Shown here in pieces: positions 1 to 64,000 of a DNA stretch of 64,000 bases. The position numbers and the translations under genes were made by a program. The notes beneath the pieces were generated by a model, which had not been told where the DNA came from, did not search any database, and saw only the letters and a program-made list of their open reading frames with translations. The number at the start of each line of letters is the position of its first letter. The first letter of the stretch is position 1. The stretch covers positions 62,001-126,000 of the forward strand of contig JALEJS010000014.1 in assembly GCA_022769545.1 (NCBI GenBank), written 5' to 3'. The stretch comes from Blautia sp. (lineage in GTDB: Bacteria > Bacillota > Clostridia > Lachnospirales > Lachnospiraceae).

Positions 1-790
1 GCTGGATGTCCCGGCAGATCTCCAGAATCCGGTTCGAAAAATCCCTGGTATGTTCTCCCATAAAAAGGACACAGACACGGCTGCTTCCCTCCTGGTAGGC
101 CACGCCTGCATTTGCCTGACTTACCAGCTCATCACTGATATTGAACAGCACAAATGCCATCAGCGCACTCTCCTGATATTTTTCCACCTCCAGCTGATAC
201 ATGTCGGAATAGATATCCATGTCAAACACGGCAACCCGATAGCTGGGCACATCCATATCGATTCCCAGCTCTTTCATCTGCTTCAGGCTCACTTCCACAT
301 CCTGTGTACACTTTACCAGTTCCTCGATAGCCTTGGACCGGATGACCAGTGCATTTTTGTGATATTTCTGAGAAACCTGCGTCAGGCTCTCCATTTTTCT
401 GCGCTCTGCCTTTCTCTGCTCCACCTTCTCCTTCATGCGGCTGATCACACCGGTCAGCTCCATCGCCGTCACCGGCTTGAGAAGATATTCACTTACATCA
501 TACTGAATCGCCTTCTTGGCATACTCAAAATCGCTGAAGCCGCTGAAAATCACAATGACAATATCCGGATAATTATCGTGAAGATAATGACTCAGCTCCA
601 TTCCATCCATATAGGGCATACAGATATCCGTCAGAACGATATCCACCTCCTGGCTCTTCACAAATTCCGCCGCTTCCTGACCATTTTCGCAGACCCCGAC
701 CAGTTCACAGTCCATAGCCTTCCAGTCAATATTTTCACGGATCGCATCCCGCACCAATATTTCATCATCTACCAGCAATATCCGATACAT
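1..790 (-). CDS. Response regulator, N-terminal REC domain (YesN/AraC-type likely); truncated by window edge
   Basis: Own translation of the minus strand from ATG at 790: MYRILLVDDEILVRDAIRENIDWKAMDCELVGVCENGQEAAEFVKSQEVDIVLTDICMPYMDGMELS...YLLKPVTAMEL, with receiver-domain DD, D and K motifs. SD AGGAGG upstream. Absent from the ORF track because the stop lies outside the window. Confidence 0.85.
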   Translation of the reverse strand, partial: MYRILLVDDEILVRDAIRENIDWKAMDCELVGVCENGQEAAEFVKSQEVDIVLTDICMPYMDGMELSHYLHDNYPDIVIVIFSGFSDFEYAKKAIQYDVSEYLLKPVTAMELTGVISRMKEKVEQRKAERRKMESLTQVSQKYHKNALVIRSKAIEELVKCTQDVEVSLKQMKELGIDMDVPSYRVAVFDMDIYSDMYQLEVEKYQESALMAFVLFNISDELVSQANAGVAYQEGSSRVCVLFMGEHTRDFSNRILEICRDIQ

Positions 791-948
791 TCTGATATCC
801 TCCTGTTTTTCCTGCTTATATCCTTTGATGTTGGCCGACAAATGAGCCTGACGTCGATTTTTCCGTGCTAAGCACTCCCAAAATCGACAAAAACATTCGC
901 AATCCGCACATTTTTCTGTAAAAAATGGCTGCTTGCTCATGTTTTGCG

Positions 949-1003
949 GGACCCATAGACATAAAAACACATGCAAGCATGTATTTTATGTCCATTTGTC
1001 CCT
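949..1003. repeat. Interrupted hairpin GGGAC..GACATAAAA..ACATGC/GCATGT..TTTTATGTC..GTCCC
   Basis: Both arms read directly; probable bidirectional terminator or REP-like element. Confidence 0.6.
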
Positions 1004-1032
1004 TGGCTCATCTTACCATGACACGGGATTTT

Positions 1033-2541
1033 TTACAATTCATCCATCTGCTTTATCAGCTCCTGCCGCTTCTCCTGAAACAGCAGGTTTCGATTATAAA
1101 GATAATAACGGGGACACTCGTATTCTTCCAGAAACTTCACAGCATAGCAGCCGGTATTCAGTTCCGTGATGAAAATTACCATTTCCTGCCCCTGCGGCAG
1201 CGCTGCCTCCATGAAATCAAAAGCCTTTTCCAGTGTGTCTGCCACCCGGTCATAAATCTGATCATACTGCGCCCTCCTGTCTGCAAACAGTTCCTGCATG
1301 ATCGAAAATGCTTCTTTTCCGTCTGCAGCTGCGGCTCCCTTTATCTTCTGAATGATTTCCTCCAGAGAAGACAGCGTATCCAGGTACAGATGCTCCTCCT
1401 CACGATCCAATAGCTCCGCATTTTTCAGGCGGCGGAATTCTCCTTCGAAAGAATCGCGGCAGTCTTCCAGAAATTCCATCGGCGCATCCTGATAGGCTCC
1501 CAAAAGGCCTTCTCTGCATTGTTTCAGGCACTCCAGGAGACGCTCCAGCCTCCGGCATTCCCGGTACCAGGCAGAAAACTGCGTATTACACCGGGACAGA
1601 ATCAGCCCCGTCACGCTCAGGCGCTCATCAAAAGAGGCATGAGACAGCCGTTTCACCATGCCCTCCGGAATCTTCCCTTCAAAAACGGCATCTATCTGGT
1701 AATCCTCCCGGTATTTGTAGGACAGCTCCAGATAGCCCGCAAAATCCTTCGCAATTTTTTCATGCTGAATATACTGGATCACCACATCCCGATCCACCGT
1801 TTTTCCCAGCTTTTCATATACATAAATCATTCTGGACAGGTCCTCCCAGCCTCTGGGGGTGGCAAACTGCTTTCCGTCAACGGTACTTTCCATCTGATAA
1901 AAATAAGAAGGACGCAGACTCAGATACGACAGAATTGCCGGATGTATTTCCTGCTGACAGGCATATTCCTTCCACGCCTCATAATCCGGCTCCACCTCGA
2001 TCTTTTTCACACGATCCATGGTAACCACATCAAACTCCCGGACCGATTTATTATATTCCGGAGGGTTTCCTGCTGCTGCGATCAGCCATCCCTGCGGGAT
2101 TTCATGGTTCCCGAAGGTTTTGCACTGGAGAAACTGCAGCATGGCCGGAGCCAGGGTCTCGGAGACACAGTTGATCTCATCGATGAAGAGAATCCCTTCC
2201 CGGATTCCTGTCTTGCGGATTTTTTCATAAACCGATGCCACGATCTCACTCATGGTATACTCCGTCACCGGGCAGGTTTTCCCGTCAAATTCCTCCTGGG
2301 ATATATAGGGAAGCCCGATGGCACTCTGCCGGGTGTGATGGGTAATCGTATAGCTGACAAGCCCCACCTTACACTCCCTTGCGATCTGCTCCATGATCTG
2401 CGTTTTCCCGATGCCCGGTGCTCCCAGAAGCAGAATCGGTCTCTGACGCACCGGAGGAATTTCATATTCTCCATATTCGTTTTTATAAAAATACGCCTGA
2501 ATGGCATCCTTGATTTCTTCCTTTGCCCTCTTGATATTCAT
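1033..2541 (-). CDS. MoxR-type AAA+ ATPase
   Basis: Walker A GAPGIGKT, Walker B ILFIDEIN; ATGA overlap with the upstream VWA-like gene. Confidence 0.8.
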   Translation of the reverse strand: MNIKRAKEEIKDAIQAYFYKNEYGEYEIPPVRQRPILLLGAPGIGKTQIMEQIARECKVGLVSYTITHHTRQSAIGLPYISQEEFDGKTCPVTEYTMSEIVASVYEKIRKTGIREGILFIDEINCVSETLAPAMLQFLQCKTFGNHEIPQGWLIAAAGNPPEYNKSVREFDVVTMDRVKKIEVEPDYEAWKEYACQQEIHPAILSYLSLRPSYFYQMESTVDGKQFATPRGWEDLSRMIYVYEKLGKTVDRDVVIQYIQHEKIAKDFAGYLELSYKYREDYQIDAVFEGKIPEGMVKRLSHASFDERLSVTGLILSRCNTQFSAWYRECRRLERLLECLKQCREGLLGAYQDAPMEFLEDCRDSFEGEFRRLKNAELLDREEEHLYLDTLSSLEEIIQKIKGAAAADGKEAFSIMQELFADRRAQYDQIYDRVADTLEKAFDFMEAALPQGQEMVIFITELNTGCYAVKFLEEYECPRYYLYNRNLLFQEKRQELIKQMDEL

Positions 2542-3920
2542 TTCATATCCTCCAGATCTTCTTCCTCCAGGATGAGTCGGATCGCCCAGGGCGGAACATC
2601 CACATCCTGATAATCTTCCCGCATAAAAATAAATGCCACATCATAATCCGGCTTTTTCACCGGAAAAATCCCATATCCATCGGTAAAATAGAGCAGTCCG
2701 CGCAGCCTGTGAAATTCTCCCTTTTGCCGGAGCTCCTCCACATAAGCAAAGGGTGGACGAAAATCCGTCCCGCCCAGCCCGGTAACCGTAAAATTCTTCC
2801 GGTACTGTTCCAGCTGCTCCGGCCTCTCGATGAGCACATCCTCCCGGACCTTATCGTCACACTGCAGAATATGCACATGGATCCTGCGGCTGAAGCTCTC
2901 CGATTCTTTCAGAATGGCCCAGGTCTGATCCAGAAATTTCTGCACCAGTGTCTCCTTACAGGACATGGAGGTATCGATCACGATAACAAACTCCTGAATC
3001 TGATTGATTTCCTTTGTCTCCAGCGGCTCGATGAGGGGCATGTTATGGTACAGCTGCATTCCGTATTGATAATAGATATAATCAAAAGTATCCATATCCA
3101 CCTGCATGACTTCCTGCAATACCGCAAATTTCCTGAGAAATTCCCGATAATTGTACCGTTTCCGGTTTGCTGCCTGCAGCTGCATCTGCAGCACCTGACT
3201 GCTCTTTCCCGCCTCTTTGGAAAAAAGCTCCATCTCTGTCTGCATCTTTTCGCGGATATCCTCCCACTGCTCCTTCTGTCTGGGACGTGTCGGCATATTC
3301 GGCCGCTTTCGATACCAGTACTGATGATCATCCGCCGAAAATGCTTCCTTCCAGGCACAGAGCTGTTCCGGCGGAAAATGGGCCGCACAGAGACTGCGGT
3401 ATATTTTCTGGGCAGTGAGACTTCCGGCCGAAGCCTTATCACCCGAAAGCACTTCGGCCTGCACCCACATCGCCGCCTCCTGGTAAGCTCTGCTTTTTGG
3501 TCTGTGGATGCATTTCAGATACAGCGTATCCATCATAAGCTCCACTGCCATGTCACAGGCAAGATCCCAGCATTCTTTCTCCCGGCGGATCACCGTCCCC
3601 CGGGATTCCTGCAAAAAGCCATGCCAGAACAGGCAGTGCAGCAGCGCATGAAAATACGCACGGTTTACCAGTTCCTTACTCTGGCGGTAGGTTTGCATCA
3701 GCTGCTGCGGATTGTAATACAGATTCGATCCGTCCGTAGCCAGAAACGGAATTCCGTCATCCCGAAGAAACCGCAGGGCTGATAAAGCCACATCCAGAAA
3801 CCGCATGTTCAGATACAGTTCATTCCGGCAGTCTCTCAGAATTTCCTCGCTGATAGATTGTTTCTTCTCTTCCAGGAGCTGCTGCTCCATATTCGGATTT
3901 ATCATAACTTCTCCTGTCAC
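2538..3920 (-). CDS. VWA-like / DUF2201-type metallopeptidase-like protein
   Basis: VIVIDTSMSCKE resembles a MIDAS motif; adjacent to a MoxR ATPase. Confidence 0.65.
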   Translation of the reverse strand: MTGEVMINPNMEQQLLEEKKQSISEEILRDCRNELYLNMRFLDVALSALRFLRDDGIPFLATDGSNLYYNPQQLMQTYRQSKELVNRAYFHALLHCLFWHGFLQESRGTVIRREKECWDLACDMAVELMMDTLYLKCIHRPKSRAYQEAAMWVQAEVLSGDKASAGSLTAQKIYRSLCAAHFPPEQLCAWKEAFSADDHQYWYRKRPNMPTRPRQKEQWEDIREKMQTEMELFSKEAGKSSQVLQMQLQAANRKRYNYREFLRKFAVLQEVMQVDMDTFDYIYYQYGMQLYHNMPLIEPLETKEINQIQEFVIVIDTSMSCKETLVQKFLDQTWAILKESESFSRRIHVHILQCDDKVREDVLIERPEQLEQYRKNFTVTGLGGTDFRPPFAYVEELRQKGEFHRLRGLLYFTDGYGIFPVKKPDYDVAFIFMREDYQDVDVPPWAIRLILEEEDLEDMK

Positions 3921-4807
3921 TACAGTTCAAAAATCGTGCGCCTGGCCGGGCGAGTCACACGGCGCAGTTCCATCAGACAGCCCACGCCTTCCGCCCAGCC
4001 TGCCTTCTGCGCCATGTCCAGAAGCATCCCGATCCGGTCTTTTGCAATGTCTGCGAGATAACGCAGCCCGGACAGATCTTTTGTTTCTGTCAGATATCTA
4101 CCGGCATATTCCACATGTTCCTTCAGATATTCCTGATATTCCTCCTGATACGACGTCTCCAGTCTATAGGGCCAGAGAAGCCTTCCCAGGCATAACCGTA
4201 TGAGAAAACGTTCGCTCTCCTGTGCTCTGGCCGCATAAAAGCGGGAATCATATTCCCGGAAATTCAGCTGTCCGTCCAGAAAACTGTTCCGGTAATACAG
4301 CCCGGTCCCATGCACCTCTGTCATGATGATTCTGGCCGGCGTATTCTCCACCCCTTCTTCATAAAATTCCGGAAACATCAGCCGTGCCTCCCCCTCTCCG
4401 TGGTAGACCACCGAGATTTCCCCGGAAAATTCTGACAGAACATCACGAAAGCAGGACCGGCGGCGACGGCGTTCCTCCGGGACAGACTGTTCTGTCACTT
4501 CCAGCCGTTCCACTTTCCGACAGCCGGTAAAAGCACCCGCTCCCACGTCTTCTATGGAAGTATAAAAAGAAAAGGACTTCAGGTGATGACAATTGTAAAA
4601 GGCATAACGCCCAATGGTCCGAATGGTTCCCGGCAGAGCAATGGATTCAAACATTCCGCCGGAAAAAGCATATGCCTCCAGACCGGTCACCGGTTTCCCG
4701 TCCACCTGTTCCGGAACGGACACATGCGGAATTTCTCCGGTCCACTTTACGAGCCGAATCTCTTCCCCGATTTTTTCATACAAAAACAATCCGCCATCTT
4801 CTGTCAT
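3920..4807 (-). CDS. Leucine-rich-repeat (BspA/LRR_5-like) protein with unassigned C-terminal region
   Basis: VTGLEAYAFSGGMFESIALPGTIRTIGRYAFYNCHHLKSFSF repeats. Confidence 0.65.
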   Translation of the reverse strand: MTEDGGLFLYEKIGEEIRLVKWTGEIPHVSVPEQVDGKPVTGLEAYAFSGGMFESIALPGTIRTIGRYAFYNCHHLKSFSFYTSIEDVGAGAFTGCRKVERLEVTEQSVPEERRRRRSCFRDVLSEFSGEISVVYHGEGEARLMFPEFYEEGVENTPARIIMTEVHGTGLYYRNSFLDGQLNFREYDSRFYAARAQESERFLIRLCLGRLLWPYRLETSYQEEYQEYLKEHVEYAGRYLTETKDLSGLRYLADIAKDRIGMLLDMAQKAGWAEGVGCLMELRRVTRPARRTIFEL

Positions 4808-4999
4808 CCTGCTTCCCTCTTTCTTTCCTCTGATCCCCGGTTCATTCCGGCATCCTTTTCTGCGCCGGAAGACGGTTCCGGTCTGTCACTCTGCTACTTA
4901 TTTTATCAGCTTTTCGGACAAATTCAAGTCGAACGAGCATGAGACCTGGCGTGCCGGATGCGGACTGCCGCAGGCAGTCACAGTTCCAAAGAAATAAAG

Positions 5000-5034
5000 A
5001 CCGGAGCACATTTTTGTGCCCCGGTCCCTGCTGC
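5000..5034 (-). terminator. Rho-independent terminator
   Basis: Minus strand GACCGGGGCAC-AAAAAT-GTGCTCCGGTC-TTTATTTC downstream of the aldo/keto reductase gene. Confidence 0.7.
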
Positions 5035-5086
5035 TGCGCATACGCTGTCACGCAGTCTGTATGTATCACACGATATCGTTCATTTT

Positions 5087-6088
5087 TTATTTGACGATCA
5101 CGCCGTCTTCATCCCAGAGATCATGCCAGTCCTTTGCACCCGGCCACAGGAACACCTGACCTTTTACCAGGCGGTTTCCTCTTTCCAGGGTGGCAATGGA
5201 TGCCATCTCCTCTTCGGTAAGCCAGTCACCGTCCACCATTGCTTCCAGATTTTTCGGATAGTTATGTGTGGAGAAGGGAATGGTCACCTGTCCGTGCTGA
5301 ACGGCCCATTTCAGGCATACCGTTGCCGGATGAATGTTATGCGCCTTCGCAATTGCCAGGATTTCCGGCATTTCCATATCTGCCAGATCCTCCGGACAGA
5401 TATCTCTTTCCGGACGTCTCGGAGAGCCAAGGGGCATATATCCCACCGGCTGAATGCCGTGTGCCACCAGATAATCAAACAGTTCCTTCTGCTGGAAGCA
5501 GGGATGCATCTCGATCTCACAGGTTGCCGGTTTGATTTTCATCAGCGGAAGCACTGCCTCCAGCTTGGGAATGGTCATATTGGAGATGCCGATGTGGCGG
5601 ATCAGTCCTTCCTCCACCAGCGCTTCGCACTGACGGTAGGTATTCATGAAGCGCTCTGCGGTAAACGGTTTGGAATCCGGATTACGGGAATCCACATCAC
5701 ATCCCGGTGCGTGATAGTTCGGGAACGGCCAGTGAATATAATACATATCCACATAGTCACACTGCAGATCTGCAATGCTCTTTTTGCATGCTTCGGCAAC
5801 TCTCTCATGCATATCATTCCATACCTTTGTCATGATATACAGATCTTCTCTTTTAACAATTCCTTCCTCAAACGCCGCATGGAACACCTCGCCGATGTTC
5901 TTTTCGTTTCCATAGCATGCTGCGCAGTCAAACATACGATAGCCGCAGCGGATTCCGCCTGCCACTGCCTGCGCCACCTCTTCTGCGCTGACACGGTCAG
6001 AGCCAAAGGTACCCATGCCGATCACTGGCATTGTGGAACCGTCGTTCAGTTTTTTCTGCGGCACAGTAGCCGGATCAATAAATGTCAT
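5087..6088 (-). CDS. Aldo/keto reductase
   Basis: MPVIGMGTFGSD, FDCAACYGNEKNIG, GISNMTIPKLEAVL motifs. Confidence 0.85.
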   Translation of the reverse strand: MTFIDPATVPQKKLNDGSTMPVIGMGTFGSDRVSAEEVAQAVAGGIRCGYRMFDCAACYGNEKNIGEVFHAAFEEGIVKREDLYIMTKVWNDMHERVAEACKKSIADLQCDYVDMYYIHWPFPNYHAPGCDVDSRNPDSKPFTAERFMNTYRQCEALVEEGLIRHIGISNMTIPKLEAVLPLMKIKPATCEIEMHPCFQQKELFDYLVAHGIQPVGYMPLGSPRRPERDICPEDLADMEMPEILAIAKAHNIHPATVCLKWAVQHGQVTIPFSTHNYPKNLEAMVDGDWLTEEEMASIATLERGNRLVKGQVFLWPGAKDWHDLWDEDGVIVK

Positions 6089-6104
6089 ATTGTTTCCTCC
6101 TTCT

Positions 6105-7046
6105 TTATGATATACTTCTGATTTTCTTTATCTGAATCTGCGGAAGCAATGCTTCCATATCTTCCTTTACAAAAAAGCCCGTTTCCAGACGCATGGCATT
6201 TGCCGCGGAAACTGCGCTGGCAAGCCGGATGCTCTCCTCAATGGAATAATCTCTTGCCATTCCCACCGCAAAGCCGGCAATCATGGAATCTCCGCAGCCA
6301 ACGGTATTCACCGCCTCGATCTTCGGCACCTTTACATCATAAATTCCCTGATCCGTGGAAACCAGTGAACCGTCACCGCCAAGGGAAATCACCACGATCT
6401 CGATTCCTTCCCGGTGAAGATGCTGTGCCGCCTGAATCAGTGCCTCACGGCTGTTCATGGGACGTCCCGTGAGCATCCGGATCTCATCGATATTCGGCTT
6501 GATCAGGGTAGGCTGCTCAACGATGCACTCTTCCAGAAGCTTTCCGCTGGTATCCAGGATCACCGGTTTCCCGTTTTCTCTGGCCGCACGGATCAGACGC
6601 TTGTACAGAGACGATCCGGCACCCTTTGGCGTACTTCCGGAAATGGTCACCACCTTACATTCCGGCAAAAGAGACTGGAATTTTTCCACCAGGCGGTCAC
6701 AGTCCTTTTCCGTAACCGCGAAGCCGGGTTCCAGAAATTCCGTCTGTTCCTGATTGATCTCATCCCAGATATTGATGCAGGTACGACTCTCTCCTTCGCA
6801 CCAAACAAAATCACTGACCAGCCCTCTGGCCTGTACGCGCTCGGAAATAAACTTTCCCGCATGTCCGCCCAGAAATCCGGTTGCCGTCATATTTTCACCA
6901 ATGATCGAAGCCACTCTTGCCACATTGATTCCCTTGCCGCCCGCATTGGCCACACAGGATTTTACCCGGTTCACACTGCCCACGCCGAAACGCTCCACCA
7001 CATATCTTTTATCAATTGCCGCATTGGCCGTCACGGTCAGTATCAT
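6105..7046 (-). CDS. PfkB-family kinase (1-phosphofructokinase / tagatose-6-phosphate kinase-like)
   Basis: GGKGINVARV, TVGCGDSMIAGFAVG motifs. Confidence 0.85.
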   Translation of the reverse strand: MILTVTANAAIDKRYVVERFGVGSVNRVKSCVANAGGKGINVARVASIIGENMTATGFLGGHAGKFISERVQARGLVSDFVWCEGESRTCINIWDEINQEQTEFLEPGFAVTEKDCDRLVEKFQSLLPECKVVTISGSTPKGAGSSLYKRLIRAARENGKPVILDTSGKLLEECIVEQPTLIKPNIDEIRMLTGRPMNSREALIQAAQHLHREGIEIVVISLGGDGSLVSTDQGIYDVKVPKIEAVNTVGCGDSMIAGFAVGMARDYSIEESIRLASAVSAANAMRLETGFFVKEDMEALLPQIQIKKIRSIS

Positions 7047-8110
7047 TTTTCTTCTGCTCCTTCGTCGTCATTCATCAGAAGGATCTTTCCCTGTACCAGA
7101 CCTGGGGTCTTATACATCTGGAAAGCTTCCTGCGCCTGACTCATGGGCATCTTTTTAAAGATGAATCCGGGATCGAATTTCAGCTGTCCCGTCGCAAAGT
7201 AATGTGCGGTCAGATCCCATTCCTTTCCCGGGAACGGAGAGCTGTAGGACATCCAGGAACCGGTCAGCTTAAATTCCTTGCGGTTCATATTTTCCCAGAG
7301 CTTCGGGGTAAAGGTCATATCCACATGCGGCGTTCCGATGAAACATACATGTGCCTTATTTGCCGCCAGTTCGAAAGCCATATGCATGGTGGGAACCTGA
7401 CCGGCTGTCTCATACACATAATCGTAGCCCTTTCCTCCGGTGATCGCCATTGCCTTTTCCATAAAATCACCTTCCAGGGTATTGACCACCTCATCTGCTC
7501 CAAGCCGCTTCGCAAGCTCCAGACGCTCCTCGCTGATATCAAATACCACAACTTTTTTGGAACCGAAAATTTTTGCCCACTGCATGGTAAACATCCCGAT
7601 GGTTCCGCCTCCCAGAATGGCCACATACCGGCCACCCTGGTAATCATTCTGGAGAAGTCCGTGAAGTGCTACCGTGGACGGTTCAAACATGGCGCCCTGT
7701 TCATAGGAAATGGAGGGATCGTAAGGAACTGCGCTCTGCTCCGGAATCACTACATAATCCGCATTGCTGCCCTGCTCTCTGGAACCGATAAAGCTGTAGT
7801 GCTTGCACAGGGAAAAGTTTCCGTTCTGGCAGTCATCACACTTCATGCAGGGAACCAGCGGCGCGCCGGAAACATGATCTCCGACCTTCACCTTTGTCAC
7901 TCCTGCACCCACCTCCACGACGTCACCGGAAAATTCATGGCCGAGAACGATGGGGTAAAAATGGACACCATTGTGCAGTACACGGGGAACGTCCGATCCG
8001 CAGATGCCGGATGCTTTTACCTTCACTTTCACATATCCGGGCTTCACCTGCGGTTCTTCCACTTCCATATACCGTACATCTTCGTTTGCAACAACTACTG
8101 CTGCTTTCAT
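7043..8110 (-). CDS. Zinc-dependent medium-chain dehydrogenase, galactitol-1-phosphate dehydrogenase-like
   Basis: ASGICGSDVPRVLHNGVHFYPIVLGHEFSGDV; structural Cys cluster CMKCDDCQNGNFSLC. Confidence 0.75.
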   Translation of the reverse strand: MKAAVVVANEDVRYMEVEEPQVKPGYVKVKVKASGICGSDVPRVLHNGVHFYPIVLGHEFSGDVVEVGAGVTKVKVGDHVSGAPLVPCMKCDDCQNGNFSLCKHYSFIGSREQGSNADYVVIPEQSAVPYDPSISYEQGAMFEPSTVALHGLLQNDYQGGRYVAILGGGTIGMFTMQWAKIFGSKKVVVFDISEERLELAKRLGADEVVNTLEGDFMEKAMAITGGKGYDYVYETAGQVPTMHMAFELAANKAHVCFIGTPHVDMTFTPKLWENMNRKEFKLTGSWMSYSSPFPGKEWDLTAHYFATGQLKFDPGFIFKKMPMSQAQEAFQMYKTPGLVQGKILLMNDDEGAEEK

Positions 8111-8125
8111 AATACTTTCTCCTCC

Positions 8126-9634
8126 TTATTTCATCAGATCCTCCAGGGATCTGTAAAGCATTCGATATGTTTCGTAGGTTCTGTCATAAACCTCTTTATT
8201 TTTCTCATTCGGCTCATGGCGTCTTGTCTCCTTTACCGTCAGAGCCACTGCCTCCTCATAGCTTTCGTAGAATCCGACACCCACGCCGGCCAGGATTGCC
8301 GCCCCCAGCGTTGTCGCCGTATCAGACGAAGGAACAACGATCGGCTTTCCGGTAATATCGGATTTGATCTGGGTCCAGAGAAGCGAGTTCGCAGAACCGC
8401 CCATCGCCCTTAATACATCCACACGCGCTCCGGCCTCCTCTGCCGCCTCCAGGTTATGACGGAGCGAGAGGGCAACTCCCTCCATGCAGGCCCGCAGCAT
8501 GTGCCCTTTTGTCTTGGCAAAATCAAGTCCGAAGAAAACCCCTTTTGCATGAGGATTCCAGATAGGGGAACGCTCCCCTGACATATATGGAAGGAACACC
8601 ACTCCGTCACAGCCGGGGGCAATCTTTTCGCCCGCTTCATTGAGCTGCTGCAGAGAGGATTTTCCCGTTTCCTCAGAAATACTTCTCTCATAATCGGCAA
8701 ATTCCCGCTCAAACCAGCGCATCACACCGCCGCCTCCGGTGGTTCCTCCCTGAAGGAGCCACTGCCCCGGAACCACATGAAAACCCAGGATCAGACGCGG
8801 GTCCGCCTTATAGCTGTCCATGCAGATACTCATTCCGCCGGCCTGTCCGCCCTGTTCCTGCGTCTCGCCGGGATGGATCACACCGGCTCCCAGTGTTCCG
8901 CAGGCCGCGTCCAGACCTCCTGCCACCACCGGTGTCCCCTCTGCCAGGCCGCACTGGGCCGCTGCCTGAGCCGTTACCCGGCCGATCACCTGATCACAGG
9001 GAACGATTTCCGGAAGGAATCTCCTGGGAATTCCCAGTTTTTCACACATTTCTTCGTCCCAGCAGCCATTTCGCATGTCAAAGCAGTGCAGCCCATATCC
9101 CTGTGAGACATCCTGTGTCACTGCACCGGTAAGGCGATAGGCAATATAGCTGTTCGACTGAAGGATCTTATCGATTTTCTCATATACTTCCGGCAGATTT
9201 TCTTTGTACCAGAGAATTTTTGCCGTCGTGTAGGATGGCTGGAGGGAATTTCCGGCCACCTGAAAAATAGCATCTGCTCCCACTTCACCGTTTAATCTGT
9301 CACAGACAGACTGTGCCCTGGTATCCATCCAGATGGGTGTATTGCACAGTACCCTTCCGTCACGGTCCATTGCAATGGCAGACCAGCTCTGTCCGTCAAT
9401 TCCGACACCCGCAATTTCTCCGGGGTCTATTGCCCCGTCTTTCAGCAGTTTTCGCAGCGCATGACAGACTCCGTCCCACCATTCCTCCGGATTCTGCTCG
9501 GCCCAGCCTTCCCTTGGATAATACACCGGGTAATCCCCGGAAGCCGATGCAGCCACATTTCCATACCGGTCAAATGCCGCAACCTTGCAGGCGCTGGTGC
9601 CGATATCAATTCCCAATAAATATTTTCCGCTCAT
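8126..9634 (-). CDS. FGGY-family carbohydrate kinase (xylulokinase-like)
   Basis: GIDIGTSACKVAAFD; GIDGQSWSAIAMDRDG; LPYMSGERSPIWNPHAKG. Confidence 0.85.
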   Translation of the reverse strand: MSGKYLLGIDIGTSACKVAAFDRYGNVAASASGDYPVYYPREGWAEQNPEEWWDGVCHALRKLLKDGAIDPGEIAGVGIDGQSWSAIAMDRDGRVLCNTPIWMDTRAQSVCDRLNGEVGADAIFQVAGNSLQPSYTTAKILWYKENLPEVYEKIDKILQSNSYIAYRLTGAVTQDVSQGYGLHCFDMRNGCWDEEMCEKLGIPRRFLPEIVPCDQVIGRVTAQAAAQCGLAEGTPVVAGGLDAACGTLGAGVIHPGETQEQGGQAGGMSICMDSYKADPRLILGFHVVPGQWLLQGGTTGGGGVMRWFEREFADYERSISEETGKSSLQQLNEAGEKIAPGCDGVVFLPYMSGERSPIWNPHAKGVFFGLDFAKTKGHMLRACMEGVALSLRHNLEAAEEAGARVDVLRAMGGSANSLLWTQIKSDITGKPIVVPSSDTATTLGAAILAGVGVGFYESYEEAVALTVKETRRHEPNEKNKEVYDRTYETYRMLYRSLEDLMK

Positions 9635-10677
9635 AAATCCCCCGTGTTCTCATCCGTTCTGTCCCGGATGGATTTTCCAATCAGAATTTCCGTCCGAAGC
9701 TTCTCTGAAATCCCCTGTTTTTCTGTCGTATCCTCCGCTTCGGAATGTGTATTTTCCAGACGTGACAGCATAATTCCTGCCGCCTCCCTGGCAATTCCCT
9801 CCGTTGGCTGTGACACAATCGTCAGCTTGGGGCTGCAGGCTCGCGCAAACTGCAGATTGTCAAAACCGATCACCGAAAGCTGGTCCGGAATCCGGATCCC
9901 CAGCTCGTTGATTCCGATCACAGTCCCCATCGTCATCTCATAATTTGTCACAAAGACGGCTGTCATATGAGGATTGCGCCGCACCAGCTCTGTCAGAGCC
10001 CTCACGCCGCCCTGTATCGTGTAATCACCGTGGAAGATCAGTGATTCCTGCACCGCAACACCATATCTCTCATGCGCCTTTGCATATCCGCTCAGACGCT
10101 CCCTGGCCGTAAAAACATCCCGCGGTCCCCCGATGATCCCGATATTCCGATGTCCGTTTTTCAGAAGAAGCTCCACGGCATCCTCTGCCGCTTTCTCATT
10201 GTCCACCAGCACACAGTCACAGGAAAGGCCCTGAATCATACGGTCAATGAGCACAATGGGACGTCCCGTTTTCTGAAACTCCTTCAGATGCTCGCCCGCC
10301 GTATCCACCGGCATGTTGATAATTCCGTCCACACGCTTGCGCATGAGAAATTCCACAGCTTCTTTTTCCAGCTTTTTGTCTGTACGACAGTCGCAGATGA
10401 TCGTGGCGTAGCCATGATTTCTGAGGATATCCTCCATTCCGGTGATGATCTCCGCACAGAAGATATTATTCAGCTCGGGGATCACCACACCGATGGTCTT
10501 TGTCGCGTTGGTCTTCAGGTTGCGGGCAACCTCATTCACCTCATAATGCAGCTCTCGAATAGCTGCCTCGATCTTCACACGATTTTTTTCCCGCACATTG
10601 CCGCCATTAAAATAAGAAGAGATGGTCGCAAGTCCCAGTCCCGTATATCTGGCAATGTCTTTCATGGTCGCTGCCAT
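9631..10677 (-). CDS. LacI-family transcriptional regulator
   Basis: N-terminal HTH MAATMKDIARYTGLGLATISSYFNGG, periplasmic-binding-like C-terminal domain. Confidence 0.9.
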   Translation of the reverse strand: MAATMKDIARYTGLGLATISSYFNGGNVREKNRVKIEAAIRELHYEVNEVARNLKTNATKTIGVVIPELNNIFCAEIITGMEDILRNHGYATIICDCRTDKKLEKEAVEFLMRKRVDGIINMPVDTAGEHLKEFQKTGRPIVLIDRMIQGLSCDCVLVDNEKAAEDAVELLLKNGHRNIGIIGGPRDVFTARERLSGYAKAHERYGVAVQESLIFHGDYTIQGGVRALTELVRRNPHMTAVFVTNYEMTMGTVIGINELGIRIPDQLSVIGFDNLQFARACSPKLTIVSQPTEGIAREAAGIMLSRLENTHSEAEDTTEKQGISEKLRTEILIGKSIRDRTDENTGDL

Positions 10678-10702
10678 AGGATCACTCTCCGTTCCGGCAG
10701 TC

Positions 10703-11554
10703 TCATTCTGCCTTTCCGTCGCAGCCGCACACCTTCATCCGGCTCATGACCAGATTTTTCACTGCTTCCATTCCGGCCTTACCATATGCCTTCGGGTCAA
10801 TGGTGTCCGGTTTCTGTGCCAGAAGCTCTGCTGTTGCCTTTGTGTATGCTGCTCTCAGCTCTGTCGCAAAATTCACTTTACAGATACCGCGTTTTACACA
10901 GTCGCTGACATCCTCATCGGTCAGCCCGGAAGCTCCGTGCAGCACCAGCGGAATGTCTACCACCTGACGGATCTCACTGAGGCGTTCCTTATCCAGTACC
11001 GGTGTACCCACATAGAAACCATGTGCCGTTCCGATGGCAACGGCAAGGGAAGTAATTCCGGTGCGTTCCACAAACTCTTTTGCTTCCTGCGGATCGGTAT
11101 TGGTGTCTGCCTCTGCCTCCAGATCATCTTCTTTTCCGCCGACCTTGCCCAGCTCTGCCTCGCACGGAATATCTAATGCAGCTGCCACATCCGCAACCTT
11201 TTTGCTCACTTCAATATTTCCCTCAAAATCCAGCTTGGACCCGTCGATCATCACAGAGGTATAACCGGCCTTCATTGCCTGCATGGCCAGTTCAAAGCTG
11301 CTGCCATGATCCAGATGAAGGCAGACCGGAACCGTAGCCTTTTTCGCTTCTGCAGCCACGATTGCTGCGTATGTCTCCACCGATCCGTATTTGATGGTGG
11401 ACGGCGTCGTCTGAATCATAACCGGCGCCCGAAGCTCCTCTGCCGCTGCGATAATCGCTTTCACCATCTCCATATTTTCCGCATTGAATGCTCCCACTGC
11501 GTAGCCTCTTTTCTGAGCATCTGATAACATTTCTTTTGATGTAACCAATGGCAT
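10703..11554 (-). CDS. Class II fructose/tagatose-bisphosphate aldolase (GatY/KbaY/Fba-like)
   Basis: AVGAFNAENMEMVKAII, HLDHGSSFE, VLHGASGLTDEDV. Confidence 0.85.
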   Translation of the reverse strand: MPLVTSKEMLSDAQKRGYAVGAFNAENMEMVKAIIAAAEELRAPVMIQTTPSTIKYGSVETYAAIVAAEAKKATVPVCLHLDHGSSFELAMQAMKAGYTSVMIDGSKLDFEGNIEVSKKVADVAAALDIPCEAELGKVGGKEDDLEAEADTNTDPQEAKEFVERTGITSLAVAIGTAHGFYVGTPVLDKERLSEIRQVVDIPLVLHGASGLTDEDVSDCVKRGICKVNFATELRAAYTKATAELLAQKPDTIDPKAYGKAGMEAVKNLVMSRMKVCGCDGKAE

Positions 11555-11612
11555 AACCTTGTCCTCCTGTATTTGATTTGCTTATGTGGTGTTTTCCTGT
11601 TTTTCAGAAACC

Positions 11613-11663
11613 GAAACGTTTCCGTTTTTGTTTTATCATACTATCCGTAAATGCATTTGTCAA
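11613..11663 (-). promoter_or_regulatory. Sigma-A-like promoter (TTGACA-N17-TATGAT) with LacI-type operator GAAACGTTTC just downstream of -10
   Basis: Read on minus strand: TTGACA AATGCATTTACGGATAG TATGAT; palindrome at 11613-11622. Confidence 0.75.
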
Positions 11664-11823
11664 CAAGAAAATTTTCATATATTCCCGTAAAATAATGCCT
11701 TGCTTTCCGGTTCTGTTTCCGTTACTGTAAATTATAATGATGTTTAAATCATAAAATGCCAAACGGATTGTTTCGCATATCATGCTCCCACAATCCTTCA
11801 CAACATTCGGAAAGGAGATCATT

Positions 11824-12267
11824 ATGTTAAAAGGTATTCCCGAAATTTTATCCCCACAGTTATTAAAGGTATTATGTGAAATGGGTCACAGCGACCGTCT
11901 TGTCATCGCAGACGGAAACTTCCCGGTAGAATCCATGGGCAAAAATGCTGTCGTTGTACGTCTGGACGGACACGGTGTTCCGGAGATCCTGGATGCGATC
12001 CTGCAGGTTTTCCCGCTGGATACCTACGTAGAACATCCGGTAAATCTGATGGAAGTAATGCCCGGAGACAATGTTGCAACACCGATCTGGGATACATATA
12101 AAGAAATCATCGCCAAACATGACCCACGCGGCGCTTCTGCAGTGGGAAACATTGAGCGTTTTGCATTCTATGAGGAAGCAAAACAGGTATACTGCATCAT
12201 CGCTACCGGTGAAAAGGCCGTATACGCAAATATCATGCTTCAGAAGGGCGTCGTAATCAACGACTGA
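11824..12267 (+). CDS. fucU: RbsD/FucU-family L-fucose mutarotase
   Basis: MLKGIPEILSPQLLKVLCEMGHSDRLVIADGNFP; HPVNLMEVMPGD; SD GGAGATCATT. Confidence 0.85.
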   Translation: MLKGIPEILSPQLLKVLCEMGHSDRLVIADGNFPVESMGKNAVVVRLDGHGVPEILDAILQVFPLDTYVEHPVNLMEVMPGDNVATPIWDTYKEIIAKHDPRGASAVGNIERFAFYEEAKQVYCIIATGEKAVYANIMLQKGVVIND

Positions 12268-12312
12268 TCCCTTTTTGATAAGCCACAATTCTTCCTATGA
12301 TGAAAAGACCAG

Positions 12313-12374
12313 AAAAGGAACTGCCTGCAGGAAGCGGCCAAATCTGCCGCCTCTGCAGTGGTTCCTTTTTTGGT
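12313..12374 (+). terminator. Rho-independent terminator after fucU
   Basis: AAAGGAACTGCCTGCAGG...CTCTGCAGTGGTTCCTTTTTT. Confidence 0.75.
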
Positions 12375-12566
12375 TACACGCCGCTTCCGTTTGTTTACTG
12401 TAACATTACCGCTACTGTTCACACGGCATTTTGCCCATGTTACTGAACGGAGTGAAAGTAACACATCGCCCTCTCAATCCTTCAAATTTCCACCTGATTA
12501 CATTGAAATTCCCATTCTTTTAATGCTATAATGAATTATAAATTACAGTGTAAAGGAGGTTGTTCT

Positions 12567-13208
12567 ATGGAAACAAAGATGTTTAAAATCTATGCACGCG
12601 GAGACGAAAAAATTCAGCTGAAGGTCTTCCCGGGACACTTTGCGACACCCCAGTCCCACATCACACACTATCTGGACATCACCACCATGAAATCCCGCTG
12701 TTCTGAGGCACAGAGAATTGCACAGAATCTGTCCCAGAATTATGAGGCAACTACCCCCATTGATACCATTGTCTGCATGGACGGACTGGAGGTCATAGGT
12801 GCCTACCTTGCAGAGGAGCTGACAAAAGTAGGGGTTCTCTCCATGAATGCACATCAGACAATCTACATCACCGCACCGGAGCACAGCAGCAACGGTCAGC
12901 TGATCTTCCGCGACAACACCCAGATGATGATCGAAAACAAAAATATTCTGATTCTGAACGGTTCTGTCACCACCGGTGAAACGCTCTCCAAGGCAGTGCA
13001 AAGTATCCTCTATTACGGCGGAAAGATCCGTGGAATCGCAGCCATTTTCAGCGCTGTCACCAGCGTAGCACAACTTCCTGTACATTCGATTTTCCAGCAG
13101 AAGGATATTCCCAATTACGGAACCTATCAGTTCCATGACTGCCCCTTGTGCAGAAATCGCCAGAAGCTGGATGCCATGGTAAACGGATACGGATATTCCA
13201 AACTGTAA
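12567..13208 (+). CDS. Phosphoribosyltransferase-like protein (orotate PRTase-like)
   Basis: TIVCMDGLEVIGAYLAEEL; ILILNGSVTTGETLSKA; SD AAAGGAGG. Confidence 0.6.
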   Translation: METKMFKIYARGDEKIQLKVFPGHFATPQSHITHYLDITTMKSRCSEAQRIAQNLSQNYEATTPIDTIVCMDGLEVIGAYLAEELTKVGVLSMNAHQTIYITAPEHSSNGQLIFRDNTQMMIENKNILILNGSVTTGETLSKAVQSILYYGGKIRGIAAIFSAVTSVAQLPVHSIFQQKDIPNYGTYQFHDCPLCRNRQKLDAMVNGYGYSKL

Positions 13209-13235
13209 GCAGGTTCTGATATTTTTCCATACCTG

Positions 13236-13301
13236 AAACGAAAGGAGCCCCGCTCCGTAGCTGAACTGTCAAAATCAGCTATGGAGCGGGGCTCCTTTCG
13301 T
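13236..13301. terminator. Long bidirectional terminator hairpin
   Basis: CGAAAGGAGCCCCGCTCCGTAGCTGA / TCAGCTATGGAGCGGGGCTCCTTTCG, one mismatch, between convergent genes. Confidence 0.85.
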
Positions 13302-13345
13302 TATATGCCAGGTCTCACACATACTCGACCAGAATCAATCATCCA

Positions 13346-14554
13346 CTATTTTCTGAACCGCAGGAAAACCAGAAGCAGCACGATCAATGCCACCACAATG
13401 CCGATCACCGGCAGATAACGGACGATTCCGCTCTTCTCATTCAGCAGCTTCGCATCCGATGTGTTCGTTTCCTCCGTCTCATTTCCCGTCATCTGTACAA
13501 GTTCTTCCTCTTCTGCCTCTGTCACAGTCGGGTCAGGGCTCGGTGTCGGGGCATCCGTGGCAGTTGCTTCCGGACTTGGCGTCGGTGTATCCGTCGCCGT
13601 GGGCTCCGGGCTTGGCGTCGGCGTATCCGTCGGCGTAGGCTCCGGACTTGGCGTCGGTGTATTCGTCGCCGTAGGCTCCGGGGTCGGCGTATTCGTCGCC
13701 GTGGGTTTGGGACTTGGCGTCGGCACATTTGTCACAGCGGGTGCAGAAGTGATACCTGCCTCATCCAGTGTCTGCATCTGAACCAGCTCTTCCGCAGCCG
13801 GTGACGAAGCATTCTCTTCATGCTCATATTTCTTCTGCGTTTCCTCCAGATCGATCCAGCCGGTCACATCCTCGTTTTCAATCTTTCCCCACCAGCCGCC
13901 GTCTTCTGTCTCAGACTCCTGTGAGATATAAACCGGATCACCATCAAAATATTCATATCCCGGTGTTGTCTTTCCGAATTTTTCTCCGGGACCCTGATAC
14001 AGCCAGACAGAATCCTGATCCGTGTCTATCTCCGTCTCATAAGAAACTTCCTTCCCGTTTCCTCTCTGAAATTCTCTGTCGATTGCTTCCTCCAGCGTAA
14101 TGGGTTTCAGATGTTCCAGCGGAACGTATCCGTCTTCGTCCTGATATTTCGTAACACCCCAGGAGTTTCCGTCGCTTCCGGTCACCTCCCCGGTAATGTG
14201 AAGAGGCGTTCCGTTTTCCAGCGGTTTTTCTGACAGTTTCTTCCCATCGCGGGAGGGCTCTGCATAAATATATTCTCCTCCATCCGGTGACTCGATCAGC
14301 ATGTAATAATCTGTCGTGTCATCGGACGAAGCAGCCTGTGCCTCGCTTTCATGCTGCCGGATTGCTTCCCCGTTTTCCTCCTGATAACTGCTTTCATAGT
14401 CCTCTGCGGAATCGTCGGAATAATCCGCCGCATATTCGTAAGAATAATCCGTCACAGACACAAATGTATCCGGATCCGATACGTCTGCCCATACTCCTGT
14501 CACATTTAATACGCTGACCAGCAGTGCCAGCGCAGTTACGGTACGTTTTTTCAT
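13346..14554 (-). CDS. Secreted, membrane-anchored SH3-domain protein with Pro/Thr-rich stalk
   Basis: Signal peptide MKKRTVTALALLVSVLNVTGVWA; SH3-like segments; TPTPSPEPTATD repeats; C-terminal TM helix VIGIVVALIVLLLVFLRFRK. Confidence 0.75.
   Translation of the reverse strand: MKKRTVTALALLVSVLNVTGVWADVSDPDTFVSVTDYSYEYAADYSDDSAEDYESSYQEENGEAIRQHESEAQAASSDDTTDYYMLIESPDGGEYIYAEPSRDGKKLSEKPLENGTPLHITGEVTGSDGNSWGVTKYQDEDGYVPLEHLKPITLEEAIDREFQRGNGKEVSYETEIDTDQDSVWLYQGPGEKFGKTTPGYEYFDGDPVYISQESETEDGGWWGKIENEDVTGWIDLEETQKKYEHEENASSPAAEELVQMQTLDEAGITSAPAVTNVPTPSPKPTATNTPTPEPTATNTPTPSPEPTPTDTPTPSPEPTATDTPTPSPEATATDAPTPSPDPTVTEAEEEELVQMTGNETEETNTSDAKLLNEKSGIVRYLPVIGIVVALIVLLLVFLRFRK
13525..13735. repeat. 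Tandem ~36-bp coding repeat encoding TPTPSPEPTxTD
   Basis: Direct reading of gene and peptide; at least three 12-aa units plus shortened variants. Confidence 0.8.
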
Positions 14555-14698
14555 ATGCATTCTTCCTCTGTACTTCCAAACATGTTTGTCAGATTTCATT
14601 TCGCCCTAATTCACTTCATAGATAATTTCATTGTACTCTTTTCATCGAAAGCTTACAACCTATTTTTTCAGAAAATTAAGAAATAGACCACTCCCTAT

Positions 14699-14990
14699 GC
14701 CGATGATTCCGTGAAAGCTATGGAATCGCTGCTATTTTTGTGTATAAGCGTGTCGTCTATGGGTATGACCACAGATGAGCTTGTTTTGCTGCTCACCTCT
14801 CGAATTCTTATGATTACCGCCATTCGCTCGGAACTCGCTTCGCTCAGACATCTCGCTCGGTGGCGGATTTCATTCTCGAGTCTCGCTTACGCAAAACGAC
14901 GAATCATCTGCTTGTCACAGCCCATAGACATCCACGCTTTCTCACATAATTCCATCACGATTTCACACATCTTCATGGAATTCATCTGCC
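14699..14990. repeat. Long imperfect palindrome (~290 bp) in intergenic DNA
   Basis: Left AAGCGTGTCGTCTATGGG pairs with right CCCATAGACATCCACGCTT; centre CCGCCATTCGCTCGG...CGCTCGGTGGCGG; homology continues outward. Confidence 0.65.
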
Positions 14991-15078
14991 ATATACGCCA
15001 CACCCGCTGCCGTGGTCTGGTTCCAAACAAACATTTCAAGTCGAATGTACGTGAAGACTGATGTAATTTTCCTGCTTT

Positions 15079-15669
15079 CTATTTCTGCACTTCGGCTTCT
15101 TCTGCAGTTTCCTCTGCTTCCGGTGCATTGTGCGGTTCAAGAAGCATAACCACAATTTCTTCCCTGTCTGCCAGAAGATCCACATCCGGATCCGATGCGA
15201 TCGCGAGATCCTTTACCTTGATCACATCTCCCACACGAAGTCTGGACGCGTCGATTTCCACCTTTTCCACCAGTGCGGCAGGAACTGCCTTAAACGGGAT
15301 CTCCTGAAGGTTCTGCTGCAGCACACCAGTTGTCACTTTATCATGATTTAACAGAACTACCTCTGCAACAGAATGTACCTTTTCTCCACTTACAAGTGCC
15401 TGAAAATCAATTTCCTCTATCTGGCGTTTCATGGAATTATATGAGATATCCTTAATCAATACATCCAGCTGTTTTCCATCCAGTTCCAGCATAATCTGGC
15501 TTCCCTTATTTCTTGTTTTCAGCAGATGATCGATCTCGCCTTTCGGAAACTGCAGCGGTATGGAGCCTTCGATTGACTTACCAAACACGTTTCCTGTCAC
15601 ATATCCTTCTCTTCTGAGTTTCTTTGCCTTTGTCCGCATGTCTCTTCTTTCAGCTTTTAAAGTAGTCAT
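15079..15669 (-). CDS. 50S ribosomal protein L25/general stress protein Ctc
   Basis: LKAERRDMRTKAKKLRREGYVTGNVFGK; L25 TL5-like C-terminal part. Confidence 0.85.
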   Translation of the reverse strand: MTTLKAERRDMRTKAKKLRREGYVTGNVFGKSIEGSIPLQFPKGEIDHLLKTRNKGSQIMLELDGKQLDVLIKDISYNSMKRQIEEIDFQALVSGEKVHSVAEVVLLNHDKVTTGVLQQNLQEIPFKAVPAALVEKVEIDASRLRVGDVIKVKDLAIASDPDVDLLADREEIVVMLLEPHNAPEAEETAEEAEVQK

Positions 15670-15828
15670 TTGTCTTTTCCTCCAATCACTGAATGCTTAG
15701 CGGCCTTCTGATGCAGGTCTGTTAAGTATCCTGAATATTTATTTGTTATATATGTGTTATAACACTCATTCTTTTGTTTTTCAAGTAAAAATGATTGATT
15801 ATTCTGTGAAAAAAATGTGAAGTTCAGC

Positions 15829-17070
15829 TTATTTCTGTTCTATTTGCTTTTTACATTCCCGAATCAGGTTCGAAACCGTTCTTTCCACATTTTCCGGAGT
15901 GGTGGCAAGATTCAGACGGATGAAGCCCCCGGCATTTTTCCCGAACCAGGAACCGTAATCCACTGCCAGTCTGCATTTGTTCTGCACAAAATCGAACAGC
16001 GACTCTTCGACCGGCTTTCCATTCGGAAGATGAATGATCTTGTCATCTGTTGTATCAATCACTTTTCTCATATCCAGCATGGGAAGATAAGTTCCCTCCA
16101 TAGAGCATACGGTAATTTCCGGAACCTTTTCATTCAGCTCTTTTTTCATATAATCATAATTTGCCTGAATCACCGACCGGAGTCCGTCCAGCCACCTGGC
16201 GCCTTTGGTATACGCTGCCTCTGTTGCAGTCAGCCCCATAATATTCTGAGTCGTCTCGTTATGAACCTTGCGGTACTGATCAAACGTTCTGCGAAGCTCC
16301 GGGTTGTGGATATAAATATTGGCGTGAATCAGGGCCGCTGTATTGAAGGATTTGGATGCGGCGTTTACCAGGACGGTATTGTCTGCATACTTTCCTTTCG
16401 CGACTGCCGGTGCTGCCATATGCTTTCTGTCTCCAAACACAAAATCCTGATGGATCTCATCAGAAATCACAAGCACCTTGTGACGCTGGCAGATGTCCAG
16501 CAAACACTCCAGCTCCGTCTCTGTCCAGACACGGCCGATCGGATTGTGCGGAGAACAGAGAAGGAACATTTTTACCTCATTTTCCACAATGGCTTTCTCG
16601 AACGCTTCAAAGTCAACTGAAAAATACCCGTTGTCATAGTTCAGATCGCAGGTTACCAGCTTTCTATTACAGTTTATCACGCATTCATGAAAAGGATAAT
16701 ATACCGGAGTCAGGATGATCACCGCATCCTCCGGCTGTGTAAAACAGTTTACAAACAGGTACAGAGACGGCACCACACCCGTCCCCAGCCTTAGCTCTTC
16801 CTTTTTCGGCCGATATCCGAAATGTGTTTCTTCCCAGTCAAAAACTGCCTTGTAATAGGAGTCCGAAATATAGGTATATCCAAACACCCCATGGTCGACC
16901 CGTTCTTTCAACGCCTCCTGAACAGCTTCGCAGGTTTTAAAGTCCATATCTGCCACCCACATGGGAACCAGATCTGCGTCTCCAAAGCACTGCTTAAGAT
17001 AATCCCATTTCAGGGAACGGGTACTTTTACGGTCTACTGCATATTTTTCTATAAATTCTTCCCGGTTCAT
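15829..17070 (-). CDS. PLP-dependent aminotransferase, MalY/PatB family (cystathionine beta-lyase-like)
   Basis: VPMWVADMDFKTCEAVQEAL; LLCSPHNPIGRVWT; SDEIHQDF; NAASKSFNTAAL. Confidence 0.85.
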   Translation of the reverse strand: MNREEFIEKYAVDRKSTRSLKWDYLKQCFGDADLVPMWVADMDFKTCEAVQEALKERVDHGVFGYTYISDSYYKAVFDWEETHFGYRPKKEELRLGTGVVPSLYLFVNCFTQPEDAVIILTPVYYPFHECVINCNRKLVTCDLNYDNGYFSVDFEAFEKAIVENEVKMFLLCSPHNPIGRVWTETELECLLDICQRHKVLVISDEIHQDFVFGDRKHMAAPAVAKGKYADNTVLVNAASKSFNTAALIHANIYIHNPELRRTFDQYRKVHNETTQNIMGLTATEAAYTKGARWLDGLRSVIQANYDYMKKELNEKVPEITVCSMEGTYLPMLDMRKVIDTTDDKIIHLPNGKPVEESLFDFVQNKCRLAVDYGSWFGKNAGGFIRLNLATTPENVERTVSNLIRECKKQIEQK

Positions 17071-17161
17071 ATTCTTCCCACACTCCTTTTCCGTTCGTTA
17101 TGATACAAAACGGCCATGTCTGCTGACGCAGACCGGCCGCTGTATACATTCCTGTTTCTGT

Positions 17162-18436
17162 TTATTTTTTCAGAAGCTTTCTGCCAATATCAAAACAATC
17201 GAAGGTTGCAAAATAATCCTCCGGTGTCTCTGCACGGCGAATCAGCTGTACATCTCCGTTTTCTTTCAGAAGAAGCTCTGCAGAGCGAAGCTTTCCGTTA
17301 TAATTATATCCCATGGAGAAGCCATGGGCACCCGCATCATGGATCACCAGATAATCGCCGATATCAATCTTCGGAAGCATCCGGTCAATGGCAAATTTAT
17401 CGCAGTTCTCACACAGGGAACCGGTGATGTCATATTTGTGGTCTCTTGGCTCATTTTCCTTTCCCATAACGGTAATGTGATGATATGCGCCGTAAATAGC
17501 CGGTCTCATCAGATTTGCCGCACAGGCATCCACGCCGATATATTCTTTGTAGATGTGTTTTTCATGAATGGCCTTCGTCACAAGACATCCATACGGTCCC
17601 ATCATATAACGTCCAAGCTCTGTGTAGATTGCAACATCGCCCATTCCCGCCGGAACCAGCACTTCTTCGAATACCTTGCGAACGCCTTCGCCGATGGCAT
17701 AAATATCATTTGGCTCCTGATCCGGTCGATAGGGAATTCCGATTCCTCCGGACAGATTGATAAATTTGATGTGCACACCGGTCTTCTTCTGAAGCGCAAC
17801 TGCCTGTTCAAAAAGAACCTTTGCCAGAAGCGGATAGTAATCATTCGTCACCGTATTGCTGGCAAGAAATGCATGGATACCGAATTCTTTTGCCCCCTTT
17901 TCCTTCAGGATACGGAATGCTTCCTCGATCTGCTGCGGCGTCATTCCATATTTCGCATCCCCCGGATTATCCATAATATCATTGCTGATCTTAAACAGTC
18001 CGCCCGGGTTAAAACGACAGCTGATCATTTCCGGAATATGCCCGATGGTCTTTTCCAGAAAATCAATGTGTGTGATATCATCCAGGTTAATGGTTGCTCC
18101 CAGCCGGTCTGCCAGAAGAAAATCTTCTGCCGGCGTATCATTGGAAGAAAACATAATGTCATCTCCCACTGCACCGATCGCCTCAGAAAGCATCAGCTCC
18201 GTATAGGAGGAACAGTCACAGCCGCATCCGTACTCTCTCAGGATCTGAATCAGATATGGATTTGGTGTTGCCTTCACTGCAAAATATTCTTTAAACCCCG
18301 GATTCCAGGAAAATGCTTCCTTCAATGCCCGGATATTTTCGCGGATGCCTTTTTCATCATACAGATGAAACGGCGTCGGATAAGTTCTGGTTATCTCATC
18401 CAATTGTTCTTTTGTCACAAACGGTGTCTTTTTCAT
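17162..18436 (-). CDS. lysA: Diaminopimelate decarboxylase-like enzyme
   Basis: TPFHLYDEKGIRENI, EYFAVKATPNPYL, INLSGGIGIPY, ELGRYMMGPYG, GSLCENCDKFA. Confidence 0.8.
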   Translation of the reverse strand: MKKTPFVTKEQLDEITRTYPTPFHLYDEKGIRENIRALKEAFSWNPGFKEYFAVKATPNPYLIQILREYGCGCDCSSYTELMLSEAIGAVGDDIMFSSNDTPAEDFLLADRLGATINLDDITHIDFLEKTIGHIPEMISCRFNPGGLFKISNDIMDNPGDAKYGMTPQQIEEAFRILKEKGAKEFGIHAFLASNTVTNDYYPLLAKVLFEQAVALQKKTGVHIKFINLSGGIGIPYRPDQEPNDIYAIGEGVRKVFEEVLVPAGMGDVAIYTELGRYMMGPYGCLVTKAIHEKHIYKEYIGVDACAANLMRPAIYGAYHHITVMGKENEPRDHKYDITGSLCENCDKFAIDRMLPKIDIGDYLVIHDAGAHGFSMGYNYNGKLRSAELLLKENGDVQLIRRAETPEDYFATFDCFDIGRKLLKK

Positions 18437-18561
18437 TTTATTTGCCTCACTCCTGTATAAGTCTGTAATTCCTCATCCATTGTTATGCTTTAGCACATTA
18501 ACGTTTAAATTATATAAGATGCCTGTCTGTTTGTCAACTGTCGCCGCTCCTGTAACGAAAA

Positions 18562-18592
18562 AAGGGCAGATCCTTGCGGATCTGCCCAGGTA
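18562..18592 (-). terminator. Rho-independent terminator after fucI
   Basis: GGGCAGATCC-TTGC-GGATCTGCCC with T-run on minus strand. Confidence 0.8.
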
Positions 18593-18601
18593 TGTATTCC
18601 A

Positions 18602-20404
18602 TTATTTTTTGTAGAACGGTCCAAAGTTTGCGCATGCTCTGTAGTCAGCTGCTTCCTTGTCCATGCCGAATGCATTCCATGCTGCCGGACGGAAGATGTC
18701 CTTGGTCGGAACGTTGTGCATGCAAACCGGAATTCTCAGAATGGATGCCATTGTAATCAGGTCTGCACCAATGTGTCCATAGGAGATTGCACCGTGGTTT
18801 GCGCCCCAGTTGTTCATTACATCATAAGCAGACTCAAACGGGCTGCCTGCCACACCGTCTGTACGTGGTGCAAACCAGGTACACGGCCATGTGTAGTCTG
18901 TACGTTTCCAAAGAGTATCGGATACCTGCTCCGGAAGAGCCACGGTCCATCCTTCAACGATCTGAAGAACCGGTCCGAGACCTTTTACAAGGTTCAGACG
19001 GATCATGGTAGCCGGCATCTCTGCCTTTGTCTCAAATCTGGAAGAGAATCCGCCGCCGCGGAAATATCCGTTGTCTGCTGCACACCATTCGGTTGCATCC
19101 ATGATCTTCTTCATATCTTCTTCTGTTACATTATACCATTCTTTCATCACTGCGTTGCCGTTTTCGTCTGTGCAGACACCGCTTGCATCCAGACAGCATG
19201 CACCGGAGTTGATCAGGTGGATGATACCGTCAGCATCTTTTGCATGTCCTTCCAGCTTGTATCCGGTAACTCTTTCAACGGATTTTCCGTTCCAGCAGGT
19301 ACGAACGTCTGCAAACATCTGTGCACGGTTTGTCAGAAGTTTCATGAAGAGCATTCCAAGGCCGTTCAGTGCGTCGTTCTCTGTAGCCAGGATGAATGGC
19401 TCACGAGCGCCGTTCCAGTCAAAGGAAGTATTCAGGATTGCTTCCGGGAAGTCACAGTTCGGTTTCCAGTCTGTCCACTGTCTCTGACCCTGGAATCCAC
19501 CGGCAATTGCATTGTGTCCAACCGATTCCTCTTCGCATCCTTCCGGAAGGTTCGGGTTGCCCTGATACAGATCTTCGATGATCACGGCCATCTTTGCAAG
19601 GAACTCCCATGTTTCCTTCTTCTGCTCATCGGTAGCTTTTACGAAGTCCGGATTCTTGTCCCATCCTTCTTTGCAGTATTCTTTCACCCATGCGAGCGCT
19701 TTCTGATATTCTTCCTCATTATAAACATGCTCATCCATACGGCGAAGGATTTCTACCTCATCAACGGATTCCACACGCATGCCAAGGTAGGACTCGATAA
19801 ACTCCTGATCCATGATGGAGCCGCCGATACCCATACACTGGGAACCGATCTGCAGATAGGATTTTCCTCTCATGGTAGCTGCTGCCACTGCTGCACGTCC
19901 GAAACGAAGAAGTTTCTCCTGAACGTCTGCCGGAATGGACATATCATCTGCTTCCACTACATCATGTCCGTAGATTCCAAATGCCGGAAGTCCTTTCTGT
20001 GCATGGGTTGCCAGTACAGATGCCAGATAAACTGCGCCAGGTCTTTCTGTAGCGTTTACACCCCATACTGCCTTGATGGTATTGCGGTCCATATCCATCG
20101 TCTCAGAGCCATAGCACCAGCACGGTGTTACAGTAAGTGTGATCGCTACGCCCTCTTTTTCAAATTTCTGCTGACATGCTGCCGCTTCTGCAACACGTCC
20201 GATCGTTGTATCGGCAATCACAACTCTTACCGGTTCACCGTTGGAATATTTCAGATTTTCTTCAAACAGTTTTTTTGCTGCAAGAGCCATACCCATTGTC
20301 TGGTCTTCCAGAGATTCACGAACCTTCAGAGCTCCGCGGCGTCCGTCAATGGTAGGTCTGATACCAATTGCAGGATAATCGCCAACATATCTGTTCTTTG
20401 CCAT
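18602..20404 (-). CDS. fucI: L-fucose isomerase
   Basis: [52 protein letters not shown]; start placed at ATG 20404 after GGAGGTATTTTACT. Confidence 0.93.
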
Positions 20405-20590
20405 AGTAAAATACCTCCGTATGATATATTGTTTTGCAGACATCCCCGTCTGCTGTTTATGGTACTATTATACAATTGTCATCCACACATTTCTTGTGAT
20501 ATAATGGCAAAAAGTAGTACAATATTCACTTTTTTATTCATTTTATTCCCAAAAATCATCTCGGGACGAATTCCGGTAAAGGAGGTATTT

Positions 20591-21439
20591 ATGCACGGAC
20601 TCGGACAAAACGAAGACCGCCCAAGAGGCACTTACAGCTTTCCATTTGAATTTCACCACATTGACAGCACGCATCCGCGTTATGTCATGTCCTACCACTG
20701 GCACGTTGAGTACGAAATCATGCGGATCCTTTCCGGCTCTCTCACTGTCACTTTAGACGAAAAAAAATTCACAGCTCAGGCAGGTGATGTCATTTTTGTA
20801 CATAGCGGTGTGCTCCATTCCGGAATTCCTGAAAATTGTGTCTATCAGTGTATTGTATTCGATATCAATACGTTTCTGAAATACAATTCCGCATGCTCTG
20901 ACTACATGCAGAAAATCGTTCGCCAGGAAATCATGGTCTACCATCATTTCGACCGCCGTCAGCCGGAAATCCTGCAGGTAGTATTTTCACTTTTTGATGC
21001 GTTCCAGAAAAAAGACGCAGGATATGAGCTGACTTTAATTGGACAATTTTACCACTTTTTCGGTCTTGTTTTTGGTAAACATTACTATCTGGAAAGTCTC
21101 CAGAAAACAAGACGGGATTACAAGCGGATCCTTCAGCTCAAACAGGTCGTGGATTTTATCGAGAAGAATTATGCCAGCCCGATCACCCTTCAGGAGCTGT
21201 CTGCCTCTGTCTCCATGTCTCCGAAATATTTCTGCCGGTTCTTTTCGGATATGACGCATCAGACACCAATGGATTATCTGAACCGCCAGAGGATCGAGCA
21301 GGCCTGCCTGATGCTGACCACCACCGACGATTCCATCACAGACATCGCATACAACAGCGGCTTCAACGATCTGAGCTACTTTATCCGCATTTTTAAAAAG
21401 TATAAAGGCGTCACTCCCGGAAAATACAAGCGCAGATAA
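20591..21439 (+). CDS. AraC-family transcriptional regulator (cupin + HTH)
   Basis: MHGLGQNEDRPRGTYSFPFEFHHIDSTHPRYVMSYHWHVEYEIM...; SPITLQELSASVSMSPKYFCRFFSDMTHQTPMDYLNRQRIEQACLML; SD AAAGGAGG. Only the C-terminal part of track ORF 18716..21439. Confidence 0.9.
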   Translation: MHGLGQNEDRPRGTYSFPFEFHHIDSTHPRYVMSYHWHVEYEIMRILSGSLTVTLDEKKFTAQAGDVIFVHSGVLHSGIPENCVYQCIVFDINTFLKYNSACSDYMQKIVRQEIMVYHHFDRRQPEILQVVFSLFDAFQKKDAGYELTLIGQFYHFFGLVFGKHYYLESLQKTRRDYKRILQLKQVVDFIEKNYASPITLQELSASVSMSPKYFCRFFSDMTHQTPMDYLNRQRIEQACLMLTTTDDSITDIAYNSGFNDLSYFIRIFKKYKGVTPGKYKRR

Positions 21440-21553
21440 CTGACTGATACAGGTCAGATATTCTGCAATTTTATCTGGCAATTTCTGAACACATATGTTA
21501 TAATCATGCCATGTATATAAATTTAATTCATATTTATGAATTCGGAGGTAGCT

Positions 21554-21856
21554 ATGAGCAGTAAATACGATCGACAGGCTGTCGGATTTTTTGAACTGGA
21601 AAGCCTTGGCGCCTGTTTTATTGCGCTGGATGCAGCTTCAAAAGCGGCAGATGTGGAAATTCAGGGTGTGGAGCGAAATCGACTCAGAGCGGCTGCGTGT
21701 GTATGTATGCGAGGAAGTATTTCCGATGTGACAGCTGCGATGGAGGCTGCTCTTGCTGCAGCACAGCCAATCACAGAAATCCTCAGCCACACCATCATCC
21801 CTTCCCCGGTAGAGGGATCGGAAGCAACCATTCATTCCCTTATTTTTAAATCTTGA
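21554..21856 (+). CDS. BMC-H (BMC-domain) shell protein
   Basis: AVGFFELESLGACFIALDAASKAADVEIQGVERNRLRAAACVCMRGSISDVTAAMEAAL; SD CGGAGGTAGCT. Confidence 0.8.
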   Translation: MSSKYDRQAVGFFELESLGACFIALDAASKAADVEIQGVERNRLRAAACVCMRGSISDVTAAMEAALAAAQPITEILSHTIIPSPVEGSEATIHSLIFKS

Positions 21857-21871
21857 GAGAGGTGTACGGCT

Positions 21872-22168
21872 ATGTATCATAAAGCACTTGGAATCGTAGA
21901 GGTACTGGGAAGCGCAAATGCCGTTCTGGCAGCGGATTAGATGCTGAAAACATCTCAGGTTGAATTTTCCACCTGGGACTATCGCTGCGGCGGACATGTA
22001 TGTGTTTTCATCCGCGGAGATGTGGCCGCCGTTCAGGCTGCCGTAGACAGGGTCCGGGAAACTCCCCCCTGCGAGATTATTTTTGCCGGGGTAATCCCCA
22101 ATCCTTCTGATGACACAGACCGAATCGTAAATGAACGCGTGAAACGTTTTACTCCAAGTCTCACGTGA
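21872..22168 (+). pseudogene. BMC-H shell gene interrupted by in-frame TAG at 21938-21940
   Basis: Own translation: MYHKALGIVEVLGSANAVLAAD*MLKTSQVEFSTWDYRCGGHVCVFIRGDVAAVQAAVDRV. Reading frame is otherwise intact through the TAG. Confidence 0.8.
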
Positions 22169-22214
22169 GTTCCGCTTACATTACAGATACGCTTACGTCG
22201 AACCATTTGGTCCC

Positions 22215-22275
22215 TAAAACAAAGAGTACAGATTTCACCACACCAAAGTGAAAACCTGTACTCTTTGTATTTTAC
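22215..22275. terminator. Bidirectional terminator-like hairpin
   Basis: AAAGAGTACAGATTTCAC...GTGAAAACCTGTACTCTTT between convergent transcripts. Confidence 0.75.
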
Positions 22276-22306
22276 TATAAAAATTCCGGAATTCTTTTTT
22301 CCGTGC

Positions 22307-22975
22307 TTACCGGTTAAACACTGCCACAACCAGTCCCTGGTCACAAACCGCATTCCAGTGTGCCTCATTCACTTCCTCCAGTGAATAGCGATGTGTAATC
22401 AGACGGTAAAGCGGAAGTTTCAGCTGTGCTGCTTTATCGAGAATCTCAAAGCATTCCTCATATTCCTTAACCGAATAATAACGTCTGACCACCGGACGGG
22501 TCTCATCATAATATCTGGCATCCTGTCTGTCAGACATCACCGAAGCCATTGCGCAGACACATCCGTTTTTCTCGATCAGTCTGTTTATCGAATTTCCCGG
22601 CTTAAACTGAAATACCACATCTCCCAGCTTTCCGCCAAAACATTTACGGATCTTTTCCTGGATCTGCGGAATCGCACCCTTCTGGTGATAATGGATCACT
22701 TCTTTTGCACCAAACAGTTTTGCCAGTTCCAGACTTGTGTCGTTGCCTGTGATCATAAAAATTTCATGAATGCCGAGGCATTTCAGCACAGCAGCCGTAA
22801 GAAGACCTTCTGTCTTGCCGCCGGCCACCACCACTTTGGTGTATTCATTCATCTTATACAGCTGGACGGCTCTCTTTACGATCTTCGCGATCACAAGAAC
22901 TCTCTCGGTCAGCAGTCTGGATTCCAGATCCAGTCCGTTCAGCACGCGCACCTGGCTTCCACCATCTCTGTACTG
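22307..22975 (-). pseudogene. C-terminal part of a medium-chain (zinc) dehydrogenase; N-terminal catalytic part missing
   Basis: VVVAGGKTEGLLTAAVLKCLGIHEIFMITGNDTSLELAKLFGAKEVI Rossmann part without the CGxD zinc-site N-terminus. Confidence 0.7.
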
Positions 22976-23310
22976 TATACGCTGAAATAGGGGTTGATCA
23001 GAAGTACGCCGTCTGCGCCTGCTCCTTCCACAAATTTCAAAAGATTCATGGTATTATCCAGACAGGTATCACCCACACCTACAATCACATTTACCCGCCC
23101 GTTTACATAATCGATCATTTCTTTGATAAAGGCTTTTTTCTCCTCTACCGTCATGATACTGAACTCTCCAGAAGTACCGAGATATGCCAGACCATCCACG
23201 CCTTTGGAAATCAGAAAGTCTGCCTGCCGTTTGCTGGCCTCGATATCAACTTTATAATTATCTCCGAAAATAGTAATTACCGGAGGGTTTACACCCTTCC
23301 ATTTATTTAT
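22970..23310 (-). pseudogene. N-terminal part of DHDPS/KDG-aldolase-family protein
   Basis: Own translation: NKWKGVNPPVITIFGDNYKVDIEASKRQADFLISKGVDGLAYLGTSGEFSIMTVEEKKAFIKEMIDYVNGRVNVIVGVGDT...INPYFSVYS, ending abruptly; expected start codon reads ATA. Confidence 0.75.
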
Positions 23311-23311
23311 T

Positions 23312-24070
23312 CTACTTTACCTCCTTCTGGTAACCGAATTCCTTTGACAGATTTCTTCCTGCTGTCAGCATTTCATCAATGATCCGATCCTTTTTACCGA
23401 TCATCCGCTCCTTCGGTCCAGAAACACTGATCGCAGCAATCACTCTGTGGTACCCGTTATAAACAGGTACGGCCAGACACCACAGGCCATCCTCGATTTC
23501 CTGGTCATCTGTCGCATAACCGTTTAACCGGAACGTGTGCAGCTGTCTGCGAAGTTCTTCAATATTCTTTACTGTATGCTCCGTATACTGATGAAACTCC
23601 AGTTTTTCCTGAATATCCCGACTCTCTTCCGGGGGAAGAAATGCCAGAAATGCCTTGCCAAGCCCGGTACAGTAGACCGGCTTTCTGGAGCCAATCTGGG
23701 CATTCGTACTGATGGTCTGTTCACTTCTTTCCTTGGATATGTACACGATCTCCGTATCGGAAAGAACTGCCAGAAAACAGGTTTCCCCCAGCGCCAGCAT
23801 CAGATGCTTCATATAAGGCGCCGCGATCCTGGCCAGATCCAGACGGGATGCTGCCGCAGCCCCCAGGCCAACCAGCTTTCCTCCGAGTGCATACTTCTTG
23901 CCATCATCCACCTTCAGGTAACCATTTTCTTCCATTGTCTGCAGGATTGCCAGTGTACTGCTGGGAGCAAAACCCAGTTCTGTGCTGATGTCCTTGTTTG
24001 TCAGACCCTCGGCACTGTTCTGCAGCAATTCAAAAATTCTCAACACACGTTCTGCAGATTTTACCGCCAT
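23312..24070 (-). CDS. IclR-family transcriptional regulator
   Basis: VKSAERVLRIFELLQNSAEGLTNKDISTELGFAPSSTLAILQTMEENGYL; effector domain. Confidence 0.9.
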   Translation of the reverse strand: MAVKSAERVLRIFELLQNSAEGLTNKDISTELGFAPSSTLAILQTMEENGYLKVDDGKKYALGGKLVGLGAAAASRLDLARIAAPYMKHLMLALGETCFLAVLSDTEIVYISKERSEQTISTNAQIGSRKPVYCTGLGKAFLAFLPPEESRDIQEKLEFHQYTEHTVKNIEELRRQLHTFRLNGYATDDQEIEDGLWCLAVPVYNGYHRVIAAISVSGPKERMIGKKDRIIDEMLTAGRNLSKEFGYQKEVK

Positions 24071-24264
24071 TTTGATACCTCTGTAAAACCAAATACTACT
24101 ATAAAAATACTACTATAATAATTAATTATACAAAAATTCTATCACGCAGAAAATCCATTGTCAATAATTCCGGAAGCACTTCTGTACCTTCCGATATAGA
24201 GGCACAGGCAGGCCCTGCGGACCTGCCTGTCAACTTGTTATTTGTATTCTGTTCTTTGCCTTTC

Positions 24265-24891
24265 TTAGAACAGGCAGGAAATACAGCCTACAACTACAAT
24301 CAGAATAATACCTACGACAGAAGCAATTGCCTGTCCAAGCGTATATGTTTTTACACCGCCGCTGAAGTTCAGTCCGGCCATGTTGGAAACGATCCAGAAT
24401 CCGGAGTCATTTACGGTTGCTCCAAACAGAGCGCCGTCCAGACAAGCCAGAGCAATGAATACCGGATGGATTGCTACGGTTGCAGCTACACTCTGCATGA
24501 TTGCAAAGGTTGTAAGAGAAGCAACGGTACCGGAACCTGTGATCTGTCTGAATGCAACACCCAGGAACCAGCCGATCAGAAGGATCAAAAGAACCGGAGC
24601 AAGGATCGGAAGCAGAGATACGAAGAATCCCGGAAGTTTCTCCGGCAGTTCCTGTTCATCTACATTGATGCCGTTGCCGTTTTCATCTGCTGCTGCGTTC
24701 CAGAGACCTCTCTTCATCAGTAAACCATGGATGGTTACGGAAATAGCCATCATCGGGATACCAGCCACAAAACCAAGAAACAGAGAACCGAGAATCAGTG
24801 CGATTGCCGGGTTCATTTTAAATTTCACAATAATCAATACGACCAGTGCGATGGAAAGCACCAGAACGCCAATCAATGCCCCACCTGACAT
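24265..24891 (-). pseudogene. GntP-family permease, internally deleted
   Basis: N-term IVKFKMNPAIALILGSLFLGFVAG and C-term HPVFIALACLDGALFGATVNDSGFWI are GntP-like, but only 208 aa versus ~440 for the family. Confidence 0.65.
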
Positions 24892-24927
24892 ATTTTCCTC
24901 TCCTTATATATGTTTGTATTTTTTTAA

Positions 24928-25593
24928 TTATAAACGAGTTCCTTTTTTCACCTGAACCAGAGCTTTGTCTCTGTTCAGCTCCAGACCGAATCCTGGCTTG
25001 TCGCTGACTTTCAGTTTTCCGTTTACAGGCATCGGCTCGTCTTTCAGCAGCGGAATTTTTCCACCGACAAATCCCATATCCTTCGCAAGGTCCGGTCTCG
25101 GGCCTGTTGCATAGAAAGTAAGCTCTTCACGTACTTTTCCGCCAAGCATAGCGTAAACCGGTTCTTCTCTCAGCTTACCAAGCAGATCCCAAAGAGCAAG
25201 GTCAATTGCGGAAATTGCATTCTTAACAACACCCTTACGTCCGTAGTAAAGGGATGCACGATACATCTGATCCCAGATCTTTTCGATCTCATTGGCATCT
25301 TTTCCGACTACGAAACGGTCAAAATGGTTCATTACCAGCCAGGCTGCCGGGTATCCGCCGGTCGTGATACCGAAACCTACAACACCGTTATCGGATTCCA
25401 CTTCAACCACCAGTGTTTTCCGTGCATTGATACCAAAGCTTGTTCTGGTCGCCTTGTACTCCGGATAAATACTCATCGGTGTAGCGATCTGCTGTACGAT
25501 CCAGTGATCCTCTGACTGATCATGGTAATCTGCGCCGCCGCCTTCGACTACATATGCACGGATGTCCACAATCTTTCTTCCCATTAAAGCCAT
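24928..25593 (-). pseudogene. L-rhamnonate dehydratase-like enolase-superfamily protein, internal in-frame deletion
   Basis: N-term KIVDIRAYVVEGGGADYHDQSEDHWIVQQIATPMS...ATGPRPDLAKDMGFVGGK joined directly to C-term DEPMPVNGKLKVSDKPGFGLELNRD; 221 aa versus ~400 expected. Confidence 0.75.
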
Positions 25594-25846
25594 AAAACAA
25601 AACCTCCTTAATTGTTTTTATTATTCACATATATAAATCTGATTTAGAATTATGAATATTATGACAATACAATGGCTATCCGTTAATATAGAAACAGATT
25701 TTCTGCGCTTTCATCAATTTTTTTACAAGTTTTTTATTCAAAATAACCAAAAGAGGGCATCCTGCACATCATGTACAGAATGCCCTGTTTTCATTCATAA
25801 TATAAATCACTCTTCCAATGAGCCGGTTGTCCACTTATCTTCTGGC

Positions 25847-26875
25847 TCATAATATTTCATGCAATACCGAAAGTCCGTATTCCGCAAGACTGTGATCCTC
25901 TTCTCCGGTTCCCCCGGACACACCAAGACCGCCTATGATGGTGTCTCCCACCTTAATGGGAACTCCTCCGCCGAAAATAACGATTTTTCCACCATCCATC
26001 TTGTCCACACCATAAAATGTCTGCCCCGGCTGTGCCAGTACCGCCAGTTCCTTTGTGGACATTTTCACGGCAACCGATGTGTATGCCTTTTTTACAGCCA
26101 CATCAAAGCTGACCAGAAATGCACCATCCATGACATGCACGGCAATGGGATTTCCATCCGGCCCGCACACTGCGATCACAGCTTTCTTTCCCCGGCGTTC
26201 CGCCTCCTGCTCAATCTTTTCAATCAGGCGCTTTGCTGCCTGCAATGTGATTTTTCCCTGCATGCCGATCTGCTTCAGCACCTCCTGAACAAGCGCTGCA
26301 TTTACTTCCGTATCCTTCTGTTCCATTTTTGTCGCCGCCTCTTTCTGTGGAGCCTGAGGTTCCTCCCCGCTTTCCAGCTTCGCATCGGTATATCTGGCAA
26401 GTACATAGAGATAGTCCGCAAGCCGGTTCATAAATTTCTTCGCTCCGTTATCCGCACCGAATTTCACACTGACCTGGGCAAGTGCACGTTCCGCCCTTCT
26501 GGAAACCGTACGGGCCACGTCCATTTCCGCAGAGAGCCGACAGGCTCCCGGGAGAATAAATTTCTTCGGCCGGTCAAACAAAGCCTCCAGACGATCGATT
26601 TCCTTCTCCAGCATTTCTGTTTTACTGTCATCCAGCTTATAGTCGCGATTGTAGGTATCTGCCACACCCGCCATAACCGTGATCAGTGTTTCCTGAATTT
26701 CCTCCAGGATCCCAATCACAGACGGATCATCCAGCATGGATTTCACCAGGCCGATATGACTGGTCAGCTCATCAATGGTTCCTACCAGCTGAATCCGGTC
26801 ATCGGATTTTGATATATTTTTTGTTCGGACAAGGCTTGTCGTTCCCCTGTCGCCGCCCTTTGTATATATGTTCAT
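25847..26875 (-). CDS. pduO: PduO: ATP:cob(I)alamin adenosyltransferase fused to GlcG/DUF336 domain
   Basis: MNIYTKGGDRGTTSLV...; LPGACRLSAEMDVARTVSRRAER; C-term KIVIFGGGVPIKVGDTIIGGLGVSGGTGEED. Confidence 0.93.
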   Translation of the reverse strand: MNIYTKGGDRGTTSLVRTKNISKSDDRIQLVGTIDELTSHIGLVKSMLDDPSVIGILEEIQETLITVMAGVADTYNRDYKLDDSKTEMLEKEIDRLEALFDRPKKFILPGACRLSAEMDVARTVSRRAERALAQVSVKFGADNGAKKFMNRLADYLYVLARYTDAKLESGEEPQAPQKEAATKMEQKDTEVNAALVQEVLKQIGMQGKITLQAAKRLIEKIEQEAERRGKKAVIAVCGPDGNPIAVHVMDGAFLVSFDVAVKKAYTSVAVKMSTKELAVLAQPGQTFYGVDKMDGGKIVIFGGGVPIKVGDTIIGGLGVSGGTGEEDHSLAEYGLSVLHEIL

Positions 26876-27213
26876 ACCGGATACATCTCCTTAAACGGCA
26901 TTTTCTTGATTGCTCTTGCGCTGTTTGCCCCCAGATTCCGGCACTGCCGGAACGTGGGCTGAATCAGTTCAAACACATTTTTTCCTTTTGGAAGACGGTT
27001 CATCTGCATGGCCATATGGTTCCCCGTGATTCCGATTCCGGATCCCAGCATGGATTCTCTGGCCGCATCAAATGCCAGCGTATCCAGATCCCCTTCATGA
27101 TCCGCAATCGTATACAGTACGCCCTCTTCCTCGATCCCTGCACAGATTTCCCGGAGAAAATCCTCATCAGGTTCGTTGGTATAAATAATAATTGAAGGTT
27201 TATTTACTACCAT
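26872..27213 (-). CDS. pduH: Diol dehydratase reactivase small subunit
   Basis: IIIYTNEPDEDFLREICAGIEEEG; GSGIGITGNHMAMQMNRLPKGKNVFEL. Confidence 0.88.
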   Translation of the reverse strand: MVVNKPSIIIYTNEPDEDFLREICAGIEEEGVLYTIADHEGDLDTLAFDAARESMLGSGIGITGNHMAMQMNRLPKGKNVFELIQPTFRQCRNLGANSARAIKKMPFKEMYPV

Positions 27214-27243
27214 CTGCCAGTTCCTTCCCTTCTGACCTCCGTG

Positions 27244-29061
27244 TCAGACCGCTCCTCCCAGATAGGAGAGAAGCAGACCGGTCGCCACGGCATTTCTCGG
27301 GCCCTCCGTTCCTCGGATATTGCCCCGGCCGCACACGATGCGATATTCCGATAAGGCATCCATCAGCATTTCCGGAATCTCAAAATCTTCCGCAGAGCCT
27401 CCCACCAGAACCACGTTTGGAATACGCCGAAGATCATGCTCCGGTGCCACAATGCGAAGTGCCCGGATCGCATTCCTCACGAACACTTTTCGTTTGGCAT
27501 CCCTTCGCACTTCCATGATCCTTTCCATCGGAATGTCTTCCTCGATTTTCAGCATTTCTCCGGGCGCAAGAAGCACCACATGCCCGTAGTACCGCGGATC
27601 AATGGATTCCTGGAAAAACTGCATGGCGCCGTTTTCCAGTCTCATATGGAAAAGACTCTCCACCTTTCCCATGGGATATTTTTTGATCTGCTCTGCTGTC
27701 GTTCGGCTTTTCAGGCCCAGCTCCGTCTGAATCAGCATGGAAACCAGTTCTCCCGCTCCAGCCTGATGTGTCGTGCGCACCCTGCCGTCCTCCTGAAGGA
27801 TCGCGGCATCGGTCGAGCCGCCTCCCATATCCAGTATGGCCAGGGGAAGTCTGGTTCCGGGTGTGGTCATCGCACCCAGAGAAGCCATCACGGCCTCCAC
27901 GCCGGCAACCACTGCTTTCACATGAAGCTCCTGTTCCAGCCGTGCTGCAATCTGCTGCATGGGGAGCTGCTGTGTCTTTACCATCGCGGCAATCCCCACG
28001 GCCTTCTCCATACAGGTTTCTCCGGCAAGTGAGCCGGAAATTTCCACCGGTGCCAGCGTATCTACCGCAAGAATATCCGTGATCCGGATATCTTCCTGTC
28101 CCGCTTTTGACACATCTGCCATACTGGTCTTAATGCGGGAAAGCATATTTCCCACGTTGGTATCCCTCTGGCCGTCAATGTCACGGATCTCTCCCGCCGT
28201 CTCCAGCGTATTCATGATCTCATCTGCCCCGGCATCGATATTTATATGTAAGTCTTTCTCCCCGTGAAAATAGATTTCACCGGCAGGAAGAATGTTTTCG
28301 CGTATATTGCCATGCGGTGTCCGGATAACCACCGCACTTCTTTTGCCCACAAGACTTTTCGCAATCGGAGTCACCGATTTTGTCTCATCGGCATTCAGCT
28401 GAAGAAGTGTTGCAATTCCATAGGGATTGGACAGCATTCGGATACTGCTTCCCGGCAATGCCACTTCAATCGCCGCAGTTTTCCCCTCCGGAACCTTGTG
28501 AATGTGTTTCACTTCATCCACAATCGGAATCTGTCTGTTCAGACGGTTTTCCACCAGAACGGCTTCGTCTGCCTGAAGGATCAGTCCGCGGATATCCAGC
28601 TCCGGAATCCGGCTGTTCAGTCTCTGCGCAACTTCTTCATAGGAAAATTTGCCGGATGCTGCCACGATATACGGGATCCCCGGCTTTCCGTTCCAGATGT
28701 TTTCCAGAAAGATCAGTTCGCCCACCGCATGTCCTGCCCCTGCAGGAGTGGATGGATTATGACCGATCATGGAAGACTCTGTGATGATCGTTTCTGTTAT
28801 TGTTTCCATGGCAGTATCACCGATGACCGGTGCCGCCTCATTCAGACGCACAAGCTCCAGCGCACTCATGGGAAGACCGATCTCATACAGCGCCTCCTCC
28901 AGTGCCGCCTTGATGCCAAGTACATTCGGTAATGTTCCCTTGGTACCTGTGGTCATACGGGAAGCGCCGGAAAGAAAACGGAAGGATCCGTTTTCTTCCA
29001 CACCGCCAATACATACTTCTGTTGTGGAGTTTCCAATATCTACACCAGCAATCAGTCTCAA
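27244..29061 (-). CDS. pduG: Diol dehydratase reactivase large subunit
   Basis: MRLIAGVDIGNSTTEVCIG; LPLAILDMGGGSTDAAIL; GRGNIRGTEGPRNAVATGLLL. Confidence 0.95.
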   Translation of the reverse strand: MRLIAGVDIGNSTTEVCIGGVEENGSFRFLSGASRMTTGTKGTLPNVLGIKAALEEALYEIGLPMSALELVRLNEAAPVIGDTAMETITETIITESSMIGHNPSTPAGAGHAVGELIFLENIWNGKPGIPYIVAASGKFSYEEVAQRLNSRIPELDIRGLILQADEAVLVENRLNRQIPIVDEVKHIHKVPEGKTAAIEVALPGSSIRMLSNPYGIATLLQLNADETKSVTPIAKSLVGKRSAVVIRTPHGNIRENILPAGEIYFHGEKDLHINIDAGADEIMNTLETAGEIRDIDGQRDTNVGNMLSRIKTSMADVSKAGQEDIRITDILAVDTLAPVEISGSLAGETCMEKAVGIAAMVKTQQLPMQQIAARLEQELHVKAVVAGVEAVMASLGAMTTPGTRLPLAILDMGGGSTDAAILQEDGRVRTTHQAGAGELVSMLIQTELGLKSRTTAEQIKKYPMGKVESLFHMRLENGAMQFFQESIDPRYYGHVVLLAPGEMLKIEEDIPMERIMEVRRDAKRKVFVRNAIRALRIVAPEHDLRRIPNVVLVGGSAEDFEIPEMLMDALSEYRIVCGRGNIRGTEGPRNAVATGLLLSYLGGAV

Positions 29062-29468
29062 AGAAGTATTCCCCTCTTTTCATATATTTCAGCAGCTTCC
29101 AGTACCAGCTTCGCACAATGCGGTGCCTGATATTTTTCCAGAAGCTCCCGGGCCATCAGAACCAGTTCCCTCTTTGTGGAACGGTTCGGACGAAGTTTAT
29201 TGTACATGTTTAAGATCACGTCATCCGGAACATTTACCAGCTCTGACGCGCGCTGGAAATTGGCTTCCATCTGCGGGTTATCCGCCTCTTTGGCAACCTG
29301 TCCCTGACGTTTCAGCATCTCAGAAGAAATCTTGATATCTTCCGCTGTCACATTTCCCCGTTTCACCTCGGCAAGGGTGATCTGAGAAAGCTTTTTGCCA
29401 GTTTTGGAAGTAATGGTATCCGCTTCATTCTGGCCTAATGGATAATTGCTCATCTGATACCCTCCCAT
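29058..29468 (-). CDS. pduE: B12-dependent propanediol dehydratase small subunit
   Basis: YPLGQNEADTITSKTGKKLSQITLAEVKRGNVTAEDIKIS; RASELVNVPDDVILNMYNKLRPNRST. Confidence 0.92.
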   Translation of the reverse strand: MGGYQMSNYPLGQNEADTITSKTGKKLSQITLAEVKRGNVTAEDIKISSEMLKRQGQVAKEADNPQMEANFQRASELVNVPDDVILNMYNKLRPNRSTKRELVLMARELLEKYQAPHCAKLVLEAAEIYEKRGILL

Positions 29469-30133
29469 TCTATCATACCCATTGCAGGATCCAGCTGCTC
29501 TGTCTCAATAATATGCATCAGGGCCGCCTTAACCTGGAATTTTGCACGAACCATGGGATCGTTGGTACACTCAATCGGTGTTACCTTTTCACCCTTGACA
29601 TATTTCGCCGCATTTCTTCCGATCTTGCGATAGGTATCCAGATCCATCAGCGGTGCCTGTGGGAAAAGCTCCAGATTGGACAGCGGGTACAGATCTTTCT
29701 GGTGAATGACCGTCGTACCCTTGGACTGAATTCCGATTCCGATGCCGGATCCGGAAAGCTTTGCCGCCTGAAGTGCCATAAATCCCACATCGGAGGTATC
29801 CAGCACCTTTACGATACGGGAAACCATTCCCTCCTCCTCAATGCCTGCTTTTACATTGCGCAGAACATCGTCCAGAGGAATTCCGCCGATTGTCTTATTG
29901 ATTTCTGTCTGGAATGCGGCTCCCACACCAATCACGACTTCCTTGGGATCCGTTCCCTGTCTTGCCTTCGTGCTTCCTGCATAGGATCGTTTGGGACGCA
30001 TTCTCGTTTTTCCGGCCAGACTCTGTGTCGTGCTGACCGCTTCTTTTGATTCCACAGGCTGTGCGCTTCCGTTTTGCAGCTGCGCCACAACCGCCCGGGT
30101 AATGGCCTGTATCAACTGTTCATTGATTTCCAT
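29450..30133 (-). CDS. pduD: B12-dependent propanediol dehydratase medium subunit with N-terminal encapsulation-type helix
   Basis: EINEQLIQAITRAVVAQLQNGS; EVVIGVGAAFQTEINKTIGGIPLDDVLRNVKAGIEEEG. Confidence 0.92.
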   Translation of the reverse strand: MEINEQLIQAITRAVVAQLQNGSAQPVESKEAVSTTQSLAGKTRMRPKRSYAGSTKARQGTDPKEVVIGVGAAFQTEINKTIGGIPLDDVLRNVKAGIEEEGMVSRIVKVLDTSDVGFMALQAAKLSGSGIGIGIQSKGTTVIHQKDLYPLSNLELFPQAPLMDLDTYRKIGRNAAKYVKGEKVTPIECTNDPMVRAKFQVKAALMHIIETEQLDPAMGMIEWEGIR

Positions 30134-30144
30134 AGCACAGCCTC

Positions 30145-31809
30145 CTAAAATTCGTTTACATTGATTCTGTGAGGAATCGCCTTGATCTCCTCCCAGCGTT
30201 TTCCAGTCACACGGTAACCGGTTCCCGGTCCCATATAGTCATTTGGTGTATTCACACCGGACATTACCTGGAAATTTTCATCCAGAATCGCCGCTGTGTG
30301 CATGTAGTCACCGATCACACGCTGCTTGAGCATGTTCAGAATGCTTTCTGCAAGCTCTTCGTATCCGCTTTCCGCAAGTGCCTTCACCACATCAATTCCG
30401 GTGATTCCCCGTTTCATCAGGTCATCTGCCGCCATGATATCGGATGCAGCATCACGGTTCAGCGTATCCTTGCTGCCGTGGGCATATACCACTGCCTCAA
30501 CCTGCTCATCGGTCACCTCTGTCAGCCCCAGATATTTGAATACAGACTGTACTGCCTTTGCCGCATAACGGCGAACACGGATAACCTCCTCTTCGGTAAC
30601 AGGACGAAGTCCTCCGTCCACCTGCATATCACGCTGAAGGACATTATAGTCATCAAAATCCTCCGCGTCGAAATTGGATCCCGCAAACATATTGTCATAG
30701 TTGGGTTCTGCAGCGTAACCGGAGAAGATAAAGTCTGTTCCCGGCATGAACTGAAGCATGGTTCTGGCCGTCCGGCGCATGTCGGAATTGGAAAAGCTCT
30801 GGTCATTGGAAGACGCACATTCCAGTCCCAGAAGTGCCGCCACCAGGTTTTCTCCCATCACTTCACGGATACCCGCAGGTACACCGGCAGCAACGCCGAT
30901 ACAGCTTACCGAACCGTTCTGGATACCCTGCGATCCGGCTCCTTTCGTCACATACAGACATCTGCATTCCAGATACAGCATGGATTTGCGTTCACTGCTT
31001 CCCATCAGTACCTCAGATCCGGATCCGGATGTAAATCTTACCTTCAGACCTCTGGATGCATATGCCGAATTCAGAAATGCTTTGGAATATGGCGTATCAT
31101 CCCCGTCCACAAATACTTTTTCCGTACCATATACAGAGAGCGTCTCTGCATAGGTGGTAAAGCCCCGGATTCCCAGCTCAAGCTCTGTCGCTTCCTCCGC
31201 AGAGCACTGTGTCAGTACTCCTTTTCTTCCTGCCTGAGATCCGATCAGAAGTGCGATTGAGCTGAAAGGAGCATAACGTGCCACTCCCATCGTCGTTTCC
31301 TCTTCACTGAATCCGCGAAGCGCACCTTCTGCCGCATCTGCTGCGATCTGCACCGGATCATCCTTCAGATTAGTGATATGCGCCTGATTGCCCGGAACTC
31401 TTCTGGCACGCATTTTCTGCATACCCATCATCATTTCCACAACATTCAGGTGATTGATCACCTCTGCCATCTTCGCCGGAGTAATACCGGATACAATCTC
31501 CAGAATTTCCTTGCGCGGAGTCTGAATATCAACGATTTTTCTGGCAAGCTCCAGAGAAGAAACCGCCATGGATTTTTCCGCGCGATCCACACGAATGGCA
31601 TAATCCGCTATAAACTGATCCAGAAAGTCGAAATCCGAACGTTTCTTTCCGTCCAGCTCGGTAATGACACCATTTTCCACAACCACAGACGGTTTCGGAT
31701 CATAGGGGCTTTTCATAGCGATAAATCCCATCTCCGGCCACTCATCGATGAAACCGTCCTTGTTTACCGCCCTCTGATCGAGGGTTTCTATTCTTTTTGA
31801 TCTTTTCAT
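30145..31809 (-). CDS. pduC: B12-dependent propanediol dehydratase large subunit
   Basis: MKRSKRIETLDQRAVNKDGFIDEWPEMGFIAMKSPYDPKPS...; LLGLECASSNDQSFSNSDMRRTARTMLQFMPGTDFIFSGY. Confidence 0.96.
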   Translation of the reverse strand: MKRSKRIETLDQRAVNKDGFIDEWPEMGFIAMKSPYDPKPSVVVENGVITELDGKKRSDFDFLDQFIADYAIRVDRAEKSMAVSSLELARKIVDIQTPRKEILEIVSGITPAKMAEVINHLNVVEMMMGMQKMRARRVPGNQAHITNLKDDPVQIAADAAEGALRGFSEEETTMGVARYAPFSSIALLIGSQAGRKGVLTQCSAEEATELELGIRGFTTYAETLSVYGTEKVFVDGDDTPYSKAFLNSAYASRGLKVRFTSGSGSEVLMGSSERKSMLYLECRCLYVTKGAGSQGIQNGSVSCIGVAAGVPAGIREVMGENLVAALLGLECASSNDQSFSNSDMRRTARTMLQFMPGTDFIFSGYAAEPNYDNMFAGSNFDAEDFDDYNVLQRDMQVDGGLRPVTEEEVIRVRRYAAKAVQSVFKYLGLTEVTDEQVEAVVYAHGSKDTLNRDAASDIMAADDLMKRGITGIDVVKALAESGYEELAESILNMLKQRVIGDYMHTAAILDENFQVMSGVNTPNDYMGPGTGYRVTGKRWEEIKAIPHRINVNEF

Positions 31810-31893
31810 TTTTTCTACCTGTTATATAAGCATAACGCTTATCCGCATGATCATATTTTGCAGTTAAAACTCCGCGCTTATCAACAACAAAGA

Positions 31894-33045
31894 TCAGAAT
31901 GACCAAAGTTTCGTATATATCTTTACAATGTCTTCTTTGGTTGGCACCCGGGGATTATCCGGTGTACATGCATCTGCAAGAGCCATATCTGCCATTTTAT
32001 CAATCGCCGCAAAATAGGCCTCCGGAGGAATGGTTCCGATTTCCTGAATGGTCAGCGGAATGTTCATTTCCTTCTGCATGAACTGGATCCAGTTCACCAG
32101 AGAGCGGACGCTCATAACCTTGTTGTAGCTAGACAGTCCCAGCAGCTGCGCGATATTTGTATACCGCTTTACTGCCGGCGGATAAACCTTCTGACTTCTG
32201 CTGTGCTTATTGATATTTGAATTAAATTCAATAATGTGCGGCAAAAGCATGGCGTTTGCACGTCCATGCGGTATATGGAACATGGCACCCAGCTGATGCG
32301 CCATACTGTGCGTGATACCCAATCCTGCCGTGTTAAAGGAAAGTCCGGCAAGACAGGAGGCAACATGCATTTTCTTGCGGGCATGCATGTCATTTCCGTC
32401 CAGGTACGCACGAAGCAGGAACACGCCGCAGATTTCAATGGCTTTTTCCGCAAGCGCAGAAGAAAACTCATTGTGACGGTCACTCACATAGGACTCTATC
32501 GCATGTGTCAGAACATCCATACCGGTATCTGCCGTGATGGCAGGCGGTACGCTTTTCACAAGCTCGGCGTCAAGGATCGCTTCATCCGCAGTAAGCGAAT
32601 CTGATACCAGAGGATATTTCACCTTTGCATCGGTATCATTTACCACTGCAAAGGAGGTCACCTCCGATCCGGTTCCGCTGGTTGTGGGAATCGCGATCAG
32701 TCCAACCTTTCCGTAATTATTGATTTTTAATGCAAATTCACGAATGGCCTTAGAGGAATCGATGGCAGAGCCGCCGCCCACTGCGACGATGGCTTCCGGC
32801 TGATAAGCAAGAAACTTCTTAACGCCCTCTGCGATTTTTCCTACCGGGGCATCCGGCACAACATCACAGAAAATATCGAATTCCTTTCCGGCACTTTCAA
32901 GAGGTGCCGTGACGAGGTCAATCATGTTACTCTGTACCACAAAGGGATCTGTAATAATCAAAACCCTTTTATAAGGGATTTCTTTTAATCGGTCCAGCGC
33001 ATTGTCTCCGAAATGAATGGCTGTCCTCATCTCAAATGTGTTCAT
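31894..33045 (-). CDS. pduQ: Iron-containing alcohol dehydrogenase (1-propanol dehydrogenase-like)
   Basis: VAVGGGSAIDSSKAI; IPTTSGTGSEVTSFAVV; HSMAHQLGAMFHIPHGRANAMLLPHII. Confidence 0.88.
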   Translation of the reverse strand: MNTFEMRTAIHFGDNALDRLKEIPYKRVLIITDPFVVQSNMIDLVTAPLESAGKEFDIFCDVVPDAPVGKIAEGVKKFLAYQPEAIVAVGGGSAIDSSKAIREFALKINNYGKVGLIAIPTTSGTGSEVTSFAVVNDTDAKVKYPLVSDSLTADEAILDAELVKSVPPAITADTGMDVLTHAIESYVSDRHNEFSSALAEKAIEICGVFLLRAYLDGNDMHARKKMHVASCLAGLSFNTAGLGITHSMAHQLGAMFHIPHGRANAMLLPHIIEFNSNINKHSRSQKVYPPAVKRYTNIAQLLGLSSYNKVMSVRSLVNWIQFMQKEMNIPLTIQEIGTIPPEAYFAAIDKMADMALADACTPDNPRVPTKEDIVKIYTKLWSF

Positions 33046-33073
33046 CTAAAATGCTCCTTCTGTGCAGCCGCAA

Positions 33074-33832
33074 TTAATATTTACACAGAATACCAAGATC
33101 CTCAAAATGGCTCAGCCATTTATCGGAAGGCTTCCTGTCTGTGACGACCACATCCACATCCCGCAGTTTTCCGGCAACCGAATATGCGGTCTGATCAAAT
33201 TTTGTACTGTCAATCACCAGTATTTTTTCTCTGCTGGATTCGATCATACATTTTTTGGAGGATGCAAACGCATCCTTGGACTCCATCAGTCCCCATTCAT
33301 GATCCAGTGCCTTACAGGAAAAAATTGCTTTATCCGCATAATAGGACCGGATTGCCTCCTCGCTTCTGGAACCCAGAAAAGCCAGATAGCCTTCCTTCAT
33401 CGCGCCGCCGGTGGAAATGATATTCCATCCTGATACATCTGACAGCTCCAGAAGAATTTCCACGGAATTTGTGATAACAGTCAAACGTTCTTTTTCTTTC
33501 AGAGCTTTCGCCACGAAAACAGCAGTGGTACTTGCGTCCAGGAAGATATGGTCACCTTCCTCCACCATGGAAGCAGTGATTTCCGCCATCCTCTGTTTTC
33601 CCACGACATTCTGATTTTTACGAACATTAAAGGGGAGATCGATACTGTAATCCTCATTTATTACCGCTCCGCCATAACTTTTTGTAGCAAGTCCTTCTTT
33701 TTCCAATTTGTCAAGATCACGGCGTATGGTCTCTTCAGAGACATCGTAAAGAGCGCTCAGTTCACTGACCACAACTCTTTTTTCTGCCTGTAGTTTTTCG
33801 AGAATCAGATTTCTTCTCTCTAGTGCAAGCAT
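33074..33832 (-). CDS. DeoR-family transcriptional regulator
   Basis: LALERRNLILEKLQAEKRVVVSELSALYDVSEETIRRDLDKLEKEGL. Confidence 0.92.
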   Translation of the reverse strand: MLALERRNLILEKLQAEKRVVVSELSALYDVSEETIRRDLDKLEKEGLATKSYGGAVINEDYSIDLPFNVRKNQNVVGKQRMAEITASMVEEGDHIFLDASTTAVFVAKALKEKERLTVITNSVEILLELSDVSGWNIISTGGAMKEGYLAFLGSRSEEAIRSYYADKAIFSCKALDHEWGLMESKDAFASSKKCMIESSREKILVIDSTKFDQTAYSVAGKLRDVDVVVTDRKPSDKWLSHFEDLGILCKY

Positions 33833-33889
33833 CTGTCTGCCTCCTTTTCCCGAGGATATCTGCAGTCAGAACGGCTGCAGTTCCATATG

Positions 33890-34438
33890 TTAAAGAATGG
33901 TATCGATCATACGGCTGTCCGGATGAGCAATGACGGAAGAATCCAGATACATTCCTTTTTCTGCCACCAGTTCTTTTGCCCTCTGGATCGAAGCCTCCAC
34001 GGCAGATACCTCACCGGTAATGAGCATGTAGGATTTTCCGCACATACCCTTCGCAATACGAAGCTCGATCAGATCCACGATCGCCGTTTTTGCTGCCTGG
34101 TCTGCCGCTTCAATGATCGAAGCCGCATCGTAAGTCTCCAAAATGCCAAGTGCACCGATGCTCTCCACATTTGTTGCCCCGTAAATAGCTGGGAAAATGG
34201 ATTCATGAGGATTGCCCAGCACAAAGCTGTCGATACAGTTGTCCTCATATGTTGTAACTGCCGTTTCTACCGCAGCCTTCACCGCACTTAAATCTCCGGA
34301 AATAATTGCAATATATTTTCCCGGACATACGGTCTGCGCCTCGACGATCTCTACTTCAGATGTCTTAACCATCGCATCTGCTGCAGTGATGCCGGTCGCT
34401 GTTGTTTTAAATTCAATCATACCGATTGCTTTACTCAT
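33890..34438 (-). CDS. pduT: PduT-like tandem BMC-domain (BMC-T) shell protein
   Basis: Two BMC domains; AQTVCPGKYIAIISGDLSAVKAAVE places a Cys near the pore as in PduT. Confidence 0.88.
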   Translation of the reverse strand: MSKAIGMIEFKTTATGITAADAMVKTSEVEIVEAQTVCPGKYIAIISGDLSAVKAAVETAVTTYEDNCIDSFVLGNPHESIFPAIYGATNVESIGALGILETYDAASIIEAADQAAKTAIVDLIELRIAKGMCGKSYMLITGEVSAVEASIQRAKELVAEKGMYLDSSVIAHPDSRMIDTIL

Positions 34439-34454
34439 TTTCTGCACGTCCTTT

Positions 34455-35783
34455 CTAATTCTTTGCAATTACAATATGGCGATCTGTCACCTCGGTAACT
34501 TTACCGCAGATAGTTGCGTGAATCGCCACACTCAGACCGTTTGCCGGCTGTGCGATCATCTGACCTCTTGTCACCTGATCACCAACCTTGACAATTGCCT
34601 GTGCCGGAGCACCGATGTGCTGACTCAGATTAATCGTTACCTTCGGAACTGCAACAAGTGTTTCGTCCATTGGAGCATCTTTGTCATATTTTGTCAATGA
34701 CAGGCGGGCCATCAGCCTTTCCTCCGGAACCTTCCGGTATTCCCGGGATTCCTGCACCGGTTTCGGCTGTACCCCCTGCGGCGGACGAACACCGGCCTTT
34801 CTCAGACCGCCCTTCATATCAGCCAAAAGGCTTCTTGGTGCAAGGCTCTGCGGACAGGAATACATTTCACAGACACCGCAGGAACTGCAGAAGGCTGCAT
34901 CCAGATACGGATTCAGATCTCTGAAATCCTGGTTGGATGCCGCGCGCATAAATAATGCCGGGTTGATCGGATGTCCGAGATTATTTCTCGGGCAAAGATC
35001 TGTACATGTATAACACTGGCAGCAAATCGATGCTGCACGTTTTAAATCAATGGAAGAAGTACGCTGCTTCTTCGTCACGATGGTATGGTCTTTCGGAAGA
35101 ACCAGTATCGCATTTGTAGTTTTGGTCACCGGCTCCGAACCGCTTCCGATACGTCCCATCATAGGTCCGCCTACAAAGTATACCGGATCCTTAACCGTTA
35201 CATTTCCTGCCTGAGCTACCACTTCATCCAGGGTACATCCCAACGGAACACGCACTGTCACTGGTTTGGAAACCTCTGCAACGACAGATACATATTTGTC
35301 TGTAACCGGCTTCTGTTTTTCAATCGCGCGGTATGCATTGTAGATGGTCTCTACGTTAAAGACAGCCACTCCCTGCTCGATGGGAAGTCCGCCCGGTCTT
35401 ACCACACGTCCGGTTGCCTCATAGATCAGGACAACCTCATCTCCCATCGGATACACTTCTTCCAGAAGATGAATCCGCATATGGGGAAACTCCTCAATAT
35501 GCTGTTTTAAAGCATTTACAGTCTGCACATAAGATTTTTTGATTCCGATAATGGCTTCGCCGGCGTCTACCGTCTGTCTTACCAGCTCGAATGTCTTCAT
35601 AATCTCATAAGCATGTTTTTCCAATAACTGTCTGTGTAACTTCAGTAATGGCTCACACTCTGCACAGTTCATAAGAATAGTGTCTGCTTTGTCTGTCAGC
35701 TTTGCATAGGTAGGGAATCCGGCTCCGCCGGCACCTACAACACCATTCTCCTGTAAGATTTTCTGTAATTCTTTTATCTCCAT
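34455..35783 (-). CDS. pduS: PduS-like RnfC-family flavin/Fe-S oxidoreductase
   Basis: GVVGAGGAGFPTYAKL; ICCQCYTCTDLCPRNNLGH; FCSSCGVCEMYSCPQSLAPR. Confidence 0.92.
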   Translation of the reverse strand: MEIKELQKILQENGVVGAGGAGFPTYAKLTDKADTILMNCAECEPLLKLHRQLLEKHAYEIMKTFELVRQTVDAGEAIIGIKKSYVQTVNALKQHIEEFPHMRIHLLEEVYPMGDEVVLIYEATGRVVRPGGLPIEQGVAVFNVETIYNAYRAIEKQKPVTDKYVSVVAEVSKPVTVRVPLGCTLDEVVAQAGNVTVKDPVYFVGGPMMGRIGSGSEPVTKTTNAILVLPKDHTIVTKKQRTSSIDLKRAASICCQCYTCTDLCPRNNLGHPINPALFMRAASNQDFRDLNPYLDAAFCSSCGVCEMYSCPQSLAPRSLLADMKGGLRKAGVRPPQGVQPKPVQESREYRKVPEERLMARLSLTKYDKDAPMDETLVAVPKVTINLSQHIGAPAQAIVKVGDQVTRGQMIAQPANGLSVAIHATICGKVTEVTDRHIVIAKN

Positions 35784-35788
35784 GGCGT

Positions 35789-36055
35789 TTACTCCAATCC
35801 TGCGCCGTCATCAATGATACCGACAATTGCCGCATCAACAGGCGCGTCTTCTACGCCGCAGCCAATTCTTGCTGCGCTTCCCTGTGCCACCAATACAAAT
35901 TCACCGATTCCTGCACCGATCATATCGATTGCAACAACCTGATTCAGGTCAGACTTCATATGATGTACTGGCTCCACAATCATAAATTTGCTTCCGATTA
36001 ATTTTTCACATTTTCGTGTAGAAACAACGCTTCCTACCACCTTGCCTACAATCAT
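35789..36055 (-). CDS. pduN: EutN/CcmL/PduN pentameric vertex protein (BMC-P)
   Basis: MIVGKVVGSVVSTRKCEKLIGSKFMIVEPV...VAIDMIGAGIGEFVLVAQGSAAR. Confidence 0.92.
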   Translation of the reverse strand: MIVGKVVGSVVSTRKCEKLIGSKFMIVEPVHHMKSDLNQVVAIDMIGAGIGEFVLVAQGSAARIGCGVEDAPVDAAIVGIIDDGAGLE

Positions 36056-36135
36056 ATGAACCTCCGCGTTTCTTTATCCTCGTATGCCGGCAGACCAAAA
36101 ATGACCTGCCGGCTATTCATTAGAGGAATAAGCAC

Positions 36136-36780
36136 TTATTTAATAATTGTTACTGTATTGCCTGTGGCAATCTGTGCTGCATTTGCTTCGTCTGTGTCAA
36201 TATGCATCTCCAGAGTAAAGCTGTCATGCACACGAATTTTCACATGGTTGAAGATGGTTCCACGTTCGTTATCCGCTTTTACAGAAACAATATCTCCATC
36301 TTTCACACCGGCTGCCTGAGCATCCTTCGGAGACATATGTATGTGACGCATTGCCACAATACATCCTTCCTGAAGATAAACAGCGCCTTTTGGTCCCACG
36401 ATTGCAATTGGAGCGCTGCCCTTTACATCTCCAGACTCACGAACCGGCACTTTCATGCCAAGCTTAATCGCATCTGTAGCAGAAACCTCTACCTGAGAAG
36501 CCTTACGAACCGGTCCAAGAATACGAACATTCTCGATTGCACGAAGTTTCAATCCCACGATGGTTACTGTCTCGTTCGATGCAAACTGTCCGCCCATCAG
36601 CTCTTTTTTCTTTGTCAGCTGATATCCCGGTCCGAACAATGCTTCTACATGTTCCTGTGTCAGGTGGATATGTCTTGCGGAAACACCGATCGGTACGACA
36701 TAACCGTCGTCCTTTTTCTCACTCTGATTGATTGCCTCAATCACCATTCTGGTAATCAGTTCAATGTTATTTGTTTCCAA
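36136..36780 (-). CDS. pduL: Phosphate propanoyltransferase PduL, N-terminal encapsulation-type helix
   Basis: IPIGVSARHIHLTQEHVEALFGPGYQLTKKKEL; VAMRHIHMSPKDAQ; N-term NIELITRMVIEAINQSE. Confidence 0.95.
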   Translation of the reverse strand: METNNIELITRMVIEAINQSEKKDDGYVVPIGVSARHIHLTQEHVEALFGPGYQLTKKKELMGGQFASNETVTIVGLKLRAIENVRILGPVRKASQVEVSATDAIKLGMKVPVRESGDVKGSAPIAIVGPKGAVYLQEGCIVAMRHIHMSPKDAQAAGVKDGDIVSVKADNERGTIFNHVKIRVHDSFTLEMHIDTDEANAAQIATGNTVTIIK

Positions 36781-36806
36781 GATTGCACCTGCTTTCTGGT
36801 TGTATC

Positions 36807-37217
36807 TTATTTAATAACCGGAAGGATTTTCTCAACGTCTGTATGAGGTCTCGGAATTACATGAGTTGCTACCAGCTCACCAAGTCTGGATGCTGCTGCA
36901 CTTCCGCTTTCTACTGCAGATTTCACAGCTCCAACGTCTCCGCGAACCATAACTGTTACAAGACCGGAACCGATCTTTTCTGTTCCAACTAATGCAACAT
37001 TTGCAGCTTTGCACATCTGGTCAGCTGCTTCAATTGCTGCTGTAAGTCCTCTTGTTTCAACCATTCCTAATGCTTCCTGTGTCATGATTTTTTCCTCCTT
37101 AATCACGGCCGTCTTTGCGGCCTCCTCTTTTTTCACTGCTGCTTTTGCCGTACGCTTCGGTGCGGCTGCCTTCTTCGGGGCTGTGCTTTTTGCTGTTGTA
37201 TCTTTTTCTTCAGCCAT
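36807..37217 (-). CDS. BMC-H shell protein with basic Lys/Ala/Pro-rich N-terminal extension; internal in-frame start at 37085
   Basis: [58 protein letters not shown]...; AAGGAGG 8 nt before internal ATG. Confidence 0.9.
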
Positions 37218-37236
37218 CGTTCATCCCCCTGTTATG

Positions 37237-37527
37237 TTATTGATTTTTCCATCTGCTTGCGCTCAATTCCACAATCCGGACGATTTCCTCATGCGGACGT
37301 GCAATGACTGCACTGCTCACAGGTTTCTTGATTGCGTTTGCATTTGCTGCTTCCACAGCTTCGGTGACAGCTGCCACATCGCCTTCTACAATAATGGTCA
37401 CCAGTCGTCCGCCCAGCTTACGCTCCCATGAAGCCAGCTCCACATCTGCCGTTTTGCACATAATATCCAGGGCATCAATTGCCGCTACAACACCGGTAAT
37501 CTCAATAAAGCCGTATGATTTACTCAC
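37237..37527 (-). CDS. BMC-H shell protein
   Basis: MSKSYGFIEITGVVAAIDALDIMCKTADVELASWERKLGGRLVTIIVEGDVAAVTEAVEA. Confidence 0.9.
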   Translation of the reverse strand: MSKSYGFIEITGVVAAIDALDIMCKTADVELASWERKLGGRLVTIIVEGDVAAVTEAVEAANANAIKKPVSSAVIARPHEEIVRIVELSASRWKNQ

Positions 37528-37552
37528 GAGCGAACTCCTTTACTATATCAGA

Positions 37553-37828
37553 TCAGATTGTAGGCAGGATTTTTTCAACATCGCCATGCGGTCTCGGAAT
37601 TACGTGAGTTGCTACCAGCTCGCCAAGTCTGGATGCTGCTGCGCTTCCGCTTTCCACTGCAGCTTTCACAGCGCCAACGTCTCCGCGTACCATAACGGTT
37701 ACAAGACCGGAACCGATTTTTTCTGTTCCTACTAATGTAACTTCTGCTGCTTTTGTCATTGCATCTGCTGCTTCGATTGCAGCGGTAAGTCCTCTTGTTT
37801 CAACCATTCCTAATGCTTCCTGTGCCAT
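37553..37828 (-). CDS. PduA/PduJ-like BMC-H shell protein
   Basis: [61 protein letters not shown]. Confidence 0.95.
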
Positions 37829-37908
37829 GGTATATATCCTCCTGAATAATGTTAGTTTATTATAATATCATGTTTGCTGCTGTTCTTCTCCGGAACATGG
37901 ATTCCGTT

Positions 37909-38223
37909 CTAGTTCTTGTCCAATGCGCTGATCTTCAGCATCTTTTCCGTTCCCTCATCGGGATTTGGGATAATATAATGCTGCACCACGCCTGTCATGC
38001 TCTCTGCAGTCCGGATACCGGCTTCCATAGCCGCTTCTACAGCTGCTACGCTTCCGCGGAACTTGATGCAGACCAGAAGCGGAACCGGCAGGCTGTCTGC
38101 ATTGGCCGGCTTATTCTTATCAAACACTTCCAGATGAACATCTGCCGCCTTACATCCGGCATCACCTGCAACGAACGCGGTTGTCAGGCCAAATACCTCT
38201 AAGATTCCTACAGCTTCTGCCAT
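37909..38223 (-). CDS. BMC-H shell protein with insertion
   Basis: MAEAVGILEVFGLTTAFVAGDAGCKAADVHLEVFDKNKPANADSLPVPLLVCIKFRGSVAAVEAAMEAG. Confidence 0.88.
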   Translation of the reverse strand: MAEAVGILEVFGLTTAFVAGDAGCKAADVHLEVFDKNKPANADSLPVPLLVCIKFRGSVAAVEAAMEAGIRTAESMTGVVQHYIIPNPDEGTEKMLKISALDKN

Positions 38224-38246
38224 TTCGTTTCTCCTTTAAACCAGGA

Positions 38247-39473
38247 TTATTTGTTGATGACCGCAATCTTCAGACCTGTCATCGCCAGATTTGTCTCCAG
38301 CGCTTCATTAATCTGCTCCAGCGGGAATCTGTGTGTGATCAGATCAGACATCGGAAGGCCGATACCTTTTGCTCTCTTCAGGAAATCAAAGGTTGTTGCA
38401 TAATCTCTCAGAGTGTATACCCAGGAGCCAACCAGATTGATTTCTTTGGAACAGAGATCAAAGTGCGGATTGATGGTTGCATCTCCGCCGTTGATGAAGA
38501 AACCAAGCTCGCAGAGACCGCCGCCGTTGCGGATAAATTTATAAATATTTGCATGTGCTTTCGGATTTCCGGTACACTGGAATGCAAAATCTGCAAGGTG
38601 TCCGCCGAATGCATCTTTTACGCCGCCTGCCAGAGCTTCGATACCCTGGAAATCAGCAAAGTTTACAGTTACGCTTGCGCCCATTTTCTTGGCAAAGTTC
38701 AGACGGTTTTCATTTCCGTCCACTGCACAGATATTTTCCACACCCATGGTGCGAAGAATTGCAATACAGATCAGACCAATCGGTCCGCAGCCCTGTACGA
38801 CAACTCTGCTGTTGAATTTCAGGATTCCTGTTGTTTTTGCTCTTTCAACAGCATGAATCAGAACTGCACATGGCTCGATGAGAATACGGGAATCCAGGTC
38901 CAGATCACTTACGTTGAAGAATGTGGAGCCAAAGTTTCCGCCTCTTACCAGAATATAATCTGCAAACCATCCGTTGAATTTCACATCGTCATCCGGAAGA
39001 AGTCCGTATACGTCTGCGCCGCCTACGTTTTTCTTATTCAGGTCAAACATTGTGATTTCCGGATCATCTTTGAAGATCATGCAGGTAACGATCTTATCGC
39101 CAACCTGAACCGGTTTGCCTGCAGTATCCACTTTCACATTTTTACCCATAGCAACGATCTCACCGGTTCCTTCATGACCAAGTACAACCGGGATCAGGCC
39201 AAACGGATCGTTTTTGTATTCATGTGCATCTGTTCCGCACACACCGCAGCCTTCCACTTTTACCAGGATATCGTCATCTCCCAGCGGAGGAATCGGATAT
39301 TCCTGAAGCTCAAAGTGTTTCTTTTCTGTCATCATTGCTACTCTTGCTGTTTTCGGAATCTGACCTGCCGGTGCTGCAGCCGGTGCTGCCGCTGCCGGGG
39401 CAGCTCCCTTTCCTGTCATGTTGGAGAGAACCTGTTTTACGATCTCTTCAATATTTACGTTATTCATATCCAT
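38247..39473 (-). CDS. Zinc-dependent (MDR) alcohol dehydrogenase with N-terminal encapsulation-type helix and Ala/Pro linker
   Basis: MDMNNVNIEEIVKQVLSNMTGKGAAPAAAAPAAAPAGQ then GCGVCGTDAHEYKNDPFGLIPVVLGHEGTG. Confidence 0.88.
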   Translation of the reverse strand: MDMNNVNIEEIVKQVLSNMTGKGAAPAAAAPAAAPAGQIPKTARVAMMTEKKHFELQEYPIPPLGDDDILVKVEGCGVCGTDAHEYKNDPFGLIPVVLGHEGTGEIVAMGKNVKVDTAGKPVQVGDKIVTCMIFKDDPEITMFDLNKKNVGGADVYGLLPDDDVKFNGWFADYILVRGGNFGSTFFNVSDLDLDSRILIEPCAVLIHAVERAKTTGILKFNSRVVVQGCGPIGLICIAILRTMGVENICAVDGNENRLNFAKKMGASVTVNFADFQGIEALAGGVKDAFGGHLADFAFQCTGNPKAHANIYKFIRNGGGLCELGFFINGGDATINPHFDLCSKEINLVGSWVYTLRDYATTFDFLKRAKGIGLPMSDLITHRFPLEQINEALETNLAMTGLKIAVINK

Positions 39474-39493
39474 GTCTTTTTCTCTCCTTTTAC

Positions 39494-40882
39494 TTAACGA
39501 ATGCAAAGGCTGTCTGACATTACGCAGCGTCTTCTCTTTGTGAAGGTGCTTGCGCTTGTGAGACCCTCACCGGTACGGCTTGCGATGGTAAAGGTACAGT
39601 AACCTTCTCCACCGAATCCCAGTGCCGCATAAGAAGGTGCGTTCTTAACCAGGATCGCGGTATCGATTGCTTTCGCATATTTTGTAATGTTGTCAATATT
39701 CTTGGAATGAATATGTGCGGAATGACGATTTCCGTGTTCCAGCCATACAGCCTGTTCCACAGCATCATCAAAGTCTTTTGCTCTTACCACACCGAGAATC
39801 GGCATCATAAGCTCTTCAGCGATCAGCGGATGTTCCTTCGGTCCTTCGAAGACGATGCAGCGGATATTTGCCGGCACACTTACTCCGATCATGGAAAGAA
39901 GTGTTTTCGCATCACGGCCTACGCATTTACGATTTAATTTTCCACCCTTCAGAACAACTTCTGTCAGTGCTTTCTGCTCTTCTTCAGAAGCAAGATAGCA
40001 GTCATTCTCAGTAATCAGATAATGCATCAGTTCATCTGCAATAGAAGAAACTGCTACAATCTCTTTTTCCGCAATACACGGAAGGTTGTTGTCAAATGTA
40101 CATCCGTTTACGATATCCTGCGCAGCTTTGCGCACATCCGCTGTCTCATCAACCAGTGCCGGAGGATTTCCCGCACCGGCGCCGATGCCGCGTTTTCCGG
40201 AAGAAAGAACTGCCGTTACAACACCCGGGCCGCCTGTCGCTGCGATCAGCGGGATATCTTTATGTTTCATCATGACTGCACTTGTCTCAAGTGTCGGCTT
40301 CTCTACAGATACTGCGATATTATCCGGACCGCCGGATTCCAGCGAAGCTTCATTCAGAAGATTAATCGCAAAAAGAGAAGTCTTGATCGCTGCAGGATGC
40401 GGGTTAAATACAACGGTATTTCCGCCGGCCAGCATTCCAATTGTGTTGCACAGAATGGTCTCACTCGGGTTTGTGGTCGGTGTGATCGCACCGATAACAC
40501 CAAACGGTCCCATTTCGATCAGTGTCAGGCCTCTGTCGCCAGACCATGCGGTTGTGGTGATATCTTCGGTTCCGGGAGTCTTGTCTGCTACGAGATGATG
40601 TTTCAGGATCTTGTCTCCGACATTTCCCATTCCCGTTTCATCCACACCCATGCGGGCAAAAAGCTCTGCATTTTCATGAATTTTTTTACGAATGCAGGTA
40701 ATAATCTTTTCTCTCTGGTCCATGGACATTTTACGAACGATTTTCTGGGATGCTTTTGCAGCCTCAATCGCCTCGTTCATATCCTTGAAGATTCCATGTT
40801 TTCCGGCCGGAGCTTCTGCAATCTGCATTTTTGCCATTACTTCCTGTACAATTTCCTGTACCATGTTCTCACTGATTGGCAT
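39494..40882 (-). CDS. pduP: CoA-acylating propionaldehyde dehydrogenase PduP with N-terminal encapsulation helix
   Basis: SENMVQEIVQEVMAKMQIAEAP; ITPTTNPSETILCNTIGMLAGGN; GCTFDNNLPCIAEKE. Confidence 0.95.
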   Translation of the reverse strand: MPISENMVQEIVQEVMAKMQIAEAPAGKHGIFKDMNEAIEAAKASQKIVRKMSMDQREKIITCIRKKIHENAELFARMGVDETGMGNVGDKILKHHLVADKTPGTEDITTTAWSGDRGLTLIEMGPFGVIGAITPTTNPSETILCNTIGMLAGGNTVVFNPHPAAIKTSLFAINLLNEASLESGGPDNIAVSVEKPTLETSAVMMKHKDIPLIAATGGPGVVTAVLSSGKRGIGAGAGNPPALVDETADVRKAAQDIVNGCTFDNNLPCIAEKEIVAVSSIADELMHYLITENDCYLASEEEQKALTEVVLKGGKLNRKCVGRDAKTLLSMIGVSVPANIRCIVFEGPKEHPLIAEELMMPILGVVRAKDFDDAVEQAVWLEHGNRHSAHIHSKNIDNITKYAKAIDTAILVKNAPSYAALGFGGEGYCTFTIASRTGEGLTSASTFTKRRRCVMSDSLCIR

Positions 40883-40919
40883 GAGATTGTCCTCCTTAAT
40901 AATTAAAATTGTTCCGAAA

Positions 40920-41774
40920 TTATTTCAGTCCCAGCTGAGCCATTACCTGTTTTGTGATGCTTGCCACGAGATCAGCATCTGCTGCCGGAGCGTCTGCAGA
41001 AGCGTCTTTTCCAACGAAATCATACTGATATCCCGGGAACTGTTTGTACTCTTCGCTGTTGCATGCGCCACAGTTATGGCAGTTTTTGCCGTCTTTGTTC
41101 AGGCAGATGCTTGCCGGATGTTTTCCAGGCATACCAAATTTACGACGGATCGCATACAGTTTCTCAACGTTCTTCTCATCGAATTCCTTCGGACCGCCCA
41201 GAAGCTTGCTCTGATACAGCAGCTGTGCATAGAACTCAACAGATTCCATCTTCATGTATGCAGCATTCAGGTCTGTGCTCCATGTCAGTGCTCCGTGGTT
41301 CTCCAGAAGAACTGCGTCAAAGTACGGAAGGTATTTTTCCAGGTTATCCGGAATTTCCATTGTGGAAGGTGTACCATATTCAGCAATCGGAACGCATCCA
41401 AGGGAGATAACTGCTTCCGGCATGATCGGCTGGGTCAGCGGAATGCCAGCGATTGCAAAAGAAGTCGCGTACATCGGATGAGCGTGTACAACAGATCCCA
41501 CATCCGGTCTCTTCTCATAGACTCTCATATGCATCTTGATCTCGGATGACGGTTTGAATCCCGGATTTGCCTGAATCACCTGGCCTTTTTTGTCAACCTT
41601 ACAGATGAACTCCGGTGTCATGAAACCTTTGGAAACACCGGTCGGTGTGCAAAGGAATTCATTTTCGCTGATCTTAACGGAGATGTTTCCGTCATTTGCC
41701 GCAACCATGTTGCGGTTGTAGATACGTTTTCCGATGTCACAGATCTGTTTTTTGATTTCAAATTCGTTTACCAT
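40920..41774 (-). CDS. Class II aldolase (L-fuculose-/rhamnulose-1-phosphate aldolase-like) with Cys-rich C-terminal extension and encapsulation-type helix
   Basis: NMVAANDGNISVKI; GSVVHAHPMYATSFA; LLENHGALTW; C-term CLNKDGKNCHNCGACN...ADADLVASITKQVMAQLGLK. Confidence 0.9.
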   Translation of the reverse strand: MVNEFEIKKQICDIGKRIYNRNMVAANDGNISVKISENEFLCTPTGVSKGFMTPEFICKVDKKGQVIQANPGFKPSSEIKMHMRVYEKRPDVGSVVHAHPMYATSFAIAGIPLTQPIMPEAVISLGCVPIAEYGTPSTMEIPDNLEKYLPYFDAVLLENHGALTWSTDLNAAYMKMESVEFYAQLLYQSKLLGGPKEFDEKNVEKLYAIRRKFGMPGKHPASICLNKDGKNCHNCGACNSEEYKQFPGYQYDFVGKDASADAPAADADLVASITKQVMAQLGLK

Positions 41775-41836
41775 GCTTTTTTCCTCCTTAAGCACTTTTG
41801 ATTTGTTGGCTTGTCCGCCGTTTGTATCATGTCAGC

Positions 41837-41893
41837 ATTCTACCACAATCCACGGAAAAAGTCAAGCAAGCCATGTTGGTTTTTGTTGGTTTT
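41837..41893 (-). promoter_or_regulatory. Promoter TTGACT-N17-TAGAAT with upstream direct repeats AAAACCAACA
   Basis: Minus strand: GAAAACCAACAAAAACCAACATGGCTTGCTTGACTTTTTCCGTGGATTGTGGTAGAAT. Confidence 0.75.
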
Positions 41894-41914
41894 CTTGTAT
41901 TTTTTATGTTGTTT

Positions 41915-42382
41915 TTATTGTGATTCCGTGGTTTTCTCCCAGGGCATCACATCTCCTTCTTCCCGGAGATGCTCCAGAATATCCGGAACCCCTTCGTATG
42001 TCTTGGAATCCACATAAAAAATCGTTTTACAGCCCGCAAGGCGCAGCCAGGAGGCCGCCCGCTCACGGTTGGCATCGGGATGATTGATTTTCGTCACAAT
42101 CCCGATCACCTCTCTGTTTGCCATGCAGGTAATACAGGGCGGAAACAGACAGTACGGTTCTATGGCAGAGACAAGAAGTCCCACCACATCCGATTCATAT
42201 GTATACAATGCCAGAGCACTGCCAAGACCTTTTGTCTGTGCATATTCCCCCGGCGTATCCACGATCACATCAAAATGATTCACATACTGGGTTTTGTGAT
42301 AGTGGATTTTCTCTCCCTTCAGGGCCTGTGTGAGGGTGGTCTTTCCGGCCTCACTGCGCCCGATCAGACATATCTTCTTCAT
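41915..42382 (-). CDS. pduV: PduV/EutP-like small GTPase
   Basis: MKKICLIGRSEAGKTTLTQAL P-loop; VDTPGEYAQTKGLGSAL; TKINHPDAN. Confidence 0.88.
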   Translation of the reverse strand: MKKICLIGRSEAGKTTLTQALKGEKIHYHKTQYVNHFDVIVDTPGEYAQTKGLGSALALYTYESDVVGLLVSAIEPYCLFPPCITCMANREVIGIVTKINHPDANRERAASWLRLAGCKTIFYVDSKTYEGVPDILEHLREEGDVMPWEKTTESQ

Positions 42383-42434
42383 AACAGCCCCGGCAATCCC
42401 CCGACCGGCTTTCTGCACATAGCAGCACGCCGCA

Positions 42435-42812
42435 TCAGGTACGCGTGATTTCACATGTGACGAACCCCAGCTTTTCGCTCACATAATCCAGAATTGCACG
42501 CACTGAAGCCTCCACCTCCGACACGGTTCCGGTGATGATCAGGCTGCCGGAAAAGCGATCCACAAATCCAAGATCAACCCCCGCAGACTTAATGGCAATA
42601 TCTGCCATGATAATTGCCGTCTCCGCAGGACTGATCGTCAGAATCCCAATTGCAGACCTGGAATAATCCAACGCAGGATCCAGACCCAGCTTCGTATAAA
42701 GGATTTTATCCGGATTTGCAATGATATGTGCCAGAGAAATCTGTTTGCCAGGAACCAGTTCCTGTATGATCCTCTGCTTTATCTCCGGATCCATCCCGTC
42801 TGTATATCCCAT
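42435..42812 (-). CDS. pduU: PduU/EutS-like permuted BMC-H shell protein
   Basis: RIIQELVPGKQISLAHIIANPDKILYTKLGLD...SAIGILTISPAETAIIMADIAIKSAGVDLGFVDRFSGSLIITG. Confidence 0.93.
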   Translation of the reverse strand: MGYTDGMDPEIKQRIIQELVPGKQISLAHIIANPDKILYTKLGLDPALDYSRSAIGILTISPAETAIIMADIAIKSAGVDLGFVDRFSGSLIITGTVSEVEASVRAILDYVSEKLGFVTCEITRT

Positions 42813-42815
42813 CTC

Positions 42816-43613
42816 TCAGCCTCCTATCTGACAATCCAACGCGCACACAGCGTGTACTGCCTTTTTTAAGGTATTCATGTGCTCCAGGTTCGGCGGTTCC
42901 ACATCTCCCATCAGATACTTCCGCCCAAGGCCTTCATATTTATCCTGTCCCAACCGATGATAGGGAAGCAAGTGAATTTTTTCCACGCCCGGAAGGGTGG
43001 AGGCAAAGGCCGCAATCCCCTGTATTTCCTCAATGGTATCATTAAAGGTGGGAATCACGGGAACGCGGATCACCAGCCTGGTCTGCCCGGACAGGGCAAC
43101 CCTTCTGGCATTCTCAAGCATCAGCTCATTGGATTTTCCCGTAAATTCTTTATGTTTGACCGGATTGGTATGCTTGATGTCCATCAGGTAGGTGTCCAGA
43201 TAAGGCAGAAGCATTTCAATTTTTTCGTAAGGCGCACAAGCCATACTCTCCAGTGCCGTATTGATCCCCCGTTCTTTTGCCGCTCGCAGAAGGTCTCTGG
43301 CAAATTCCGGCTGGCACAGGCTTTCCCCGCCGGACAGTGTCATACCGCCTCCGGATCGATAATAATATGGCCTGTCCTTTTCCACTTCACAGATTATTTC
43401 TTCCACAATAACGTCCTGTCCAATGGTTTTTTCTTCACCCCGGACGATCATTCTCTGGATGGCAAACTCCTGTGATTCCGGATTGCAGCACCAACGGCAC
43501 CTCAGCACGCACCCTTTCAGAAACACAATGGTGCGAATCCCCGGGCCGTCATGGATGGAATATCTCTGAATGTCAAAAATCCTTCCTTTTGTCTGCAAAT
43601 AATCCATAGTCAT
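42816..43613 (-). CDS. Glycyl radical enzyme activating enzyme (radical SAM)
   Basis: FDIQRYSIHDGPGIRTIVFLKGCVLRCRWCCNPESQ; GGMTLSGGESLCQPEF. Confidence 0.93.
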   Translation of the reverse strand: MTMDYLQTKGRIFDIQRYSIHDGPGIRTIVFLKGCVLRCRWCCNPESQEFAIQRMIVRGEEKTIGQDVIVEEIICEVEKDRPYYYRSGGGMTLSGGESLCQPEFARDLLRAAKERGINTALESMACAPYEKIEMLLPYLDTYLMDIKHTNPVKHKEFTGKSNELMLENARRVALSGQTRLVIRVPVIPTFNDTIEEIQGIAAFASTLPGVEKIHLLPYHRLGQDKYEGLGRKYLMGDVEPPNLEHMNTLKKAVHAVCALDCQIGG

Positions 43614-43616
43614 CTC

Positions 43617-46142
43617 CTAGAAACCCTGCTCCGTACGACGGATGATATCATCCTGCAAGGAACGGGACAATGTCGTAAACAATGCGCTGTAACCAGCCAC
43701 ACGAACAACCAGATGTTTGTATTTTTCCGGATGCTCCTGTGCGTCCAGAAGGGTCTGCCGGTCAACCACATTAAACTGCATATGCATTCCCTTCTGATCA
43801 AAGTAGGAACGAATCAGAGCAACAAACTTCTCCAGCCCTTCCCTTCCTGCCAGTGCAGAAGGATGGAATTTCTGATTAAACAGCGTACCGTTGGATACGA
43901 TAAAATGATCCAGCCGGGAAACGGAGGTTGCTGCAGCTGTGGGGCCTTTCACATCCTTGCCGGCGGAAGGGGATACCCCATCTGCCACCGGTGTATGTGC
44001 ATAACGGCCATCCGGCGTGGCTCCGGTCTGTCCTCCCAGGGGAACATTTGCAGACACCGGATACATCCCCGCCTGGAACTGTCCGCCTCTGGGATTCCTG
44101 TAGTTCTGCATCGGTCTGGAATACGTATAAGCCACATCTCTGGCAAAATAATCAATCTCCGGAATATCATTTCCAAACTTGGGAATTTCCTCGATCATAT
44201 CGTGAATTTCCTTATATCTGGCCTGTTTCTGTTCCGTAGGCTTCAGATTCATAACCACCTTCAGAACAGCTTCTGCCGTCTTGGCATCCACCTTCTGTCC
44301 GGCACTTTCCAAACCCTTCAGAACAGCCGAAGTGATTTCGGAAACAGAAATTTCATCCAGACCTTTATCAAAATTCCATGCCAAAGCTTCTTTATACTCC
44401 TGCATGGTAACCGATTTATCCTCATAAACCAGCTTACGAATTGCAAAAAGAGAATCTGCCATATTGGCAATACCAAATCCCTGAGGACCGGTAAAGTTAT
44501 AAACGGCGCCTCCCTCCTGAACGGTCTTTCCCGCCTTCAGGCAGTCATCCACCATGCAGGACAAAAACGGCAGCGGACACCTCTGTGCGTGCGCCACATC
44601 AATGGCATTGTCCGCATTGACCAGAAGGGAAATACAATATTCCGTCTGTTTTTTATATGCATCATAAAATTCATCAAAGGTGGACATCTGCATCACATCT
44701 CCAGTGGGAATTCCTACCATTTCCCCTTTGTCCATACCGTTGGAGAATACCAGCTCCAGCGGACGGCACATATTATAAAATGCCGCATCATGCCAACCTT
44801 CTGTTTTACCCGGCACCTGAGGCTCCACACAACCGATGATGTTGTATTCTCTGGCTTCTGCAAGAGGGATTCCCCTGTTCTGCAGTGCCGGGATGATTAC
44901 TTCATCATTATAATAAGCCGGAAGACCGATTCCCGTCCTGGTAAGATCTGCCGCCTTGATCAAAAGCTCATGGGGTGATCCGTTCCACACGCGAATGGAA
45001 AGAGAGGGCATCGGAAGGAACACATGCTTGGATGCCTGTATACACATAAAGGAAAGATCATTTGTCACATCCTCTCCCTCTGCATTCTGTCCTCCCACAA
45101 TCAGATTCTGGAACAGGCTGTAGCCTGCAAAGCCCTCTGCGGAAGCCGCATCCCGGCATTTATTCAGATCATTTAATTTTACCCAGATGCAGTCAATCAG
45201 CTCCTGGGCAAATTCCCTGGTGATTTTTCCCGCATCCAGATCCTTTTGATAATAAGGATACATGTACTGGTCAAAGCGTCCCGGGGAAATGGAATGTCCG
45301 CTGGATTCCAGCTGAAGCAGCTGCTGCACGAACCAGAAGGACTGACACGCCTCCCAGAAATTGGAAGCCCCCTTTGCCGGAACACGGCAGCAATTCTGTG
45401 CAATCATCGCCAGTTCCCGCTTTCTCGCCGGATCCGAACACTGATCTGCCATCTGCGCTGCCAGCAGTGCATACCGGTTCGCATAACCGATCACCGCCTC
45501 ACAGCTGGTGATCACAGCATTCAGGAAATGAGATTTGGTCGCATAATCTTCATCTCCCACTTTGCAGGTTTCAAGCTCAGCCTTCGCCTTTGCAATAATC
45601 CCCTCAAAACCGATATCCAGCACTTCCCAGTATTTTACCGTCACATGTCCCACACCATTATAGAAATAATTTCCCGGTGTGAATATGTTATGTTCAATGG
45701 CACGAATAGCCTCCGGGGCCATATAAGCCGTGGCAAGTTCACTGGTGGTTTTCCCTTTCCAGTATTTGTGAACCTCCCGTAATTCTACCTTTGTCTCCTC
45801 CGAAATATAAAACGGATCCGCGCTTCGTGTTTCTACCGTGTCAAACTCTGCCTCCAGCCACTCATAAGAAAACTCCGGATATGTCTGACATCCTCTGGGA
45901 GCAATGGTGCTGCTTCCCACAACCAATTCTTCCTCACGAATAATAATCGGAATGTTTTCCAGAATATGCTGAAACGCTTTCGCACGACGGGTAACAACAG
46001 GTTCTCCCTCTGTCTGTTGATACGATTCTGTGAGGAGCTTTGCTCTTGCAGATTCGATCACCGGCATCTTTGCATACAGATGCTCAACCAGCCGGGGAAT
46101 CCTTTCTGATTTTGGAATATCTGCTGTATTATATCTTCCCAT
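43617..46142 (-). CDS. Glycyl radical propanediol/glycerol dehydratase-type enzyme
   Basis: Active-site NIIGCVEPQVPGKTEG; glycyl radical loop LVVRVAGYSALFTTLSRSLQDDII. Start placed at ATG 46142 after GGAAAGGAGTAAA (track start 46217 lacks a good SD). Confidence 0.95.
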   Translation of the reverse strand: MGRYNTADIPKSERIPRLVEHLYAKMPVIESARAKLLTESYQQTEGEPVVTRRAKAFQHILENIPIIIREEELVVGSSTIAPRGCQTYPEFSYEWLEAEFDTVETRSADPFYISEETKVELREVHKYWKGKTTSELATAYMAPEAIRAIEHNIFTPGNYFYNGVGHVTVKYWEVLDIGFEGIIAKAKAELETCKVGDEDYATKSHFLNAVITSCEAVIGYANRYALLAAQMADQCSDPARKRELAMIAQNCCRVPAKGASNFWEACQSFWFVQQLLQLESSGHSISPGRFDQYMYPYYQKDLDAGKITREFAQELIDCIWVKLNDLNKCRDAASAEGFAGYSLFQNLIVGGQNAEGEDVTNDLSFMCIQASKHVFLPMPSLSIRVWNGSPHELLIKAADLTRTGIGLPAYYNDEVIIPALQNRGIPLAEAREYNIIGCVEPQVPGKTEGWHDAAFYNMCRPLELVFSNGMDKGEMVGIPTGDVMQMSTFDEFYDAYKKQTEYCISLLVNADNAIDVAHAQRCPLPFLSCMVDDCLKAGKTVQEGGAVYNFTGPQGFGIANMADSLFAIRKLVYEDKSVTMQEYKEALAWNFDKGLDEISVSEITSAVLKGLESAGQKVDAKTAEAVLKVVMNLKPTEQKQARYKEIHDMIEEIPKFGNDIPEIDYFARDVAYTYSRPMQNYRNPRGGQFQAGMYPVSANVPLGGQTGATPDGRYAHTPVADGVSPSAGKDVKGPTAAATSVSRLDHFIVSNGTLFNQKFHPSALAGREGLEKFVALIRSYFDQKGMHMQFNVVDRQTLLDAQEHPEKYKHLVVRVAGYSALFTTLSRSLQDDIIRRTEQGF

Positions 46143-46244
46143 TTTACTCCTTTCCAACAGGCCGTCTATGAACAGGACCTTCCTGCTCCGCATACAATCC
46201 GGTTTATAACTATCCATTTCGTCCCATGTTATTCATACGAAATA

Positions 46245-46273
46245 ATTATATCTCATTGCCCTCCAAATGTCAA
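46245..46273 (-). promoter_or_regulatory. Consensus promoter TTGACA-N17-TATAAT for the BMC operon
   Basis: Minus strand: TTGACA TTTGGAGGGCAATGAGA TATAAT. Confidence 0.85.
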
Positions 46274-46307
46274 CACAATCAACATTAAATTCCCCTGTTT
46301 TTCCTTG

Positions 46308-46346
46308 TTTTTGTGTGGTTTTATGCGATTTTTTTGTGTGGTTTTT
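46308..46346 (-). promoter_or_regulatory. Putative operator: two AAAACCACACAAAAA direct repeats, 23-bp spacing
   Basis: Plus strand TTTTTGTGTGGTTTT at 46308 and 46331. Confidence 0.65.
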
Positions 46347-46483
46347 GTTTTGTTTTTCGTCATCCTATCTTTTTTAGATAATATGAAGTGACCCCACATT
46401 TGTAACAACGAGGATTTACCTGTATACTGATGATTGTCGAAATCAATGGTAACAGGGATTACCGCATACAAAAGGAGGTCACC

Positions 46484-47651
46484 TATGTATAGAATAATCA
46501 AAATCGGAATGGATGTCCATAGCACAAACTACACTTTATGTGCGATGGAACCTACAATCGAATCAGAAGACCGTATATTCGGAGAAGTGCAGGTTGCCCC
46601 GGACTATAAAGAGGTCATTTGCTTTATTGAGTCTCTGAAAATGAAACTTGGGCTCAACAATGATTATTCTATTGAATGCGGTTACGAGGCGGGTTGCCTT
46701 GGTTATACTCTTTATCACCAACTTGCAGGAGCCGGGATCAAATGTGTCATACTTGCACCGACAACTATGCTTACCCAGCAGGGTCAGCGAATCAAAACAG
46801 ATAAACGTGATGCACATCTGATCGCGCAGTGCCTGTGTTACGGCGGATATCATTCGGTATATATTCCTACTGGCGAGGATGATGCCGTCAAAGAGTATCT
46901 CCGGATGAGGGACGACCATAAGCTCGCTTTGAAGAAGCTGAAGCAGCAGATCAATGCGTTTGTTCTTAGGCACGGGTACCAGTATGCCGGGACAAAATGG
47001 ACCATAAAACATGTCTCCTGGCTGAAGAAAGTGGAACTTGATCCGATGTATCGGGAAACGCCGGACGAATACATAGCTTCCTACGAAGAACAGGAAACAA
47101 AGATCGAACGTTACGATAAGCGGATCGAAGAGATCGCTGCTGAGGCACGCTACCACGAAAACGCCAAAAAGATTGGTTGCTTTCTGGGAATCCGCACACA
47201 TACGGCCTTGTCTCTGATCGTGGAAACCGGTGACTTTAAGCGCTTCGCTAAAGGGAACACCTATACGGCATTCCTGGGGCTTGCGCCGGGAGAACATTCC
47301 AGTTCAACGAAAGTGAACCGGCTCGGCATTTCTAAAGCCGGGAATACGCATCTGCGATGTCTGTTGATAGAAGCCGCAAAAGGTATTTGCAAAGGAGCCA
47401 TCGGACATAAATCCAAAGAACTGCGCTCCAGGCAAAACGGTCAGTCTGCCGAGGTTATTGCCTATGCTGACAAAGCGAACACACGGCTGCGGAGCAGGTA
47501 TTACAAGATGATCCGTCATGGAAAGAAGAAAAATGTGGCGGTTGCTGCTGTGGCTCGTGAGCTCGCATGCTTTATTTGGGGCATGATGACTGGTAATATC
47601 AGTATCACCTCTGGAAGCGGTACATCAGTTCCGGTTGTCAGTCAAGGGTAA
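46484..47651 (+). CDS. IS110-family transposase (DEDD + Transposase_20)
   Basis: IGMDVHSTNYTLCAME; IKTDKRDAHLIAQCL; FLGIRTHTALSLIVETGDFKRFA; FLGLAPGEHSSSTKVNRLGISKAGNTHLRCLLIEAA; SD AAAGGAGG. Confidence 0.93.
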
Positions 47652-48024
47652 AATGTACCGCTACGCGGCCCTTGACATCCACCCGTCCCTGATGCAGATC
47701 GTAATCAAGCAGCAATCAGCAGTAAACTGCAGCTTGCTGCCGAAACAATAACAATTGAATATCTGTCAGTATCTGCAAGGAGTTGTGATCACTGTAAGGT
47801 TCGAGCTATCTGCGTCCTACCTATGTTGGCACTTCGGTGATCCACGCTTTTAGATCGCAGAGCTCACGGCGGAACCATTAGCCTGTCGGTAACCAATCCA
47901 CGAATAACAGAGTGGCCACATGCCGGGAACTGTTAAATCAGGGCTCCTTCCAGATGCTGACAGATCACACAAATGTGATCGTCAAGAAAAAGTTTGTCGG
48001 ATGCCAAATTTACCTCTTGACAAA
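47652..48024 (+). ncRNA. Candidate bridge/seekRNA region of the IS element
   Basis: ~370 nt noncoding 3' end inside the IS, with local hairpins (e.g. GATCACA-CAAA-TGTGATC near 47964). Function inferred from family knowledge. Confidence 0.5.
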
Positions 48025-48134
48025 GGTCACTTCATAACAGGTATTGACAACCATTTTTTCATCTGTCATACTGAACATATCCATTAAAAAATCGATTCAC
48101 AGCTGTCAATACAGCGATAAAAGGAGTGCATTAT

Positions 48135-48848
48135 ATGTATCTTTCCGATATGCATACCCATTCCATTGCCAGCGGGCACGGAACCTCCTGTACCATCTCC
48201 GACATGGCAAAAAAGGCTTCCGCCATGGGCCTGAAGCTTCTTGGCATCACCGATCACGGCCCGGCCACACTGGCCGCCGGAACCCCCTCTTATTTCCGAA
48301 GCCTTGCCTTTTCACCAAAACACCGTTTCCAGGTGGATCTGCTATATGGCATTGAGCTGAATATTCTGGACACAGAAGGAACCATAGATCTTGAAGAAGA
48401 AATTTTACAGCATCTGGATTACGCCATTGTCAGTATGCACTGGCAGAATTTCCGCCCCCGCACAAAGTCTGAAAACACAAAAGCTTTCCTCAATGCCACG
48501 AAACATCCTGCAGTCAAAATCATCGGACATTGTGATAATCCGGAATATCCCGTGGATTATGAACAGCTTGTGCTGGGCGCCAGAGAAAACGATGTGATTC
48601 TGGAAATCAACGAGGCGTCTCTTGCCCCATATGGCTATCGGGGTGACACCCGGGCAAACAGCGCTCAGATTCTGCGTTACTGCCAAAAGTACAATGTTCC
48701 CATTTTGCTTTCCAGCGACAGTCATGGCACTACCCATATCGGTGACTTTACCTATGCCGCCGAATTTGTGCACAATGCTGCTTTTCCGGAATCTCTGATT
48801 CTCAACAACCAGCTTCCGCGTCTGAAAGTTTTTTTGATGAATCGCTGA
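48135..48848 (+). CDS. PHP-domain phosphatase/hydrolase (YcdX-like)
   Basis: MYLSDMHTHSIASGHGTSCTISDMAKKASAMGLKLLGITDHGPA; ILLSSDSHGTTHIGDF. Confidence 0.88.
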   Translation: MYLSDMHTHSIASGHGTSCTISDMAKKASAMGLKLLGITDHGPATLAAGTPSYFRSLAFSPKHRFQVDLLYGIELNILDTEGTIDLEEEILQHLDYAIVSMHWQNFRPRTKSENTKAFLNATKHPAVKIIGHCDNPEYPVDYEQLVLGARENDVILEINEASLAPYGYRGDTRANSAQILRYCQKYNVPILLSSDSHGTTHIGDFTYAAEFVHNAAFPESLILNNQLPRLKVFLMNR

Positions 48849-48865
48849 TATCCGCACACAACAAA

Positions 48866-48902
48866 AACCCCTGCCGGGCCAAAGTCCCGACAGGGGTTTT
48901 TC
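48866..48902. terminator. Rho-independent terminator
   Basis: AAAACCCCTGCCGGGCCAAAGTCCCGACAGGGGTTTTT. Confidence 0.8.
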
Positions 48903-48945
48903 ATTCACATCAAAAGGCATTTTCACGATTCTGCCTTATCATTTG

Positions 48946-49245
48946 TCATTTATTTTTCTCAAGGTCATCCATCATTTTCATCCGATCTGCCAGCTCCTGA
49001 TACTTTCCCGTCACATACCCATAATTCTGACGTTTATGGGGCAACTGGCACCTGGTACAGTCTTTGAATCCCTTTTCTGTAACCCGGAAATTTCCGCCGC
49101 AGTTTTCGCCCAGAGCGTACAGCGGGCAGTAGCAGAACAGGCAGTTGAAATTCTCCGGATCCGCTCCTTCATGGCACGGAAAATATTCACATTTCCTATG
49201 GCTGAAATAAGAATATTCCTTGTCTTCCCAGTAATTTTTCTCCAT
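48946..49245 (-). CDS. Small Cys-rich protein (PF04071-like cysteine-rich small domain)
   Basis: MEKNYWEDKEYSYFSHRKCEYFPCHEGADPENFNCLFCYCPLYALGENCGGNFRVTEKGFKDCTRCQLPHKR; SD GGGAGGGATTGAT; shorter than track ORF 48946..49563. Confidence 0.75.
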   Translation of the reverse strand: MEKNYWEDKEYSYFSHRKCEYFPCHEGADPENFNCLFCYCPLYALGENCGGNFRVTEKGFKDCTRCQLPHKRQNYGYVTGKYQELADRMKMMDDLEKNK

Positions 49246-49276
49246 ATCAATCCCTCCCATCCGCTTTGAAGAGGTA

Positions 49277-49353
49277 GCGATCCTACTTCGGGGTAGAATA
49301 TAGATTCGTCCATAAGTGCGCGGAGGGAACGAAAATATCCGAAGTAGTATCGC
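49277..49353. repeat. Inverted repeat GCGATCCTACTTCGG / CCGAAGTAGTATCGC, 15-bp arms, one mismatch, 47-nt loop
   Basis: Direct reading. Confidence 0.8.
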
Positions 49354-49399
49354 CTGCCATTTAATCATGTATAATTCATAATGAACAGGCTTATTCCAT

Positions 49400-49431
49400 A
49401 AAAAATGCCTGCTTCCAAAAGCAGACAACAT
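49400..49431 (-). terminator. Terminator downstream of cobalamin riboswitch (expression platform candidate)
   Basis: Minus strand CTGCTTTTGGAAGCAGGCATTTTTT. Confidence 0.7.
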
Positions 49432-49479
49432 CCTGGGGCTGCGGATTTCCCCAAAACTGGTGTTACACTTTACACGGAA

Positions 49480-49670
49480 GTTTAACCTCGCCATATCAAG
49501 CAGGTTTCCTGGCTCCAGAATCTTTGCTTCCTCTCTCCTTCTCATGCTGCTGCACAATGGCAATTGAGATTCGCTCCTCTGTTACAGTGACCGGATCGCT
49601 CAGGTTTCTCACCTGATTCCCTTTTCTGCCGCTCCCGAAGAACCGACAGCACTTCATATGTTCAATATGG
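49480..49670 (-). ncRNA. Cobalamin (AdoCbl) riboswitch
   Basis: Minus strand GGGAATCAGGTGAGAAACCTGAGCGATCCGGTCACTGTAACAGAGGAGCG...GAGCCAGGAAACCTGCTTG (B12 box). Confidence 0.88.
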
Positions 49671-49792
49671 AATTATACTTTCTAAATCATAACATCTATC
49701 CCGGTATTTGTCAACTCCCTATTCCGTTCTTCTGTACATCGCAAAGTGCGTCCCCCAAAAACGCAGGAAGCAGCTCTTCTCACAAAATAAAT

Positions 49793-49815
49793 GAGGGGCT
49801 GCCTTTCGGCAGCCC
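49793..49815 (-). terminator. Rho-independent terminator
   Basis: GGGCTGC-CTTTC-GGCAGCCC downstream of the minus-strand NlpC/P60 gene. Confidence 0.7.
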
Positions 49816-49836
49816 GCTGAATCACTTGATCGAATA

Positions 49837-51243
49837 TTAAACCAGACGTCTTACAGAAAGAATGGTTCTGTATGTGGCATCATTACTGATCTTGATACCG
49901 TCCGTAGAGTTTGATGCATGAACGATCTTACCGTCACCCATGTAAATTGCCACATGACCGCCATAGCAGATCAGGTCGCCCGGCTGTGCGTTTTCATAGG
50001 AAACCTCTGTTCCCGCATTCTGCTGTTCATAAGACGTTCTCGGCAGACTGACTCCAAAGTTTGCATATACACTCTGAACGAATCCGGAACAGTCCGCGCC
50101 GTTTGTCAGGCTGGTTCCGCCCCACACATACGGATTTCCCACAAACTGCGTAGCATAATCCACAACCGAAGATCCGGAACCGGATGAGGAAGACGAAGAA
50201 GCTTCTGCCTGATAATCTTCCATAGACACGGTGTTGTCCGAATCGATTACATTTCCGTACTCATCATACTGAACTTCTCCGGATCCGCTTTCCCCGCCGT
50301 CTTCTGTACTCTCATCACTGCTGCTCTCCTCAGAATCACTCTCGACTTCCTGATACATGATTTCGCCATCTTCATCATACATCACATCACCGTCTTCGTC
50401 ATACATCACTTCATATTCAGGTTCTGTATTCTCTTCTGCATAGCCTTCTTCAGCTTCGGCAGCTGCTTCTGCAGCGGCTGCTTCTGCTGCAGCTCTGGCA
50501 GCTTCTTCCGCAGCAATTCTCTCTGCTTCCATTCTTTCCAGCTCTGCCGTCTGCTCTGCCAACAGGTATGCATACTCATTTGCCTGCTGCTGTGCATATG
50601 CAATTTCGTTGTCGCAATCCGCGGAAATCGCACGTCTCTCATCGATCTGAGCCTGAAGCATAACAGACTGTTCCTGATATGCATTGTGCATTTCTTCCAG
50701 TTCTGCCTTTTCACTGGAATACTGCTGTTCAAGCTTCTGTACTTCCTCAATAGTCTTCACATATTTGTCAAGATTCTGTCTGTCCTGATCATACATCTTC
50801 TGCGTGTATTCTGCTCTGGTGAGAAGATCCGCCAGGTTATCCGCACCCATCATCATCTGCAGCCACGCATCGTTTCCACCCTTTTCATAAAGATACTGGA
50901 TACGCTTTTTCATGGCCTCATACTGTTTCTCCTTCGCATTCTGTGCCTTGGTCAGATTTTCCTGCGTCTGCGCAATCTCATTCGTCTTATTTTCTATATC
51001 GTTTTCCAGAACGCTGATGGAAACCATGACATTGACCAGGTCCGCATCCAGAGCGGAAATTTCACTTTCCAGCTGCTCTTTGGCGTACCAGAGTTCATCA
51101 ATCCTGGAATATGTCGCATCCAGCTGTGCACTGGTCCAGGCCTGTTCCTCTCTCAGTTCCTGTTCTGTTACAGCTCCTACACTGACTACCTGCGCAGCAC
51201 TGATCAGCAGCGCAAGCATTGTACAAACAATTTTTTTCTTCAT
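49837..51243 (-). CDS. Secreted coiled-coil NlpC/P60 peptidoglycan endopeptidase
   Basis: Signal peptide; coiled coil; VDYATQFVGNPYVWGGTSLTNGADCSGFVQSVYANFGVSLPRTSYEQ...GHVAIYMGDGKIVHASN. Confidence 0.9.
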   Translation of the reverse strand: MKKKIVCTMLALLISAAQVVSVGAVTEQELREEQAWTSAQLDATYSRIDELWYAKEQLESEISALDADLVNVMVSISVLENDIENKTNEIAQTQENLTKAQNAKEKQYEAMKKRIQYLYEKGGNDAWLQMMMGADNLADLLTRAEYTQKMYDQDRQNLDKYVKTIEEVQKLEQQYSSEKAELEEMHNAYQEQSVMLQAQIDERRAISADCDNEIAYAQQQANEYAYLLAEQTAELERMEAERIAAEEAARAAAEAAAAEAAAEAEEGYAEENTEPEYEVMYDEDGDVMYDEDGEIMYQEVESDSEESSSDESTEDGGESGSGEVQYDEYGNVIDSDNTVSMEDYQAEASSSSSSGSGSSVVDYATQFVGNPYVWGGTSLTNGADCSGFVQSVYANFGVSLPRTSYEQQNAGTEVSYENAQPGDLICYGGHVAIYMGDGKIVHASNSTDGIKISNDATYRTILSVRRLV

Positions 51244-51466
51244 TTCTATTCACCCTCATTTTATTGCTTTGTAACATTTCTGAAATATGTCTTTTTAATT
51301 CTTTCACATATTAACATATTGTTACGTCTGATGCAAGGGTTTTTTGCAAATTAATTTACATTTTTGTAATAATTAGAAATGTATGTGAAATATATTCATA
51401 CCAAACTGACATTTCCTTGGGACGCACATGAGGGGCAGTCCCAAAACCGCCCCCCAAAAATCTCTT

Positions 51467-52960
51467 CTAGCGGAACAGATCTGCCAGGATCTGATCTGCT
51501 GTCATTTTCTTATAACCGTCCGGATCAGACAGTGTCTGACTGTTCCAACGGAAATAGCTTCCGTTTTTGATGTAATTTCCACTGGATGTATGATAATCAT
51601 ACTTTGTATATCCGGAGAATCTGGACATATATTTCTGTGCCAGTGCAATTGCCTGACTGGAATAGTTTCCGCTTGGTGTAGGTGTTCCCGAAATCTGGCA
51701 TCCTGCCTGCGGAGTAGAGTGGACAATCACCACGCTCATATCCGAACACTGTCCGATGACAATCCAGGTATGTCCGCTGTTATATCCCACATCTCCCGGA
51801 TACAGCCGGTAATTCGTAGCTGCAAGATATGCCTGCGAGCCCACACCACCCCAACCGAGTGATTTGTAATAGGATCCCACATCAGAAGCCACAACCGTGT
51901 AGCCGCTTCCCACACCGGACTTGCTCTGCATTACCTGATAAGCTGCCCAGCCAACAAAGCCGGAACAGTCAAGTCCCTTTGCACGGTTTGTCGTAGACAG
52001 ATCGCGATAGTTATTATAATCATAACTGCTGCTCTGACTGTTATACCACTGAACCCATGTCGGGCTGATTCCCTTTCGGGTGGAATCGTTCCATCCTCCG
52101 CCCCAGACATAGAGCGCCTTTCCTACCGGCTGCAGCGCACCGGCCAGATAATTCTTTATGGTTCTGCTTCCGGTCGGCGAGGTCGTAAGCGAGTTGGAGT
52201 CTGAGGATGTATCAAGTTTTCCGTCACTGGCAAACTGATATTTCACACCATCGATCGTCTTTGTTCCTTTCGCCATATGCCCAGTGGACGGATCAAAATA
52301 GTATTTGTCTCCGGTGGATTTGTTGGTTACCCACCCGGTAGCCATAATTCCATTGTTTTTATAAAAATAATATGTGTTTCCGGAGGACGTTACAAAGCCT
52401 TTGCACATCACCCCGGTTGATTTCTTAAAGTATCGCTTGCGTCCCTGGGTATCCGACATCCATCCGGTAGCCATCTGACCGGTCTTCTTTCGAAAATAAC
52501 GGGTCTCTCCCTTACTGTTGGTAAGGAATTTACCCATATACGCCGTACCGTTTTTCTTGTTCAGATAATAATATTTGCCATCCAGCTTTAACCAGCCTGT
52601 CTGCATATATCCGCTGGAATTAAAATATCTGCGTACCGTACCTGCAGAATTCACAGCCCAGCCAACCAGCATCTGACCATTGGACGGAAGAAAATAGCGA
52701 TATCCGGTACTGTTCTTTGCCCACCCGGTATACATTACACCCGTACTTTTGTTGAAATAGTAATATTTACCGCCAAGCTTCAGCCATCCCTTGACCCTCT
52801 TGCCATCTTTATAATAGTATGTATAATTTCCCTGTTTTACGAAACCGGTGGTCGCAGCCTGAACCTGATGCTCCTGCGTCCGCACAGTAAACCCTGCTGC
52901 AAGCAGCATCATCAGGAGCAATATTCCCCACAGTTTCCATTTTTTATGATTCTTCAGCAT
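51467..52960 (-). CDS. Secreted cell-wall-binding-repeat protein with NlpC/P60-like C-terminal domain
   Basis: Multiple GWxxxxGxxYYF choline/cell-wall-binding repeats; ALYVWGGGWN...GLDCSGFVGWAAYQVM. Confidence 0.85.
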   Translation of the reverse strand: MLKNHKKWKLWGILLLMMLLAAGFTVRTQEHQVQAATTGFVKQGNYTYYYKDGKRVKGWLKLGGKYYYFNKSTGVMYTGWAKNSTGYRYFLPSNGQMLVGWAVNSAGTVRRYFNSSGYMQTGWLKLDGKYYYLNKKNGTAYMGKFLTNSKGETRYFRKKTGQMATGWMSDTQGRKRYFKKSTGVMCKGFVTSSGNTYYFYKNNGIMATGWVTNKSTGDKYYFDPSTGHMAKGTKTIDGVKYQFASDGKLDTSSDSNSLTTSPTGSRTIKNYLAGALQPVGKALYVWGGGWNDSTRKGISPTWVQWYNSQSSSYDYNNYRDLSTTNRAKGLDCSGFVGWAAYQVMQSKSGVGSGYTVVASDVGSYYKSLGWGGVGSQAYLAATNYRLYPGDVGYNSGHTWIVIGQCSDMSVVIVHSTPQAGCQISGTPTPSGNYSSQAIALAQKYMSRFSGYTKYDYHTSSGNYIKNGSYFRWNSQTLSDPDGYKKMTADQILADLFR

Positions 52961-53092
52961 GATAACCTTCCTTTACTGTCAAATACATTTTTTACAATTT
53001 TGTTACATATTTATGTATTCATTATATATTATCTTTTTCCTTTCGTCAATTAAAATTTATAAACATATGATAAGCTGCCCGCAAAACGCAAA

Positions 53093-53127
53093 AAAACCAC
53101 GTACTCTGTTTTCAGAATACGTGGTAT
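53093..53127 (-). terminator. Rho-independent terminator
   Basis: Minus strand CCACGTATTCTGAAAACAGAGTACGTGGTTTTTTTGC. Confidence 0.8.
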
Positions 53128-53165
53128 CAGACTTCTTCGTTATTGTTTTTTCCTGCCATCCGCTA

Positions 53166-54152
53166 TCAAAGCAAATGCTTTCTCAGTTCTGCTCCGTCCA
53201 GTGCACTCAGATATGCCGGTGCAACATCAAACACCGTTTTACATCCGGTCTGCCCTTCCTGATTCATGCGATAAGCAGCTCTGGCATATGCCACAATGAC
53301 AGAGGCCGTGAATTCCGGATTGGAATCCAGCTTCAGGCTGTACTCGATCACATGGCTGTTTTCATCATTCCATCCTGTTTTTCCGCTTCGAATCACAAAT
53401 CCGCCATGGGGGATCCCACTGTGATCACGTTTCAGCTCTTCTTCCGAGATAAAATGAACCGTTGTGTCATAATCTGCAAAATAGTTTGGCATCGTTTTGA
53501 TTTCCTGCTCAATACGGGCAAGATCCGCGCCTTCCTCAGCAACGACAAAGCACTCTCTTGTGTGTTTTTCTCTGGTTGTCAGATCCGGGTTCTCACCTGC
53601 CCTTACCGCAGCAAGCGCACTGTCCACCGGAATCGTATACTGCTTTGCATCTCTGACACCGTCAATCCGTCGAATCGCGTCAGAATGTCCCTGGCTGACG
53701 CCCTTTCCCCAGAACGTATAATCCTTTCCGTTTGTGAGGATTGCATTGGCGTACATACGGTTCAGAGAAAACATTCCCGGATCCCAGCCGACAGAGATAA
53801 TTCCCACATGTCCGGATGCCGCAGCTGCCGCATCCACATTGGCAAAATGCTCCGGAATTTTCGCATGTGTATCAAAGCTGTCCACCACATTGAACCACTG
53901 TACATATTTCGGTGTCTGCACCGGAAGATCTGTCGCACTTCCTCCGCAAATAATCAGAACATCTATCTCATCCTTTTTCTTTTCTGCCTCGTCCACAGAA
54001 TATACCGCTGCTCCCGGTGTCAGAATATTAACTGTTTTCGGATCACGGCGTGTAAAAACCGCCTTCAGTTCAAGATCCGGATTATGTTTGATGGCGCACT
54101 CCACGCCCCGTCCAAGATTTCCATATCCCAGAATACCGATACGAATACTCAT
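53166..54152 (-). CDS. ddh: meso-Diaminopimelate dehydrogenase
   Basis: MSIRIGILGYGNLGRGVECAIKHNPDLELKAVFTRRDP; SVGWDPGMFSLNRMYA; GVSQGHSDAIRRIDGV. Confidence 0.93.
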   Translation of the reverse strand: MSIRIGILGYGNLGRGVECAIKHNPDLELKAVFTRRDPKTVNILTPGAAVYSVDEAEKKKDEIDVLIICGGSATDLPVQTPKYVQWFNVVDSFDTHAKIPEHFANVDAAAAASGHVGIISVGWDPGMFSLNRMYANAILTNGKDYTFWGKGVSQGHSDAIRRIDGVRDAKQYTIPVDSALAAVRAGENPDLTTREKHTRECFVVAEEGADLARIEQEIKTMPNYFADYDTTVHFISEEELKRDHSGIPHGGFVIRSGKTGWNDENSHVIEYSLKLDSNPEFTASVIVAYARAAYRMNQEGQTGCKTVFDVAPAYLSALDGAELRKHLL

Positions 54153-54231
54153 TTCAAGTTCCTCCGTCCTCACAATTTATTACGTTACTATGGTAATCTT
54201 TTCGACCGTAAAAGTCAAATATTTTTTTCTG

Positions 54232-54858
54232 TCAACAGCACAAAATCCTGCCAGGACAGCACAGATTACAAGCCAAATTGGCAAGACAGAGTTTCATGCA
54301 GAAGTCTCCCTGGTCGGATGGCATGCCGCCAAAAGGATTCTGCATCTCCTGATACCAGCTTCCTCCGCCTTCCATTCTCTGCAGAAGTGCCCGATACTGC
54401 ACGTTATCCGGTTCCAGGCGCACTGCCTCACGGATGTGGTTCCGCGCATTTACATTATTCCCCAGCCCCATATTGGCCATTGCCGAAAGATAGTACCACT
54501 GACCATTTTTCTGCTGAAGAGAAGAAAGAACATTCAGGGCCTCCCGATAATGGCCATTCTGAATATAATTTGCTGCCGCCTGGCGGCGAACACTCTCTTC
54601 ATCCTGGTATTCCGTCCTGCGTGCACCGTCAAATCCTCCAAACGAACCGGTTCCGTTCGAAGATCCGTATTCACGTTCTTTCATGATCTGGTCATACGCC
54701 TGCTGTATTTCCTTGAATTTTTCTTCCGCTTCTTTTTTATTCGGATTGTTGATATTTGCATCCGGATGATATTTTCGGCTCAATTTCCGGTAAGCTTTTT
54801 TTATTTCCTCATCCGATGCTGTTCTCGATACTCCGAGAACACTGTATGGATCAAACAT
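54232..54858 (-). CDS. J-domain (DnaJ-like) protein with TPR-like region
   Basis: [39 protein letters not shown]. Confidence 0.88.
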
Positions 54859-55696
54859 CTTTTTTCTCCCGTTCTTCTTTTCTCTTCCGACAGGTCGCTT
54901 CAAACCGGCACCACACTCCGGAATACAGGATATTACGAAGAATATCCCCATACTTTATAATAGGAAGTTTCTCAAATTCCCTGCTGCATTCTGCCATCAT
55001 CATAATCAGAAGATTTTTTACCTGATCCGGAAAGTCTTCTTTCCGGTAATCTTCGCGAAATGGATTGTAGCTGCCGCTTTTCACATCCTTTTCCACATCC
55101 TCGAATGCATCCAGAAGATAGATGAATTTTCCAAGATAAAATCCCATTCTCCGAATGGTTCCTTCCCAGACATCCTCCCTGCAGACAAGGATTTCTTCCA
55201 TGATTCTTCCGAAACAGCCGGCAACTCTGTCCACATCTGTCTCTCCCTTTTTCTCCAGTCCGGACAGTTCTTCCAGCCTGGAAATAAGAACCTCTGATTT
55301 CCCGGCATACGTGTGACGCAGCCGGACACAGTTGTGTTCCAAAAGCTTTGCGTAGGAAAGCCGGGATACTTTTTTATCATCCTTCCAGTCGTCGAGGCAC
55401 TTATAATATGACAAAAGAACATTCATATCTGCCGCATACTCAGTAAATTCATTCTTCCTGACCGGCTGCTTTCTCACAGGATGCATGACACAGTGTGTTG
55501 TTCCGACAAATGTTTTCGGCTCATACAGGCCACTGAGGAGCAGAATCACAAAGGTCATATCATAAGTAAGAGAAAGCTGCCCCGTGATCCCGAATCGCTC
55601 CCTCAGTTCCCTGCAAAGTCCGCAGTAAAAGGATCGGTAAACATCATAATCCTTACATTTGATTTCCGGTTTATTGATGGTTATATAACCAAACAT
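54851..55696 (-). CDS. DUF5685-type protein with two Asp-rich motifs
   Basis: [13 protein letters not shown] and [30 protein letters not shown]. Confidence 0.6.
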
Positions 55697-55697
55697 C

Positions 55698-56108
55698 TTA
55701 ACTCCTCTTTATAAACTTCGTATGACATTTCGGACAGTCAATTTCAATCTTTCCCTTTCCACGTGGAATCCGGATTTTCTGGCCGCATCCCGGGCAGGAA
55801 TAAATATGATGTGTCTTTCTCTGCCCCATCAGATTTTTTTCCTGCTGTATCCGGCTGCGGATCTTCTCTGTAGCCGAAAGATATTTCTGATTTTCCTGAT
55901 AGCGTTTCTGATGATCTCTGGATAAAATACGAAAATATGTATATACGAGCAAAATCAGTCCCAGCAGATCAAGGGCAGAACCAAGATTCCCGTTCCTGCT
56001 GCAGAACAGCGACAATACAATCAGAACGCAGGCCAGAATACTGGTAAATCTGGCAAACGGATCCGCGCCATAACGTCCCTGCATGAATCTGTTAAACTTA
56101 TCTCTCAT
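55698..56108 (-). CDS. Small membrane protein with C-terminal zinc ribbon
   Basis: Two TM helices; YSCPGCGQKIRIPRGKGKIEIDCPKCHTKF. Confidence 0.75.
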   Translation of the reverse strand: MRDKFNRFMQGRYGADPFARFTSILACVLIVLSLFCSRNGNLGSALDLLGLILLVYTYFRILSRDHQKRYQENQKYLSATEKIRSRIQQEKNLMGQRKTHHIYSCPGCGQKIRIPRGKGKIEIDCPKCHTKFIKRS

Positions 56109-56120
56109 AAATATATCCTC

Positions 56121-56630
56121 TCAGTCTTCCCGGATCAGTGTTTTCACAACTTCTGCAATATACATGGTGTGATAGTCCTTGTCCGGATACCATCTGGCAT
56201 CATTCTGATCATCGTCAAAGCACTCCGGCTTTATCGTATCATGATACATTTTTCTGCACACCATGATCATGTCCGCCTCCGCAATGCCGGCTGTCCCATC
56301 GACAAAGCAGGGGGTCAGCCCGGCTTCTTTTATCTTATCGATTCCCTTACCGGTCACTTTTCCGCAGTATCCCAGTTCTTTGCGGTATTTCTCTCCCAGC
56401 ACGGAAATCGTAAAATACTCATTACTGTCCACAAATTCTTTTGTGTATCTCTGCGGGCGAATATAGACTGTCACAGCATTTTTTCCCCACATAACACCCA
56501 TACCGCCCCAGCTTGCCGTCATGGTATTGCATTTTTTTTCATCACCAGCCGTGATCAGAAGCCACTCTTTACCGATTTTTGTAAATGGATTAAACATCAG
56601 AGTTTCTGTATCTGTTTCCCGAAATCCCAT
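56121..56630 (-). CDS. Flavin reductase-like/FMN-binding split-barrel protein
   Basis: LITAGDEKKCNTMTASWGGMGVMWGKNAVTVYIRPQRYTKEFVD. Confidence 0.75.
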   Translation of the reverse strand: MGFRETDTETLMFNPFTKIGKEWLLITAGDEKKCNTMTASWGGMGVMWGKNAVTVYIRPQRYTKEFVDSNEYFTISVLGEKYRKELGYCGKVTGKGIDKIKEAGLTPCFVDGTAGIAEADMIMVCRKMYHDTIKPECFDDDQNDARWYPDKDYHTMYIAEVVKTLIRED

Positions 56631-56652
56631 TTTTCATTCCTCCTTGTTTTCT

Positions 56653-57855
56653 TTACTGTTCGTCCATCACCTGGAAAATATAAAATTTCAAATAATAGGA
56701 TTCATCCGCCGACCACAGAATCGGATGATCCGGCGCCTGCGTTCTGTACTCCACCTGCCGCAGACGTTTATGCACATTTCTTCCGGCCTGCGCAATGGTC
56801 TGCGTAAACAGTTCGTAATCCATAAAGTGAGAGCAGGAACAGGTTGCCAGAAAGCCTCCGTCTTTCACCAGCTTCATTGCCCGAAGATTGATTTCCCGGT
56901 ATCCTTTCACTGCATTCTTCACAGAATTTCTGGATTTGGTAAAAGCAGGCGGATCCAGTATTACCACATCAAATTTTTCTCCCTGCTGTTCCAGCCGCGG
57001 AAGAAGTTCAAACACATCCTCGCAGATAAACTTCACACGGTCCGACAGGCCATTCAGACCGGCATTTCTCTGCGCCTGATCGACTGCCAGCTGCGATGCA
57101 TCTACTCCAATGACGCTCTTTGCACCGGCAATTCCCGCATTCAGTGCAAATGAACCCGTATGGGTAAAGCAATCCAGCACCTTCGCATCTCTGCAGAGTT
57201 TCTGTATGGCCAGACGGTTATACTTCTGGTCCAGAAAGAATCCCGTCTTCTGACCATCTTTAATATCCACTTCGTATTTCACGCCATTTTCCTCAATGGT
57301 CACCGTTGTCGGGAATTCTTCTCCAATAAATCCCTTTACCAGTTCCATTCCCTCCTGCCGCCGCACCTTGGCATCACTGCGCTCATAGATCCCCCGGATC
57401 ACAATTTCATCCTCTGCCAGAATCTCTTTCAGAAGCCTGAGAATCGTAAGTTTCATGCGGTCAATTCCCAGCGCCAGCGACTGTACCACAAGAACATCCG
57501 AGAATTTATCCACCACCAGTCCGGGCAGAAAATCTGCTTCTCCGAATATCAGCCGACAGCTTCCGGTGTCTGTCACCTTCTTTCGATATTCCCATGCGGC
57601 CTGCACCCGTTTTTTCAAAAATGTTTCATCAATTTCCTGTCTCTCATTGCGTGTCATCATACGAACCGCAATCTTTGAATTCCGGTTGATAAAGCCTCTG
57701 CCCATGGGATATCCGTCAAAATCATGAACCAGAACAATGTCACCATTCACATAGCTTCCCACGATGCTGGCGATCTCATTATCAAACACCCACATTCCGC
57801 CGGATTTCAGGATCCGTCCTTCTCCCTTTTTCAATGTCACAACAGCAAGACCCAT
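56653..57855 (-). CDS. Class I SAM-dependent rRNA methyltransferase (RlmI-like, PUA domain)
   Basis: KTGFFLDQKYNRLAIQKLCRDAKVLDCFTHTGSFALNAGIAGAKSVIGVD; VVILDPPAFTKSRNSV. Confidence 0.9.
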   Translation of the reverse strand: MGLAVVTLKKGEGRILKSGGMWVFDNEIASIVGSYVNGDIVLVHDFDGYPMGRGFINRNSKIAVRMMTRNERQEIDETFLKKRVQAAWEYRKKVTDTGSCRLIFGEADFLPGLVVDKFSDVLVVQSLALGIDRMKLTILRLLKEILAEDEIVIRGIYERSDAKVRRQEGMELVKGFIGEEFPTTVTIEENGVKYEVDIKDGQKTGFFLDQKYNRLAIQKLCRDAKVLDCFTHTGSFALNAGIAGAKSVIGVDASQLAVDQAQRNAGLNGLSDRVKFICEDVFELLPRLEQQGEKFDVVILDPPAFTKSRNSVKNAVKGYREINLRAMKLVKDGGFLATCSCSHFMDYELFTQTIAQAGRNVHKRLRQVEYRTQAPDHPILWSADESYYLKFYIFQVMDEQ

Positions 57856-58001
57856 CTGCCATTCTCCTTTATTTTGGAATATTTTTTTATTTTATCACAG
57901 AGCCGTCCGGATTTCCAGCCATTCTCCCCATAAGTCCCGCAAATCACAGAAACTTCACATCTCCGAACTTATTTCTTCGTTTCTCCTCCGGTCTGATAAA
58001 G

Positions 58002-58035
58002 ACAAAACGCCGCCGGCAAAATGCCGGCAGCGTTC
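58002..58035 (-). terminator. Rho-independent terminator
   Basis: GCCGCCGGC-AAAAT-GCCGGCAGCG near the 3' end of the DUF1002-like gene. Confidence 0.65.
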
Positions 58036-58052
58036 TGGTTTTCAACGTCCTG

Positions 58053-60044
58053 TCAATAGACATCGTAGCCATAAACATCATAATCTGCATACGCATCCGA
58101 GGAATACATATCATCCATGCCACCCTCTGCAGAATAATCCATGCTCATATCTCCGTCCGCCAGGGGCTCTTCACTTCCTCCAGCCATATCTGTGTCCAGA
58201 TCCAGGCTTTCCCCATACATCTTCGCAAAGAAATGCATGGTGTCATCGTACAGAGTCTGTCTGTCCATATCACTTACATTTGACAGGATTCCGGTACCGA
58301 CACCCATTCCGTCCATGCCAAAGATATTTTTCAGCTTCTGATCCAGCAGGTTCAGCTCAGAATTGATATACATCTCCATGCCGGTCGGCACATAGCTGCC
58401 GGCTCCATCCCGGAGGATGGTATAATAAATCTCTTCCACAGACTGGGACAGCTGCATTCCTGTCGCGGCATCCAGCAGAACCGTTCCATAAACATAAGAT
58501 TCATCTCCTGCTGCCGCATTCATCATCTGCGCGGAATCGCCCTGGTACTCTCCTTCACAGAATGCCTTTGCTTTTTCAAACATGGAGCGTGACTGTTCAC
58601 TTAGCAGTGCGGTATCCATAACAACGGTTCCGGTAGAATTATTCTCCTCCGCCGGGGTCATATCCTCCGTAAAATCATAGGAATAACCATCATCCGGATT
58701 CATCTCACCGTCTGTCATGCCATAGTCGATCGGGCCATCATCTGTCAGGCCGCCGTCTCCTTCCAGGCCTCCGTCATCCACGATCTGCATATCCTCTTCC
58801 GGATACAGATCCTCCACAACCTGAGAATCATCTGCAAAGCCGCTTCCGCCGTCACCGGACATCGCATCCTCAGGATATACCTCTTCCCAGACCTGATCAT
58901 CCTCCGGCATAGTTCCGTCAGCGATCAGGGACCCGTCTTCCGCTTCCGACTCATCCCATATCTGTGTGTCATCTGCAGCACCGGTATCTACAATTTCCCC
59001 GTCATCGTTCACCATAAGCCCCCACTCCGCATCCGGGTCAATGGTCTCGTCGCTCTCATCCAGGCCGGTCATTCCGGTCTCGACTGCCAGTTCCGGATCC
59101 TGTGTGGAATCCTCCACAGCACCATCCAGGATATCACTGTCGATCTCGTCCAGAATACCGTTGTCTTCATCGTCCGGAGTCTCTTCATTCTCAGCATCGC
59201 CATTCGGAAGCACTTTCTCAATAAGATCCGAGAGCAGAGAACCGCTTTCTTCCGAATCCTCCCCCTCTTCCTGCGGAGATACATTTTCATCTACGCGCTC
59301 CAGTGTTTCCTGAACATCCTCGTATTCATAATCTTCTTCCGCAATTTCTTCCATGAGCCCGGTAATGATCTCGATTTCTGCTTCGCCGATATTCACATTG
59401 TTTTCCTGAACGATATTCACAACGACGTTATAGATATCTCCGGAATTTGTGATGTTATTCCCGATGACCTCCATTTTCGCCTGATTGATCACCTTCGTCG
59501 CCGGTTTTTTGCCGACTCTGTCCGCCAGCTTACCGGTCACAACCATCTCCTGTGTGGCGATTTTCTTTTTCGTCTCACTGAGCTTCACACCGCTGGCGGT
59601 CTCATATGCCATCTGGATACCGGTCAGTGCTCCCGTACCGGAAACCTCGAAAGGACATGCAGCCACAACCTCACAGTTTTTCACACCGGATGTAGACAAG
59701 GTGGAAGCAATCATGTTACAGGTTACCCAGTTCAGATTGGCAGTCCGCACCTTGATACCGCCTGAGCTCGTGGGATTTACATAAGCACAGCTGACCGTTC
59801 TGTTTCCGATCTGCTCCATGGGAACATAGGAACCAAGATGATTTCTCTCGTCCTGATTCGTAACCGTAATAATATTTACCTGTTGCGGAGCTTTAAAATA
59901 TTTCAGCATGGTCTGCTTCTGTGATTCACTCAGATCCGCTCCCAGTGTAACAACCCGGGTTCCGTCTGCCATGGCCGGAACCGCACTTCCCAGAACAAGG
60001 CTGGCGCTGCAGAGCAGCGCACCCAGCAATTTTGCTTTTTTCAT
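58053..60044 (-). CDS. Secreted DUF1002-like protein with long acidic low-complexity region
   Basis: Signal peptide; TLGADLSESQKQTMLKYFKAPQQVNIITVTNQDERNHLGSYVPMEQIGNRTVSCAYVNPTSSGGI; Asp/Glu-rich centre; YDVYGYDVY tail. Confidence 0.7.
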   Translation of the reverse strand: MKKAKLLGALLCSASLVLGSAVPAMADGTRVVTLGADLSESQKQTMLKYFKAPQQVNIITVTNQDERNHLGSYVPMEQIGNRTVSCAYVNPTSSGGIKVRTANLNWVTCNMIASTLSTSGVKNCEVVAACPFEVSGTGALTGIQMAYETASGVKLSETKKKIATQEMVVTGKLADRVGKKPATKVINQAKMEVIGNNITNSGDIYNVVVNIVQENNVNIGEAEIEIITGLMEEIAEEDYEYEDVQETLERVDENVSPQEEGEDSEESGSLLSDLIEKVLPNGDAENEETPDDEDNGILDEIDSDILDGAVEDSTQDPELAVETGMTGLDESDETIDPDAEWGLMVNDDGEIVDTGAADDTQIWDESEAEDGSLIADGTMPEDDQVWEEVYPEDAMSGDGGSGFADDSQVVEDLYPEEDMQIVDDGGLEGDGGLTDDGPIDYGMTDGEMNPDDGYSYDFTEDMTPAEENNSTGTVVMDTALLSEQSRSMFEKAKAFCEGEYQGDSAQMMNAAAGDESYVYGTVLLDAATGMQLSQSVEEIYYTILRDGAGSYVPTGMEMYINSELNLLDQKLKNIFGMDGMGVGTGILSNVSDMDRQTLYDDTMHFFAKMYGESLDLDTDMAGGSEEPLADGDMSMDYSAEGGMDDMYSSDAYADYDVYGYDVY

Positions 60045-60195
60045 TTTTCTCCTCCATTTCCAATGATCAAAAGTAATAAATCATTTGTATCCCAATACTT
60101 CTGTTTTCTGTTGAAGCTATTGTAACATATTTTCCCATCGGTTTGTAACCAATAATTACCTGCGCCAGTGCTTTCCGGTTCCGAAATATACCGGC

Positions 60196-60714
60196 TCAGA
60201 TATAATATACCCAGCTTTCCTTTCTGGATGCCGCCTCGGGAACAGCTCCCTGGGCATAGCCAAGCGCCACGTGGCCGATTCCTTCATAGTCTCCCTCAAT
60301 TCCCAGTCCTTTCAGGATCGCCTTTCCTTCCTCTGTCTCAAATTCCTCCTTCGCCCGATGGATCCAGCAGCTCCCCAGCCCCAGTGCATGTGCCGCCAGC
60401 ATGAGATTTCCCATAACGAGAGTCCCGTCATAGAGAGCGGTCGGATACTGTTTATCTGCCAGCACGATCAGCATACAGGGAGCACCATAAAACGGATCTG
60501 TGGAAAATCCGCCGATTTCCTGATTCATTTTCGAAATCCTGTCCCGCAGTTTCCTGTCTGTCACCGCAAGAATAATGGGTGACTGTTTTCCTCTTCCCGT
60601 CGCCGCATAGGTACCGGCTTCCAGAATCTGATCCAGAAGCTTTCGCGGCACAGGCGCGGAACTGAATTTCCGGATACTTCTTCTTGTTTTCATATTTTCC
60701 AGTATTTCATTCAT
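60196..60714 (-). CDS. Nitroreductase-family protein
   Basis: MNEILENMKTRRSIRKFSSAPVPRKLLDQILEAGTYAATGRGKQSP; AHALGLGSCWIHRAKEE. Confidence 0.9.
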   Translation of the reverse strand: MNEILENMKTRRSIRKFSSAPVPRKLLDQILEAGTYAATGRGKQSPIILAVTDRKLRDRISKMNQEIGGFSTDPFYGAPCMLIVLADKQYPTALYDGTLVMGNLMLAAHALGLGSCWIHRAKEEFETEEGKAILKGLGIEGDYEGIGHVALGYAQGAVPEAASRKESWVYYI

Positions 60715-60746
60715 GACATTACCTCCTTCTGGTTCACCTGCTGCTT

Positions 60747-61763
60747 TCAGGCATTTGTATTCCAGTATATTTTCTTCTGTTTTTCATTCAGACTCTCCAC
60801 GAATCTGCGCTTGCAGATCAGAAAATCCTCCAGATCCATCAGAATGTGATATAAAATCGCCCGGCTTTCAAATTCCTCCCGGCTCTGCGGAAGCGGCTCC
60901 TTTTTCATATCACGGAAGATTTCCATAAGACGATCCATCTGCTTTTCCGGTATGTTTTTTTCAATCACATAATCCTTCAGATACAGCATGTAATCGGCAA
61001 TCACTCCGGCCTGTGCCGGCATGGAACGGATTTTTTTCACTTCGTAATGAAGATTATGCAGAATCATACACTGCTGCAGGCGCATTTCAAAATAGTCAAT
61101 GTAATAGCCCGGATGTGAAGAAAAGGTATTGTCCTGATACTCACAGGCCTCGATGATATACTCTTTCAGCTGTCCCTCCAGCCTTCCGATATCCACCCAC
61201 ACATCTCCGCGCATGCTCTCACTGGACATATATTCCGCAATTTCTTTCAGTACTTTCTGAAGCCATTCTTCTGTCACCCGCATATACTGCATCAGATTTT
61301 TTCTGGAACCTCCGTAATCCTGAAACAGATTCAGGATCATCGCCAGTGCCGTTCCGATCACCACCAGCAGTACCTCATTCATAACAGCCCGTCTGCCAAA
61401 ATCCATACTTGTAAGGAAATGTGCACCGATCACCGCATTCACCGATATCGTGGCACCCCATCCAAGCATCTCACTGATCACGATCATGATAAAAACAAAA
61501 AGGCCATATGCCTGCCATTCGTTATTGATATTCTGAAACAGAATACCGGCAAGCGTCACTGCAATCAGCATTGTCACCAGACGGGAGACGGAAAGCTTGA
61601 CCGTTTCCCATTTCGTGGTCATCATCGTGAGCAGCGCAATGGTTCCCGCCGATATCATATGATCCAGACGGAGCATTTTTGCAATAAAAATTGCCATACT
61701 GCTCCCAATCGCAATTTTGGCCGCCTTCAGGATTCTCTTTCGGATTCTGTTTTTTTCAACCAT
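60747..61763 (-). CDS. Aromatic acid exporter/FUSC-like membrane protein
   Basis: KAAKIAIGSSMAIFIAKMLRLDHMISAGTIALLTMMTTKWETVKLSVSRLVTMLIAVTLAGILFQ. Confidence 0.75.
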   Translation of the reverse strand: MVEKNRIRKRILKAAKIAIGSSMAIFIAKMLRLDHMISAGTIALLTMMTTKWETVKLSVSRLVTMLIAVTLAGILFQNINNEWQAYGLFVFIMIVISEMLGWGATISVNAVIGAHFLTSMDFGRRAVMNEVLLVVIGTALAMILNLFQDYGGSRKNLMQYMRVTEEWLQKVLKEIAEYMSSESMRGDVWVDIGRLEGQLKEYIIEACEYQDNTFSSHPGYYIDYFEMRLQQCMILHNLHYEVKKIRSMPAQAGVIADYMLYLKDYVIEKNIPEKQMDRLMEIFRDMKKEPLPQSREEFESRAILYHILMDLEDFLICKRRFVESLNEKQKKIYWNTNA

Positions 61764-62091
61764 TCATCTCCTCCGTAATGTTTTGGCGGGACCCGGGGTC
61801 ATTCATCCACGATCGTGCAAGCACGATGCGGTTTCAGACCTTTCCCTCCTGGTATCATAATAGTATATTATCATTTCAGCATTCATTTCTCCATATGCTT
61901 TTTGCAATTTGCGCCGGCATTATCTATTTTTCATAATAATTACCCAAAAATCATTGTTTTTTCTGTACGTTTTTTCATTTTTATGTTATCATTTTAATAT
62001 TATGAGTTACCGGACAAATGAGCCTGACGTCGATTTGTCCCCTGGCTCATAAGATTAACGCGTTGACAGACACGCAGAAAGAGGTATCACT

Positions 62092-63480
62092 ATGCTCAAT
62101 GCCATTGAAAGCATCAATCGCGTCGTAAATAATTTCATCTGGGGTGTCCCTGCCATGATCTGTATCCTCGGTGTGGGGCTGATTCTGAGTTTCCGCACGG
62201 GCTTCATCCAGATCCGCAAATTCCCGTTTGCGATGAAAGCAACCATAGGACGCATGTTCAAAAAGAAAACCGCCTCGGACGGCTCCATTACTCCGTTTCA
62301 GGCAGTCTGCACGGCTCTTGCCGCAACTGTGGGAACCGGAAACATTGCCGGTGTGGCCGGTGCGATTGCCATCGGCGGTCCCGGTGCCGTATTCTGGATG
62401 TGGATATCCGCGCTTCTGGGTATGTGTACAAAATTTGCAGAGGTTACCCTGGCCGTTCATTTTCGCGAAAAAAACGAAGACGGTGATTTCGTGGGCGGAC
62501 CTATGTATTACATAAAAAACGGTCTCGGCAAAAACTGGCATTTTCTTGCCTGTCTGTTTTCCCTGTTCGGTGTGCTTACTGTTTTCGGGACCGGAAATGC
62601 CACACAGGTAAACACGATCACAACAGCTGTAAACTCTGCACTGATGAATTATCATATCATTGACGAAAGCTCTGCAAAGACTGTCAGTCTCGTAATCGGA
62701 ATCATCATTGCCGTCGCTGTCGCACTGGTATTGCTGGGCGGAATCAAGCGTATCGGCAACGTCTGTGAAAAGCTGGTTCCCTTCATGGCGGTTTTCTATG
62801 TACTGCTTGCCATCGGCGTGATCGTTCTCAATATCCAGAAGGTTCCTTCTGTATTCTATTCCATTTTCTATGGTGCCTTTCACCCGAGAGCGGTCACCGG
62901 CGGAATTGTTGGAACACTTTTTACCAGCATGAAAAAAGGTGTCTCCCGGGGAATCTTTTCCAACGAGGCCGGCCTTGGAACCGGCTCCATCGCCCACGCA
63001 TGTGCGGACACAAGAAAACCTGTCAAACAGGGACTTTTCGGTATTTTTGAAGTATTTGCGGACACGATTATCATCTGTACGCTGACCGCCCTCGTGATTC
63101 TTTGCAGCGGAACTGCCATTCAATATGGTTCCGCCGCCGGTGCGGAGCTGACCATCAGCGGTTTTACCGCCACCTACGGCAGCTGGGTATCTATCTTCAC
63201 AGCCATTGCCCTGTGTTCCTTCGCCTTTTCAACGATCCTGGGCTGGGGACTGTATGGCGCAAGATGTGCGGAATTTCTCTTTTCCAGCAAAGTCATCAAA
63301 CCCTTTATGTTCCTGTACTCACTGGTTGCCATTGTGGGCGCCACCATGGATCTTGGCCTTCTCTGGGATATCGCCGATACCTTCAACGGACTGATGGCCA
63401 TTCCCAACCTGATTGCCCTGTTCCTTCTGTCCGGAACAGCTGCACGGCTGGCCAGAGAATATTTCGCAAATCCGGATTAA
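62092..63480 (+). CDS. Sodium:alanine/amino acid symporter (AgcS family)
   Basis: FIWGVPAMICILGVGLILSFRTGFIQIRKFPFAMKATIG; TALAATVGTGNIAGVAGAIAIGGPGAVFWMWISALLGM; NEAGLGTGSIAHA. Confidence 0.93.
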   Translation: MLNAIESINRVVNNFIWGVPAMICILGVGLILSFRTGFIQIRKFPFAMKATIGRMFKKKTASDGSITPFQAVCTALAATVGTGNIAGVAGAIAIGGPGAVFWMWISALLGMCTKFAEVTLAVHFREKNEDGDFVGGPMYYIKNGLGKNWHFLACLFSLFGVLTVFGTGNATQVNTITTAVNSALMNYHIIDESSAKTVSLVIGIIIAVAVALVLLGGIKRIGNVCEKLVPFMAVFYVLLAIGVIVLNIQKVPSVFYSIFYGAFHPRAVTGGIVGTLFTSMKKGVSRGIFSNEAGLGTGSIAHACADTRKPVKQGLFGIFEVFADTIIICTLTALVILCSGTAIQYGSAAGAELTISGFTATYGSWVSIFTAIALCSFAFSTILGWGLYGARCAEFLFSSKVIKPFMFLYSLVAIVGATMDLGLLWDIADTFNGLMAIPNLIALFLLSGTAARLAREYFANPD

Positions 63481-63483
63481 CAG

Positions 63484-63532
63484 CCAAGGCGGACCGGTTT
63501 CTCTTTTACGAGAAACCTGCCCGCCTTTTTCT
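63484..63532. terminator. Terminator between convergent genes
   Basis: AAGGCGGACCGGTTTCTCTTTTACGAGAAACCTGCCCGCCTTTTT. Confidence 0.8.
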
Positions 63533-63533
63533 T

Positions 63534-64000
63534 TTACATTTTGATTTCTTTCTCATAACACCAGAAAGGCTGCTCATAAAGCCAGCACTCTCCAACCCGC
63601 TGAAAATGCAGATGGCGATAAGAACGAAGCGCCTTCTCATTGGTCTTATTCACAAGAAAATGAACGCTTTTATATCCTCTTTCTCTTAATACAGACATTC
63701 CATAAGCGATCATCTCTCTGGCAATCCCCTGATTCTGCAGCTTTGGACAGACCGCCAGCCGGGCAAGCTCCCCGCCCGGAAGAAGTTCCTGCGTCCAGCA
63801 GTCCAGCTTCTCCACCGATTCATCCTGATCGATGGAGATTGCTGCAACAATCTTATTCTTTTCATTTTTCATCACAAACAGAGATTCCCTGGACAAATCA
63901 AAATCGATTTCCTCCATCCCGGGATAGTTCTCATTCCATGGACAGTATTCCCGTCCGATCTGTGACTGATATAACTGCAGAATCTCTTCTTTTTCTTCCG
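63534..64000 (-). CDS. GNAT-family N-acetyltransferase, 5' end outside window
   Basis: LPGGELARLAVCPKLQNQGIAREMIAYGMSVLRERGYKSVHFLVNKTNEKALRSY; frame continues upstream of the track ATG as EEKEEILQLYQSQIGREYCPWNENYPG. Confidence 0.85.
   Translation of the reverse strand, partial: EEKEEILQLYQSQIGREYCPWNENYPGMEEIDFDLSRESLFVMKNEKNKIVAAISIDQDESVEKLDCWTQELLPGGELARLAVCPKLQNQGIAREMIAYGMSVLRERGYKSVHFLVNKTNEKALRSYRHLHFQRVGECWLYEQPFWCYEKEIKM

Follow-up and report, generated by a model that had tools for sequence, protein, structure and literature searches.

The window, i.e., the 64,000 nucleotides of Blautia sp. DNA analyzed here, contains a palindromic element of 334 bp (14685–15018) which belongs to a dispersed and probably mobile family of DNA hairpins. 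Between species the tip of these hairpins is constant, and their long stems are wholly different yet still paired.

The palindrome in the window is real and not a product of chance. In RNA folding against 100 shuffled sequences, the stretch from 14690 to 15000 adopted a stable fold on each strand (plus strand: −104.9 kcal/mol, z −7.54; minus strand: −112.6 kcal/mol, z −5.54), and on either strand none of the 100 shuffles was as stable. Of 649 further stretches of 334 nt in the window, one had two halves that were at least as complementary, and it is an ordinary terminator stem (13237–13302). This near-perfect stem of 26 bp has convergent genes on its two sides. A preliminary description, made from the sequence letters, had placed an imperfect palindrome of about 290 bp at 14699–14990. 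The pairings it quoted are indeed present in the sequence, but its coordinates proved too short, as the alignment of four full-length copies extends the element to about 14685–15018. These limits coincide with terminal inverted repeats, AGACCAC on the left (14685–14691, plus strand) and GTGGTCT on the right (15012–15018, plus strand), both seen in the copy alignment. As had also been described, the element is flanked by the gene of a GW/SH3-like surface protein (13346–14599, minus strand) and the gene of ribosomal protein L25/TL5 (15079–15669, minus strand), and it has no explanation as an open reading frame: the 116-codon frame with a GTG start that traverses it (14711–15061) has no support as a gene.

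Between its terminal repeats the element consists of a left arm (14692–14778, plus strand), which is also dispersed alone at about ten further places, a conserved central region (14779–14874, minus strand) and a right arm (14875–15011, plus strand), with a complementary identity of about 80% between the two arms. The central region scores 82.2 bits with the covariance model R1, a score which is given by construction as the seed alignment of R1 contained the window sequence. At its center lies the conserved tip of 19 nt, TGTCTGA-GCGAAGC-GAGTT (14832–14850, minus strand). An asymmetric end motif, GGCAGCGGGTGTGGCG (14996–15011, minus strand; consensus GGCAKCGGGYGTGGCG), recurs at a similar distance from the tip in other genomes, namely 177–185 nt from the tip center in G405, part of G454 and the window genome, and 204 nt in Candidatus Equihabitans.

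Dispersed copies were found by a DNA search of the own 2.96-Mb assembly, which yielded 16 matches. Four copies are full-length, namely the one in the window (contig C13) and those on C21 (90% identical), C24 (89%) and C26 (84%). Besides these, the genome harbors about ten arm-only or shortened copies, including a shortened palindrome of 207 bp (C26:23446–23652) and arm-only copies, the smallest of which is located on C18 (AGACCAC...GTGGTCT). The left arm includes a terminator-like hairpin, GCCGATGATTCCGTGAAAGCTATGGAATCGCTGC + TATTTTTG (14699–14740, plus strand), identified by comparison of 13 copies and overlapping a terminator scan match at 14704–14728. In ten of the 13 copies the arm sub-hairpin GGCAGYGATTCCAT...ATGGAATCGCTGCC lies 12–36 nt 3′ of a stop codon that ends a long frame, and in 11 of 13 it is followed by a T-run. 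The full copy on C26 is flanked by convergent genes, with its arms 12 and 19 nt past the respective stop codons; the left arm of the window copy is an exception, as no stop codon directly precedes it. A hairpin 12–36 nt behind stop codons with a subsequent T-run is the positional signature of intrinsic (Rho-independent) terminators, and with regard to this position the arms resemble intrinsic terminators in portable form, their termination activity being putative. Unlike such terminators, the arms are repeated, mobile-like and part of a much longer palindrome. The terminator-like position and the T-runs would also be explained if the palindromes were ordinary bidirectional terminators, repeated without mobility, with the tip being a chance survivor of common descent. 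This appears very improbable, as termination does not need a palindrome of 300 nt, as the tip is kept across classes on unrelated arms and around a mini-hairpin that varies but is nearly always paired, and as one family, that of the Clostridia genome G800, exhibits target duplications.

The tip was compared in 73 distinct sequences from 25 genomes, which follow the pattern 5′-TGTYTGA-[mini-hairpin]-GAGTT-3′; the invariance of these letters is partly by construction, as the pattern served to select the rows, and five loci departing from it were kept in a separate list. Pairing of the mini-hairpin, for which no selection was made, was observed almost throughout: the 27 versions of it, 7 to 15 nt in length, close by Watson-Crick pairs in 26 cases. 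The 6-bp stems flanking it are fully paired in 19 of 73 sequences versus 1% in cross-genome left/right flank controls, and have at least five pairs in 48 of 73 versus 12% in these controls. The tip occurs most often as GTTTGAGCGAAGCGAGTTTG, which forms a mirror repeat; GCGAAGC is known to fold into a DNA mini-hairpin of very high stability. A structural constraint on the small central tip is thus supported.

Other Blautia species have the minus-strand center as well, with different arms around it, and it occurs also in Candidatus Equihabitans, Robinsoniella and one further Lachnospiraceae genome. Of the genomes labeled here, G004 corresponds by sequence identity to Blautia massiliensis GD8, and Blautia sp. 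Marseille-P3087 is the counterpart of G029; the genus of the window is accordingly Blautia sensu lato. Matches to R1 were found in at least 33 of 397 Lachnospiraceae genomes and at least 32 of 334 genera (about 10% of the sampled genera), counts which are lower bounds because the filters were strict and the candidates were capped in number, and additionally in further families of Clostridia and in other families of Bacillota. The number of scored places in a positive genome frequently reached or approached its upper limit of 10 to 11, and the inspected places were the tips of long hairpins, i.e., of palindromes of 100–400 nt. The window genome itself contains a second such palindrome in front of the methionyl-tRNA synthetase gene (C45:54595; L023 6596–6678), which has nothing but the 19-nt tip in common with the element in the window.

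The genes flanking the palindromes are unrelated housekeeping genes which differ from locus to locus. Of 26 loci with both neighbors called, 9 have convergent, 16 codirectional and 1 divergent genes, and in a count over several genomes a palindrome was located within 150 nt for 40 of the 49 3′ ends that flank these elements, versus 23 of the 38 5′ ends. All of these counts are approximate, as genes were called as simple open frames. The orientation of the tip relative to the genes is mildly biased (30 versus 19). G029 contains an array (loci L067 and L070) in which tip palindromes of alternating orientation are interleaved with several parS-like sites (TGTTTCACGTGAAACA), next to a ParA-like gene. 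In G454 (L119–L122), a repeat of its own kind, ATGAGAAACACGCTTTGCGAGTTTCTC..., about 100 bp long, is inserted in or next to the palindromes, and a TwoAYGGAY RNA motif (L108, 953–1117, minus strand) was detected near one palindrome.

Across families the arms are mostly unrelated in sequence, and they are complementary over 100–250 pairs at about 80%. In G311 and G383, members of the same genome can share their inner arms, with outer arms that differ yet pair. Mismatches in the arms comprise 439 G·T and 431 A·C; when isolated mismatches are each counted once, the numbers are 27 and 19 (p 0.30). As selection on the arms as RNA would predict G·T far above A·C on the functional strand, the equal numbers imply that arm complementarity is kept strand-symmetrically, as a DNA palindrome or via copying of inverted repeats. 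The overall make-up of the mismatches is near random, with two transversions per transition, which suggests that many unpaired stretches are merely unrelated loops. The preliminary description had viewed the scattered mismatches as expected either under selection for structure or in an aged MITE. Selection for structure is supported for the central tip, which had been taken as a loop and whose mini-hairpin pairs in nearly all versions, but is not supported for the arms with their equal G·T and A·C.

Covariation of the tip hairpin with its closing pairs kept, covariation of the central stems, a terminator-like hairpin (GTGCGACAGCCCC) at the end of the copies in G405 and G454, and the bias of the elements to 3′ ends of genes would all fit a structured non-coding RNA or an mRNA 3′-end element, in which the tip would be a protein-bound RNA internal loop (UGUYUGA/GAGUU with tandem G-A pairs) and the arms a protective stem. 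We consider this unlikely, as the G·T excess of the arms on the tip strand is not significant, the promoter search revealed none above chance level, the tip is found in both orientations relative to genes, and Rfam matches were absent both for the window copy at E ≤ 1 and for the elements of 13 loci at the gathering score. Nevertheless, because the tip covaries and the elements are biased to 3′ ends, an RNA role keeps some weight. A known structured RNA as the identity of the element was rejected, as no Rfam 15 family matched. Elsewhere in the window, the Rfam Clostridiales-1 sRNA (843–1010, minus strand, 115.8 bits) and a Cobalamin riboswitch aptamer (49482–49668, minus strand, 89.7 bits) are present.

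Arms that are specific for a locus or family and still complementary might also arise by local inverted duplication, in which the tip would seed fold-back copying of neighboring DNA, so that the arms would be inverted copies of the local flank and some products would later have spread as MITEs. Two loci are suggestive of this: at L066 the 3′ end of the secA coding sequence is contained in one arm, and an inverted copy of it in the opposite arm (18 of 21 columns), and one arm of the array in G029 contains half a parS site. However, only a handful of about 80 flanking coding ends exceeded the controls, and many families carry the same arms at different loci, which means that in these families the arms are part of the element. 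Inverted duplication as a general rule is hence not supported, and we regard it as quite improbable.

With respect to mobility, the clearest case is G800, which contains about 230 matches to a family-specific end (family ends: GGGTGCAT). Of 13 elements of 198–201 bp that were delimited in this genome, nine are flanked by exact 9-bp duplications and two more by duplications with one mismatch; a control with swapped pairs gave no duplications except for one pair, which is due to a shared end. Two further exact 9-bp duplications were found in G800 beyond these 13 elements. It follows that at least the G800 family transposes. Forms of 37 bp consist of the two ends only, some of them with visible duplications, as expected for an in-place loss of the hairpin. 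A 10-bp duplication (AATTTTCATA) flanks L166 in G329, and near-identical copies with sharp ends occur in G454 and G329. Target duplications were not found in most Lachnospiraceae families, so that mobility of these families by the same route is inferred from the G800 case. The idea of an aged MITE therefore holds in outline, with dispersed copies and a related family with target duplications; neither a target duplication in the window's own family nor a parent transposon was found.

An IS256-type parent of the G800 elements was rejected, as such a transposase is absent from G800, and no transposon with G800-type ends was recognized in 20 stretches of this genome. Among the matches in the window genome there was no autonomous element with the same ends. 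In an empty-site comparison at the rsmI-trmN6 locus, the relatives were too diverged to place the ends. No recurrent transposase or mobility gene is among the 25 commonest Pfam families of flanking genes. The element has no match in phage and plasmid collections, the tip has none in viral contigs, and a scan of the latter with the 16-nt end motif gave scattered matches at chance level. Predicted coiled-coil-like proteins of 162 and 155 aa, 66% identical and from different genera, adjoin tip elements at L074 (1665–2150) and L147 (1712–2176); the one at L074 has no Pfam match. As a third case was not seen, such a protein was rejected as a partner of the elements. In the window, a frame resembling by eye an IS110-type transposase is followed by an imperfect palindrome of 240 nt (together about 46489–47982; palindrome 47745–47982), which is possibly the end or guide-RNA region of this frame.

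By form the element is a MITE, given its 334 bp, the lack of a supported gene, four full and about ten partial copies, and terminal inverted repeats in a sequence that is palindromic throughout. Bacterial MITEs and foldback elements include Correia/NEMIS and ERIC. Like MITEs, the element is short, non-coding, dispersed and intergenic with inverted repeats, and one family has target duplications; unlike MITEs, it is almost entirely one palindrome, its center rather than its ends is conserved between families, and no parent was found. Integron attC sites are imperfect single-strand hairpins with variable stems as well, with their conserved boxes near the base and a variable tip. Compared by this contrast of tip and base only, the element has the reverse layout, as its tip is conserved. 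REPs measure 20–40 bp and carry a GTAG or CGTC tag at one end (PMC3733652), and RAYT transposases recognize the folded single strand of a REP (PMC3733652; PMC2817692). The element resembles REPs and BIMEs in being palindromic, intergenic and often downstream of genes. Identity with a REP was rejected in view of its 334 bp, its ends AGACCAC/GTGGTCT and a conserved motif located at the tip, and the text of a REP/RAYT survey does not mention Firmicutes or Clostridium (PMC3733652). No report of the tip motif or of such a repeat family in Lachnospiraceae was found in the open-access literature.

The explanation we favor, and consider rather probable, is a MITE-like palindromic foldback element which would spread non-autonomously, whose arms would serve as terminators and whose folded single-strand tip is presumably kept for recognition by a protein. 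The dispersed copies, defined ends, self-complementary arms, conserved folded tip and 9-bp duplications of a related family are its observed support. A transposase supplied in trans would act on the family-specific ends, and insertions behind genes would be tolerated and kept because each arm would end transcription, from either side if the palindrome is complete. Short copies would result from deletion of the hairpin in place. The tip would be kept via a protein that recognizes the folded single strand, be it extruded or replicating hairpin ssDNA or, less likely, RNA, which would explain one tip on unrelated arms. Against this explanation speak the target duplications not found in the window's own family and in most Lachnospiraceae families, and the autonomous element not found in the searches above. 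Further, an orientation bias of the tip is not required of an element that acts purely as DNA, and a transposase acting on the ends alone would not predict a conserved center on family-specific arms. It is this center which is worth pursuing. Somewhat unlikely, in our view, is the more far-reaching idea that an undescribed protein or system for folded single strands uses the tip as its recognition site, and that palindromes with any arms would be maintained or spread via their center, and not their ends, across Bacillota.

Instability is generally expected of long palindromes in bacteria. Despite this expectation, a widespread family of long palindromes is built round one conserved tip, apparently as an unannotated class of repeats in many Clostridia genomes. 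If the tip has no dedicated recognizer, the family would still clearly exemplify mobile repeats which seemingly supply genes with terminators. If it has one, common gut bacteria would possess a new protein with a role in maintaining hairpins, in mobility or in the termination of transcription.
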